A stretch of DNA of 46,735 nt. Source: Bryobacterales bacterium (lineage in GTDB: Bacteria; Acidobacteriota; Terriglobia; Bryobacterales; UBA6623). A model generated the notes under the pieces. The model saw nothing but the letters and a program-made list of their open reading frames with translations, searched no databases and was not told where the DNA came from. A program made the position numbers and the translations under genes. Each line of letters begins with the position of its first letter. Within the stretch, counting starts at the first letter, position 1. Of this stretch, positions 1 to 46,735 are shown piece after piece. The stretch covers positions 1 through 46,735 of the forward strand of contig JAPPLB010000160.1 in NCBI GenBank assembly GCA_028819575.1, written 5' to 3'.

Positions 1-98
1 CGTACTGTTCAAGTACGCCTGCGCGCGCCAAGCGGCGCGCGCCTCGTCCTGACGGTCCTCTCACGCACTTCGCCTCGCCACGTGGTGAGAAATGCAGG
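1..98 (+). repeat. MITE-like repeat, copy A (cut by window edge)
   Basis: This is the right part of a dispersed repeat whose full length is 176-187 bp (copies B, C, D). It begins inside the central hairpin: CGTACT at 1-6 pairs with AGTACG at 12-17. It ends with the right terminal inverted repeat GTGGTGAGAAATGCAGG at 82-98. The orientation is the same as copy B and opposite to copies C and D. The base pair after the terminus is CT followed by T, so the TA flank seen at copies B and D is not intact here. No transposase is encoded. Confidence 0.85.
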
Positions 99-122
99 CT
101 TGCCCTGGCTGACAGGCAACTG

Positions 123-347
123 TTATTCGAGCGGAACTACGCGGGTTGCCGCCAGCCGTTCTTCAGCTTTGGCGAGCACTCGCTGTTCAGCTTCTTCCTT
201 GGTGGCCCCCTCGGAGCGGGCGATGTTGGCGCCGGGCGATACGTTATCGGCTTTGGCGCGGTAGGCGCCGCCGAGCTTGTAGGAAATCACGCGGACCGGC
301 CACCCGGCCAACTCGAGCGTGCGCTCGGAATAATCCTCAGGTTTCAT
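123..347 (-). CDS. Small conserved-looking protein downstream of sulfurtransferase
   Basis: A 74-residue acidic/basic soluble protein with no signal peptide or membrane segment. I do not recognise a named family. The middle reads like a small beta-sheet domain (residues 15-45), followed by a charged helix rich in Ala, Glu and Lys (about 46-68). It starts 10 bp after the stop of the sulfurtransferase gene on the same strand, so the two are probably co-transcribed and may be functionally linked. The regular amino-acid pattern and operon position argue that it is real, while the function is unknown. Its 3' end lies 24 bp from repeat copy A. Confidence 0.6.
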   Translation of the reverse strand: MKPEDYSERTLELAGWPVRVISYKLGGAYRAKADNVSPGANIARSEGATKEEAEQRVLAKAEERLAATRVVPLE

Positions 348-357
348 GCCTTTGAAC

Positions 358-1203
358 TCAGGCGCCCTTTTCGATCGGGGCTCCGACGAGATTGCCCCAT
401 TCCGTCCAGGAGCCGTCGTAGTTGGTGACGCCGTCGAGCCCCAGCAGGTACTTCAGCACGAACCAGCTATGACTCGATCGCTCGCCGATGCGGCAATAGG
501 CAATGACGGGTTTGGAGCCCGTGATACCCGCGCCTGCATAGAGGGCCTGCAACTCATCGCTACTCTTGAAAGTGCCGTCTTCGTTGCAGGCTTTCGCCCA
601 GGGAATATTGCTTGCGCCGGGGATGTGGCCGCCGCGCTGGCAGGTCTCGGGCAAGCCGGGAGGTGAGAGAATCTTGCCGCTGAACTCGTCGGGGCTGCGA
701 ACGTCAACCAGCTCCACTGAGCCTGCGCCCACGGCGTTGTGAACGTCGGGCAGGAACGAGCGGATCGAATTGTCGGCGTCGGCCGCGGTGTAACCGGCTT
801 CGGCGGGCGACGGGGCATCGGTAGTGAGATCGCGCCCCTCGGCAACCCATTTCTTGCGGCCGCCGTTCATCAGACGAACGTCCGCGTGGCCGTAGATCTT
901 CAGTTGCCACAGCGCCCAGGCGGCGAACCAATTGTTGTTGTCGCCGTAGAGGATCACCGTGGTGTCGTTGCCGATTCCGGAAGCGGACATCAGTTTCTCG
1001 AAATCATCCTTCGGGATGATGTCCCTTTGAACCGTGTCGCAAAGCTGCGTGTTCCAGGCCCATCCGACGGCGCCGGGGACGTGTCCCTCGTCGTAGGCGC
1101 CCGTGTCCACGTCAACCTCGACGACGCGGATGTTTTCGTCTCCCGAGTGTTCGGCTACCCAATCGGTGCTCACGAGCATCTCGGGATGCGCATAGTCGGC
1201 CAT
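358..1203 (-). CDS. Sulfurtransferase (tandem rhodanese domains)
   Basis: A 281-residue thiosulfate/3-mercaptopyruvate-type sulfurtransferase, which moves a sulfane sulfur from thiosulfate or mercaptopyruvate to cyanide or another thiol acceptor in the cytoplasm. Two rhodanese domains are visible. The N-terminal, inactive one covers about residues 10-125. The C-terminal, catalytic one covers about 160-275, with active-site Cys237 in the loop CRIGERSSH. The six-residue loop with Arg at its second and last positions is more like thiosulfate sulfurtransferases than the CG[S/T]GVT loop of mercaptopyruvate enzymes; this is inference from family knowledge. The start is well fixed by a GGGAGGAA ribosome-binding site 6 bp before ATG. 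It heads a two-gene unit with the 74-aa protein. Confidence 0.93.
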   Translation of the reverse strand: MADYAHPEMLVSTDWVAEHSGDENIRVVEVDVDTGAYDEGHVPGAVGWAWNTQLCDTVQRDIIPKDDFEKLMSASGIGNDTTVILYGDNNNWFAAWALWQLKIYGHADVRLMNGGRKKWVAEGRDLTTDAPSPAEAGYTAADADNSIRSFLPDVHNAVGAGSVELVDVRSPDEFSGKILSPPGLPETCQRGGHIPGASNIPWAKACNEDGTFKSSDELQALYAGAGITGSKPVIAYCRIGERSSHSWFVLKYLLGLDGVTNYDGSWTEWGNLVGAPIEKGA

Positions 1204-1245
1204 GGTTCATTCCTCCCTGGTGGCGTACGTTCACCTTGGTGCTAA

Positions 1246-1421
1246 CCTGCATTTCTCACCACCTGACGTCCGAAGCACGCGATACGACCGCCATGACTTC
1301 GTTGCGCTTGCTTGCCGTGCTCGATGTACCATCGAGTACACCTGCGCGCGCCAAGCGGCTCGCGCCTCGTCCTGACGGCCCTCTCACGCACTTCGCCTCG
1401 CCACGTGGTGAGAAATGCAGG
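1246..1421 (+). repeat. MITE-like repeat, copy B (complete, 176 bp)
   Basis: Complete element bounded by inverted repeats CCTGCATTTCTCACCAC (1246-1262) and its complement GTGGTGAGAAATGCAGG (1405-1421). It is flanked by TAA on the left and TTA on the right, compatible with a TA target duplication. The central hairpin pairs TGTAC (1325-1329) with GTACA (1336-1340); the outer pair is T-A where the other copies have C-G. The reverse complement matches copy C over its whole length at roughly 90% identity by eye. It lies just upstream of the sulfurtransferase gene, so A and B bracket that two-gene unit in direct orientation. Confidence 0.9.
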
Positions 1422-1517
1422 TTAACGGTAATCGACTATAGCATGCAGCCGGCCCCAGACAAGGTTTCGAGGGTTTTGCGGCAGCGCATTTTCCAGGTCA
1501 GTAGCAGGTCAGTAGGC

Positions 1518-1706
1518 TCATGCTTTCAAGAGCTGCAACAACAGCGGTCCTCGCAGGGCCATCGCTTCGCGCTCCTTGTTTTTCGGGCCGATCATGAGTT
1601 TTTTCCGACTTGTTCCCGGACCTCCTGCAGACGTGCCGGAATCGAGTTCATTACCTTCGGGATTCTCGGCAACCGCCGGTTTGACCGGGCGGCCTGACGA
1701 CACCAA
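1518..1706 (-). CDS. Possible small basic protein
   Basis: A 62-residue open frame starting with TTG (GTG one codon later), beginning 10 bp after the stop of the barrel-protein gene on the same strand. The N-terminal half is Gly/Ser/Pro-rich and probably disordered. The C-terminal half is a charged, then hydrophobic, helix ending in LLLQLLKA. I recognise no family and see no good ribosome-binding site. It could be a real short gene in the same transcript or a chance frame in GC-rich DNA. Its position directly behind a gene and its clean, ordinary composition favour the former slightly. Confidence 0.35.
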   Translation of the reverse strand: MVSSGRPVKPAVAENPEGNELDSGTSAGGPGTSRKKLMIGPKNKEREAMALRGPLLLQLLKA

Positions 1707-1716
1707 CGCCAGGCGG

Positions 1717-2448
1717 TCAGTCGAAGAGGTGAACTCCGACGGAGAAGAACACTCCGCTCGCCCTGTACCTGTAGTCGAGCCGCACCCCCTCGGTGTCGAC
1801 GATCCAGTCGGTGAGCGAGCGGGCGTAGCGGACCCGAATGTCCAGCGGCCATTTCAGGCGCAGCGTCGTTCCGGCGCCGATGGTCCACGGCCATCTTGCA
1901 AGGCGTTCGCGGTCTTCGCCGGCCACTCCCGTGTCGGGATTCGTCCCTCCGGTAGCGAACTCCGTCCATGCTCGATTCATCCCGCTGAAGAGGTAGACCT
2001 GGGAGCGGCCGGCTGCCAGAGCGCGCCCAAACAGGAAGTTGCCGCCCAGCTCGGAGAGATCGCTGAAGTCCCACCGGCCGGCCCAGACGTCGTGGATGTT
2101 CCCGCTTGTGGTGGGAGAAATCGTGCCGTTGAGCTTGCGGCGGCTGGAAACGACGCCGACGAGTTCGCCGCCGACGAGCCAGTTCCCCGGCAGGTTCAGG
2201 CGCGCTCCTCCCGACAGGGTGCCGGCGAGCGCAAGGCCTGTGGAGGACGACGTGCTCGAACTCGATCCCCCCTGAATGGTCACTTTCTTGGTGTGTTCGA
2301 CCGCAATGCGGCCAACCTCGGGAGCCAGACGCAGGTAGAAGCCGGACTGCGCGAGGGCGGCATCCACACTCATGAACAAGCCGGCGACCGCCAGCAAGCG
2401 CAACAGCTTGCCCGGCAGCCCGTGAGTTTCCGAAGCCCTTCGACTCAT
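1717..2448 (-). CDS. Outer-membrane beta-barrel protein
   Basis: Secreted protein of about 243 residues, predicted to sit in the outer membrane. A signal peptide (hydrophobic LLRLLAVAGLFMSV, cleavage after AALAQ) precedes a sequence of alternating polar/hydrophobic strands rich in Gly, Arg and aromatic residues. The C-terminal strand runs SGVFFSVGVHLFD, typical of a barrel closing strand. A Ser-rich loop lies near residues 60-75. The length fits an 8- to 10-strand opacity- or OmpW-like porin, but no family signature is specific enough to name a substrate. A start 14 codons upstream (2490) is possible; the one given puts the basic region directly before the hydrophobic core. The long frames on the opposite strand and in the neighbouring frame lack any protein-like pattern. 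Confidence 0.7.
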   Translation of the reverse strand: MSRRASETHGLPGKLLRLLAVAGLFMSVDAALAQSGFYLRLAPEVGRIAVEHTKKVTIQGGSSSSTSSSTGLALAGTLSGGARLNLPGNWLVGGELVGVVSSRRKLNGTISPTTSGNIHDVWAGRWDFSDLSELGGNFLFGRALAAGRSQVYLFSGMNRAWTEFATGGTNPDTGVAGEDRERLARWPWTIGAGTTLRLKWPLDIRVRYARSLTDWIVDTEGVRLDYRYRASGVFFSVGVHLFD

Positions 2449-2724
2449 TTCCGATGAACCACGACTGATCGATGAAGCTGAAACTCTCATATTTCGCGCT
2501 GCACCCCGGAGGTTCCGCTCGGTACCAGTTTAGTGGGTCGGGAACATCAGCTTCTTGTGGCGGTTCGGAAAAGCTGCGGGTGTTGATGCGAGATGTAGAG
2601 AGACGCTTTGCCCAACAGCCATTCACGGGTTCGCGGAAGACCAGACGGAGAGCCTTGTTACCCTCCGCCGCGCCCTGGAAAGATAGATATAGTTACTTGG
2701 CAGAGAAGTCCCTGGAGAGTTCTC

Positions 2725-5700
2725 GTGGCGATGGGTCGATTCAGCAACGTGCTCCGGCGAGGCGGCTTTCCAGCCTTTCTCTGCACGCAGTTTCTCGGGG
2801 CCCTGAACGACAACATCTACAAGACGGCGGTGTCGCTGGTGGCCGTGGGCATTGCCGCCGGAAACGAGGGAAGCCTCATCCTTTCCGCCGCGCAGGGGTT
2901 GTTCATCCTGCCGTTCATTCTGTTTTCCGGTTACGCGGGGCACGCGGCCGACTCGTACAGCAAACGAACGGTGCTGATCGCGACCAAAGCATTTGAGGTG
3001 CTGGCAATGTCGTTGGCGGTCGTTGCCCTAGCGCAGGGGAGCATCGAGATGATGCTCGTGGTGCTGTTCCTGATGGCGACGCAGTCAGCGTTCTTCGGTC
3101 CTGCGAAGTACGGCATATTGCCGGAGATCTTCGGCGACAAGGATTTGAGCCGTGCCAACGCCATGCTTCAGATGACGACCTTCGTGGCCATCATCATCGG
3201 GACGGCTCTGGGCGGCATACTGCTCAAGGTCTGGCCAGGCCGGCTTTGGATGCTCGGCGTCGTGCTGATGGCAGTAGCGGCCTCGGGCTCCGCGTCGAGT
3301 CTCGGGATCACGAGGGTGCCGGCGCCCACTGTGCGCCGCCGTTTCCTGCGCAACCCGTGGGCCGAGATCACGATCGGCCTGAAGCATCTGTGGAACGTGC
3401 GTCCGCTTTGGCTGACGGTCGTGGCCACGGCCTACTTCTGGTTTGTCGGCGCGTTGATGCAGATCGCGGTCATTCTGTTCGGGACGGAGACGCTCGGCGG
3501 GGATGAAGGGGAAGTCAGCATCCTTATTGTGTTCTTCGCGGTCGGCATCGGCATCGGAAGCATGGCGGTGGGGCGCTTGTCCGGCGACAAGGTCGAGATC
3601 GGGCTGGTGCCGCTGGGAGCGCTCGGCATGAGCCTGTTCTCGGTGTTGCTTTCCATGTCCGCGCCGTCGTACGAGCTTTCAGCGGCTTGCCTGCTGGCGC
3701 TGGGGTTTTCAGGGGGGTTCTATTCCGTACCGCTCAACGCCTACCTGCAGCAAAAAGCGGATGAAAACGAACGGGGGCGTTTGCTGGCCGCCGCCGGTTT
3801 TCTGAGCAACATCGGCGTGCTGCTCGCCGCGGGCGCGAGCTGGCTGCTCAGCTATCAGCTCGGGTTCAGCCCGGCGGAAGTCATCTTGACCGTCGGGGTT
3901 CTCAGCCTTCTCGCGACGGCATACATCCTCACCGTTGTTCCCGATTTCCTCATCCGGTTCCTGCTTTGGCTCTTCACGCACACGATCTATCGGATCCGCA
4001 TCGAAGGCGGACAACACGTGCCGTTTCGCGGGCCGGCGCTGCTCGTGTGCAATCACATCTCGTTCATGGACGGCATGCTTGTCGGAGCCTGCGTACAGCG
4101 GTTCATCCGCTTCCTGGTTTACCGTCCTTACTTCGAAAAGAAAGTCATCCATTGGTTCCTGACGTTGATGAGAGCCATCCCGGTGATGGGCGGGGATAAA
4201 GAAGGAGTGGCGGAATCCATCGCGCATGCCCGGCAGGAGCTGCTCGACGGACACGTGGTCTGCATTTTCGCCGAAGGGTCCATCAGCCGCACCGGAAATC
4301 TGCTTCCTTTCAAGCGAGGACTCGAGCGCATCGCGGGCGGACTCGAAGCGCCGATCATCCCGGTCCATCTCGACCGCTTGTGGGGAAGCATCTTCAGCTA
4401 CGAGCAGGGGAAGTTTCTGTGGAAACGACCACGGCAGATACCGTATCCGGTGACCGTGACTTTCGGGAAGCCGATGCCGTCGGATTCGAAGGCGCACCAG
4501 GTTCGGCAGGCCATTGCCGAACTCGGCGCTGAAGCGGCGGCGCACCGGCCAGACAGGCGCGACCTGCTGGACCGGCGTTTCCTGAGAATGGCGAAACGCC
4601 GCTGGTTTTCGTTATGCATAGCTGATTCCACCGGCAAGGAGTTAAGCAACGGCAAGACATTGATCGGCGCCCTGGCGCTCTCTCGCTGGATTCGGAAGCG
4701 TTGCCCGGGGCAGGAGATGGTCGGCCTGCTGTTGCCCGCCACGGCCGCAGCGGCGATAGCGAACATCGCGGTGCTGCTTGCAGGTAAAGTCCCCGTGAAT
4801 CTGAACTTTACAGCGGGCCGTGGGGCGATGATGTCGGCGATCGAACAATGCGGCATCAAGACGATTCTCAGCTCGCGGCTGTTCATGAAGAAGGCGGGCC
4901 TGGAAGAGTTGCCGGGGTCGGTCTGGCTCGAACAGGCGGCCCAGGAGATCACGCCTGTTCAGAAAGGGCTTGCGGCGGCGTGTGCGGCCTTGTTGCCGTC
5001 ACGGCTGCTGGAGCGGGTGTACACGCCGGGGCGGCGCGACCCGTCCGCGCTTGCAACCGTCATCTTCTCGAGCGGGAGCACCGGCGAGCCCAAGGGCATC
5101 ATGCTCTCGCACGGCAACATCATTGCCAACATCGAAAGCCTCGCGCAAGTGTACTGGGTTTCCGGTAACGACCGCCTGATGGGCGTGCTGCCGTTCTTCC
5201 ACTGTTTCGGGTTCACGGTCACTCTGTGGCTGCCTTTGCTGACCGGTTTCCCGGTTGTCTATCACCCCAATCCGCTGGACGCAAAAACGGTCGGCAATCT
5301 GACGCAGAAATATGGGGCCACGTTCCTGTTGGCCACGCCCACCTTTCTTGCGAATTACGCCCGGCAGTGCACGCCGGAACAATTCGCGTCGCTGCGTCAT
5401 GTGATCGTCGGCGCCGAGAAGCTGCGGGACTACCTGGCGGAGCAGTTCCGGGAGAAGTTCGGGATCGAGCTGCTGGAAGGTTACGGCTGCACCGAGATGG
5501 CCCCCGTGGTTGCCGTCAACACACCGGGGTTCGAGACACGGCGCATCCGCCAGGCGGGGCGCAAGCAGGGCAGTGTCGGCCATCCGCTGCCGGCCGTCGC
5601 GGCGAAAGTGGTGGATCTCGAGTCCGGGGAACCGATCGCACCGAACGAGGAGGGGCTGCTGCTCGTCAAAGGACCGAACTGCATGCAGGGCTACCTCGGG

Positions 5701-6129
5701 AAACCCGACAAGACGCGCGAAGTTCTGGCGGACGGATGGTATCAAACCGGGGACGTCGCCCGGATCGACGACGACGGCTTTATCCGGATTACGGACCGGC
5801 TCTCACGCTTCAGCAAGATCGGCGGCGAAATGGTTCCGCACATCAAGATCGAAGAGACGGTATCCGAACTGCTCGGCACGCAATCCTGCGCCGTGACGGC
5901 CGTTGCGGATGAGCGCAAGGGCGAGCGGATCGTCGTGCTTTATCAGCACGAATCGGTCACTCCAGGGGACCTCTGGGAGCGGCTCAAGCGCACGGAGTTG
6001 CCGAAACTATGGATTCCGAAACGAGAGGATGTCGTGGCGGTGGAGGAAATCCCGCTGCTCGGATCAGGGAAGCTTGACCTGGCGCGCTTGCGCAGCTTGG
6101 CATCCGAAATGCTACGGATGAGGATGTGA
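2725..6129 (+). CDS. LplT-PlsC-acyl-ACP ligase fusion (lysophospholipid recycling)
   Basis: A 1,134-residue three-part membrane protein. Residues 1-410 form a 12-helix MFS domain opening with the LplT-like signature GALNDNIYKTAV. Residues 430-620 form a PlsC acyltransferase with NHISFMD (443-449, the H-x4-D catalytic pair) and FAEGS (515-519). Residues 660-1130 form an AMP-forming acyl ligase with SSGSTGEPKG (about 782-791), GYGCTE (919-924) and a TGD motif. In E. coli the flippase LplT and the acyltransferase/ligase Aas are separate proteins that import lysophosphatidylethanolamine and re-acylate it; here they are fused. GTG at 2725 is chosen because GGAGAG lies 7 bp upstream; ATG at 2731 is the alternative. 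The frame stays open upstream to a TTG at 2608, but that part has no LplT similarity. Confidence 0.93.
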   Translation: MAMGRFSNVLRRGGFPAFLCTQFLGALNDNIYKTAVSLVAVGIAAGNEGSLILSAAQGLFILPFILFSGYAGHAADSYSKRTVLIATKAFEVLAMSLAVVALAQGSIEMMLVVLFLMATQSAFFGPAKYGILPEIFGDKDLSRANAMLQMTTFVAIIIGTALGGILLKVWPGRLWMLGVVLMAVAASGSASSLGITRVPAPTVRRRFLRNPWAEITIGLKHLWNVRPLWLTVVATAYFWFVGALMQIAVILFGTETLGGDEGEVSILIVFFAVGIGIGSMAVGRLSGDKVEIGLVPLGALGMSLFSVLLSMSAPSYELSAACLLALGFSGGFYSVPLNAYLQQKADENERGRLLAAAGFLSNIGVLLAAGASWLLSYQLGFSPAEVILTVGVLSLLATAYILTVVPDFLIRFLLWLFTHTIYRIRIEGGQHVPFRGPALLVCNHISFMDGMLVGACVQRFIRFLVYRPYFEKKVIHWFLTLMRAIPVMGGDKEGVAESIAHARQELLDGHVVCIFAEGSISRTGNLLPFKRGLERIAGGLEAPIIPVHLDRLWGSIFSYEQGKFLWKRPRQIPYPVTVTFGKPMPSDSKAHQVRQAIAELGAEAAAHRPDRRDLLDRRFLRMAKRRWFSLCIADSTGKELSNGKTLIGALALSRWIRKRCPGQEMVGLLLPATAAAAIANIAVLLAGKVPVNLNFTAGRGAMMSAIEQCGIKTILSSRLFMKKAGLEELPGSVWLEQAAQEITPVQKGLAAACAALLPSRLLERVYTPGRRDPSALATVIFSSGSTGEPKGIMLSHGNIIANIESLAQVYWVSGNDRLMGVLPFFHCFGFTVTLWLPLLTGFPVVYHPNPLDAKTVGNLTQKYGATFLLATPTFLANYARQCTPEQFASLRHVIVGAEKLRDYLAEQFREKFGIELLEGYGCTEMAPVVAVNTPGFETRRIRQAGRKQGSVGHPLPAVAAKVVDLESGEPIAPNEEGLLLVKGPNCMQGYLGKPDKTREVLADGWYQTGDVARIDDDGFIRITDRLSRFSKIGGEMVPHIKIEETVSELLGTQSCAVTAVADERKGERIVVLYQHESVTPGDLWERLKRTELPKLWIPKREDVVAVEEIPLLGSGKLDLARLRSLASEMLRMRM

Positions 6130-6160
6130 TAGCGGCTCGTCCGGTAATTCCAGACGCAGG

Positions 6161-6379
6161 TTAGTTCTGCAAAGCCTTGGTCTTGGCGTATTTCCGCCGG
6201 AAGCGCTCGACACGGCCGGCAGTATCTACGAGCTTTTGCTTGCCGGTGAAAAAGGGATGGCAAGCCGAGCAGATCTCCAGGTGGATTTCGCCCTTGTGGG
6301 TCGAGCGGGTTTCCCACTCCGAACCGCACGCACAGGTTATCTTCACCGGCGCATAGGCCGGATGAATTCCTCTTTTCAT
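6161..6379 (-). CDS. rpmE: 50S ribosomal protein L31 (zinc-binding type)
   Basis: A 72-residue ribosomal protein L31 of the large subunit. The start MKRGIHPAY and the zinc-ribbon cysteines (Cys16 and Cys18 in CAC, Cys37 and Cys40 in CSAC) mark the zinc-containing form, followed by the typical [10 protein letters not shown] segment and a basic tail [14 protein letters not shown] at 6379 has GGAGGA about 12 bp upstream and gives the normal family length. The longer open frame extending to 6667 is not used. It is convergent with the LplT-Aas fusion gene, 31 bp apart, and I see no clear terminator hairpin between them. The zinc form is expected when zinc is sufficient; no zinc-free paralogue lies in the window. 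Confidence 0.96.
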
Positions 6380-6593
6380 GGTTTCCGGGGTTCCTCCAGG
6401 CGGGGATGTTCTTAGCGTAGCATGACGCAGGGATTCGGATCGGGAAGCCGGAATTGCGTTCACATGGCGTTTCCCGGCCCGGCGGATGCTCGAATTATGC
6501 CGGTGCATAACAACCATTTCGGGCGTCGTCACTGCGTGAAATCGGCCTGTAACGGGTGCTTGCAGAGGCGCGTCGGAACACTGAACACTGCCA

Positions 6594-9500
6594 ATGACCC
6601 CGCTCTCCCGGCATAGAGGATTCCGCAAGTTAGAGCCGCTGCCTCTCAGCGTTCTGCTGTGTATCACATTATTAGCGCCTTTCGCGGCTGCCGAAACGGC
6701 GCGCAGCTACGCCGTGATCCTCAACGAGAATCCCGTCGGCGGCCTCGTCCCCAAGAACCTCATGGGTGCAAAGGGCCGAGTGCTTACCGGCAGCAAGGCC
6801 TATGGCGAGTTGACACGCCGCTTGATCGCCAGGCAGGAGCCGGTGAAGATCGCGATCTCGGCCGTCGGCGCAATGGTCACCAGCTCGTCCTGCCACACGA
6901 TCAACGCCGTATTCATTCGCGCCACGCGAGCCCAGGTCGAACAGATTCGGCAACTCGGAGGGGTGAAGAAGGTCGTCCGCACGCCGCGTTTCAAGAAGTT
7001 GCTCAACGAGGCCGGTGACCTGATTCGGGCTGCGCAAGCTTGGGAAAAGGCAGGCGGCGTCAGCCAGGCGGGCGCGGGCATCAAGATCGGAATTATCGAT
7101 AGCGGAATCGACATCGAGCATCCCGGAATGATCGACCCGTCCCTGGTCCCGCCGCCGGGCTTCCCCAAAGGGCGCACCGAGGATCTCGCATTCACGAACA
7201 ACAAGGTCATCGTGGCGCGCAGTTACGTCCATTTGCTGAGCTCCGATCAACCGGAGTTCTCACGGCCGGACGACTTCTCGCCGCGCGACCGTGTGGGCCA
7301 CGGCACGTCGGTTGCGATGATCGCCGCCGGGCAGCCGGTCGAATCGCCGGCGGGACCGCTCACCGGGATCGCCCCGAAGGCATTCCTCGGCAACTACAAG
7401 ATCTTCGGTTCGCCGGATATCAACGAATTCAGCAACGCCGAGGCCGTCATCCGAGCGATTGACGATGCAGTGATCGACGGCATGGACGTCATCAGCATCA
7501 GCTTCGGCGCTGTCGCGCAGTTCCCTTTCGATGAGCAGGGGAACGCCTGCTCCGACGATCCACAAGTCTTGTGCGACCCCGTGGCGATCGCCGCCCAGAG
7601 CGCTGTCCGGGACTTCGGGGTCGTGGTCGTCGCCTCGGCGGGAAACGTCGGGGCATACGGAGAGCAGCACTTCCCGGCGCTCAACACGATCGCGACTCCT
7701 GCATCGGCTCCGGACGTGATCACTGTGGGCGCGTCCGCCAACTCACGGCAGTTCGTGCAAGAAGTGCGATTCGACGGGCAGAGCTACGCCGCCTTGTCTG
7801 GCAGGGGCCCCGAGCTTTCCTCATCGCTGACAGCGCTTGCAACGGATGCGGCTTCTTTCGGCGACGGCACGGGCTGTACGCCCTACGCAGCGGACGCGCT
7901 GCAGGATCGCATCGCGGTCATGGAGCGCGGGTTCTGCGAGTTCGAGTTCAAAGTAGCTTTTGCGGCCGAAGCAGGCGCGAAGGCGGTTCTCGTTGCGAAT
8001 GCGCAGGGAGAGGATGAGCCCTTCGTGATGTTCGGGTTAGAGACCACGGATATTCCGGCCTACATGATCGGAGCCGCCGCCGGCACGGACCTCCGCAACC
8101 GACTGGCGGAGGCCGATGTTGAAGTCACGCTTGACCCGACGCTGAGGCCCCGTGACATCACCCCCGGCCAAGTGGCGCCGTTCAGCTCGCGGGGGCCGAG
8201 CCCGAGCAACGACATCAAACCCGAAGTCGTGGCGCCGGGGGTCTTCATCTACTCCGCCGCACAGCGATTCGACCGTAACGGCGACACTTTCGACAGCACC
8301 GGATTCACGTCCGTGGACGGCACGAGTTTCTCCGCGCCGATGGTGGCGGGAGCGGCGGCCCTGGTCATGCAACGACATCCGGAGTTCTCCGTCGATGAGG
8401 TCAAGTCGGCGATCGTCAACACCGCCGCCACGGAGATTTTCGAAAGCGGCGAGTTGGCGAGGGTCACCTCGGTCGGAGCGGGGATTCTCGACGTCGAAGC
8501 GGCGTTGGATCCAGTGGCGACGGCGATTCCTGCAACGATCAGCTTCGGCGCGTTGAACCGAGCGACCCTCCCGGTGGAACGCATGCTGACGATTCGCAAC
8601 CCCGAAGTCGCGACCCATACTTACCAAGTCATCGTGGAGCCGAGGGACATGGATTCAACGGCCTCGGTTGTTGTAGAAGGCTTCGAAGCGGTCGAGTTCG
8701 AACTTCGAGGGGGGCAATGGGTTGATCTGCGAGTCACTCTCGAGGGCGCGCGTCCGATTGCGGGCAGCTACGAGGGCATCCTGCGTGTCGTGAGGTTGGC
8801 CGGGGGGCTCGACTTGTTCATCCCCTATTACTACGTTGTCGGTGACGGCGTGCCGTTCAATACGTTCGCCATCGCCGGAACGGGCGTCGTCGGGACGGCG
8901 AATGAGCCGCATCCCGAGTTGCTGATCTTCCGCGTGATCGACGTGCACGGGCAGCCGGTGGCGAACCTTGACGTGACCTTCAACGTCGTCGAGGGCGGTG
9001 GCTCGATCTACGCGGCGGACAACTCCACGGATCTCTTCGGCATCGCGGCCGCTGATGTCGACATGGGGCCGAACCTGGGTCCGCAAGATTACGAGGCGTT
9101 TGCCGGTGGATTGCGCGTTCCCTTTTACAACGCAGCGCGCGCCAAGCCCGTGATTACTGCCGCCATCAACGCAGGAGATCCGGGCAGCGATCAGCCGATC
9201 AGCGCTGGATCGATCATCTCGATTTACGGAGAGAACCTCAGCGAGTTTCTCGGATCAAGCAGTGATGTGCCTCTGCCGATTGCGCTCAAGCACGCCAGCG
9301 TGAGCTTCGACTTCCCGGAAGCCGACCTCAGCCTGCCCGGACGGCTCTACTTCGTAAGCGACACGCAGGCGAACGTGCAAGTCCCCTGGGAATTTGCCGG
9401 TCTCAACCAGGTCTTTGTCAAGATGCGGATCGAAGACAGCGTCAGCGAGCCGTTTGTCGCTGATTTGTCCGACTATTCACCAAGTCTGTTCGAGTACGTG

Positions 9501-9863
9501 TCCGACGGGCTGAAGCAAGGAGTGATCACTCATCTCGATGGCAGAGCGGCTACGGCGAGCCATCCGGCCCGGCCCGGTGAGACGGTCGTCGTCTATGGCA
9601 CGGGCTTCGGCCCCGTCACGGACGCGCAGGTGAGCGGAGAGCCTGCTCCGATCGGCAACCCGATTCGGACTCGCCTAACTCCCACGGTAGAGGTCAACGG
9701 CCAAGAGGCCTCTGTTCTCTTTTCGGGATTGACGCCCGGATCTGTCGGGTTGTATCAAATCAACATCACGCTGCCCACGGATCTGCCCAGCGGCAACCTT
9801 CCACTTGTCGTGACCAGCAACGGCATCCGGAGCAACTCCGTGGTCATACCGATCCAGGAGTAG
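6594..9863 (+). CDS. Secreted subtilisin-like protease with PA and TIGR03437 domains
   Basis: A 1,089-residue exported S8 serine protease. A signal peptide (about 1-33) is followed by an inhibitor-I9-like prodomain (36-135). The subtilase domain carries Asp169 (IIDSGID), His236 (GHGTS) and Ser578 (GTSFSAPM). A PA domain is inserted between His and Ser (about 390-510). After the catalytic domain come a Fn3-like region (650-760), a Big-1-like region (about 770-840) and a C-terminal TIGR03437 domain (about 850-1087), seen mainly in Solibacter and relatives. This is the best taxonomic marker in the window. The likely role is extracellular protein degradation, and the PA insert may shape substrate access. 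Transcribed alone; 67 bp separate it from the next gene. Confidence 0.93.
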
Positions 9864-9930
9864 CCTCTTCCCACAGCGATTCGATAGGCGAGCAGTGTCG
9901 GGCGTGGTATTCTCGTAACTTCCCGTCGGC

Positions 9931-10668
9931 ATGCAGGCTCGCGTTGCAACTCTGCCCGATGAGGCAATTCCTTTCCCGGTGAAGGGCTCGCGCGTTTCGG
10001 TCATTATCCCTACGCTTGACGAAGAAAACTCGATCGGTGTGGTGATCGAGCAGTTCCGAGACAGCGGAGTCTGCGAGGTCATCGTCGTGGATGGCGGGAG
10101 CCGGGATCAGACCTGCCGCAAGGCCCTAGCGGCGGGGGCGACCGTGATCGAAGCCGGTCCGGGACGCGGCACGCAGCAAAACCGGGGAGCGGCTGAAGCT
10201 CAGGGCGACGTGCTGCTGTTCCTTCACGCCGATACGCTTCTCCCGCTGGATTTTCTCGAGCACATCGACAAGTTGCTTTCCCGTGAAGGCGCCAGCGCCG
10301 GCGCTTTCCGACTGGGCGTCGACGGACCCGGCCGCATGCTGCGCTGGGTCGAAAACATGGCGAACTGGCGATCGCTTTACTGTCAATTGCCCTATGGCGA
10401 CCAGGCGATCTTCGTGAAGGCGGAAACCTTCCGCCGCGCCGGCGGCTTCGCGGAAATTCCCCTGATGGAAGACTTCGAACTGATGCGCCGCCTCCGCAAA
10501 CTGGGACGGATCGAACTCGCCCCGGTCGCCGTCCGGACATCAGCGCGGCGCTGGCGTCAACTTGGCGTTCTGCGCGCAACATGGAGCAATCAACTCTGCC
10601 TCCTGGCATATCTGATCGGCATTTCGCCTTGCCGCATCGCTGCCTGGCGTGATGCCCACGGGGACTGA
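9931..10668 (+). CDS. Family 2 glycosyltransferase, TIGR04283-like
   Basis: A 245-residue GT-A glycosyltransferase without membrane segments. Seen motifs: VSVIIPTLDEENS at the nucleotide-sugar-binding N-terminus, VVDGGSRDQT, the acidic metal-binding HADT (DxD-like position) near residue 93, and LMEDFEL further on. The length and the run GRGTQQNRGA match the TIGR04283 group, small GT2 enzymes often found next to radical-SAM or TIGR04282 partners, but no such partner is present here. Donor and acceptor are not predictable. It ends 6 bp before the GTG start of the propeller-DUF3604 gene, suggesting co-transcription, though the enzymes have no obvious shared pathway. Residues 1-20 may be too many: the domain begins at about residue 21. 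Confidence 0.87.
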   Translation: MQARVATLPDEAIPFPVKGSRVSVIIPTLDEENSIGVVIEQFRDSGVCEVIVVDGGSRDQTCRKALAAGATVIEAGPGRGTQQNRGAAEAQGDVLLFLHADTLLPLDFLEHIDKLLSREGASAGAFRLGVDGPGRMLRWVENMANWRSLYCQLPYGDQAIFVKAETFRRAGGFAEIPLMEDFELMRRLRKLGRIELAPVAVRTSARRWRQLGVLRATWSNQLCLLAYLIGISPCRIAAWRDAHGD

Positions 10669-10674
10669 TCCACG

Positions 10675-13161
10675 GTGCGAAACCGCAGACTGCGTGCGCA
10701 TCCCTCCCGGGTCGCAGCAATTCTCCTGCTCATGGCGGCCTTCCTCAACGCTCAGGAGCCTGAGCGAGACTGGGTGCGGGAGACGCGCTACAGGCCGTCG
10801 CCGCTGAACCTCGCAGGCGAGCTGCCGGGAGACCGGGTCACGACAGCGGGTTACACCTCGGACTGGCCCGCCATCGCCGCCACGCGCGATGGCTCCCTGC
10901 ATGTCGCGTACGTCGAATGGATCGCAGGTGTTGCCGACCGTATCGTCGTTCGTACGAAGACGCCGGACGGGCAGTGGACCAAGCCGTTCAACTTGTCCGG
11001 CCGAGGCGATCACTATACCCCGGCCATCGCGCCGCTTCCCGGGGGTGTGCTCGTCGTGTGGCCGGCACGGATCGGGGACAATTTCGAGCTTTTCACCTGT
11101 GAGCTCTCCTCAGAAGGCTTGGCGACGCTGCCGCAGCGCCTTACCCGGGCGCCCCATGGCGACTTCAACGTGCGAGCGGTGGCTGACCCATCCGGCGTTG
11201 TGACGATCGTGTGGCAGTCATTCCGCGACGGTAATGCCGACGTATATGCGCGGCGCTTCAGAGACGGCCGATGGGGTCCCGAAACACGGATCTCGACGAG
11301 CACCGCCGGTGATTGGGACCCCGCGGTCGCGCTCGATTCGAGCGGCAAGGCGTGGATCAGTTGGGATTCCTACGAGCACGGCAACTACGACGTGTTCCTG
11401 CGCTCGTACGACGGCGTTGAAGCGGGCGATGTGACCCTCATCACCACGGAGCCGACGGCGCAGTTCCACACAAGCGTCGCGGTCGATTCGCAGGATCGCG
11501 TGTGGGTGGCTTGGGACGACGGCGGCGAGAACTGGGGCAAGGACTTTTCCCGTGCGAGCGCCGCGCCCGGCAGCCGGGGCCTCTACAACAAGCGCTCCAT
11601 CGGACTGCGCGTCTGGTCCGGCGGACGTTTGCTGGAACCGCAGGCCGATCTATACGGAGTGCTCTCGGGTGGCATGACGCGCTACGCCGCGCTGCCGCAT
11701 ATCGCGTTCGACAGGAACGGCGCGCTCTGGCTGGTGTTCCGCCACTGGACCGAGTCCGAGCCCGTTACGGTCCATCAGTTCTTCGCGACGCGCCTTTCGG
11801 GTGATACGTGGACGCTTCCCTACCGGCTGACTCGCAGCACGGGGCGCGCCACGCAACTCGCCTCGCTCGCATCGTCACCGGACGGAGCGCTGTATGTCGC
11901 CTATTCGTCCGATGCCCGCAGGAAGGACTACGGCCCACGGGATCAACATCATGCGTTGCACTACGGCGTCTGGGTTACCGAGCTCGAGGACGGCGTGCCG
12001 GCCTCGCCCGCGTTACGGGAGGTTCGTCTGCCGCCGCCGGCGCAGGCGCCCCCGCGGCGTCCGCGGGAGGCGATGACGGTGGACGGCCGCACGTACCATC
12101 TGCTGCTCGGCGACTGCCATCGCCACACCGATATCGAGCCGCACCGCGGCCCGGACGGCTCAATCCTCGACACCTACCGCTACGCCATTGACGCCGCGCA
12201 GATGGACTTCGTCGGCACCGCCGACCACACCGACACGCTTGCCGGCCGCAACCCCGAGGGCTTGCGCGACTATCAATGGTGGTGGACCCAAAAGGCAGTC
12301 GATCTGATGACGCACGCACCGCACTTCATGGGCATCTACAGCTACGAGCACAGCATGGAGCGCCCCGCTGGACACCGCAATCTGCTGTTCCTCAAGCGCG
12401 GCGCGCCCATACGCCTGATCGATCGCCGCCGCAACGAGGCCGACAACCAGCCGCCCAACTTCTGGAAGTGGATCGAGGGCAACGTGCTTGCGCAACCAGG
12501 GCAGAAGGTGGTCGCCGTGCCGCACACCTTCGGGTCGGGTCCGCTGGCGGACTGGAACTGGCAGAACCCGTATTACGATTCCGTGCTCGAAATCTATCAG
12601 GCGTTTCGCGGAAGCTATGAGGCCTGGCAGCTGCCTGATGAAGAAAAGCGCGGTCCGACGCAGACCGACGAGCCCGGACACTTCGCGCGCGATGCCTTGG
12701 ACAAGGGGAATCTCTACGGCTTCGTGTCGTTCAGCGACCACTTTTCAACTCACAACAGTTGGGCCGCCGTCTGGGCGGAACGGGAAGACCGTGAAGGGAT
12801 CATCGACGGTATGCTGGCCCGGCGCACTTACGCCGCCAGCGACGAAATCGTCGTGAAAGTCACCTCCGCCGGACACATGCCCGGTGCGGAATTCACCGCT
12901 TCTGCAGCCAACCCTCCGAGGATCGAGGCATCCATCGAAGCCCCCGACGAGATCCGCCGGATCGACGTCGTCCGCAATGGTGAGTACATCTATACGGCCG
13001 ACCCCGAGGGCAACACGGCCCGCATCAGCTATCGTGATCTGGACGCGTCCCCCGGCAAGAGCTATTACTATCTACGGGTTTTCCAACGCGATCCCGAGAA
13101 TCCCACAGGCGATTCCGAATTGGCCTGGGTCTCGCCATTTTTCGTCACCTACACGGAATGA
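10675..13161 (+). CDS. Exported beta-propeller fused to DUF3604 (PHP-like) domain
   Basis: An 828-residue protein with an N-terminal signal (about 1-26, ending LNAQ). Residues 45-440 form a beta-propeller made of repeated units such as DPAVALDSSGKAWISWDS, resembling BNR/sialidase propellers. A proline-rich linker (about 445-463) leads to a DUF3604 region (470-828). That region keeps PHP-like metal ligands: CHRH with His482 and His484, TADHTD, a YEHS motif, VPHTF and SFSDH. DUF3604 proteins are predicted metal-dependent hydrolases, but substrates are unknown. The last about 80 residues look like a Fn3-type sheet. GTG is the start; its stop overlaps the next gene's ATG by 4 bp, so both are translated together. 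Confidence 0.88.
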   Translation: MRNRRLRAHPSRVAAILLLMAAFLNAQEPERDWVRETRYRPSPLNLAGELPGDRVTTAGYTSDWPAIAATRDGSLHVAYVEWIAGVADRIVVRTKTPDGQWTKPFNLSGRGDHYTPAIAPLPGGVLVVWPARIGDNFELFTCELSSEGLATLPQRLTRAPHGDFNVRAVADPSGVVTIVWQSFRDGNADVYARRFRDGRWGPETRISTSTAGDWDPAVALDSSGKAWISWDSYEHGNYDVFLRSYDGVEAGDVTLITTEPTAQFHTSVAVDSQDRVWVAWDDGGENWGKDFSRASAAPGSRGLYNKRSIGLRVWSGGRLLEPQADLYGVLSGGMTRYAALPHIAFDRNGALWLVFRHWTESEPVTVHQFFATRLSGDTWTLPYRLTRSTGRATQLASLASSPDGALYVAYSSDARRKDYGPRDQHHALHYGVWVTELEDGVPASPALREVRLPPPAQAPPRRPREAMTVDGRTYHLLLGDCHRHTDIEPHRGPDGSILDTYRYAIDAAQMDFVGTADHTDTLAGRNPEGLRDYQWWWTQKAVDLMTHAPHFMGIYSYEHSMERPAGHRNLLFLKRGAPIRLIDRRRNEADNQPPNFWKWIEGNVLAQPGQKVVAVPHTFGSGPLADWNWQNPYYDSVLEIYQAFRGSYEAWQLPDEEKRGPTQTDEPGHFARDALDKGNLYGFVSFSDHFSTHNSWAAVWAEREDREGIIDGMLARRTYAASDEIVVKVTSAGHMPGAEFTASAANPPRIEASIEAPDEIRRIDVVRNGEYIYTADPEGNTARISYRDLDASPGKSYYYLRVFQRDPENPTGDSELAWVSPFFVTYTE

Positions 13162-14246
13162 CCATGCGACTTACCGGAAGCTTTCGACCGTTCGCTCTGC
13201 TCCTTGCGCTTGTGATCTCTGCGGGTTGCGGCGCCCCTCCTTCAGATGGACCAACTGAGACCAGCCCCCTCGACCTGCGTCCACAGCCCTGGCAGCGCCG
13301 ACCCGAACCCGTCCTTTCGGCCTACACAACCGAACAATCCTGGTCAAAGGTGGTCGTCTACAGTCCGCACGTCCTGCACATCGACGGCAAGTTCAAGATG
13401 TGGTACCTCGGCACGTCGACCGGCTCGCGGTCGAATGACATCGCCCTGGGGTACGCCGAATCCGATGACGGCTTCCATTGGCGGGAACACGACAAGAATC
13501 CGATCCTCACCGGCGGCGACATTCCCTGGGGCCCGAACTTCCAAACTCCGTTTGTCCTGTTCGACGAACAGGAGCAGCTTTACAAGCTATGGTTCGTCTC
13601 TGTTCCGATCCTGGAGCGAGACGCCGACGGCGCCATGACCGAGATGACGCAGAAACTCGGGTACGCCACCAGCGTCGACGGCATCGAGTGGGATGTCCAC
13701 CCCGAACCCGTCTACGAATCCGGCCGGTCACCGTCCGTGATCAAAGAAGGGCCGAACCGTTACCGCATGTGGATGAACTCACGGCCGAGCATGGAAGTAG
13801 CGCCGCGAGAACTCTACCTCAATATCTATGAATTCACCTCGACCGACGGCGTCAACTGGGAGCGGCTTGAACCGCCGGTGATCCGGCCCTCCGGCAAGGC
13901 GAACTCGACGATCTATCCGTTCGTTGTCAAGGAGGATAGCGAATACCGTATGTGGTACGGAGGACACATCGAAGGAGGCACCTTCGAAATCTTCTACGCC
14001 ACTTCCGACGACGGCTCGACCTGGCGCATTGACCATGAAAACATCGCTTTCCCTTCGACCAAGGATAAGCAACGCTTCGACGGACGCTACACCTCCACGC
14101 CTTGCATTCTGAACCTGCCCGACCGCCGCCTGCTCTTCTATTCCGCCCGCGATTGGAACAACGATTACATCGACAGCCAGGGCCGCAAGCGTACTGACGA
14201 TGCCGGAGTCTACGCCCACATCGGCGTGGCCTTGCTTGACAAGTGA
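13158..14246 (+). CDS. Lipoprotein with GH43/GH32-like five-bladed propeller
   Basis: A 362-residue lipoprotein. The signal peptide ends in the lipobox VISAGC with Cys24 as lipidation site. The mature part is a five-bladed propeller with repeated motifs of the type FKMWYLGTS, YKLWFVSV, YRMWMNSR and YRMWYGG, each followed by an SxDGxxW-like strand (SDDGFHW, SVDGIEW, STDGVNW, SDDGSTW). This pattern is common in GH43/GH32/GH130-like proteins; the catalytic residues are not certain enough to call an activity. The 4-bp ATGA overlap with the DUF3604 gene implies coupled translation, so the pair probably acts on the same extracellular or periplasmic substrate. Confidence 0.85.
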   Translation: MTMRLTGSFRPFALLLALVISAGCGAPPSDGPTETSPLDLRPQPWQRRPEPVLSAYTTEQSWSKVVVYSPHVLHIDGKFKMWYLGTSTGSRSNDIALGYAESDDGFHWREHDKNPILTGGDIPWGPNFQTPFVLFDEQEQLYKLWFVSVPILERDADGAMTEMTQKLGYATSVDGIEWDVHPEPVYESGRSPSVIKEGPNRYRMWMNSRPSMEVAPRELYLNIYEFTSTDGVNWERLEPPVIRPSGKANSTIYPFVVKEDSEYRMWYGGHIEGGTFEIFYATSDDGSTWRIDHENIAFPSTKDKQRFDGRYTSTPCILNLPDRRLLFYSARDWNNDYIDSQGRKRTDDAGVYAHIGVALLDK

Positions 14247-14368
14247 GCAAGGCAAGCCATTACTGCCGACAAAACGACCCCAAAAACTCCTGAACTTTTC
14301 CGCATCTCCTCCGTATATCCGAGACGAGGCACGCAGGAGTGCCCGATTCGGTTGTGAGGATTTCAGCA

Positions 14369-14938
14369 ATGAAGAAACGCTTTAGTCTCCACGCAGCGGT
14401 AGCTGCTTCGCTTTGTCTCGCCGCATTGCCTGCCGCCGCCCAGGAAACCAAGCCCTGGATTCACGTTCACGTCACGGAAAGCGGCGACAGTCCCAAGAAC
14501 ATCCGGGTGAACCTTCCCTTGTCGGTGGTCGGCGTGGCGTTGGAAGTCGCGCCGGAGAAGATCGTCGAGAAGGGCCGCGTGAGGTTGAACAACGCCGATA
14601 TCTCGATCGCGGATATGCGCCGGTTGTGGGCCGCGCTGCGGGATTCTGGCGACAGCGAGTTCGTGAACGTCGATGACGGTGGCCAGCACGTAAGCATCGT
14701 TCGCGAAGCCGACTTGGTGCTCATCAAGGTCGACGATCGCAAAGACGGCAAGGACGCCCAGGTACGGGTCGAGATTCCCGTCAAGGTGGTTGACGCCCTG
14801 TTTGCGACAGAAGGCGAGGAGATCGACATCGCTGGGGCGCTGGACCGGCTCCAGAGCGAGCGCGGCGAGATCATCCGCGTCATCGACGGCGATACGAACG
14901 TTCGCATTTGGATTGACGAGACCGCTTCATCGTCATGA
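14369..14938 (+). CDS. Exported protein, first of two tandem paralogues
   Basis: A 189-residue protein with a clear signal peptide (basic KKR, hydrophobic core, cleavage after AAAQ at about residue 24). The mature part has charged alpha/beta character, no cysteines and no known motif: DSPKNIRVNLPLSVV, VNVDDGGQHV, then VRVEIPVKVVDALF and an acidic helix ending in a strand NVRIWIDE. ATG at 14369 has GAGG 9 bp upstream and gives the best signal peptide; a GTG 10 codons earlier is possible. Its second half aligns with the second half of the next gene, and the genes overlap by 4 bp. I do not recognise a named family. Similar short proteins are sometimes annotated only as hypothetical. Confidence 0.82.
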   Translation: MKKRFSLHAAVAASLCLAALPAAAQETKPWIHVHVTESGDSPKNIRVNLPLSVVGVALEVAPEKIVEKGRVRLNNADISIADMRRLWAALRDSGDSEFVNVDDGGQHVSIVREADLVLIKVDDRKDGKDAQVRVEIPVKVVDALFATEGEEIDIAGALDRLQSERGEIIRVIDGDTNVRIWIDETASSS

Positions 14939-15456
14939 GCCGCCTGCAACAAGCGCTGCTCGCCGCGGTCGCCGTTGTCCTGCTGCTGTTGGCGAGCCTG
15001 CACTTCGTAGTCGTCCGGGTTCATGAGCGCGGGCCCGACGGCATGAAGATCTGGCTGCCTCTGCCGATCGAGCTGGCGCAGGCGGCCCTGTGGTTCGTCC
15101 CGGACTACGAAAAGCACTTCGATACCGATACAGTGCAGATCGAGCGCTTCAGTCCGCTTGCGCAAGCCCTGTTGGAAGCGTTGGAGGAAATTGACAAGGT
15201 CGAGCTCGTGCGGGTCAACGAAGGGGACCAGACGGTCGTGGTCCGGAAGGCGGGCGCCGATATCGAAATCAATGTCCGAACGGACCGCAAAGAGGTCAAG
15301 GTACGCCTCGCGATGCGAACTTTACAGGGCTTGGTCGACAGCTTCGACGAGGGCCGGTTCGATGCAGCCGGTGCGATGAGTGCGCTCAAATACTCGTCCG
15401 GGCTAGTGGTCCATGTCGACGAACCGGATACCGAAGTGTCACTGACGATCTGGTGA
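14935..15456 (+). CDS. Membrane-anchored protein, second of two tandem paralogues
   Basis: A 173-residue protein with one N-terminal membrane helix (about 6-26, no obvious signal-peptidase site) and a soluble domain outside the membrane. It shares the layout of the preceding gene product: a GMKIWLPLPIELAQ segment resembles the NIRVNLPLSVV segment there; the VELVRVNEGDQTVVVRKAG strand pair resembles EFVNVDDGGQHVSIVREA; and the C-terminal helix-strand (DAAGAMSALK then VHVDEPDTEVSLTIW) mirrors the end of the paralogue. ATG overlaps the upstream TGA by 4 bp, so translation is coupled. The two probably form a hetero-complex in the envelope, one soluble or released and one anchored. This is inference. 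Confidence 0.82.
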   Translation: MSRLQQALLAAVAVVLLLLASLHFVVVRVHERGPDGMKIWLPLPIELAQAALWFVPDYEKHFDTDTVQIERFSPLAQALLEALEEIDKVELVRVNEGDQTVVVRKAGADIEINVRTDRKEVKVRLAMRTLQGLVDSFDEGRFDAAGAMSALKYSSGLVVHVDEPDTEVSLTIW

Positions 15457-15480
15457 CCGTCTGACCTGAAACATCCCCCA

Positions 15481-15533
15481 GATCAAGCGGCGTTGACACT
15501 GCTCCGGATGTTTCCCGCTTGGTTGATCCGCAC
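15481..15533 (+). repeat. 53-bp dispersed repeat, copy 1
   Basis: Shares GATCAAGCGGC at the start, TCCGGATGTTTCC in the middle and TGATCCGCAC at the end with 16090-16142, with identical spacing and an 11-bp variable segment between the first two blocks. Similarity may begin about 20 bp earlier. It is followed at 15536-15549 by GGGCGGAGGAAAAA, a 14-mer that reappears inside MITE-like copy D at 36570-36583. Confidence 0.75.
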
Positions 15534-15738
15534 GCGGGCGGAGGAAAAACCGGCGAGGCTCCCCCCTCCGGCCAACAAGCAGGACAACGGATCGCCGCAA
15601 GAACTTGACGCACACAACTGACGCAAACGTCAACCTTGGCCGGCGGCAACAAAACCAGCCTGCCTCTCTCGCCAAGTGGCAAAGAGAAGTCCGTGCGGGT
15701 CACGAATCGCGGCTGTTCGGGTGGTCATGGTGACCCAT

Positions 15739-15792
15739 TTTGGTACTGAAGCGCTTCAGTCTTTTTTGGGCCGCCCGGCTTGTTTAGCATGA
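15739..15792 (+). repeat. 54-bp hairpin repeat, copy 1
   Basis: Begins TTTGGTACTGAAG and ends GCATGA. It contains the perfect palindrome ACTGAAGCGCTTCAGT (15745-15760) followed by CTTTTTT, so on the plus strand it could act as an intrinsic terminator for the 14369-15456 genes. It is about 87% identical by eye to 19503-19556 over the same length, including the part beyond the hairpin, so it is a repeated element and not just a terminator. Confidence 0.75.
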
Positions 15793-16089
15793 AGATCATG
15801 GCCCATGAAGGCCCTGATGCGTCCCCGGCGGGCGCTTGCGAAGGAAAAATCCTTGCCGCTTCAGATCGTCTTGCCGGGGCGCGTTCCCTGCAACGATTTT
15901 CCACCATGTCCCGGCTAAAAAAATGTTGTTCCTGACCAAGCGTGCAAGCGCCCCTGCTGTGAAACAGAGTTCCGGGCGCGCCTCGAGCCTGGCCGGGCCG
16001 GAGCCTCACGAACATCCTGCAGCAGCCCTGGTTTCACCTTGCATGGTCCGCTAAGGGGCGGGGGTGCGACTGATGTGGAACAAGCTGCT

Positions 16090-16142
16090 GATCAAGCGGC
16101 CTGGATGCCGATCCGGATGTTTCCTGCTCGAATGATCCGCAC
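16090..16142 (+). repeat. 53-bp dispersed repeat, copy 2
   Basis: Second copy of the repeat at 15481-15533, same orientation and length, with the shared blocks GATCAAGCGGC, TCCGGATGTTTCC and TGATCCGCAC. It ends 28 bp before MITE-like copy C. Confidence 0.75.
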
Positions 16143-16170
16143 CGCGTAGCGGGGGCGGGGGCGGGACTAG

Positions 16171-16346
16171 CCTGCATGTCTCACCACGCGGCGTGGTGAA
16201 GTGCGTGAGAGGGCCGTCAGGACGAGGCGCGAGCCGCTTGGCGCGCGCAGGCGTACTTGACAGTACGTCGAGCACGGCAAGCAAGCGCAACGAAGTCCTG
16301 GCGGTCGTATGGCGTGCTTCGACCGTCGGGTGGTGAGAAATGCAGG
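16171..16346 (-). repeat. MITE-like repeat, copy C (complete, 176 bp)
   Basis: Inverted relative to copies A and B and of exactly the same length as B. The termini are CCTGCATGTCTCACCAC (16171-16187, one mismatch to the consensus) and GTGGTGAGAAATGCAGG (16330-16346). The flanks are TAG on the left and CTT on the right, so the TA pair is intact on one side only. The central hairpin CGTACT-TGAC-AGTACG (16252-16267) has a perfect 6-bp stem. It lies 190 bp upstream of the TVP38-DUF547 gene. Confidence 0.9.
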
Positions 16347-16536
16347 CTTGGTTCCCTTCTTTCCAAGACAAAGACCCCTGCTCCTGCGGGCTTGCAATGT
16401 TTCCTCTTTTGGGGGCATCGAGCGAGCGTCTGCGTCGGTTACTTTTCGTCCATGGCGCTCGAACCGAGACGCCTGTGCCGCTTGCCTTTCTTGGGTGGAG
16501 CAATCATTCTTGGAAGTGTAGGCCCCGATCGCCGTT

Positions 16537-17784
16537 ATGAGCTTTTCCGGTTCGATTCATCGATACGCCAACATCATCCGGGGCGTTTCGCTGCTTCTCA
16601 TCGTGGCGTCGGTGATTCTGCTCGCGCGCGCCCTCCCCGTGGATAGCGGCGTCCAGGCATTCCAGAGCCGGATCTCCGACCTGGGCGCGTGGGCCCCCCT
16701 GATTTTCGGCGTAGTCTATGCGATCGCCGCGACGCTGCTCATACCCGCTTCGGCGTTGACGCTGGCAGGCGGAGCCATCTTCGGTCTGACTGTCGGGACT
16801 CTGACGGTTTGGCTCTCGGCAACGACGGCTGCGGCAATGTCGTTCCTGATCGCCCGCTACGTGGCCCGCTTCAAGGTGGAAGTGATCGCATCGCGAAACC
16901 CCAAGTTCAGTGCGATCGACTCGGCGATCGGAGAGGGCGGGTGGAAGATTGTTGCACTGCTGCGCCTGTCACCTGCAGTACCGTTCAACCTGCAGAACTA
17001 CCTGTATGGCCTCACGGCGATTCGTTTTTGGCCCTGTGTCGGGGCTAGCGCGGTCTTCATGCTGCCGGGAACGTTCATGTACGTTTACCTCGGGCATCTG
17101 GGCGGCCAGGGGCTTGCGGCGGCCTCCGGTGGTGGAGCCGGCAGGAGCGCCGGGCAATGGGCGCTGCTGGTGGTGGGCTTGCTGGCTACGATTGCGGTCA
17201 CCGTTTACGTCACGCGCCTCGCCAACAACGCGATCAGAAACCAGACGGCAATCGCCGTTGCGCAACCCCGGGAAGCAGTATCTTCTGAGCAAGCGCCGCC
17301 CCCGGGCATGCCCTGGGGCGTGATTGCCATCGCTCTCGCGGCGATGGTGTTGTTCTCCTTGGCGCTCTCTGCCGGCCAGGTTCGAACAAGCCTCGAACAC
17401 CTCTTGGGGACGCCTTCGGCAGTGCTCGACGAGGCTTGCGGAGCCAATCCGAAAGGGGCGGCTTTCGATGACTCGCTTCTGAACACGCTGCTCCTGGTTC
17501 ACGTTGACGATCAAGGCCGGGGCGGCTGCAACAGCTTTCGCGCCGAGGCGGGTGATCTCAACAAGTTCGCTCGTTGGACCGGGAAAAATCATTTCTATCA
17601 AATGAGTTATGGCGAAAAGCTCTCTTTGTTGATCAACTCATGCAACTCCTACACGCTACCTCTGATACGGGAATACGATCCGGTCGCCTCGATCGTCGAT
17701 ATCCCCAACGCTGAGCCGAATATTCGCGGGCTGCTCGATGGTGGGCCGCTCAAGCGTGTCCCGCTGGCGACTGGTACTACCTGA
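16537..17784 (+). CDS. TVP38/TMEM64 (DedA-like) membrane protein with partial DUF547
   Basis: A 415-residue integral membrane protein. Residues 12-230 are a TVP38/TMEM64 (SNARE-associated, VTT) domain: a re-entrant/Gly-rich stretch GGAIFGLTVGTLTVW, an arginine-rich RYVARFK segment and the RLSPAVPFNLQNYLYGLT signature. Another helix (about 263-283) leads into a soluble part resembling the start of DUF547: LLVHVDDQGRGG, then YGEKLSLLINSCNSYTLPL and the SIVDIP turn. DUF547 normally continues for several more motifs; here the frame stops after about 90 residues. It is followed 55 bp later by a mercuric-reductase-like flavoenzyme, a pairing also known for TVP38 proteins elsewhere. The role is unclear: lipid scrambling or small-molecule transport is suggested for the VTT family. 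Confidence 0.87.
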   Translation: MSFSGSIHRYANIIRGVSLLLIVASVILLARALPVDSGVQAFQSRISDLGAWAPLIFGVVYAIAATLLIPASALTLAGGAIFGLTVGTLTVWLSATTAAAMSFLIARYVARFKVEVIASRNPKFSAIDSAIGEGGWKIVALLRLSPAVPFNLQNYLYGLTAIRFWPCVGASAVFMLPGTFMYVYLGHLGGQGLAAASGGGAGRSAGQWALLVVGLLATIAVTVYVTRLANNAIRNQTAIAVAQPREAVSSEQAPPPGMPWGVIAIALAAMVLFSLALSAGQVRTSLEHLLGTPSAVLDEACGANPKGAAFDDSLLNTLLLVHVDDQGRGGCNSFRAEAGDLNKFARWTGKNHFYQMSYGEKLSLLINSCNSYTLPLIREYDPVASIVDIPNAEPNIRGLLDGGPLKRVPLATGTT

Positions 17785-17839
17785 AGCAGCGCCATCCTGG
17801 CCCGTCCCGCCTTTTCCACAGTCCCCTCCCCTACCGCCA

Positions 17840-19381
17840 ATGACTGAATTCAAGACGATCGCTGAAACATTGCCGCAGACCCTGCCGCTGGACGAACACA
17901 ACAAGCGGCTCGTGCAGAACGTGCATCCGCCGAACTGGGTGAACCCCAAGACGTCGGGCCGTTACAACCTGGTCGTAATCGGGGCGGGAACCGCGGGCTT
18001 GGTGACGGCGGCGGGCGCAGTCGGCCTTGGTGCGAAGGTCGCTCTCATAGAACGCGCCCTGATGGGCGGCGATTGTCTGAATGTCGGCTGCGTGCCTTCG
18101 AAAGCCCTCCTGCGCTGCGCCCACGCCTACGCGGACGTGCGCGACGCGCACAAATTCGGAGTGGACGTCCCCCGAGGCTTCACGGTGGACTTCCCGGCGG
18201 TCATGGAGCGCATGCGGCGGCTTCGCGCCGGCATCAGCCATCACGATTCGGCAGCCCGGTTTCGTGATCTGGGTGTCGACGTGTTCATGGGCGGCGCAGA
18301 GTTCACCGGACCCAATACGGTCAGAGTCGGTGGAAAGAATCTGGCGTTTTCGAAAGCCTGTATTGCCACCGGAGCACGTGCGGCGGCCCCGCCGGTCCCG
18401 GGTTTGGCCGAGGCAGGGTATTTGACCAACGAGACGGTTTTCTCGCTGACCAGGCTGCCGGATCGCATCGCCGTTATCGGCGCCGGCCCGATCGGTTGCG
18501 AAATGTCGCAGGCGTTCACGCGCTTCGGGTCGGAAGTAACGCTGTTCGAGGCGGCGCCGCAAATTCTGATCCGCGAAGATCAAGACGCCGCCATGTGTGT
18601 CGAGGCGGCCTTGCTGCGAGACGGCCTCAAGATTCGCTGCAGCGCAAAGATCATCGGCGTGCGCAGCGAGGGAGCGGAAAAGATTCTCGAGATCGACGGC
18701 GTCGCCGGACGAGAAGAGTTGCGCGTTGACCAGATCATCGTCGGCGCCGGACGCGCGCCGAATGTCGAAGGTCTGGGCTTGGAGACGGCGGGCATCGAGT
18801 ACGACAAGAGGACAGGCGTCAAAGTCGATGACTTCCTGCGAACGACGAACCGAAACGTATTCGCGGCGGGCGATATCTGCTTTCCTTACAAGTTCACGCA
18901 TACGGCCGATGCGATGGCGCGGATTGTCATCGGCAACGCACTGTTCTTCGGACGCGGCCGTACGAGTGCTCTCACCATCCCCTGGTGCACCTACACCAAC
19001 CCCGAGATCGCTCATGTCGGCCTCTATCCCCATGAGGCCGAGAAGAAAGGCATCAAGGTTCAGACTTTCACGATCTCATTGTCGTCGGTTGACCGGGCCA
19101 TACTCGAGGGCGAGGACGACGGATTCCTAAAGGTACACGTCAAGAAAGGAACGGATCATATTCTTGGGGCAAGCCTTGTGGCTCGCAATGCCGGAGATAT
19201 GATCTCGGAGATATCCCTCGCGATGACGGCAGGGGTGGGACTCGGCACGATCGCGAAGACGATCCATCCCTACCCGACCCAGGGGGAAGTGATCAAGAAG
19301 GCGGCCGATGCCTACAACCGCACTCGCCTTACGCCACGCGTGAAAAGAATTTTCGACACCCTGCTGCGCTGGCGCCGCTGA
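17840..19381 (+). CDS. Mercuric-reductase-like FAD/NAD(P) disulfide oxidoreductase
   Basis: A 513-residue class I pyridine-nucleotide disulfide oxidoreductase, cytoplasmic. Seen: FAD-binding VIGAGTAGLV (about 45-54), redox pair Cys79 and Cys84 in CLNVGCVPSK, NAD(P)-binding VIGAGPIGCE, the FAD ribityl motif FAAGDI, and C-terminal HPYPTQGE with His476 as the catalytic base. It lacks both the N-terminal heavy-metal (HMA) domain and the C-terminal vicinal cysteines of true MerA, so mercury reduction is unlikely. The nearest functional guess is the MerA-like group related to RclA. ATG at 17840 gives a sensible N-terminus (MTEFKTIAETLP); the frame is open upstream but overlaps the TVP38 gene. Probably one operon with the TVP38-DUF547 gene. 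Confidence 0.9.
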   Translation: MTEFKTIAETLPQTLPLDEHNKRLVQNVHPPNWVNPKTSGRYNLVVIGAGTAGLVTAAGAVGLGAKVALIERALMGGDCLNVGCVPSKALLRCAHAYADVRDAHKFGVDVPRGFTVDFPAVMERMRRLRAGISHHDSAARFRDLGVDVFMGGAEFTGPNTVRVGGKNLAFSKACIATGARAAAPPVPGLAEAGYLTNETVFSLTRLPDRIAVIGAGPIGCEMSQAFTRFGSEVTLFEAAPQILIREDQDAAMCVEAALLRDGLKIRCSAKIIGVRSEGAEKILEIDGVAGREELRVDQIIVGAGRAPNVEGLGLETAGIEYDKRTGVKVDDFLRTTNRNVFAAGDICFPYKFTHTADAMARIVIGNALFFGRGRTSALTIPWCTYTNPEIAHVGLYPHEAEKKGIKVQTFTISLSSVDRAILEGEDDGFLKVHVKKGTDHILGASLVARNAGDMISEISLAMTAGVGLGTIAKTIHPYPTQGEVIKKAADAYNRTRLTPRVKRIFDTLLRWRR

Positions 19382-19502
19382 CTCCAACCTCGGAAATTCA
19401 AACTCTTCCGGCGGCGGGCGCCGGCCATCTGCGATTGTCGGCGCAATGTGGGAGGTTCCCCAGGTGAGCAAAGCAGATGCAAAGGAAAAATTACCCTTTC
19501 GC

Positions 19503-19556
19503 TTTGGTACTGAAGCCCTTCAGTCTTTTCTTGCCGCCCCGGCCTGCTTGGCATGA
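19503..19556 (+). repeat. 54-bp hairpin repeat, copy 2
   Basis: Matches 15739-15792 over the full 54 bp. The palindrome ACTGAAGCCCTTCAGT (19509-19524) has one loop change and is followed by CTTTTCTT. It sits 122 bp after the flavoenzyme stop and could end that transcript. Confidence 0.75.
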
Positions 19557-19610
19557 GCACTGAGAAGCAGAAATCCTGGCGTGCATTTCTTCCCACCTGG
19601 GGAAGCGAAG

Positions 19611-19668
19611 CGCCTGCCTGCTGCAGGCAGGCGTGCGGGTCACGAGACACGAAACACGAATCACGGAC
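19611..19668. repeat. Long perfect hairpin plus 7-bp tandem units
   Basis: CGCCTGCCTG (19611-19620) pairs perfectly with CAGGCAGGCG (19624-19633) around a CTG loop. Seven bases on come four 7-bp units CACGAGA, CACGAAA, CACGAAT and CACGGAC (19641-19668). No T-run follows the hairpin, so a simple intrinsic terminator is unlikely. The preceding bases CGTGCGGGTCACGA also occur near 15692. Confidence 0.7.
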
Positions 19669-20095
19669 ATTTATCGGTTTGCCATGGATGCGCAAGAGTG
19701 GCGCCACCGGAAACTGCCTCCAGGACTGCCGCGCCGCCCAGTCACTGCTTTCCTGCGCGCTGTGGGGCGGCTATGGAGCGGCATGAGCGGCAAATTGCCC
19801 CTGAGCCGGTGTCTGGCACTTCTTCCGCCGTTCACGGTCGCTTCACGACGGGCGCCGTTCACCGCAGCCCCCGTGCCCTTCCGGAGTTCTTCGAAGAAAG
19901 CGCCGAAGGCCTGGAGCTGTGGTCGCCGGAGCCGGCAGCCAGGAAGGCTGTCTATCAGTGCCTTGCTCTGATCCTGACCGGGCCGCGACGGGTCGGCAAG
20001 ACAATCACGGACCTGCTCGCAGCGAGAATCAGTCCCGGTTCATGACGTTTTTCCCCGCCGGTACCGAGTCCTTCGAAGCTCGAACGGCTTGCCGG

Positions 20096-22477
20096 CTACG
20101 GTTCGGGCCAGTCGAGGTGCTTGTGGAGGAAGCGGAAGGTGTCGTCGCCGAGGATAGTGTGTCCGCCGTTGAAGAATTGGATGTGGGCCCGGTCGGGGAT
20201 GCCCAACTGGGCGTAGAGGCGGCGGACCTTGGCGTACTCACCCGCAATCCATCGGTCCATGCCCACGCCGTCGTGATGGCCGCGCTCGACCATGAAGGGC
20301 CGGGGGACCATCAGATAGGCCTTTTCGGCATGGCCGAAGGTGTTGCCGAGGTTGAAGTAGGGCACCTCCCAGGTCGGATAATACATGTAGCTGTAGCCCC
20401 GATCGACGGCCGTCAGCTTGTGAATGTCTTCGTTGAAGTTGGCGGAGCAGATCGATAGCGCGTAGCCTTCGAGAAGCGGAGGAACGATCATCGCCGTCGT
20501 TCCACCGTAGCTGAGGCCGTAGAATCCGACTCTTTCTGCGTCGACAAACGGCAGCGAACCGAGCCAGTTCAAAATCTGCTGGTGCTGCGCGGTGATGAAC
20601 GAGAACATCGTCAGCTTCAGGGCTTTGGCCTTCTTGTCGAGCCAGCGAAAGCGGTCGGTGTGGCGGTAGAAGTTGTGCGGAGCGAAAACGACAAAGCCGC
20701 GTTCGGCCAGCCGGGCGGCGAAGTTGTGGTAGGCGGGGTCGTTGCCTTCGACGACGTGCCGCGGCAGCCCGTTGTAGCCGTGCTGGGTGACGACGACGGG
20801 GCGGCGCTCGCCGGGCTTGAGGTTCTTCGGAACCAGAAGGATGCCCCAGGCAAAGACATCCGGTAGAACGTCGAGAACGACCTCGTGACCGGTCCAGTTC
20901 TCGTTGTCGTAGATTTGCCGCGACCGGGGGTTGGGCGGCAGCAGAGGATCTTCGATGCGGCCCTTCACTTCGTCATGGAGATGGTCGCGAAACCGCCGAG
21001 ACGCCTTCGCGAACTGTTCGGCTGACAATGTATCCGCCCGCAGAACGAGGGAGGGCGGTATTTGGGCCAACTCGGGCATCGCTGCGTTCATATAGAAACC
21101 GTCGCGAACATAACCCGAAGCGGTGACAAGTTCCTGTAGCCTTGTTTCCAGTTCCTTCACCTGACGGTGCTGTCTCGGTTTCGGGCCGAATCCACGGCGC
21201 CGATCCTTTGGGGTTTCGGATGGCCGCTGAAGGGGCGTTCGAACGTCGAGCAAAGTTGATAACTCGTCGAGTGCATCCGGCGAGCCCGGCCCCGTGACCG
21301 TGCCGCCGGGGCCGTTGACCAACAGCCTGGGCTGGAAACCCTCGGGGACAAGGGTTTCGATACGCTTGAACTCGGCTTCCACCGAACGGAACGAGGGAGT
21401 CGTGATCGCCCCCGGCGCAGCGGCTTTGCGCCAGCCTTCGGGAGCCTCGGGCGGCCCGTCAAAGACGGGGGCGGCGGCGTGTTCAACCACCAGACCCCGC
21501 GGCGCGATCAGGCTGGCAATCTCGGCGTCGCCGAACTCTCGCAAGAGCCCCCACACGGTCCGATCGAGGGGCTCTTCCCAGACGCGTTGACGCGACGAGA
21601 AGTAGCCACTGACGAGAGCGGCGTCGATGCGCGTGTCGACCGCGGCGGCGTACAGAGCTGCGAGCCCCCCTTCCCCGTAACCGGCGAGACCCATCCTGGC
21701 GGCGCCGCGCCGCTGCTCGAACCAGTCGATGACCGAGAGGACTTTTTGCACGTCGTAGCCGACGATGTGACGGCCCATGACGAACGCCTGGCGATAGATC
21801 CACTCGCGGTGCGGCAGGTTGGTGAAATTGACATCTTGGTGGCCGGAAACTTCGGCTGCACGGTCGATGAGCAGCGGCGCGACGACTTCGAAGCCGTTCT
21901 CGGCAAGAATGCGGGCGAATTGCCCTTCCGGCGGCAGACCTGGCGCGAGGCCGGCGATCATTTCCGGGGTCTGATCGGCGTCGGGGATGGCGACGACGTG
22001 TCCGGCCGGCTCACGGCGGGGTTCGATCAGCAGCCCTTCGCCGGTAACGCTTTCGACCACCGGCCAACGAACCTGGAATACGCGAAACGACGGGGTCTCG
22101 GCGACCAGGGACGGGTTGTCGTCGTCGCCATAGCGCTCCATCGACGGCGGGACTCGTTCGTCGACAAGGCCGATGATCGTGCGAAATCGGCGGCGGTTCG
22201 GTTCGACGGATCTTTCATACGCAGCCGTCGAGGAGAAGTCACGAGACCAATACCGTCCGCGCACCTCGACCGACGCCGCCAACTTGCGGTCGATGTAGAC
22301 ATGCAGGCCGTCGAGCATCTTTTCATCGATCGGCCCTTGCCAATCGAGAGGCTGCGTGTTTTCGAGGGTGGCGGTCTGAGCAAGTCCCAGGCCCGCCGCG
22401 ACAAGACAGAGGATCACCGCAAGTGGAGCCATGCGAAGCACGGAGCGGGACAGAGGTTTCTTCCCCATTTGCGTCAT
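20096..22477 (-). CDS. Exported protein with two alpha/beta-hydrolase domains
   Basis: A 793-residue exported protein (signal peptide about 1-34, ending GLGLAQ). Two alpha/beta-hydrolase modules are visible. The first (about 150-330) has the elbow GYGEGG with Gly268 where the nucleophile should be. The second (about 540-790) has an intact GLSYGG elbow with Ser656, an oxyanion region TQHGYN, and a late GGHT with the likely catalytic His. The second module resembles acetyl-xylan-esterase/dienelactone-hydrolase proteins common in Acidobacteriota and Planctomycetes. The likely role is removal of acyl groups from a polymer outside the cytoplasm. ATG follows directly on the stop of the deacetylase gene (TGAATG), so translation is coupled. 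It is the last gene of a three-gene operon. Confidence 0.88.
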   Translation of the reverse strand: MTQMGKKPLSRSVLRMAPLAVILCLVAAGLGLAQTATLENTQPLDWQGPIDEKMLDGLHVYIDRKLAASVEVRGRYWSRDFSSTAAYERSVEPNRRRFRTIIGLVDERVPPSMERYGDDDNPSLVAETPSFRVFQVRWPVVESVTGEGLLIEPRREPAGHVVAIPDADQTPEMIAGLAPGLPPEGQFARILAENGFEVVAPLLIDRAAEVSGHQDVNFTNLPHREWIYRQAFVMGRHIVGYDVQKVLSVIDWFEQRRGAARMGLAGYGEGGLAALYAAAVDTRIDAALVSGYFSSRQRVWEEPLDRTVWGLLREFGDAEIASLIAPRGLVVEHAAAPVFDGPPEAPEGWRKAAAPGAITTPSFRSVEAEFKRIETLVPEGFQPRLLVNGPGGTVTGPGSPDALDELSTLLDVRTPLQRPSETPKDRRRGFGPKPRQHRQVKELETRLQELVTASGYVRDGFYMNAAMPELAQIPPSLVLRADTLSAEQFAKASRRFRDHLHDEVKGRIEDPLLPPNPRSRQIYDNENWTGHEVVLDVLPDVFAWGILLVPKNLKPGERRPVVVTQHGYNGLPRHVVEGNDPAYHNFAARLAERGFVVFAPHNFYRHTDRFRWLDKKAKALKLTMFSFITAQHQQILNWLGSLPFVDAERVGFYGLSYGGTTAMIVPPLLEGYALSICSANFNEDIHKLTAVDRGYSYMYYPTWEVPYFNLGNTFGHAEKAYLMVPRPFMVERGHHDGVGMDRWIAGEYAKVRRLYAQLGIPDRAHIQFFNGGHTILGDDTFRFLHKHLDWPEP

Positions 22478-23503
22478 TCAGGCTGATTGAGCCCGGACGC
22501 GCCGGGCAATCTGGTTGAGGTCCACCAGGGCGGCGCGGCCGCCCGACTTGCGAACCAGTTCGCAGATCAGCTCGACGGCGCGGAACTCCGGGTCCATGGC
22601 GTACAGGCAGGATGGATGGCTCAGGAAGTCGAAAACGGCGCGATTTTCGATCGCCCAGGTGACAGCGCGCCGAATGGCTTCGAGAAACCAATCCAATTTC
22701 CAGCGTCCGTTGCGGAACGCCCAGACATCGCTGATGGGACTCATCGGGATCTCCACCAGTCCCGTCGGGTAGACAAACGGCTGCGCTTCCGCCTGGGCGG
22801 CCACGATGGCGTCGTAGATCGATGGGCCGGGTTCCACGCCGATTTCCGCCATCGCGTGCCGGGGGTACTTGCCGCTGACCCATCGGAAGCCGAGGTCAAG
22901 CAGCAAGCGTTGCACGTCGGGACGACCGCTGAGTCCGTGAGCGAAGCCTCCGGGCGTACGGAACCCATCGGGCGTAATGCCGAGGCGGGCTTTCATGGCC
23001 CTTGAACACTTGCTGATGTTGTCGCGAATGACGTCCCGGACCGCGCGGTCTTCGATCAGCCACGGCGCGCGCCGAAAGAGAAACTGGACCTCCTCGTGCT
23101 TGCGCGCCAGGACATAGACATGGTCGTAGGTATGGTTCCCGACGGGGTGGCCCGCCGCGACGATCCCTTTCAGCCACTCTACGCTTTCGTGTTCGAAGAC
23201 CTGCCCCACCGCGAAGTTGTGCAGCACGCCGCCGTAGGATTTCACCCTGCGGCAAGCCTCGACCGTATAGCCTTTGGCTTCGTCGTTGAGGTTGCCCTTT
23301 TCGTAGTCCCAGTGCGTCATCTCCCATGTCGGGAAGTTGCGCAGCATCTCGAGATCAAGGGTGATGGCGATAAGCGCTTTGCCTTGGAGTTCGCGGTCCT
23401 TCTCGGCGGCTTGAAGCGCAGCCGTGGCGCCGGCCGCCGCACCCAAGAGGAACCTGCGCCGGCTGAGTCCGCAGGCTCGGTGTTCGGGATCGGAGAGAGT
23501 CAT
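22478..23503 (-). CDS. Tat-exported polysaccharide deacetylase-like protein (NodB fold)
   Basis: A 341-residue protein. The N-terminus has a twin-arginine signal (SRRRFLLGAAAG, residues 14-25). The NodB fold follows: a TLDLE motif (Asp50, Glu52) stands where TFDDG is usual, HTYDH supplies the metal-binding histidines His124 and His128, and a late FLSHPS supplies the distal His. The canonical second Asp of motif 1 is replaced by Glu, which may still bind metal. CE4-type enzymes remove acetyl groups from amino sugars or xylan; the substrate is unknown. ATG at 23503 is chosen because it gives a correct Tat signal and sits 4 bp after the upstream stop; the open frame running up to 23719 overlaps the upstream gene. 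Confidence 0.88.
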   Translation of the reverse strand: MTLSDPEHRACGLSRRRFLLGAAAGATAALQAAEKDRELQGKALIAITLDLEMLRNFPTWEMTHWDYEKGNLNDEAKGYTVEACRRVKSYGGVLHNFAVGQVFEHESVEWLKGIVAAGHPVGNHTYDHVYVLARKHEEVQFLFRRAPWLIEDRAVRDVIRDNISKCSRAMKARLGITPDGFRTPGGFAHGLSGRPDVQRLLLDLGFRWVSGKYPRHAMAEIGVEPGPSIYDAIVAAQAEAQPFVYPTGLVEIPMSPISDVWAFRNGRWKLDWFLEAIRRAVTWAIENRAVFDFLSHPSCLYAMDPEFRAVELICELVRKSGGRAALVDLNQIARRVRAQSA

Positions 23504-23507
23504 GGGA

Positions 23508-26500
23508 TCAGGGGGCATCCTTCTGGAGATAGCTGAACAGATCTCGCACCTCTTGCGTGTCGAGCCGGTCGAGCAGATTTTCAGGCATGATCGACTCGGG
23601 CGCAATTTCCATCGATCTGATGTCGCTTCGGGCGATCCGGGTCTTCTGGTGAGTGCTGTCGATAAGGGTAACGCCTGCCGCATCTTCTTGCTCCACGATG
23701 CCGCGCACGGTGCGGCCACTCTGTGTGCGGACGGTGTAGGTCAAGTATCCCGTCCGCACCGTGGCGCTGGGGTCAACGAGCGCTGCGAGCAAAGCGGCCC
23801 GGTCGCTGCGGTTGGCGTCGGTCAGGTCGTTTCCGAGCGTGCCTCCTTCGCCGAACAGTCGGTGGCAGCTCGCGCAGTGCTCGATGAAAAGAAGCTGTCC
23901 GCGCCGCGGGTCGCCCTCGCCGGTATTGAGGTCGTTGCGGTAGCGCCGCATCACGGCCAGCTTTTCTTCCGTGCTGCCCGGACGGATGTTGCCCCAGTGC
24001 CTGCGGACGAGGGCGTCGATCGCTTCGTCGCGAAAGAGAGGAAGCTGGCGCAACTCCGTGACGGCGACATCGGCGGCGGGAATGACGTCCTGGTCAACGG
24101 CCTCGAGAAACGCACCGGCGGTGGAGCGCCGGCTCAGGAGAATGCCGCGGATTTTTTCCTTCTCCGCCGACAACACTTGCGGGTAGGAATTCAGCAGCCG
24201 CTCTGAAACCTCGTCCGATTCGAAACGGGCCAGAACATCGAGCGCCCGCAGACGAACGGTGGGATTGGATTGGAGATCGAGCTGGGCCAAGACGGCGCGG
24301 ATGCAGTCGGGGCGACCGAGATCGCGAACAAGATCGAGCAGGGCCACGCGGCGGTCCTCATGGGTGTCGGATTCCTCGAGGCCGCTCAAGATCGCCCGAT
24401 AGGCCTCGTCAATGCCGGCCCGGACGGCAAGCCGGGTGCGATCGAGACTCCGCGGCCTGGCGGTCCAGGTCTCCCGAATCCAGCGCCTCAGCGGGGAGGC
24501 AATCTCCTGGAATGGCCTTCTCGGGCCGAATACGGGGTCGCCCTTCACCGCGGCGACCTCTTCGAAAAGTCCTCCCTGCCCCAGACCGGACAGCGTGGCG
24601 CCCCGCTCGGCGAGGCCCTGATCGAGCGCCAGCACGGCGGTTTCGAGATGGGCAGCAGGGGCGGCGCGCGCCAGTTCCAGCGCGGCGTCGTACCCTGCGG
24701 CTGTCCCTTCCGCGGCGTAGCGGCGGATGAGCCGCAGCACGTTGTCCCGCTTCATCGAAGGATTCCATGTTCCAGGCTGCGTGAAGAGCCTCACCAGTTC
24801 GCCGCTGTCGGACAGGGCTTTGCTTTCAAGCGCCCACCAGATCAGCAACGGCACGTGCGGGTCCCGGGCATCGAGTTCACGCTCCAGCAAAGCCGAAAGC
24901 ATGGGCAAGGCGACACGTCCTGGGAGCCGCTTGGCGCTGGCGGCAAGCTGGCTCCGAACCACCACGCTCGGGTCCCTCCTGGCCAGCACGGAGAGTTGTT
25001 CCGCAAGAGGCGGCGCGGCGTCGCGCCGGTCCCCCAGCAGGCGCACCGTCCAGGCGCGGACGTATTCCGCCGGGTGGCTCAGGAGGTCCGCAGCCACATC
25101 GTCGTCCAGGCCGCCGCTGACATGGAGCGCCCACAGATTTTGGAGAGCCAGGCTCTCGTTCCCGGCCTCGACGATACCGTTTCGCAAGTCTTCGTGAATG
25201 TCCTTGTCGCGTCGGTGAGCCAGAATTCGCCGCGCCTGGAAGGCGTGCCAGCCATTCGGATTTCTCAGGCGATCGACCAGTTCGGCGCTCGACAGCCGTT
25301 CCAAGTCAATATTCCTTGCGGGCTTCGCGTTCTTCGCCTCGATCTTGTAAACCCGCCCGTTCGAGCGGTCCCACTCGGCGTCCGGATCGGGATGAGCGGT
25401 CCGCTTGTCATGGAAATCACTGATGTACATCGAGCCATCGGGGCCGAGCGCCAGGTCCGTAGGAGAGAACCACGTGTCGTTGGAGTCGAGCAGCGTCCCC
25501 ACCTGCCGGGCTTCGAACGTCGAGCCGCGCGGCTTCACTCGCCACCAGGAAGCGGAGTGTCCCAGGAAGTTGGCTCCGATGAAACTTTGATGGAACGTCT
25601 GCGGGAAGACGTCGGCATCGTAGATAGTGCCGCCCACAACGAGATGGCCGCCGGTGACGCCGCTGTGCTTGACATGCCCGAAGAATCCGTAGGTATGGAG
25701 GTTGTGCAGCGGCCCGTGCTTGCCGAAGCTCTTGCGGTAATAGCCGCCCTGTACCGCATGCCAGAACAGGGCTCCTCCGTTGGAGCTGTAGAAGAGGTTC
25801 CCCTTGCGGTCGAAGGTCAGCCCGTAGATGTTCCCTCCCCCTTCCGCGAACAGTTCGAACTCTTTGGTGAGCGGATGGTAGCGCCAGACGCCCTGCTGGA
25901 ACTCGATCCCGCGAATGTTACACGTGCTGGTGCTGCCGTTGAGGCCGTAGAGCCACCCGTCCGGCCCCCAGGTGAGGTGGTTTGCGACTGACTGCGTATC
26001 CTGCATCCCGAAACCCTTGAGCAAGACCTCGGGGTCGGAGTCCGGTACGTCGTCGCGGTTGCGGTCCGGGTAGAAAAGCAGATAGGGAAGCTGCAGGACG
26101 AATACGCCGCCGTGGCCGAAAGCGAGCCCGGTGGCGATGTTGAGTCCGCTGACAAAGTCCTTGAACTGGTCGGCCCGGCCGTCGCCGTCGGTGTCTTCCA
26201 GAATGGTGATGCGGTCCGCCCCGCGAGGTCCGTCGGGAGGAGGCTCGGGGACGCGGTCGTATGCCGTGCGCGACCAACGGTCGATCTTCGCTCTCTTCAG
26301 TCCGGCGGGATTGGGGTACTGCAGGTATTGGATGACCCACAGGCGGCCGCGCTCATCGCACTTGACCAGACTCGGCTGCCTTACTTCGGGCTCTGAAGCG
26401 AACAGCTTCACGCGAAGGCCCTCGGCTACGTCCATCTTCTGAGCCGCCGTTTCCGGCGAGTACCCCTGGGAGAAAGCCGGCAAGGCCGAGCAAAGCAGGA

Positions 26501-26582
26501 CCAGGGACAGGGCGGCGAGATCGAACACCAAAAGAGGGCCGGTGTGTGGTTTTGATCGGTTACGCTGCTTCACGCTCATCAC
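23508..26582 (-). CDS. Exported dehydrogenase with HEAT-like repeats and c-type haem domain
   Basis: A 1,024-residue exported protein (signal about 1-39, ending ALPAFSQ). Residues 45-420 form a propeller of the TIGR02604 membrane-bound-dehydrogenase type, with EDTDGDGRAD and DRNRDDVPD acidic turns, YGLNGS and GPDGSMYISD. Residues 440-860 are HEAT-like alpha repeats. Residues 880-1020 form the TIGR02603 putative haem-binding domain with Cys903-Ala-Ser-Cys906-His907. Such proteins are frequent in Planctomycetes, Verrucomicrobia and Acidobacteriota and are thought to oxidise sugars or related polyols in the periplasm, passing electrons to the respiratory chain; this is inference from the family. 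It heads the operon with the deacetylase and double hydrolase. GTG (26582) and ATG (26579) are equally possible starts. Confidence 0.92.
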   Translation of the reverse strand: MMSVKQRNRSKPHTGPLLVFDLAALSLVLLCSALPAFSQGYSPETAAQKMDVAEGLRVKLFASEPEVRQPSLVKCDERGRLWVIQYLQYPNPAGLKRAKIDRWSRTAYDRVPEPPPDGPRGADRITILEDTDGDGRADQFKDFVSGLNIATGLAFGHGGVFVLQLPYLLFYPDRNRDDVPDSDPEVLLKGFGMQDTQSVANHLTWGPDGWLYGLNGSTSTCNIRGIEFQQGVWRYHPLTKEFELFAEGGGNIYGLTFDRKGNLFYSSNGGALFWHAVQGGYYRKSFGKHGPLHNLHTYGFFGHVKHSGVTGGHLVVGGTIYDADVFPQTFHQSFIGANFLGHSASWWRVKPRGSTFEARQVGTLLDSNDTWFSPTDLALGPDGSMYISDFHDKRTAHPDPDAEWDRSNGRVYKIEAKNAKPARNIDLERLSSAELVDRLRNPNGWHAFQARRILAHRRDKDIHEDLRNGIVEAGNESLALQNLWALHVSGGLDDDVAADLLSHPAEYVRAWTVRLLGDRRDAAPPLAEQLSVLARRDPSVVVRSQLAASAKRLPGRVALPMLSALLERELDARDPHVPLLIWWALESKALSDSGELVRLFTQPGTWNPSMKRDNVLRLIRRYAAEGTAAGYDAALELARAAPAAHLETAVLALDQGLAERGATLSGLGQGGLFEEVAAVKGDPVFGPRRPFQEIASPLRRWIRETWTARPRSLDRTRLAVRAGIDEAYRAILSGLEESDTHEDRRVALLDLVRDLGRPDCIRAVLAQLDLQSNPTVRLRALDVLARFESDEVSERLLNSYPQVLSAEKEKIRGILLSRRSTAGAFLEAVDQDVIPAADVAVTELRQLPLFRDEAIDALVRRHWGNIRPGSTEEKLAVMRRYRNDLNTGEGDPRRGQLLFIEHCASCHRLFGEGGTLGNDLTDANRSDRAALLAALVDPSATVRTGYLTYTVRTQSGRTVRGIVEQEDAAGVTLIDSTHQKTRIARSDIRSMEIAPESIMPENLLDRLDTQEVRDLFSYLQKDAP

Positions 26583-26886
26583 TTGGTCGTTCCGGCTTGC
26601 GGTCCTGAGGGGCCGAGACTCTCGCCAGACCCGTGCACTTGATCCAACGCTTGAGTCCTCGGAGGAAATCGATCTTGCCGAGGGTTTTCATCACGTTCCT
26701 ACGGATCGGATAAGGCTTCCTCGATGGAAAACAAACGGTCTCTTTTTAACTCGATAGCTTATTCTCCCATGCCCCCTGACAAGACTACCGAATAGCGCTC
26801 AAAGATCATGTGGTGTTGGTGGCGGAGAGCAAACAGACATATCACCTGCCTGAAACACTGGAGTCAAGACTTCCCGGCTCGGCAGT
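26583..26886. other. Promoter-bearing gap between LarA and dehydrogenase operon
   Basis: Both neighbours are on the minus strand, so this gap should hold the promoter of the dehydrogenase operon. An AT-rich patch at 26740-26765 (minus strand GAATAAGCTATCGAGTTAAA) is the likeliest location, but no consensus -35/-10 pair is convincing. No gene, repeat or hairpin seen. Confidence 0.4.
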
Positions 26887-28176
26887 TCAGCCGACCAGGG
26901 CGGGCTCGGGGATGACCTGGGAGAAGACGTAAGGGCCTTCGGGGATAACGACCAGTGAGCTGCCGTCGGGCAGGCTCGCGGTGAGATCGTCGACTGCTTG
27001 TTGGGGATCGGCGAAGGCGGGTCCCCAAAGCTGTGACCGGTCTTCTTCGGCGACACCAGGCACGCAATAGGAGAGGTTCGTCTTTTGCGCCACCATCGCC
27101 AGCTTTTCCGCCTGCCATTGGTCGACGGTGACCGGTGCGTTCGTCAGCTCGTCCAGCAGGTCTTCCCAATGCAGCCCGCGCCGCACGAGCGCCGTGAACT
27201 CCGGGCTGCCGACGCCCTCACGGCAGGCGGCGGCGAGCAGGACCGCGCCGCCGGGCTTGACGATGTGGGAGGCCGCCGTGATGCCCTTGACCGCCTGATA
27301 GAACGTCAGATCGAGCGGATATCCTCCCGAAGTGGTGATCACCGCATCGGCGGGCTCCTCCAAAGTCGCCAAGGTGGACGAGCGCACGAATTCGACGCCG
27401 CGTGCGAAGGCCGTCTCCGGATCGCCCGCGAAGACGGCGGCGATTCCGCGATCACGGGTCAACGCCACGTCGACCATGAAATCGTGCCGGGCCATGGCCG
27501 CGATCTCACTGAGCTCGCGATGCAACGGGTTCTCGGGAAAAGAGCCCTCCACCGCACGGGGGTCTCTCATGAACAACGGGCTGTGGAGCCGCTTGATCGT
27601 CTTCTCGCCGGCCAAGCCGATCGAGATCAGCTTGCGCCCGCCCGAAAAACCGGCCATCAGATGCGGCTCGATGAACCCGAGGGTGATGTGGAGATCGGCT
27701 TCGACAAATCGCCGGTCCGTGAAGACGGGCGTTCCCGTAGCGGTTTCTCCCAGATAGGCCTGTTCGTCTTGCTGCTTGGCGCGATGGGAATCGACCGGAT
27801 GGCGGGCAAGGATCTCGGGGCCGACGATCTCGTTGAGCTCGCTTTCGGTCGCCTCCCGGTGGAGCCCGGTGGCGATGAGGATGCGGATCTCCGAGGAGGG
27901 TATCCCGGCCCGCTCGAGGGCGCCGATAACGACAGGCAGGACCGTACGGTTTGGAGCCGGGCGAGTGATGTCACAGACGGAGATCGCCGCCGAACGCTTG
28001 CCGGACGCCATTTGCTCGAGCGGCGGGCATCCGATCGGGTCCTCGAGCGCCGCTTCCAGCACCGGCTGAGGGTAGTCGAGGGCCTCCGCGAAGCGCGACT
28101 CCAGGACTTCAACGGACAGCCGGTCGGGCAGCTCGATCTCCGCGCCTGTCTTGTCGAAAGCGAGTGTTACCTTCAT
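26887..28176 (-). CDS. Lactate racemase LarA homologue (nickel-pincer family)
   Basis: A 429-residue cytoplasmic protein of the LarA family, which interconverts 2-hydroxy acids with a covalently bound nickel-pincer nucleotide. The key residues are kept: DITRP (Asp69, Arg72), GLHR (His106), and EPHLMAGFSGGRK with His172 and Lys182. They correspond to LarA His108, His174 and Lys184, each displaced by two. Family knowledge suggests substrates beyond lactate in many homologues, such as malate, phenyllactate or sugar acids. The cofactor-making genes larB, larC and larE are not in the window. It stands alone, 304 bp upstream in coordinate from the dehydrogenase operon and likely transcribed separately. 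Given the neighbours, a sugar acid or uronic acid substrate is plausible. Confidence 0.9.
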   Translation of the reverse strand: MKVTLAFDKTGAEIELPDRLSVEVLESRFAEALDYPQPVLEAALEDPIGCPPLEQMASGKRSAAISVCDITRPAPNRTVLPVVIGALERAGIPSSEIRILIATGLHREATESELNEIVGPEILARHPVDSHRAKQQDEQAYLGETATGTPVFTDRRFVEADLHITLGFIEPHLMAGFSGGRKLISIGLAGEKTIKRLHSPLFMRDPRAVEGSFPENPLHRELSEIAAMARHDFMVDVALTRDRGIAAVFAGDPETAFARGVEFVRSSTLATLEEPADAVITTSGGYPLDLTFYQAVKGITAASHIVKPGGAVLLAAACREGVGSPEFTALVRRGLHWEDLLDELTNAPVTVDQWQAEKLAMVAQKTNLSYCVPGVAEEDRSQLWGPAFADPQQAVDDLTASLPDGSSLVVIPEGPYVFSQVIPEPALVG

Positions 28177-28616
28177 CCAGCGGGCATCCTCGACACAAGG
28201 AACATGCTAACAGACGAGCCGCTCAGCTCTCCGCCGAACCGGGGCGCGGTCTGCATGCGCATTTCACCAACGTGGCCGCTCGAAAGTCGATGAGAAGCCC
28301 CTGCCTTGCAACCATCGGGCTCAGTGACTTTCTGCCTCTGTTTCTCACGGCCAAAGACAGGGTCTCGGACTGTTCTCACTACCCTGGCTGCATGGTAGGA
28401 TCGGTCCCATCACAGATGCGTACGAACGTGCCGGGGCGAGCCGGGTGACGCGTGATCTGCTGGCACGCAAGGGCTGTCGGTTGTCATTGTGCCGGGGCTG
28501 TCCGACTCCTGCGGCCGGAGATTTCAACAGCATTTACGATGTTGCGTCGGTATTTCGGTAAATAAAGATCAAGGGGGTCGAACCCCAACGCGCGGAGAGG
28601 TATTGGTCAATTCATC
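28177..28616. other. Divergent intergenic region, no gene seen
   Basis: The region lies between LarA (minus) and the Tat-exported esterase (plus), so it should hold both promoters. I see no consensus pair. A small hairpin GGGGGTCG-AACCCC lies at 28573-28587, just before the GGAGAGG at 28594-28600 that may serve the esterase, although its 16-bp spacing is long. Only very short open frames occur. Confidence 0.4.
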
Positions 28617-29774
28617 ATGTCTGCAAATCGACTGGAAGTCAGCGAGCGTCCTGAACAGTTCCCCACGGCTGAACCGCGAGTCTCCCATCCGCAACCGGTA
28701 AATCGCCGGCGCGCTTTTCTCGGGGTCCTCGGAGCCGGACTCTTGTTTTCGCCGGCGCAGCACGTGTTGCGTGCAGATGAGAGATGGTCCGGAAAACAAG
28801 GCGAGCCTCGTATCCCCAGGGACTTGAAGCCGCTCTATCCTCAAGACGTTCCCCCGGGGCAAGTCCGCGCCAAGCTGTATGAGCTGCTCGGGTGCGAACC
28901 GGTTCCCGGACAGGTGGCGTTCAAAACCGGCGAAACCGAGACGACGGACGACGGACTACGGCTGACGAAGCTGACCTACCGGAACGCTTTGGGAGAAGAA
29001 GTCCCGGGGGTCTTGACAATGCCTGTGGACGCAAGTCCGCGGTCGATGGCCGGTATCGTCTGCATGCCCGGCACCAGCGGAAGCGTCGAGCGGCTCGTCG
29101 ATCCGGAGTTTCGGCGGGCCCAGCCCGGCAGGGGACCGCTGATCGGCTGGGGGAGAGAGCTGGCTCGGCGAGGCTTCGTTACCTTGTCCGTCACACTGCG
29201 CGGAACCACCGCACGACACATCAGCAGTAACCACTGGCAAAAGCACATACGGTTCCTGGCCCCCTATGGCCGCGGCTTCATGGGAGTGATGGTGGACGAG
29301 GCGCTGCGCGCGGCAAGGATTCTCTCCGTTACCGATTCCGTCGACCCGAAACGGATCGGGCTGACGGGGATGTCGCTGGGAGGGAACGCCGCCTGGTATG
29401 CCATGGCGTGCGATCCCACGATTCGCGCCGCCGTGCCCGTGTGCGGCTCGGTGGGCAGCATGGCCATCGGTATCCACGAAGGGGACGTGGAACGGCACAG
29501 CTCCTACTGGTACATTCCCCATTTGCTGCGCTATTTCGATCACCCGCGGATTGTCGCTGAGTGCATCACTCCACGCCCATTCCTGTCGATTGCTCCAACC
29601 GAGGATGAGGATATGCCACGAGCAGGCGTGGACGAAATGATCCGTGTCGTCAAGCCCGCTTACAACGAGGCAGGATACCCGGACCGTTTCAAAGTGCATC
29701 AGCCGCCTGGGCGCCACGTCTACAAGAAGCAGTACTTCGAGTGGATGGCGGAGTGGTTCCGTCAGCATTGCTGA
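28617..29774 (+). CDS. Tat-exported alpha/beta-hydrolase (acetyl-xylan-esterase-like)
   Basis: A 385-residue exported esterase-like protein. The signal is Tat-type: VNRRRAFLGVLGAGLLF (residues 28-44) in an unusually long n-region. The mature part has the alpha/beta-hydrolase fold with the nucleophile elbow GMSLGG near residue 251, an acidic residue in IAPTEDED and a likely catalytic His in PPGRHVY. The family is typical of acetyl-xylan esterases and related deacylases of Acidobacteriota and Planctomycetes. It probably complements the other hydrolase/deacetylase set nearby, acting on acylated polysaccharides outside the cytoplasm. A start further downstream is possible, because the first 27 residues are not needed for the signal. 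The next gene downstream, a 46-aa membrane protein, begins 144 bp later. Confidence 0.87.
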   Translation: MSANRLEVSERPEQFPTAEPRVSHPQPVNRRRAFLGVLGAGLLFSPAQHVLRADERWSGKQGEPRIPRDLKPLYPQDVPPGQVRAKLYELLGCEPVPGQVAFKTGETETTDDGLRLTKLTYRNALGEEVPGVLTMPVDASPRSMAGIVCMPGTSGSVERLVDPEFRRAQPGRGPLIGWGRELARRGFVTLSVTLRGTTARHISSNHWQKHIRFLAPYGRGFMGVMVDEALRAARILSVTDSVDPKRIGLTGMSLGGNAAWYAMACDPTIRAAVPVCGSVGSMAIGIHEGDVERHSSYWYIPHLLRYFDHPRIVAECITPRPFLSIAPTEDEDMPRAGVDEMIRVVKPAYNEAGYPDRFKVHQPPGRHVYKKQYFEWMAEWFRQHC

Positions 29775-29917
29775 TTTCGCGTCGGCGCCTGTCCACAACG
29801 CGAATGAGAAAGGAAAGCACACTATCCGGCAACAAGAGTATTTGTATTTGGGGATAGCTGCCCCCGATCGGCCCCGCGAACGGATCTGATTAACGCTTCG
29901 GAGCAGGAGGAGACGGC

Positions 29918-30058
29918 ATGGAAACATTTGGGATTGTAGGGTTCTCATTAGGGACCGTGGGGTTCATTTTCGCCATGACCGCTTTGAACAAAATCTCCAA
30001 GTTGGAGAAACAACTGAAAGAAACAGGAGTGCTGGACAAAGAGTACAAATCAGACTGA
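29918..30058 (+). CDS. Small membrane protein (46 aa) with charged tail
   Basis: Short open frame of 46 codons preceded by an excellent ribosome-binding site, AGGAGG ending 7 bp before ATG. The product starts METFGIVGFSLGTVGFIFAM, one hydrophobic helix with a GxxxG-like glycine pattern (residues 4-22). A Lys/Glu-rich amphipathic stretch (KISKLEKQLKETG) follows that could form a short coiled coil in the cytoplasm. This layout (one helix plus basic/acidic coiled tail) recurs in many small bacterial membrane proteins of unknown role. Base composition is visibly lower in GC than its neighbours. It stands alone between the esterase and a convergent MFS gene. Confidence 0.72.
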   Translation: METFGIVGFSLGTVGFIFAMTALNKISKLEKQLKETGVLDKEYKSD

Positions 30059-30469
30059 GAGAAGAAGGGTCGTGCTGGTTTTCCCATTGAACGGTCTGAG
30101 CAATGGTGTTGCCTGAGTGTCCCGAAGTATAGGTGTATATAGAGTGTAGGTGTATATAGAGTGCTCGGCGCGAACGGTCGGAATCAGAAGGCGGATTGGT
30201 TTCCCGCCGAAGAGAGGGGGTGGTTTGTGGGATGGGAGCATCGGGTATATACGCGATGCGGCGACCGTTTTCATCCCGTTCTCCAGTGATGAGGATTCCT
30301 CACTAACAGCAGAGTGCGGTACGGATAGATCGCGGGACAATGCACACACAACGAGCACCTTCTCGAAGTGGAGTACCCGCGGATGTCGGTGATCATGGTT
30401 GGGGAGAGTACCCATTTGCGGTCTTGGATGACCCGGACGGGGTTCTTCAGCCTTGGGACATTCTTCCTT
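30059..30469. other. Convergent intergenic region with tandem 17-mer
   Basis: The region lies between the 46-aa protein gene (plus) and the MFS gene (minus). It contains the perfect 17-bp tandem duplication at 30130-30163 and an otherwise unremarkable sequence with several short overlapping open frames. No terminator with a T-run is evident, and none of the frames looks protein-like. Confidence 0.5.
30130..30163. repeat. Perfect 17-bp tandem duplication
   Basis: TAGGTGTATATAGAGTG occurs twice head to tail (30130-30146 and 30147-30163) without a mismatch. It is AT-rich in otherwise GC-rich DNA. It lies in the convergent gap downstream of the 46-aa protein gene. The lack of mismatches suggests a recent duplication or a variable-number locus. 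Confidence 0.9.
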
Positions 30470-31798
30470 TCACTCCCGACTTGTGGCCTGATCCTTCCCC
30501 TCCATTTCCTCCCGGAACGGATCGAGCTTGTCGGCACGGGTCCTCATGACCAGCCAGATCGAGATTGCCGCTGTCAATAGCCCGAAAATGAAGCTGGCTG
30601 GGAATCCGAAATTGTCGGCCAGGGCGCCATGGGTGGCCGGAGCAAAGCTCGATGCCGGCGCACTGAGGTTCAGCAGCGTGAGATTGCTGGGTCCGGCGGC
30701 CACCGGCGAGATCACGGCCCCGAAATTGGGCATGTAGGCCCCTCCAAGCTCCCCCGCTCCCATGAATCCAAAGGCCAGCAGGTACGGATAGCCCGGCACC
30801 ACCCATGCCCACAGGATGCCGGCCGCCAACAGGCCGATGGTGGCCATCGCCCCGGCCCGCAGGCCGTAACGCAAGGAAAGTTGCCCCAGAAAATATCCGC
30901 CAACCGCCTTGAAACCAAAGCGAAGCGCCATCATCAGCCCGGCAAAGTCTTTCGAGTCCCTCCCCAGCGTGACTTTGGAGTAGAGCGAAAGATTCGGGAG
31001 CGTGTTCAGACTGCAGTGCCACAGCCAGTACCCAAGCCACAACAGACCAAGCGAGCGGGAGGAGGCGAAGTCCCGGATTCTCATGAGCCAATAACCGAAG
31101 AAAGGCTTGCGGGGCTTGTCTGCCACTGCAGCCAGCCGATAGCCGCGCACCAGCTTGGCGCGCATCACGATGCAGGGCGCCGCCATCAGGTAAAGGAGCG
31201 CAAAGTCATAGGGGAACGAGATGCCGGGAATGCCCGGATAGAGAATGTACTGGGCTCCCAACGAGCCGAGCACGGCTGACAAGGGACCGTAGGAGTAGGT
31301 CAGTTTCATCGCCCGCACGCGCCCATCAACGGTCGTGCCCCGCGTCAAACACTGGAACTGGAAGACCTGTGTCAGTGACCCGGAGAATCCCTGCAACAGC
31401 CCCTGCATCATCAACGCCCCAACGACGACATTACCGGGCAGGGGAAGAATAAGCGTCAGGAAAACCAGGAACAGCAAAGAGGCGGTCGCGACCGTGGCCC
31501 ATACGACCACGGAACGCTCGTGCCGGTGGGGGACCAGCCAAGCTCCCAACAGGGGAGCCACTTGCCCGACTTGGTAAAAGCTGAGCGGCAGATTGGCGAC
31601 GGTCGCACTCGTCCCGAGCTTGTCGCAAAGAGCCGCCTGCACCAAGCCGATGTAGGCGACGGGCGCCGAGAAGTACATCAGGAGTTGACCGTACAAGAAG
31701 ATCCGGCCATTGTGGCGGTTCATCTCCTCGGTGATCGGTCCCTTCGCCGAAGTCGATTCCCGTGAGGGACGGTGCGAGGCCGAGGAATGATTCTCCAT
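30470..31798 (-). CDS. MFS transporter
   Basis: A 442-residue major facilitator superfamily permease with about 12 hydrophobic segments. Recognisable features are a first helix after RIFLYGQLLMYF, a long central loop near residues 205-235 (RGYRLAAVADKPRKPFFGYW), and a loop-8/9 segment RYGLRAGAMATIG resembling the MFS A-like motif. I cannot name a substrate; the overall sequence is not typical of the sugar-proton symporters I can recall. The N-terminal 20 residues before the first helix are polar; ATG at 31798 is taken as start, with another 8 codons upstream. It is separated from the minus-strand membrane gene pair at 31950-32799 by about 150 bp. Confidence 0.85.
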   Translation of the reverse strand: MENHSSASHRPSRESTSAKGPITEEMNRHNGRIFLYGQLLMYFSAPVAYIGLVQAALCDKLGTSATVANLPLSFYQVGQVAPLLGAWLVPHRHERSVVVWATVATASLLFLVFLTLILPLPGNVVVGALMMQGLLQGFSGSLTQVFQFQCLTRGTTVDGRVRAMKLTYSYGPLSAVLGSLGAQYILYPGIPGISFPYDFALLYLMAAPCIVMRAKLVRGYRLAAVADKPRKPFFGYWLMRIRDFASSRSLGLLWLGYWLWHCSLNTLPNLSLYSKVTLGRDSKDFAGLMMALRFGFKAVGGYFLGQLSLRYGLRAGAMATIGLLAAGILWAWVVPGYPYLLAFGFMGAGELGGAYMPNFGAVISPVAAGPSNLTLLNLSAPASSFAPATHGALADNFGFPASFIFGLLTAAISIWLVMRTRADKLDPFREEMEGKDQATSRE

Positions 31799-31949
31799 GC
31801 TGCTGCTATCCCGCGAACGCAAGCACGCCCAGGCCTGCGGCGCGGCCTTTCGTTGCCTGTCTCAGAAACCCGTGCGCGGCTGAACGATTCCGTCGCACAG
31901 CGGCATCACTCCACGCCGCAACACCTGTCGGCCCGGACAGGCCTTGGTT

Positions 31950-32111
31950 TCATGCAACGCGGGCTAAGACTACGTCGCGGATCAGGCCGATTAGCGGAGA
32001 GAAGAATAGCAGAAGAGCCGCGAGCATGACGTTGCCAATTCGACAAGTGAATCGTGCGACGGTCGCCACAGATAGAAACAGAAGCTTTCCGATGAGGACG
32101 CCAGCTATCAC
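31950..32111 (-). CDS. Small two-helix membrane protein (53 aa)
   Basis: A 53-codon frame starting with GTG, beginning 22 bp after the stop of the HExxH membrane protein on the same strand. The product has two hydrophobic helices, AGVLIGKLLFLSVATVA (about 3-19) and VMLAALLLFFSPLIGLI (about 28-44), joined by a basic loop RFTCRIG, and ends RDVVLARVA. The ordered hydrophobic pattern in GC-rich DNA and the position right behind a membrane-protein gene support coding. I see no strong ribosome-binding site, so translation may depend on coupling. Family unknown. It could instead be the displaced C-terminus of the upstream protein after a frameshift, since it reads on in another frame. Confidence 0.5.
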   Translation of the reverse strand: MIAGVLIGKLLFLSVATVARFTCRIGNVMLAALLLFFSPLIGLIRDVVLARVA

Positions 32112-32133
32112 GACAGGGTATTGAGGATAACGC

Positions 32134-32799
32134 CTATGGGAGCAGCAACGGACCTAGAGCGACCTGATAGACCGCCACACCCATACCCATTCCTGCGACC
32201 ATGGACATGATGGCCGTCCAGCGCTGATCGCGTGGAAAATACCTTGCCAGCCACATCGATGACCCGATGAGGACAATGATCCCCGGCAATGTTAGGACAC
32301 CAAGCGGAACGCTGGTCAACATTGACAGGACACATTCGTCACATCCGCTTCGCACCGAAGCGCCAAACGCGTCAAGCAGGAATACTGACACCGGACCCAC
32401 GATACGCAGGTTGGAGAGATACCCGAGCGCCACCAACAACGGGTGAGCGCGCCACTTCGCGCATAGACAGCAACACGCGATCACGACGCTATAGGTAGCC
32501 ACTAAGCCCATGCCGAATCCTGCTGCGACTCCCCACAGCGGGGCCAACTCAGCGGCAGCCGAGAATTCACCGTCCATCACGAACTGAATGAACGCACCGC
32601 TCTCACTCCAGCCCGCAGAACTGTAGTGCAACTTCGCTTCCGGCAATCCAAGTGCCCAGAAGACAAGGAAATGACCCATCTCATGCGAGAGAACCGCCAC
32701 CGGGGCCGCGGCGGCGGCGCTCAAGAACCATCGAAGTGCAATACGCGCTCGTGAATCGTGTTCCTGTTCCTCGCCCGCGAACTCCATGCTTGTCGTCAC
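32134..32799 (-). CDS. Polytopic membrane protein with HExxH motif (M50-like)
   Basis: A 221-residue membrane protein with about six hydrophobic segments. The second half of the first segment carries HEMGH (His39, Glu40, His43), the zinc-binding motif of intramembrane site-2-type metalloproteases. A later stretch, NLRIVGPVSVFLLDA (residues 130-144), sits where M50 enzymes have their NxxPxxxLDG motif, with Asp143 as possible third ligand, but the match is loose. It is shorter than typical RseP or SpoIVFB proteins and has no PDZ or CBS domain. Function is probably membrane proteolysis, substrate unknown; a non-catalytic relative is possible. The GTG start given is four codons before ATG (32787). 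Confidence 0.7.
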   Translation of the reverse strand: MTTSMEFAGEEQEHDSRARIALRWFLSAAAAAPVAVLSHEMGHFLVFWALGLPEAKLHYSSAGWSESGAFIQFVMDGEFSAAAELAPLWGVAAGFGMGLVATYSVVIACCCLCAKWRAHPLLVALGYLSNLRIVGPVSVFLLDAFGASVRSGCDECVLSMLTSVPLGVLTLPGIIVLIGSSMWLARYFPRDQRWTAIMSMVAGMGMGVAVYQVALGPLLLP

Positions 32800-33311
32800 C
32801 TTGTAAGCCTGCTCGCCAAGGCCCCACAGATGTAATCCCTCGGTTCCCGTTTCGACTCTAGCAGATGGTGAAATCGCGAAGTTTCGTCGATTCGGAGTAG
32901 AACTACCGGCTTGCTTGCACCTCGACTGTGTGTCTGTCGGCGGCTGACCGGAGTGAGACGGGCCGCAACCTCGTCCCTGCTACCGGCTACGGCTCACGCT
33001 CGTCCGCAGCCGCTCTCGACGCTGTAAGCTTCGGCCTGACCTAAGCTGCTGCGTTGTACTGATGCACTCCCCGACCGTAGGTATAACTCGCACTGAAGTC
33101 AAACTGTGCGTTGCCGTGTTCGGCGATCAGTCGATGCTATCGGTGGACGGCGCCGGCCTCGATTTGACAAGGGTTTCCGTCGAAGCAGCTGTTAAAGTCC
33201 GGTTGTTCAAATAGCCCTTTGGCGTCTTGCGAAGAAGCCGCGGTCACCGTCATAAATGACCGGCAGCGGTTACTTCAATTATCCTGATTCATCAGAAATA
33301 CCGGAGCCATC
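32800..33311. other. 0.5-kb intergenic region, no strong gene
   Basis: The gap is divergent between the HExxH membrane protein (minus) and the 200-aa unknown (plus). A 50-codon frame from ATG 33062 to TAG 33214 is open but has no ribosome-binding site, and I regard it as probable chance. TTGACA at 33164 lacks a convincing -10 at the right distance. An imperfect hairpin GGTCACC...ATGACC lies around 33242-33262, shortly before the unknown gene. Confidence 0.4.
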
Positions 33312-33914
33312 ATGTTTCATCTCGACAGCTACAGCTCGAAGATCCAGTCCATCCTGCGGCCGTATGAAGCCGGCCGGCGCCTCATGCCGCTGGCGCCACA
33401 CAGCCCACTGCAGGGCGAAGGGCTCGACCTGCTCGAGAACACGAGCGTCGACGAGATGTTTGACGGAGCGCCGATCACGGCGCCCGACTTTGCCGAATGC
33501 GTACGCAGCGCTCTGTTCCTGTACTTTTCTGATCTCGACCGCTCGCACAAGATCTCCCAAAAAGTTCCCTCGACCACGGGCAGCTACTGGCACGGCATCA
33601 TGCACCGCCAGGAACCCGACTTCAGCAACTCGAAATACTGGTTCCGCAAAGTTTCCCATCACGAGGTCTTTCCGGCGGTTCGAGCAGCGGTCCTGGAGCA
33701 ATGGTCAGCCGCCGCCGGCGAAGAAGGCGCGACGCGGTTGCTGGTGGCGTCACGGAGCAGCCCTCAATGGGACCCCTTCTGGTTCATCGACCAATGCGAG
33801 GCCGTACGGCTCGGTGACGCTTCCGAGCTTGAGGCGCCCCTCAAGGCAGCCCAGCTTATCGAGTGGCAGATCCTGTTCGATTACTGCTGCCGAAAGGCTG
33901 TCGCGGCAAACTGA
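33312..33914 (+). CDS. Conserved-looking protein of unknown function (200 aa)
   Basis: A 200-residue soluble protein with no signal or membrane segment. The central motif YWHGIMHRQEPDFSNSKYW (about residues 93-111) is rich in His, Trp, Tyr and Asp in a way that suggests a conserved active or binding site. I recall similar strings in unannotated proteins of Acidobacteriota and Planctomycetes but know no function. A later segment DPFWFIDQCE and a final helix ending CCRKAVAAN complete it. ATG at 33312 is at the start of the coherent sequence; an overlapping frame (33256-34008) is longer but lacks protein-like order. It lies 195 bp before the PhyH gene on the same strand. Confidence 0.72.
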   Translation: MFHLDSYSSKIQSILRPYEAGRRLMPLAPHSPLQGEGLDLLENTSVDEMFDGAPITAPDFAECVRSALFLYFSDLDRSHKISQKVPSTTGSYWHGIMHRQEPDFSNSKYWFRKVSHHEVFPAVRAAVLEQWSAAAGEEGATRLLVASRSSPQWDPFWFIDQCEAVRLGDASELEAPLKAAQLIEWQILFDYCCRKAVAAN

Positions 33915-34109
33915 ACCGCACCCCGACCACGAGTGGGCCGATGCCGTGAATGAAGCGGAAGGCGTCGACATGATGCTGCTCCTCTTGCTTGTGACCCACC
34001 CCGTTTGAGAACTCGTTGACACTAGTAGGAACCCTCTGCTCGGGCGCTCGCTTCCTTGTAGTCCGAACATGTCGTAAGTTACAAAGGAGAGAGGGAAGAC
34101 GCGATACAC

Positions 34110-34901
34110 ATGAACGATCTCACGACCCTTCGGCAGCAGCTAACTGACAAGGGGTGCTGCGATCTGGGAAAACTGATTCCTTCAGACCAGATCGACCGGG
34201 TCCGGCGGGAAGTCACCCGTGACGTTTGGTCTCACAGCCTCAAAGAGAGGCCGAAGGGGTACGTGCCGGGATTTCTGCGCTTCAATCAATCGCTCGCTCC
34301 GTATCTGACACATCCACGCTTGATCGGACTGGCGGAGTCCGTTCTCGGACCGCATGTTCGCATCTCGATGTTCACGGGATCGGTCAACGCTCCCGGTCTG
34401 ACGCGTGGCCGGCTCCATGCCGATTGGCCGTTCAACCAGCGCAGCCGGGCGCATGTTCCCGCCCCCTATCCCGACGCCGTGTTCCATCTGGTCACCTTTT
34501 GGATGTTGACGGATTTCCGGCCCGAAAACGGCGCGACGATCATCGTGCCCGGCAGCCATAAGAAGGGCTGGAATCCCAGCGCCGATGACCATGCCGACAA
34601 GCCCCATCCCGGCGAGACCCGCTTGATCGGGGAAGCCGGAACGGTGGTCGTTTTTGACGCTAGGCTCTGGCACGCCGAAGCGCCCAACGTGAGCACCGAG
34701 GAAAGAGTATCCGTCATCGTTCGATTCGCACCCTGGTGGCTGAATCTCGATACGTTGCGGCCCGGAACGGTCGATCATCGCAACATCGTGGAAGCCAACA
34801 AAGGCGCGGATTCGACCGTTCCCGCTCTGCCGCGGGACGTCTACGAACGGCTGCCCCAGGACGTGAAACCGTTGCTGCAGTACTCCGTCCAGGGGAACTA
34901 G
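34110..34901 (+). CDS. Phytanoyl-CoA dioxygenase (PhyH) family protein
   Basis: A 263-residue Fe(II)/2-oxoglutarate dioxygenase-like protein of the PhyH family. The iron-binding facial triad is present: His103 and Asp105 in LHADWPFNQ and the distal His188 in ARLWHAE. Arg205 in VIVRFAPWW is suited to bind 2-oxoglutarate. A loop with VPGSHKKGW is typical of the fold. Bacterial PhyH proteins hydroxylate or oxidise small molecules such as hydroxyectoine precursors, phosphonates and halogenation substrates; nothing here points to one. It is a stand-alone gene with a purine-rich GGAGAGAGGGAAG about 12 bp before ATG, upstream of the Gfo/Idh/MocA gene. Confidence 0.88.
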   Translation: MNDLTTLRQQLTDKGCCDLGKLIPSDQIDRVRREVTRDVWSHSLKERPKGYVPGFLRFNQSLAPYLTHPRLIGLAESVLGPHVRISMFTGSVNAPGLTRGRLHADWPFNQRSRAHVPAPYPDAVFHLVTFWMLTDFRPENGATIIVPGSHKKGWNPSADDHADKPHPGETRLIGEAGTVVVFDARLWHAEAPNVSTEERVSVIVRFAPWWLNLDTLRPGTVDHRNIVEANKGADSTVPALPRDVYERLPQDVKPLLQYSVQGN

Positions 34902-35180
34902 GAGTGGCGCCACTACACCTGGGAAAAGCACAGCCCAGGCAAGCCGACCCCCATCAGCAAAGGGGGTGGCATCCCACTGCGATTGTTCCCCCAAACCCTT
35001 CTCTGATAAGGCATTACGTTTCACGCCATCGTCCCAAGGCGAGATGCAAGCCAGCCGCAAGGCGGAAGTCGGGTTTGAGCGGCGGCGTTCGCGGCTATTG
35101 TCCGAGCGCGTCCTCGATTAGCAGAATCACTCAACCCTGTAGACTGGAATCGGATTGTCCAGCGAGGGTGAGTGAGACAG

Positions 35181-36413
35181 ATGAAAACGAACGCGCTACC
35201 ATCGACCCGCCGAGAGTTCGTTCGCCAAGGCGCGGGGGTTGTGGCCGGCATGGCGGCGGCCCGGACCCCGGCTGGTGCACGGCCTGCGGCTCGGACGGCA
35301 AAAATCGGAATCGTCGGCGGGCGGTTCGGCAGGACCTTCCAGTGGCATTTGCACCCGCACTGCAAGGTGGAGGCGGTGTGCGACATTCGGCCGCAAGCCC
35401 TGCAAGCTTTGTCAGAGGTGTACCGTTGCGGAAACACCTACGACAACTTCCAGTCAATGCTCAAACATCCCGGTCTGGACGCGGTCGGTGTGTTCACGCC
35501 AGCGCCGCTGCACGAGTGGATGGCCACAACGGCGATGAAAGCGGGAAAGCACGTCATCAGCGCCGTGCCTGCCGGCTTGTCGGTTGAAGAACTGGAGCGG
35601 CTGATCGAGACCGTTCGCGAGACCGGCATGCGGTACATGATGGCGGAGACGAGCTACTACCGTCCCGAGATCATGACCTGTCGGGAATGGGCGAAGGAAG
35701 GCAGGTTCGGCACGATTTTTTACAGCGAGTCGGAATATCACCATGAGGGTTTGATCGCGCTGATGTATGACGACCGGGGCCTGCCCACTTGGCGTCACGG
35801 GTTTCCCCCGTTCTGGTATCCGACGCATTGCACGGGGATGGTTGTCCCGGTAACCGGCGAACGGCTGGCGGAGGTGCAGGCGATAGGATGGGGCGACGGG
35901 CATGAGGTCGTCCGGACGAACCGTTACCAGAACCCGTTTTGGAGTGCGACGGGTTTCTTCAAGACCTCCGGCGGACACTCCAGCCGTATTTCGGTGTTTT
36001 GGCGCGTGGCGGCGGGTGGAACGGAGCGCGCGCATTTCTACGGTGACCGCCGCTCGTACATCATGCACCGGCCCGAGGGTTCGCCGGATACGGTCGTCGA
36101 GATTCTCCAGGACGGCAAGATGGTCATCGACGACAACGGTTACCCGGCGGGACGGGTGCGCAGCCAGCCTTTCGATCAGCCGGACCACTTGGAGAAGCTG
36201 CCTGAACCGTTGCGGGTAAAGACCGGCCACGGCAATTCACACACTTTCTTGACCCATGAATTCGTTCAGTCGATCACCGAAGACCGGCACCCGAGTGTGA
36301 ATGTCTGGGAAGCCGTGGCCTACACGCTGCCGGGGCTCGTAGCCCACGAGTCCGCGCTGAACGACGGCGAGCCGCTGAAGATCAGGGACTACGGGCGACC
36401 GCCTGAGTCTTGA
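35181..36413 (+). CDS. Tat-exported Gfo/Idh/MocA-family protein
   Basis: A 410-residue oxidoreductase-fold protein. The N-terminus is a Tat signal (STRREFVRQGAGVVAGMAAA). The Rossmann fold begins IGIVGGRFG, and the usual EKP motif after GKHV is replaced by a SAVPAG segment, so the catalytic Lys of this family is missing at its normal position. A C-terminal alpha/beta domain follows with HCTGMVVPVTGE and HTFLTHEFVQSI. Exported family members are frequent in Acidobacteriota, where they may act on sugars in the periplasm, sometimes with tightly bound NADP. Lack of the Lys makes classical dehydrogenase chemistry uncertain. ATG at 35181 is taken; a GTG start three codons earlier is possible. Confidence 0.87.
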   Translation: MKTNALPSTRREFVRQGAGVVAGMAAARTPAGARPAARTAKIGIVGGRFGRTFQWHLHPHCKVEAVCDIRPQALQALSEVYRCGNTYDNFQSMLKHPGLDAVGVFTPAPLHEWMATTAMKAGKHVISAVPAGLSVEELERLIETVRETGMRYMMAETSYYRPEIMTCREWAKEGRFGTIFYSESEYHHEGLIALMYDDRGLPTWRHGFPPFWYPTHCTGMVVPVTGERLAEVQAIGWGDGHEVVRTNRYQNPFWSATGFFKTSGGHSSRISVFWRVAAGGTERAHFYGDRRSYIMHRPEGSPDTVVEILQDGKMVIDDNGYPAGRVRSQPFDQPDHLEKLPEPLRVKTGHGNSHTFLTHEFVQSITEDRHPSVNVWEAVAYTLPGLVAHESALNDGEPLKIRDYGRPPES

Positions 36414-36848
36414 TGGCCGCAGAGCTGGAAAGGTCCGGACGCCCGCTTGGTATGTGTCGACAAGCCGGCCCGGCTGCGAATCTCTGGCGCTGTGCAATCA
36501 GTAGCCTGCATTTCTCATCACGTGGCGAGGCGAAGTGTGTGAGAAGGCCTTCAGGACGAGGCGCGAGCCGGGCGGAGGAAAAAGGCGCGCGCAGGCGTAC
36601 TTGAACAGTACGTTGAGCACGGCAAGCAAGCGCAACGAAGTCCTGGCGGCCGTATGGCGTGCTTCGGCCGTCGGGTGGTGAGAAATGCAGGCTATCAGTC
36701 AGGGCTGATCAACCTGCTCTCCAACCTTGCCTCGGTGCCGCCGGTCGACATGCACCCGCCATTGCGTATTGGGGAGCGGCGGCCTGAAAGCCCTTGACCT
36801 CGTACCAGGGCTGGTGTTACAAGGGCCGTTTCGAAACCCGCGGTTGAG
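36414..36848. other. Intergenic region holding MITE-like copy D
   Basis: Between the Tat-exported oxidoreductase and the symporter. Copy D occupies 36505-36691. The 157 bp after it should contain the symporter promoter, but no consensus stands out. No gene seen; the frame at 36699-37145 on the minus strand only mirrors the symporter. Confidence 0.5.
36505..36691 (-). repeat. MITE-like repeat, copy D (complete, 187 bp)
   Basis: Same orientation as copy C, with termini CCTGCATTTCTCATCAC (36505-36521) and GTGGTGAGAAATGCAGG (36675-36691), flanked by TAG on the left and CTA on the right, so the TA pair is intact on both sides. It is 11 bp longer than copies B and C: the hairpin loop is one base longer (CGTACT-TGAAC-AGTACG, 36596-36612), and a stretch containing GGGCGGAGGAAAAA (36570-36583) replaces a shorter one. 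That 14-mer also follows the 53-bp repeat at 15536. Confidence 0.9.
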
Positions 36849-38375
36849 ATGGCTGGATTCACTTGGTTGGATTATCTGATTGTGGCCGCATACTTGGCCG
36901 GTGTGACTGTGCTGGGCAGTCTTTTCGCCTCCGGTCAAAAGAGTTCTCGTGATTTCTTCCTGGCGGGACGCGGCATGTCGTGGTTCCCGATGGCTTTGAG
37001 CGTGATCGCCACGGATTTCTCGGCCATCAGTTTCCTGGGTGCTCCGGGGTATGTCGTCGCCCATGATCTGGTGATTGACCTGCAGCCTCTGGTGTTCATT
37101 TGGGTGCTTCCCATCTCCCTGTACCTGTTCGTTCGTTTCTTTCACCGCCTGGAGCTGATCTCGGCCTACGAGTACCTGGAGAAGCGTTTCAACCTCGCTT
37201 TACGCACCGGCTGCAGTCTTCTTTTCATCTGTCTTCGAGTGAGCTGGATGGCGACGGCGCTCTATGCGACGAGTCTGGCTCTTACTCAGGCGACACCTCT
37301 TCCGTTCTGGCTGTGCGCGGTTCTGATCGGGGGCTTGACGACTTTCTACTCCAGCCTCGGTGGAATGAAGGCGGTGATCTGGACCGACGTCTCGCAGTTC
37401 TTCATTTTCGTCACGGCCATCGCCTTGGTCCTCGTCCGGGCGGTGGGGTCGCTCCCCGGCGGAGTCGTCATGGCTTGGGATACCGCCAACCGCGCCGGCC
37501 ATACTCGACTGCTCAATTTTGAAGGGGGATGGGAGGCGATCACGACCCCTGCGGTGCTGATCGGAGGAAGCTTCCTGGTGCTGATCTCCTATGGCGTCGA
37601 CCAGGTCGTGATCCAACGTTATCTCACCGCGCGCAGCATCGATGAGATCAAGCGCAGCATGGTGTTCCAGGTTTGCGCAGCGCCGGGCCTGTTGTTTATG
37701 TTGGCCGTGATCGGGCTGGCGGTTTTCAGCTTCTATAGCCACTTTCCTGAACGGATTCCGGAAGGACTCGAAACCGACAAGTGGTTCCCTTATTTCATCG
37801 TCCACGAGTTGCCGATGGGCTTTTCCGGGCTCGTCATCGCCGGATTGTTCGCCGCCACGATGTCATCGATCAGTAGTGGGGTCAATAGCATCACCGCTGC
37901 TTGTGTCATCGATTTCTATCGACGCTTGCTGGCCGGGGACTCCCGGGTGATACAAAAGCAGGGCGATTCCCCATCGGCGCCGGCTTTTGCTCAGCAAAAC
38001 CAGCGAGAAATCCGGATTTCTCGGATCCTCTCGGTCTTCTGGGGCGCCGCGGCGACCGCCCTGGCATTCGTAGTCGGACGCATCGGTGTGATTGCCATTA
38101 TCGCCAAGACGCTGAGCGGCTTTTTCGGGGGTGTGCTGTTGGGGGTTTTCTTGTTGGGCATCCTTGCTCCGAGAGTGAACGGTCCTGGCGCTCTGCTGGG
38201 AGGGCTGATCGGTTTCGCCACGATCTCGACGGTAGGCTTGGCGACCCCGATCAACTTGTTCTGGTATGCCCCCATCGGTTGCTTGACCACGGTGGTTGCC
38301 GGAACGGTTGTGAGCCGTTTCTTTGCGCTCCCTTCCGGGAAGCAAACCTCAGGCCTTACCTTGAAGGCCGGCTAG
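36849..38375 (+). CDS. Sodium:solute symporter (SSS/SLC5 family)
   Basis: A 508-residue polytopic membrane protein with about 13 helices. The N-terminus has the family signature DYLIVAAYLAGVTVLG followed by FFLAGRGMSWFPMALS and the unwound first core helix (SVIATDFSAISFLGAPGY). Further markers are YSSLGGMKAVIWTD and SYGVDQVVIQRYL, typical of SLC5-like carriers, and LFAATMSSISSGVNS near helix 8, which contributes to the sodium site. The substrate is probably a sugar, sugar acid or other small organic solute; the surroundings (sialidase-like and Gfo/Idh proteins) favour a carbohydrate, but this is inference. No strong ribosome-binding site precedes the ATG. It is a single gene between copy D and the GT1 gene. 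Confidence 0.92.
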   Translation: MAGFTWLDYLIVAAYLAGVTVLGSLFASGQKSSRDFFLAGRGMSWFPMALSVIATDFSAISFLGAPGYVVAHDLVIDLQPLVFIWVLPISLYLFVRFFHRLELISAYEYLEKRFNLALRTGCSLLFICLRVSWMATALYATSLALTQATPLPFWLCAVLIGGLTTFYSSLGGMKAVIWTDVSQFFIFVTAIALVLVRAVGSLPGGVVMAWDTANRAGHTRLLNFEGGWEAITTPAVLIGGSFLVLISYGVDQVVIQRYLTARSIDEIKRSMVFQVCAAPGLLFMLAVIGLAVFSFYSHFPERIPEGLETDKWFPYFIVHELPMGFSGLVIAGLFAATMSSISSGVNSITAACVIDFYRRLLAGDSRVIQKQGDSPSAPAFAQQNQREIRISRILSVFWGAAATALAFVVGRIGVIAIIAKTLSGFFGGVLLGVFLLGILAPRVNGPGALLGGLIGFATISTVGLATPINLFWYAPIGCLTTVVAGTVVSRFFALPSGKQTSGLTLKAG

Positions 38376-38571
38376 TAGACGGCCCTGACAACCTGGGTCG
38401 CAAGTCACGTGGGCATCGATTACCCTTGAGAGACCGAGTGGAGTCGCAAAAGCAGATTCTTTGCTCTGATCGACAAGCACCTCGACCCTGTGGCTTACGA
38501 AGTCGAGCGGGCGAGTTAACGGCGCTAGCCGTAGCTCGTGCCAGTCGTCTAGCGTTGTTGCGAGCGGAGCG

Positions 38572-39822
38572 GTGAGGTTTTTCGTTGTTCCGGTGGGGAG
38601 CGCGGGGGACGTGCACCCGTTCGTCAGGATCGCTCTTGAGCTCAAGGCGCGAGGTCATGACGTCACTGTCGTCACCAACGCGTACTTCGCGCCACTGCTT
38701 GAGCAAGTGGGCCTGCCTTCGGTGCCGGTCGGGACCGTCGAGCAGTTCGACGACATCACCTTGAACCCTCGCCTCTGGCACCGTCTCCACGGCCTCGACG
38801 TTCTCGCGACCGGCATCGGACTCCGCATTTCACCGCTCTACCGGCTCATTGAGCAGGAAGCTGCCCGTGGCAACTTGGTAGTCGTCGCCCACCCGCTTGC
38901 TTTCGGCGCCCGCGTGGCGCACGAGACTCTTGAAATCCCGCTGGTAACGCTCCATCTCGCGCCGGCGAGCTTTTGGAGCCTGCACGAGACACCGGTACTG
39001 GCACGGGGGCTCGGGTCCATCAACGCATTGCCGCGGCCGCTGAAGCGTGTACTGCTAGCTGTCAGCGACCGGCTCACGGATCGGGTGATTGCGCCCCCGG
39101 TGAACCGTTTTCGGAGGGAGATCGGCCTGCCGCCCGTGCGGCACATCATCAGCAGGTGGTGGCATTCCCCGCAGCGCGTCATCGGACTCTTTCCGAACTG
39201 GTTCGCGGCGCCGCAGCCTGACTGGCCCCCTCAGACGACCCTGACCGGCTTCCCGCTCTACGACGAGCGTGGCGCGACCGGCGTGCCGCCGAACCTCGAC
39301 GCATTTCTGGAGGAGGCGCGGGCCGCAGGCGACCCGCCGGTCGTCTTCGCTCCCGGCTCCGGGAACCGTCAGGCCCGCCGGTTCTTCACGGCGGCTTGCG
39401 ACGCCTGCCGGCGGTTGGGGCGGCGCGGCGTTTTGCTAACCCGCTTCACCGAGCACCTCCCCCACCCGCTGCCCGAGGGAGTAAGGAGCGCGGACTACGC
39501 GCCGTTCAGTTCGGTTCTGCCTCGTGCCGCCGCGCTCGTACACCACGGCGGCATAGGCACCTCGGCCCAGGCGCTCGCCGCCGGCCGGCCACAGCTGGTC
39601 ATGCCGATGACGTTCGATCAGCCCGACAACGCGGCTCGGCTGCAGCGGCTCGGCGTGGCTCGCACTCTGCCGCCGGTGCGCTTCTCCGGTGCGACCGTCG
39701 CGCGAGAGCTCGCGGCACTGCTCGAGTCTGCCACCGTCGCGAGCAAATGTGCGGACGTCGCCCGACGCTTCGATGGCATCGACCCTGTCGGGCACACGTG
39801 CGAGGTCATCGAAGGCTGCTGA
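38572..39822 (+). CDS. GT1-family (UGT-like) glycosyltransferase
   Basis: A 416-residue GT-B glycosyltransferase, cytoplasmic. The N-terminus MRFFVVPVGSAGDVHPFVRI holds the acceptor-side glycine motif; the C-terminal domain carries HHGGIGTSAQALAAGRPQL and DQPDNAARL, the nucleotide-sugar-binding signature of UDP-/TDP-glycosyltransferases of GT1. Such enzymes glycosylate lipids, sterols or natural products (rhamnosyl-, glucosyl-). No biosynthetic partner genes are adjacent, so the acceptor cannot be named. GTG is the start, with GAGCGGAG just upstream. The gene is GC-richer and more Arg/Ala/Pro-rich than its neighbours, consistent with separate acquisition; this is an impression, not a measurement. 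Confidence 0.9.
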   Translation: MRFFVVPVGSAGDVHPFVRIALELKARGHDVTVVTNAYFAPLLEQVGLPSVPVGTVEQFDDITLNPRLWHRLHGLDVLATGIGLRISPLYRLIEQEAARGNLVVVAHPLAFGARVAHETLEIPLVTLHLAPASFWSLHETPVLARGLGSINALPRPLKRVLLAVSDRLTDRVIAPPVNRFRREIGLPPVRHIISRWWHSPQRVIGLFPNWFAAPQPDWPPQTTLTGFPLYDERGATGVPPNLDAFLEEARAAGDPPVVFAPGSGNRQARRFFTAACDACRRLGRRGVLLTRFTEHLPHPLPEGVRSADYAPFSSVLPRAAALVHHGGIGTSAQALAAGRPQLVMPMTFDQPDNAARLQRLGVARTLPPVRFSGATVARELAALLESATVASKCADVARRFDGIDPVGHTCEVIEGC

Positions 39823-39853
39823 CGCCGGCCGGCCGCAGCGGCTGTCTCGTAGT

Positions 39854-40041
39854 CATGTGAAGATCAGGCCGTCGCCCCTCGAATAGGCGAGGTCCGCGTG
39901 TTGCCGATCCCGCTTGACAACGTGTCGATGCTCGCGGATTCGCCGGCACAGTTGGTGCCTCTAGCTGTTGGCCATGTGCGGATGCCTGCCACATTCGGTG
40001 ACATGACCGGGGCGGGGCTGATTGAGATCGTCACGGAGTAA
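39854..40041 (+). pseudogene. Possible gene remnant (C-terminal fragment)
   Basis: A frame open from just after a TAG (about 39851) to TAA at 40039-40041, with no ATG and only a GTG at 39898. The decoded end reads VLPIPLDNVSMLADSPAQ and, later, ATFGDMTGAGLIEIVTE, which looks like ordered protein with an amphipathic strand pattern, not random GC-rich translation. I do not recognise the family. The most economical reading is the C-terminal relic of a lost gene. A real 47-codon gene from GTG cannot be ruled out. No ribosome-binding site seen. Confidence 0.25.
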
Positions 40042-40265
40042 AACTGGAGGCGGATCGGCCGACCAAGGCCCATCCGGTCACGGATTGGCCTGTCGGACCA
40101 TCAAGGCGATCCGGTCGGCTTGCTGCTCAGTGGTTCCGTAGATTCCCGATAACGATGAGAGAAACAACAAGGGAAGCATGACCAGTCTACTGAAAGTAAG
40201 TAACTGTATATGAAAAACCTGCGAGCACTTTGTGGCTAAAGCTGCCGGAAACCTTGACGCGTCCG
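40042..40265. other. Gap with possible second small relic
   Basis: On the minus strand, ATG near 40179 opens a 33-codon frame ending at 40078, MLPLLFLSSLSGIYGTTE and onward, which resembles a membrane-helix end. It is too short to support as a gene and may be a relic. Otherwise nothing seen. The GC skew changes here between the GT1 gene (plus) and the minus-strand block. Confidence 0.3.
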
Positions 40266-41750
40266 TCAGGCGGCAAAGCGAAACGCGAACAGTTGTGCGT
40301 CTCGAAGCCGAATCCTCAGCCGTACCGGACGATCCGCCAGTGATCCGACCTCGGTTCGTTCCTTCCAGTGAACAGCGGCGTCGATCTTGTCCCCGAAGAT
40401 CGGCGGACAATCGTCCAGTGAGAAGCCGGGTATCGGCCTGCCGTCTTGTTGTTGAAGCTCGACCAGGATGGTCCCGCCGCCGCTGGTGCGGTAATTCAGC
40501 TTGAGTTGGTTTCCGGAAAAAATCAAGGGAGGCGTGGTGAACTCTCCCCACCCGGCATAGGGCCCTTCGACGGAAACAAAGCCGTCTGTTCGCAGAGTGG
40601 CGCGGCGGAAGTGACTGTCCGGGTAGCGTAGGAAATCGGAATAATACATCGAGAGTTCGTCGGGCGCGGTTTGCAGGACCCCGACCCCCATGATCGGGTT
40701 GCGGTCGCACCAGCTCCGTTCGTCCCGTCCCGGACCCAGGAACGGCTTTCGCCTGCGGTCCCAGTGAATGCCGTCCCGGCTTGAGGCGAACTGCGTGTCC
40801 GACAGCCCTGCGAATGTGGGCGACAGGCCGGGAACCGTGCTGGTCGTTTGAGGCCCCGGCGCCTTTTCATAGTGCCTCCGGGTATACAGAACCATCGGAA
40901 ACATCAGATAAGCTCGCTGAGCGCGTTCGTACTTCACCGTGGCGTTGGTGTAAAGATTCAGGTCCTCGGGGTCTTGGTCATCCGCGGACACCACCAGCTC
41001 CGGCGTGGACCAGTGCAGGAAGTCCTCGGACTCGGCTCGCCGAATCGCCCGTATCCCGCCCTTGAAATCGCCGGGGCGCGAACGATCGATACCTCGTAGA
41101 TAGATCACGTACCGTTTCTTCTCGTCATCCCACAGCAGGATGTTGTGGCTGTCGACCGGAGGATTATCGATGAGCGGGTTGCCGGCCACCGGTTTCCAAT
41201 GCAGTCCATCGCCCGAAGCAAATCCCAAAATCCGCCCGCTCGGGCGCGTGATCATCTTGTACCGTTCGTCGCCGGAGCCGTTCGGATCCAGAATGATGGA
41301 GGCGTTGATGCCCTCGACCCCACCTGCGGGGAATACGAGGTTGTTCTTTTTTGAGCCCTTCCATTCGACGATTCCCAGGTCGGGCTTTTCCCAATGGACG
41401 CCGTCTTGGCTCTCTGCATGGCAAGTGAGCGCCCGCGCGTCTTTACCCACATCCACCCGGTACCACATGCGGAAGCGGTCTCCATCCTTCAAGACACAGG
41501 AATAGTGCAAGCCATGGGCTATCGGTTCCCAGGGATGATCCTTTGCACGGATCACAATCTCACGGGGTGTGGGAGTGTGAAACGCCAACCGGACGTTTTC
41601 CTGCTTGTCGAACCAAAGATCGTCAAGAAATAGCTGTCGACTGGAACCAACGTCGACCGGCCCTTTTGCAGGAGTCTCCGAGACCGAACAGGAGACGGAG
41701 GGAGCGAGCGCCGCTGTGGCTACGCTGGAGAAAAAGTCACGACGTTTCAT
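40266..41750 (-). CDS. Exported GH32/GH43-like five-bladed propeller protein
   Basis: A 494-residue exported protein with a Tat-like N-terminus, MKRRDFFSSVATAALAPS. The mature part is a five-bladed propeller with strand motifs such as RFRMWYRVDV, SQDGVHWEKPD, SGDGLHWKPV, DDEKKRYVIYLRG, SEDFLHWS and SRDGIHWDRRR. Residues of the N-terminal acidic pair (LFLDDLWF, about 40-47) resemble the start of the GH32/GH43 catalytic region, but the catalytic triad cannot be assigned. A C-terminal beta-sandwich (about 400-494, FSGNQLKLNYRTSGGG) is typical of GH32-type proteins. Similar proteins are common in Acidobacteriota and Planctomycetes, with no characterised activity that I know of. It is the last gene in a loose minus-strand block. 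Confidence 0.82.
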   Translation of the reverse strand: MKRRDFFSSVATAALAPSVSCSVSETPAKGPVDVGSSRQLFLDDLWFDKQENVRLAFHTPTPREIVIRAKDHPWEPIAHGLHYSCVLKDGDRFRMWYRVDVGKDARALTCHAESQDGVHWEKPDLGIVEWKGSKKNNLVFPAGGVEGINASIILDPNGSGDERYKMITRPSGRILGFASGDGLHWKPVAGNPLIDNPPVDSHNILLWDDEKKRYVIYLRGIDRSRPGDFKGGIRAIRRAESEDFLHWSTPELVVSADDQDPEDLNLYTNATVKYERAQRAYLMFPMVLYTRRHYEKAPGPQTTSTVPGLSPTFAGLSDTQFASSRDGIHWDRRRKPFLGPGRDERSWCDRNPIMGVGVLQTAPDELSMYYSDFLRYPDSHFRRATLRTDGFVSVEGPYAGWGEFTTPPLIFSGNQLKLNYRTSGGGTILVELQQQDGRPIPGFSLDDCPPIFGDKIDAAVHWKERTEVGSLADRPVRLRIRLRDAQLFAFRFAA

Positions 41751-41893
41751 GGGATGTCCTGCTTACGCAGCTTGAGTGAAAAAGTGAACGCCCTTCCGGC
41801 GACCTACGATAGCTTACGATGAATCGGCGCTTGGGCAAAGAAGTCACCTCTGCGGCCTGTGAGAGCATAGCGCGTAACGGTGTCGTCCATGCT

Positions 41894-42967
41894 TCACAAG
41901 CGCTTCCCCCAAGAGTCCATCGCCGGTTGCGCCAGGGGAAGCCGGACTGCCGAGCCGGAGTGTGCGGACAAAGCAACAGCTTCGCAGAACTCCATGTAGC
42001 GCAGCCCTTCTTCGAAGGTTGGAGAAACCGTTCCGCCCGTCCGTATCGCTTCGATAAATTCTTGATCCGTGGTTTGAGAGCGTTCTTCCTCCGCGGAGAC
42101 AACCATCGGAGTCAGTTCACCGGCGTCCCCGCTTGCTCCCAGAATTTCTTCGGAGAAGAGTCGGTAGATCAGTGACCCGCGCGACCCGTAGATCTCGATG
42201 CGGTGGCCGGGAGAGAACGAAGCGGAATGGCTCAAATGGTAGCTGAAGGCGGCTCCACACTGCAGGGTTCCGGCGGCCACCACCGAATCGGGCACAGTAG
42301 CCGTTACGATCGTTCCTGTTACGCTGCTGCGTACCGGATGGTGTACCTTGGCAACCGCGGAAACGATCGCCGCCGGTCCGACCCAACGGTGAGCTACCTC
42401 GACCCACAGGCCGAGAGTCAGTGCATTAACGCCCACCACTTCCGGGTCGAGACGCCAATCGTACCCGGCGGGCGGTTTCTCGAAGCTCATCCCGGTAACG
42501 CGCAGTTCGGTCACCTCACCCACAAAGTTCTCCTTGTGCAACAGCCTTTTCATGAGACGGTCGCCTTTGAGTCCGGGACGGGGAGGATAAAGGGCCGTGA
42601 CGCGCCCCGATGATTTCGCGGCTGCAACCATCCTTTGCGCTTCAGAAAGATTGCGAGCCATGCGCGCCTGGCAGAGCACATGCTTGCCTGCTTCCAGCGA
42701 GCGATGGGTTACGGTGCAGTGAAGAACGGGAGGGGTGGCCACGACGACGGCGTCGATGTCAGCGGAATCGCAAACTTCCTCCCAACTCCGAGCAACGGCA
42801 GGGATCTCGAACTTCCGTGCGAGTTTCCGGGCCTTGGCGGAGTCCCGGGACCAGATCAACCGGCAAGAAACGCCCGGGCTCCGGGTCAACGCCGGCAGAT
42901 GCCGGGTCTCGACGACCCAGCCTGCGCCGATGATCCCTATCCGGATGGTCTCCATCGGAATGCGCAC
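41894..42967 (-). CDS. Gfo/Idh/MocA-family oxidoreductase (cytoplasmic)
   Basis: A 357-residue cytoplasmic member. The Rossmann fold starts RIGIIGAGWVVETRHLPAL, followed by VVVATPPVLHC and GKHVLCQARM; as in the exported paralogue at 35181, the EKP motif with its catalytic Lys is absent here, replaced by QAR. The C-terminal domain has LWVEVAHRWVG and YMEFCEAVALSA. Family members oxidise or epimerise sugars and inositols with NAD(P). ATG at 42955 (METIRIG) is a good alternative to the GTG at 42967. It lies between a sialidase-like gene and the propeller gene, all on the minus strand with 100-220 bp spacing, so it may belong to a glycan-catabolic set. Confidence 0.85.
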   Translation of the reverse strand: MRIPMETIRIGIIGAGWVVETRHLPALTRSPGVSCRLIWSRDSAKARKLARKFEIPAVARSWEEVCDSADIDAVVVATPPVLHCTVTHRSLEAGKHVLCQARMARNLSEAQRMVAAAKSSGRVTALYPPRPGLKGDRLMKRLLHKENFVGEVTELRVTGMSFEKPPAGYDWRLDPEVVGVNALTLGLWVEVAHRWVGPAAIVSAVAKVHHPVRSSVTGTIVTATVPDSVVAAGTLQCGAAFSYHLSHSASFSPGHRIEIYGSRGSLIYRLFSEEILGASGDAGELTPMVVSAEEERSQTTDQEFIEAIRTGGTVSPTFEEGLRYMEFCEAVALSAHSGSAVRLPLAQPAMDSWGKRL

Positions 42968-43188
42968 GACAGCGTTTCTTGTGCGCCGTACAATCTACCA
43001 CGAGTTCCGACGCATCTTCGATTTCCCAAAGGTGTCCCGATTGCCCGAGATAGGATTGCGGCCCGCCGGTAACCTGTGCGTGGGGCTCTCGCTCCCTTGT
43101 TGCCAAGAGCAGCGGTACGTTCTAGCCGGACTTTGCGAGACCCCCTGTCTCTTTCATGCCTGTCAGTCCTGACGCTTTTACGGGCAGG

Positions 43189-44319
43189 TCACTTCACACG
43201 AAGCCGGCACCAGCGCGATTGCGTTACGCACGCTTCGGTGCACCAATAGCTAACCAGAACGTCACCGCCGGGCGTGGCGGCTGCGTGCGGACGGCCGAAC
43301 GCAATCACGTCGTGGCTGGCCGGATAGGCATCTCTGGATGGAACACCGATGGTTTCCCGTCCGGTGGCGTCCCAGATCACGACATTGCGGTCCAGATCCC
43401 AGGACTTCCCGGCGTCCCCGGAAAGAACTCCCCGAATACCTGGCGGATCCAACTCCCGGACGGTGTACGCCGCGAACATGCGTCCGTTGCCCAAGTCGAC
43501 GGCCCAACTGGTCTGCGCCGGGATCGCTGTCGGTTGCGGCGCGTCCCAATGGCGGCCCGTCTCGTCGGACGTGGTGAGATGCAAGTCGATAAACTTCTGG
43601 CTCCGTAAGTCCTGAGTCCACAACAGGGTGAACAGTCGCCCGGATTTCAGGGCAATCACGCGGCCGTGCCAGAAGGCTTTCTGTTCTTCGGGAGAGATGC
43701 CGGCAAAGCGGTGCAAGTCTCCCCAACTCTGGCCCTGGTCACTCGAAAACAGCGCCAGCATCTCGGCCTGCACGGGGAGCGGGTCGTCATAGGCCTTCCC
43801 GAGGTCGAAAGCCAGAAACCAGCCGCCGTCGGGCATCTCGATCACCGGGCCTGACACGTAGGCGATGATGCCGTCGGGCATCTCGATCACCTGGGGAGTC
43901 GACCAGCTCCGCCCGTTGTCGTGCGAGCGAAACAGCAGTGTCTCGACCGGCAGAAAGCCCCCGGTATCAGGGTTGACCATGAGCCGGTCCGGGACCGTGC
44001 AATCGTGCCGCATGGCCGAGAGGGTGAGAGTGCCATCCCGGAGACGGCTCAGGAACGGGGCGGAGTAGGTGTAGGGCGTGACGTCCTTGCGTGGGTCGTG
44101 GACGAGCCCTTCCTCTTTCCAGGTCGTTCCTTCGTCCGTCGAGCGTAGAACCGCCAGGACGCCGTCGTGCGAATAGAAGGCAGTACCGCGCCGGTGAACG
44201 CCGACCCACTCGCCTTCGGTGGGCGCCAGGACTGTTGGAAGATAGCTGTTGACGACGCGGTGACCCGCCAGCGGGTTCCGGAACAGGACGCCGTCGGATA
44301 TGATTTCGAGCTGGGCCAT
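43189..44319 (-). CDS. Sialidase-superfamily protein (BNR/Asp-box propeller)
   Basis: A 376-residue protein without an obvious signal peptide, so probably cytoplasmic or exported by an unrecognised route. Four Asp boxes (SxDxGxxW) are seen: STDEGTTW, SHDNGRSW, SSDQGQSW and SGDAGKSW, marking a six-bladed sialidase-like propeller. The arginine triad and Asp/Tyr/Glu of true sialidases cannot be assigned. In Acidobacteriota many such proteins are annotated sialidase or exo-alpha-sialidase without proof. It lies 104 bp from the second sialidase-like gene. Its substrate is probably a sugar or sugar-acid derivative; this is inference from context. No strong ribosome-binding site precedes the ATG. 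Confidence 0.83.
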   Translation of the reverse strand: MAQLEIISDGVLFRNPLAGHRVVNSYLPTVLAPTEGEWVGVHRRGTAFYSHDGVLAVLRSTDEGTTWKEEGLVHDPRKDVTPYTYSAPFLSRLRDGTLTLSAMRHDCTVPDRLMVNPDTGGFLPVETLLFRSHDNGRSWSTPQVIEMPDGIIAYVSGPVIEMPDGGWFLAFDLGKAYDDPLPVQAEMLALFSSDQGQSWGDLHRFAGISPEEQKAFWHGRVIALKSGRLFTLLWTQDLRSQKFIDLHLTTSDETGRHWDAPQPTAIPAQTSWAVDLGNGRMFAAYTVRELDPPGIRGVLSGDAGKSWDLDRNVVIWDATGRETIGVPSRDAYPASHDVIAFGRPHAAATPGGDVLVSYWCTEACVTQSRWCRLRVK

Positions 44320-44423
44320 GAAGATCGTTCGCGTCCGACAGGGCAGTAATATGGAACCCCGAGCCGCTAGTCGTCAGTGAACGGCGCCGGACGTGTCGTT
44401 TGCCACGGCACTATGCAGGTCCG

Positions 44424-45656
44424 TCAAGCCTCCCGAAGGAAACTGGCGGCGATGTACTTTTGCTTTCCGCCGTCGCTCACGCTGTTGAAATAATAGGCCA
44501 CGATCGCCGTGCCGTCAGGTAACAGGTCGGCCAGGGGATAGCCCAGGTCACGGTTGTGCCCGTCGTCTCGGATCACGAATTCTTCGGCCTCCGCGATGCC
44601 CTCGCATTCGGCATCCAGCAGACGCGCTCGGACCCCAAAGGGCTCTCGGCGGTAGCCGTAGGCCAGCAGCACTCGCCCGCTGGGCATGCGGATCGCCGTG
44701 CAGGGATAACCCCAGAACGCCTCCTTCCGGGGATGCGACCAGTTCCGTCCGCCGTCGAGCGAATGAGACGTATAGCTGTACCCCGCAGGGTTGCTGCGCA
44801 TGAAGGCGACCAGCTTCCCCGAAGCGCACTCGTAAAGAATGGTCTCGTTGAATCCGGTCTTGAGGTCAGGCCGCGCGATCGTTCCTCGCAGTCGCCAATG
44901 CATACCCCCATCAGCGGACTCCATGAGATACGAGGTCTCCGGACGGTCCGCGCTGTAGACCGGGATCACCAAGCTTCGATCCGAAAGAACAAAAGCCGGG
45001 TTGCGAATGGCGGTTGGACTCGGCCATCCCGGCAAGGTATCTCGCATTCCACTCACGGGCGAAACCCAATACCGCTGGCTCCAGGTGCGGCCGTTATCGT
45101 GAGAACGCTGCACATAAGTCCCCGTCTTGGCGCTATGGACATTCCATTGTTCATACTGACGAGCGCGCCACTTGTTGCGCGGATCGGAGCGGATCTTCTC
45201 ATAAAGTCCTTTTGTGATCAGACGGGATGCGTGGCTGGCGTGGAGAATGATTCCCTCCGGCAGCAGCGTCAGGTTGGAATTCCTGATGTTCCCGGCATCG
45301 AAGACGTGCGGTGCGCCGCTCCAGGTGCAGCCCTCGTCCTCGGAAGTCAGCAGACACATCTCGACTTCCGGATTGGAGTGGCCCGAATCGGGCGACCGGC
45401 GGAAGCCCATCAACACCTTGCCGCCGGGCAACACCAGCGGCGAAGGACCGGGGCCGCAGTAATACTTGGGATCCCGATAGACGTCTACATCGTCTCGGGC
45501 TTTCTGCAACCGTCCCGGGTCGGACGGAGCAGCCGAGTCCTTCGGCGCGGGTGCGCCCTGGCTCGGAATAAGCCCCTCCGTAACGCTGAACGATCCGCCG
45601 AGCAGGGCCGCCCGTCGCAGGAATTCCCTGCGGCCGTATTCGGTAGATCTGATCAC
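44424..45656 (-). CDS. Tat-exported sialidase-superfamily protein
   Basis: A 410-residue exported protein with a clear twin-arginine signal, GRREFLRRAALLGGSFSV (residues 8-25). The mature part is a six-bladed propeller with Asp-box-like strands SEDEGCTW, SHDNGRTW, SADGGMHW and SLDGGRNW, and GPGPSPLVLPGGKVL at the start of the first blade. A conserved-looking GYPLADLLPDGTAIVAYY lies near the C-terminus. Catalytic residues of sialidases are not identifiable, so call it superfamily only. GTG at 45656 is chosen because it directly precedes a normal Tat n-region; a start 14 codons upstream is open but adds a non-signal extension. It is the first gene of the minus-strand block. Confidence 0.85.
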   Translation of the reverse strand: MIRSTEYGRREFLRRAALLGGSFSVTEGLIPSQGAPAPKDSAAPSDPGRLQKARDDVDVYRDPKYYCGPGPSPLVLPGGKVLMGFRRSPDSGHSNPEVEMCLLTSEDEGCTWSGAPHVFDAGNIRNSNLTLLPEGIILHASHASRLITKGLYEKIRSDPRNKWRARQYEQWNVHSAKTGTYVQRSHDNGRTWSQRYWVSPVSGMRDTLPGWPSPTAIRNPAFVLSDRSLVIPVYSADRPETSYLMESADGGMHWRLRGTIARPDLKTGFNETILYECASGKLVAFMRSNPAGYSYTSHSLDGGRNWSHPRKEAFWGYPCTAIRMPSGRVLLAYGYRREPFGVRARLLDAECEGIAEAEEFVIRDDGHNRDLGYPLADLLPDGTAIVAYYFNSVSDGGKQKYIAASFLREA

Positions 45657-46022
45657 CAAGATACGAACCCCCTTCCGGGTCGGTGCTCGGGCACACAACC
45701 TAGCATATCGTCGGCTGCTGCAACACGATCCGAAAGTCGGTTTGTTTGTACTGGAGCTACGGGTGGGGACACTTCTATTGAGCTATCACCGCGGATCTTT
45801 CTATCGAGGCTTGACGGTCGGATTGCCTTCTGTTCTCCTCTGGCGCGAAATGGTCGTATCATCAAAATCTGCGGCTCCGGATTGCCGCGACCTTTGCCAA
45901 GGCACTGATTCCAAGCTCACCACTGCTCGTGATGGCGCGGCATGGCGCGGGGCGGCGCGGCTCACTAACTTTCCCAATCAAGTGATTTCCCATATCGAGG
46001 CTTGACACAAGCACTGAATCCT
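45657..46022. other. Divergent intergenic region with a 14-bp direct repeat
   Basis: The region lies between the sialidase-like gene (minus) and the tRNA-tuf unit (plus). TATCGAGGCTTGAC occurs at 45802-45815 and 45993-46006. A GC-rich stretch with three near-copies of a 10-mer (ATGGCGCGG-like, about 45933-45962) lies between. No gene supported. Confidence 0.5.
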
Positions 46023-46051
46023 TTGACGATCAGGCAGCAGCGCTTTACACT
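46023..46051 (+). promoter_or_regulatory. Strong promoter of the tRNA-tuf operon
   Basis: TTGACG (46023-46028), a 17-bp spacer and TACACT (46046-46051) form a near-consensus sigma-70-type promoter 93 bp before the first tRNA. The -35 matches TTGACA in five of six positions and the -10 has the consensus TA start and final T. No other pair of this quality lies upstream of the tRNA cluster. Confidence 0.65.
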
Positions 46052-46143
46052 GAAGCCTGGAGTCGCTTGTCTTCCCCTGCGCTTGCGTTCTACGAGGCAA
46101 CGTGTGTCTTCCGTGTTTCCGCTAGGATAAAGAGAAGGTCCGG

Positions 46144-46219
46144 GCTGGCGTAGCTCAGTCGGTAGAGCATCTGATTTGTAATCAGACGGTCGGGGGTTCG
46201 AATCCCTCCGCCAGCTCCA
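46144..46219 (+). tRNA. tRNA-Thr (TGT anticodon)
   Basis: 76 bases including an encoded CCA. The acceptor stem GCTGGCG pairs with CGCCAGC before T-CCA. The anticodon stem TCTGA/TCAGA carries loop TTTGTAA with anticodon TGT at 46177-46179, reading ACA. The T-arm GGTTCGAATCC is intact. It is first in the cluster. Confidence 0.96.
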
Positions 46220-46277
46220 ACTGAGTCGGCCGGTGGGCCATACGCGGGTTCGGGCGGCGGCCGGAGTTCCGGTTCTG

Positions 46278-46352
46278 GCGGGAGTAACTCAATGGTAGAG
46301 TCACAGCCTTCCAAGCTGTTGGTTGCGGGTTCGATTCCCGTCTCCCGCTCCA
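46278..46352 (+). tRNA. tRNA-Gly (TCC anticodon)
   Basis: 75 bases including encoded CCA. The acceptor stem GCGGGAG pairs with CTCCCGC. The anticodon stem ACAGC/GCTGT carries loop CTTCCAA with TCC at 46310-46312, reading GGA/GGG. The T-arm GGTTCGATTCC is intact. It is second in the cluster. Confidence 0.96.
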
Positions 46353-46401
46353 GAAGTCTCCTCTGCGAATCCGAGGGTAAGATACGCAGGTTAAGTAGAG
46401 T

Positions 46402-46477
<76 letters not shown>

Positions 46478-46574
46478 CCGCCCCTCGGCCGAAGGGGTTT
46501 CGCGCCGAGCGACAACTGGGACAGCGTTGTCATGTGACTCGGAAGGAGAAAGCTGCGGAGGAACAAGGTATCGC

Positions 46575-46661
46575 GGACGGGTGGCCGAGTGGCTAAAGGC
46601 AGCAGACTGTAAATCTGCCGGACTCAGTCCTACGGAGGTTCGAATCCTTCCCCGTCCACCA
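46575..46661 (+). tRNA. tRNA-Tyr (GTA anticodon)
   Basis: 87 bases including encoded CCA, with the long variable arm of class II tRNAs (GGACTCAGTCC region). The acceptor stem GGACGGG pairs with CCCGTCC. The anticodon stem GCAGA/TCTGC carries loop CTGTAAA with GTA at 46609-46611, reading TAC/TAT. It lies 45 bp before tuf; in E. coli the tyrosine tRNA is second in the corresponding cluster. Confidence 0.96.
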
Positions 46662-46706
46662 CGAACTTGCGCTGTTCACTGACATCAGCGAGGAGAGAAG
46701 CAAACG

Positions 46707-46735
46707 ATGGCGAAAGAGAAGTTTGATCGATCGAA
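46707..46735 (+). CDS. tuf: Elongation factor Tu, N-terminus (cut by window end)
   Basis: Only the first nine codons (MAKEKFDRS) are in the window, but they match the conserved EF-Tu N-terminus exactly. The ribosome-binding site AGGAG (46691-46695) lies 11 bp before ATG. EF-Tu brings aminoacyl-tRNA to the ribosome as a GTP complex. Placement directly after a Thr-Gly-Thr-Tyr tRNA cluster is the usual tuf arrangement of many bacteria, so the tRNAs and tuf are probably co-transcribed from the promoter at 46023. Confidence 0.9.

Follow-up and report, generated by a model that had tools for sequence, protein, structure and literature searches.

A site-2-protease-like membrane protein lacking the LDG motif, encoded on a probably gained segment of a Bryobacterales genome

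Site-2 proteases of the M50 family (PF02163), among them RseP and SpoIVFB, carry HExGHF in a hydrophobic stretch with a GP motif after it, and their third motif, NxxPxxLDG, holds the third zinc ligand. A shorter kind of membrane zincin is found in DUF3267 (PF11667). Its member TmcP, a four-helix site-2 protease, requires the two-helix protein TmcE in TMcin biosynthesis, and the first histidine of TmcP, H68, lies 90 residues from D158, as described in a preprint (PMC13252029). M50-type membrane proteases are also encoded in epipeptide, pearlin and daptide clusters, as reported for EpeP, TglG, TmoG and the daptide site-2 protease (PMC10885120, PMC10036551).

The stretch of DNA analysed here, which we call the window, comprises 46,735 nucleotides of a contig from a Bryobacterales bacterium (genome G000). 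A first-pass annotation had noticed an HEMGH-bearing membrane protein in it, followed after 22 bp by a 53-aa two-helix frame, and had proposed that the two could form a regulatory pair or, alternatively, that a frameshift could have separated the small frame from the larger protein as its terminal part. The coordinates and lengths, the HEMGH, the 22-bp gap and the two hydrophobic segments of the 53-aa frame (by hydropathy) were all confirmed, and the two reading frames are offset by 1. The features of the locus are as follows.

32134..32799, minus strand: gene for a 221-aa HExGH membrane protein of a site-2-protease-like family without a name (26 relatives in a 27-row tree)
32671..32685, minus strand: HEMGH, residues 39-43, with H39 and H43 as presumed zinc ligands and E40 as presumed catalytic residue; HExxH in 27/27 rows
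32335..32340, minus strand: acidic pair D154-E155, the presumed third zinc ligand; DE in 27/27 rows
32137..32154, minus strand: GPLLLP, the C-terminus of the protease family, where relatives end
32134-32136, minus strand: TAG stop codon of the 221-aa gene, taken as genuine
31950..32111, minus strand: 53-aa two-helix frame, judged a chance ORF, spanning the junction 32038/32039
32039..33258, no strand: 1,220-bp segment with the 221-aa gene, in place of which the same-genus genome G002 has about 47 bp

The 221-aa frame is a real gene, beyond chance, because the 281-codon open run in the 1,220-bp unshared segment was matched in only 7 of 2000 dinucleotide shuffles and because full-length relatives exist. 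Its start codon is the GTG at 32799, with an in-frame ATG at 32787 as a possible alternative, and its membrane topology is a prediction from hydropathy. Of the phylum, 396 genomes were scanned at E up to 1, and 99 of them gave some match. Nine genomes beyond the window's own matched over at least 196 residues at E 2e-25 or better, comprising G589 at 39% identity and eight congeneric genomes at 32 to 34%. Another family (G574, G560 and G567) gave long matches of lower strength, and the remaining matches were short or interrupted. Profile searches at E 0.001 in the class of G574 returned 11 of 162 genomes, with matches covering most of the model in six, and a profile search in the class of G589 returned ten loci in 8 of 193 genomes. 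A scan of named genomes added two loci from Gemmatimonadota (L054 and L055); a third candidate, L056, proved to be an ordinary RseP and was dropped before all counts, and the same scan with the window protein as sole query led nowhere.

The resulting family set contains 27 rows, the window protein and 26 relatives. The nearest relatives are L145 (57% identity over 195 aa) and L146 (50% over 223 aa), both from other families of the phylum, and the grouping of these two with the window protein is supported at 95/85. The end branch of the window protein is long (0.51), and it has Leu99 at a position where 25 of the 27 rows have Pro. Within one eight-genome clade, dN/dS lies between 0.08 and 0.32 over 28 pairs, so this clade is under purifying selection. 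Three labels in the tree describe gene neighbourhoods: 'hydantoinase' is given to six rows and the neighbour gene was observed in two (G574 and G560), 'M28 pair' is given to eight rows, with the pair observed in six and confirmed by Pfam in one, and 'solo' reflects the flanking sequence available, which in the case of L055 extends 1.3 kb downstream.

Six residues are invariant across the 27 rows: H39, E40, H43, G98, D154 and E155. The HExxH motif, whose conservation in homologues was a point at issue, is thus kept in every row, and hydropathy places it in a membrane helix. Like M50 proteins, the family has HExGHF in a hydrophobic stretch and a GP motif after it, with a profile match over both. 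When a 15-member profile was compared by hhalign with 17 ordinary M50 proteins from six genomes, the alignment spanned HExGHF and the following GP motif (Prob 89, E 2.3e-6), and reversed controls reached a Prob of 0.1 to 0.5. Unlike the M50 proteins, all 17 of which contain NxxPxxLDG, the family has this motif in 0 of 27 rows and carries the invariant DE instead, and its members are too short for a PDZ domain. In 15 rows for which the spacing was measured, the DE lies 97 to 117 residues past the first His; since it stands where a third ligand could lie, it may supply one. The tetrapeptide around this pair, CDEC (window 32332-32343), is common to the window protein, L145 and L146 and differs in the other 24 rows.

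Against PF02163, the window protein scored 13.2 bits (E 0.058; E 0.54 in the genome scan), so it falls below the gathering cut-off of 27.2, and eight of the nine members of our first alignment matched, at best with E 3.5e-5. Two ordinary M50 proteins of G000 do exceed the cut-off, so the window protein comes in addition to these and is distinct from both. The proposal of a site-2-type protease thus holds as a resemblance, carried by HExxH and the M50 profile match, and fails on the canonical LDG motif; judged by its sequences, we describe the family as site-2-protease-like and do not file it as a member of M50. With DUF3267 it shares the form of a short membrane zincin with HExxH and a distal Asp, and the G574 member matches that profile weakly (E 0.0076). 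The two families differ, however, in that a profile comparison with L110, the one strong DUF3267 match, gave a Prob of 0.23, and G000 gave no match to DUF3267 at E 0.01. AlphaFold models of the window protein from a single sequence and from three rows reached a pLDDT of 41 and 43, respectively, too low for any use in judging the fold.

The segment that carries the gene is flanked by genes for an MFS transporter and a conserved 200-aa protein, and the site is nearly empty in G002, which matches the window at 94.5% over 30470-32038 and at 92.2% over 33259-34003, with the roughly 47 bp in between. The GC content of the segment is 57.8%, versus 61.7% for the window, and the synonymous codon score of the 221-aa gene is lower than that of any of the window's 22 reference genes. 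Besides the window's own copy, no full-length one was found among 100 near relatives, both same-genus genomes (G001 and G002) included, nor among 399 genomes of the class, a set that overlaps the near relatives. The search of the near relatives gave one partial match; the class search at E 0.001 gave four matches, of which three were partial (69, 48 and 76 query residues) and were not used. Several possible sources of the segment were considered and set aside. For mobile-element ends, 31800-33400 offered no more than a single direct and a single inverted repeat, both weak; for phage or plasmid cargo, there was no plasmid match, viral match or PHROG; and when the insert was compared in six frames with five neighbour loci for remnants of cluster genes, only the protease stood out among the matches listed, the others being short, with a best E of 0.003. 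Matches to Kelch were set aside as chance. A sigma-70-like promoter was looked for and none was found. The far flank of the MFS gene varies as well, with 185 bp in the window (30285-30469) against about 1.5 kb in G002 (L013 1276-2766), so the two genomes differ on both sides of this gene. The 200-aa gene (33312-33914, plus strand) occurs in 27 of the 31 genomes searched and has no Pfam, NCBIfam or PHROG match.

A working pair, in which the two-helix protein would gate or regulate the protease as TmcE does with TmcP, was a fair guess, because that preprint provides a precedent, the closest of its kind, and the two frames are adjacent on one strand with 22 bp between them and two hydrophobic segments in the smaller. 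We regard such a pair as very improbable. Only its last 89 nt, the C-terminal half, are common to G002 and the rest is insert, so the frame crosses the junction; moreover, all three G002 differences in the shared part (Leu-to-His, Val-to-Ala and stop-to-Cys) change or end the frame. When we looked for any frame of 30-120 aa that contains a hydrophobic segment and starts between -60 and +200 bp relative to the stop of the protease gene, the window had one and none of the 26 relatives did. The codon score of the 53-aa frame falls among those of shadow frames, and ORFs of at least 53 aa arose in 1280 of 2000 shuffles of 31823-32133. The idea that the small frame encodes the genuine C-terminus of the larger protein, severed by a frameshift in the assembly or in the genome, could draw on its position 22 bp on, in another frame, and on its hydrophobicity, yet it is refuted by the single-frame relatives, because the family ends at the window protein's own stop: nothing extends past that point in 25 of the 26 relatives, and the exception (L046) has 12 further residues in a diverged tail. 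Thus, the 53-aa frame is most likely a chance ORF formed at the junction, neither partner nor lost tail. In this way, comparison with a sister genome can reveal that an attractive small protein is an artefact of a junction.

We consider it likely that the 221-aa protein is a small membrane zinc metalloprotease of a site-2-like family without LDG, gained as a single gene, and that the 53-aa frame is a junction ORF. H39 and H43 of HEMGH, together with the invariant D154 or E155, would coordinate zinc close to the membrane, and water activated by E40 would cut a peptide within or beside it; zinc binding and proteolysis are what we infer from the conserved residues. The single gene would have arrived on the segment of about 1.2 kb, with the MFS transporter gene on one side and the 200-aa gene on the other, and the 53-aa ORF would have arisen by chance where segment and flank meet. 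Counting against this explanation are the PF02163 score below the cut-off and the third motif missing from all 27 rows. The second of these, the long end branch, Leu99 and the codon score, which could indicate a decaying gene, are also what one would expect of an acquired copy that is drifting, or of a family whose zinc serves some purpose other than proteolysis. We regard decay or a non-proteolytic role as unlikely, however, since the gene is full length, has no internal stop and retains all six invariant residues, and since recent arrivals show atypical codon use too. A different history, in which an ancestral segment dropped out of G002 and the small frame could be ancestral too, whole in the window and a remnant in G002, would fit the single near-empty site, which cannot separate gain from loss; the lack of full-length copies in the overlapping sets of 398 class genomes and 99 near relatives, and the occurrence of the closest copies in other families of the phylum, leave it a rather slim prospect. 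Gain of the 221-aa gene by horizontal transfer is the simpler reading, and probably the correct one, with a probably recent arrival.

The neighbours of the relatives bear on what a protease of this family might act upon. In G589, the genes ahead of the protease encode a 383-aa protein, for which neither Pfam nor NCBIfam has a match, and a pair of NHLP-leader peptides, which score 55.2 and 45.7 bits against a cut-off of 50.9; NHLP-type export genes lie close by. The gene order is the same in L054 from Gemmatimonadota, where the leader scores 52.7 bits. Genus g433 contributes four loci in which the protease gene is preceded by a gene of LanM size and by one for a relative of the 383-aa protein. 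LanM was confirmed for L148 (668 bits), G1011 and G1012, and NHLP leaders for L148 and L150, with L147 and L149 outside that test. The 383-aa protein was found at 6 of the 12 loci tested. Its family, of about 360-380 aa and located upstream of the protease in NHLP/LanM clusters (L057 10574-11725; L054 3616-5049; L147-L150), matches nothing in Pfam or NCBIfam and shows I(Y/H)FECRL in the rows inspected. We thus identify a small family of membrane zincins with an altered third motif, part of which is tied to lanthipeptide clusters in two phyla.

In the eight-genome clade, an M28-type peptidase lies just upstream of the protease, as observed in six genomes and matched by Pfam in one. Genes of this type lie near the protease in two clades (L058 6108-7073, L147 7992-8948 and L057 5962-7020), with the M28 assignment made by Pfam for L058 and by eye for L147 and L057, and this shared neighbourhood may reflect an old linkage. 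Because relatives occur in lanthipeptide clusters or beside an M28 peptidase, our best guess, by analogy, is that the substrate is a secreted or membrane peptide. The family resembles the M50-type proteases of epipeptide, pearlin and daptide clusters in that, for some relatives, a membrane M50-type enzyme is encoded with a peptide cluster. It differs from them in that the window copy has no adjoining cluster and the LanM and NHLP genes of the relatives belong to other RiPP classes; in the flanks at hand, neither LanM/NHLP cluster genes nor the 383-aa protein nor an M28 peptidase adjoin the window copy, L145 or L146. Searches of the open-licence literature listed no paper that describes a protease of this kind in an NHLP or LanM cluster.

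A bolder proposal is that the family forms an undescribed branch of the site-2 clan, with Asp-Glu in place of LDG, that has a part in maturing or clearing NHLP-leader lanthipeptides in two phyla, and that the solo copy with CDEC acts in trans, for instance on a peptide encoded on contig C43 of G000; we regard this as a long shot. If members do process peptides in the membrane, they would offer compact systems for studying intramembrane proteolysis, free of the PDZ parts that RseP has. G000 has no LanM and no relative of the 383-aa protein, and encodes one NHLP-leader peptide above the cut-off, on C43, with a weaker match on C125. No NHLP match was found at E 0.001 in the same-genus genomes G001 and G002, and the presence of both peptide and protease in G000 and the absence of both from its two congeners is no more than suggestive of a link. 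The C43 peptide (L083 8978-9229) ends in AGLCCCW, and the NHLP-like frame on C125 is near an apparent C39-type ABC transporter (L084 1051-2352 and 6844-8973).
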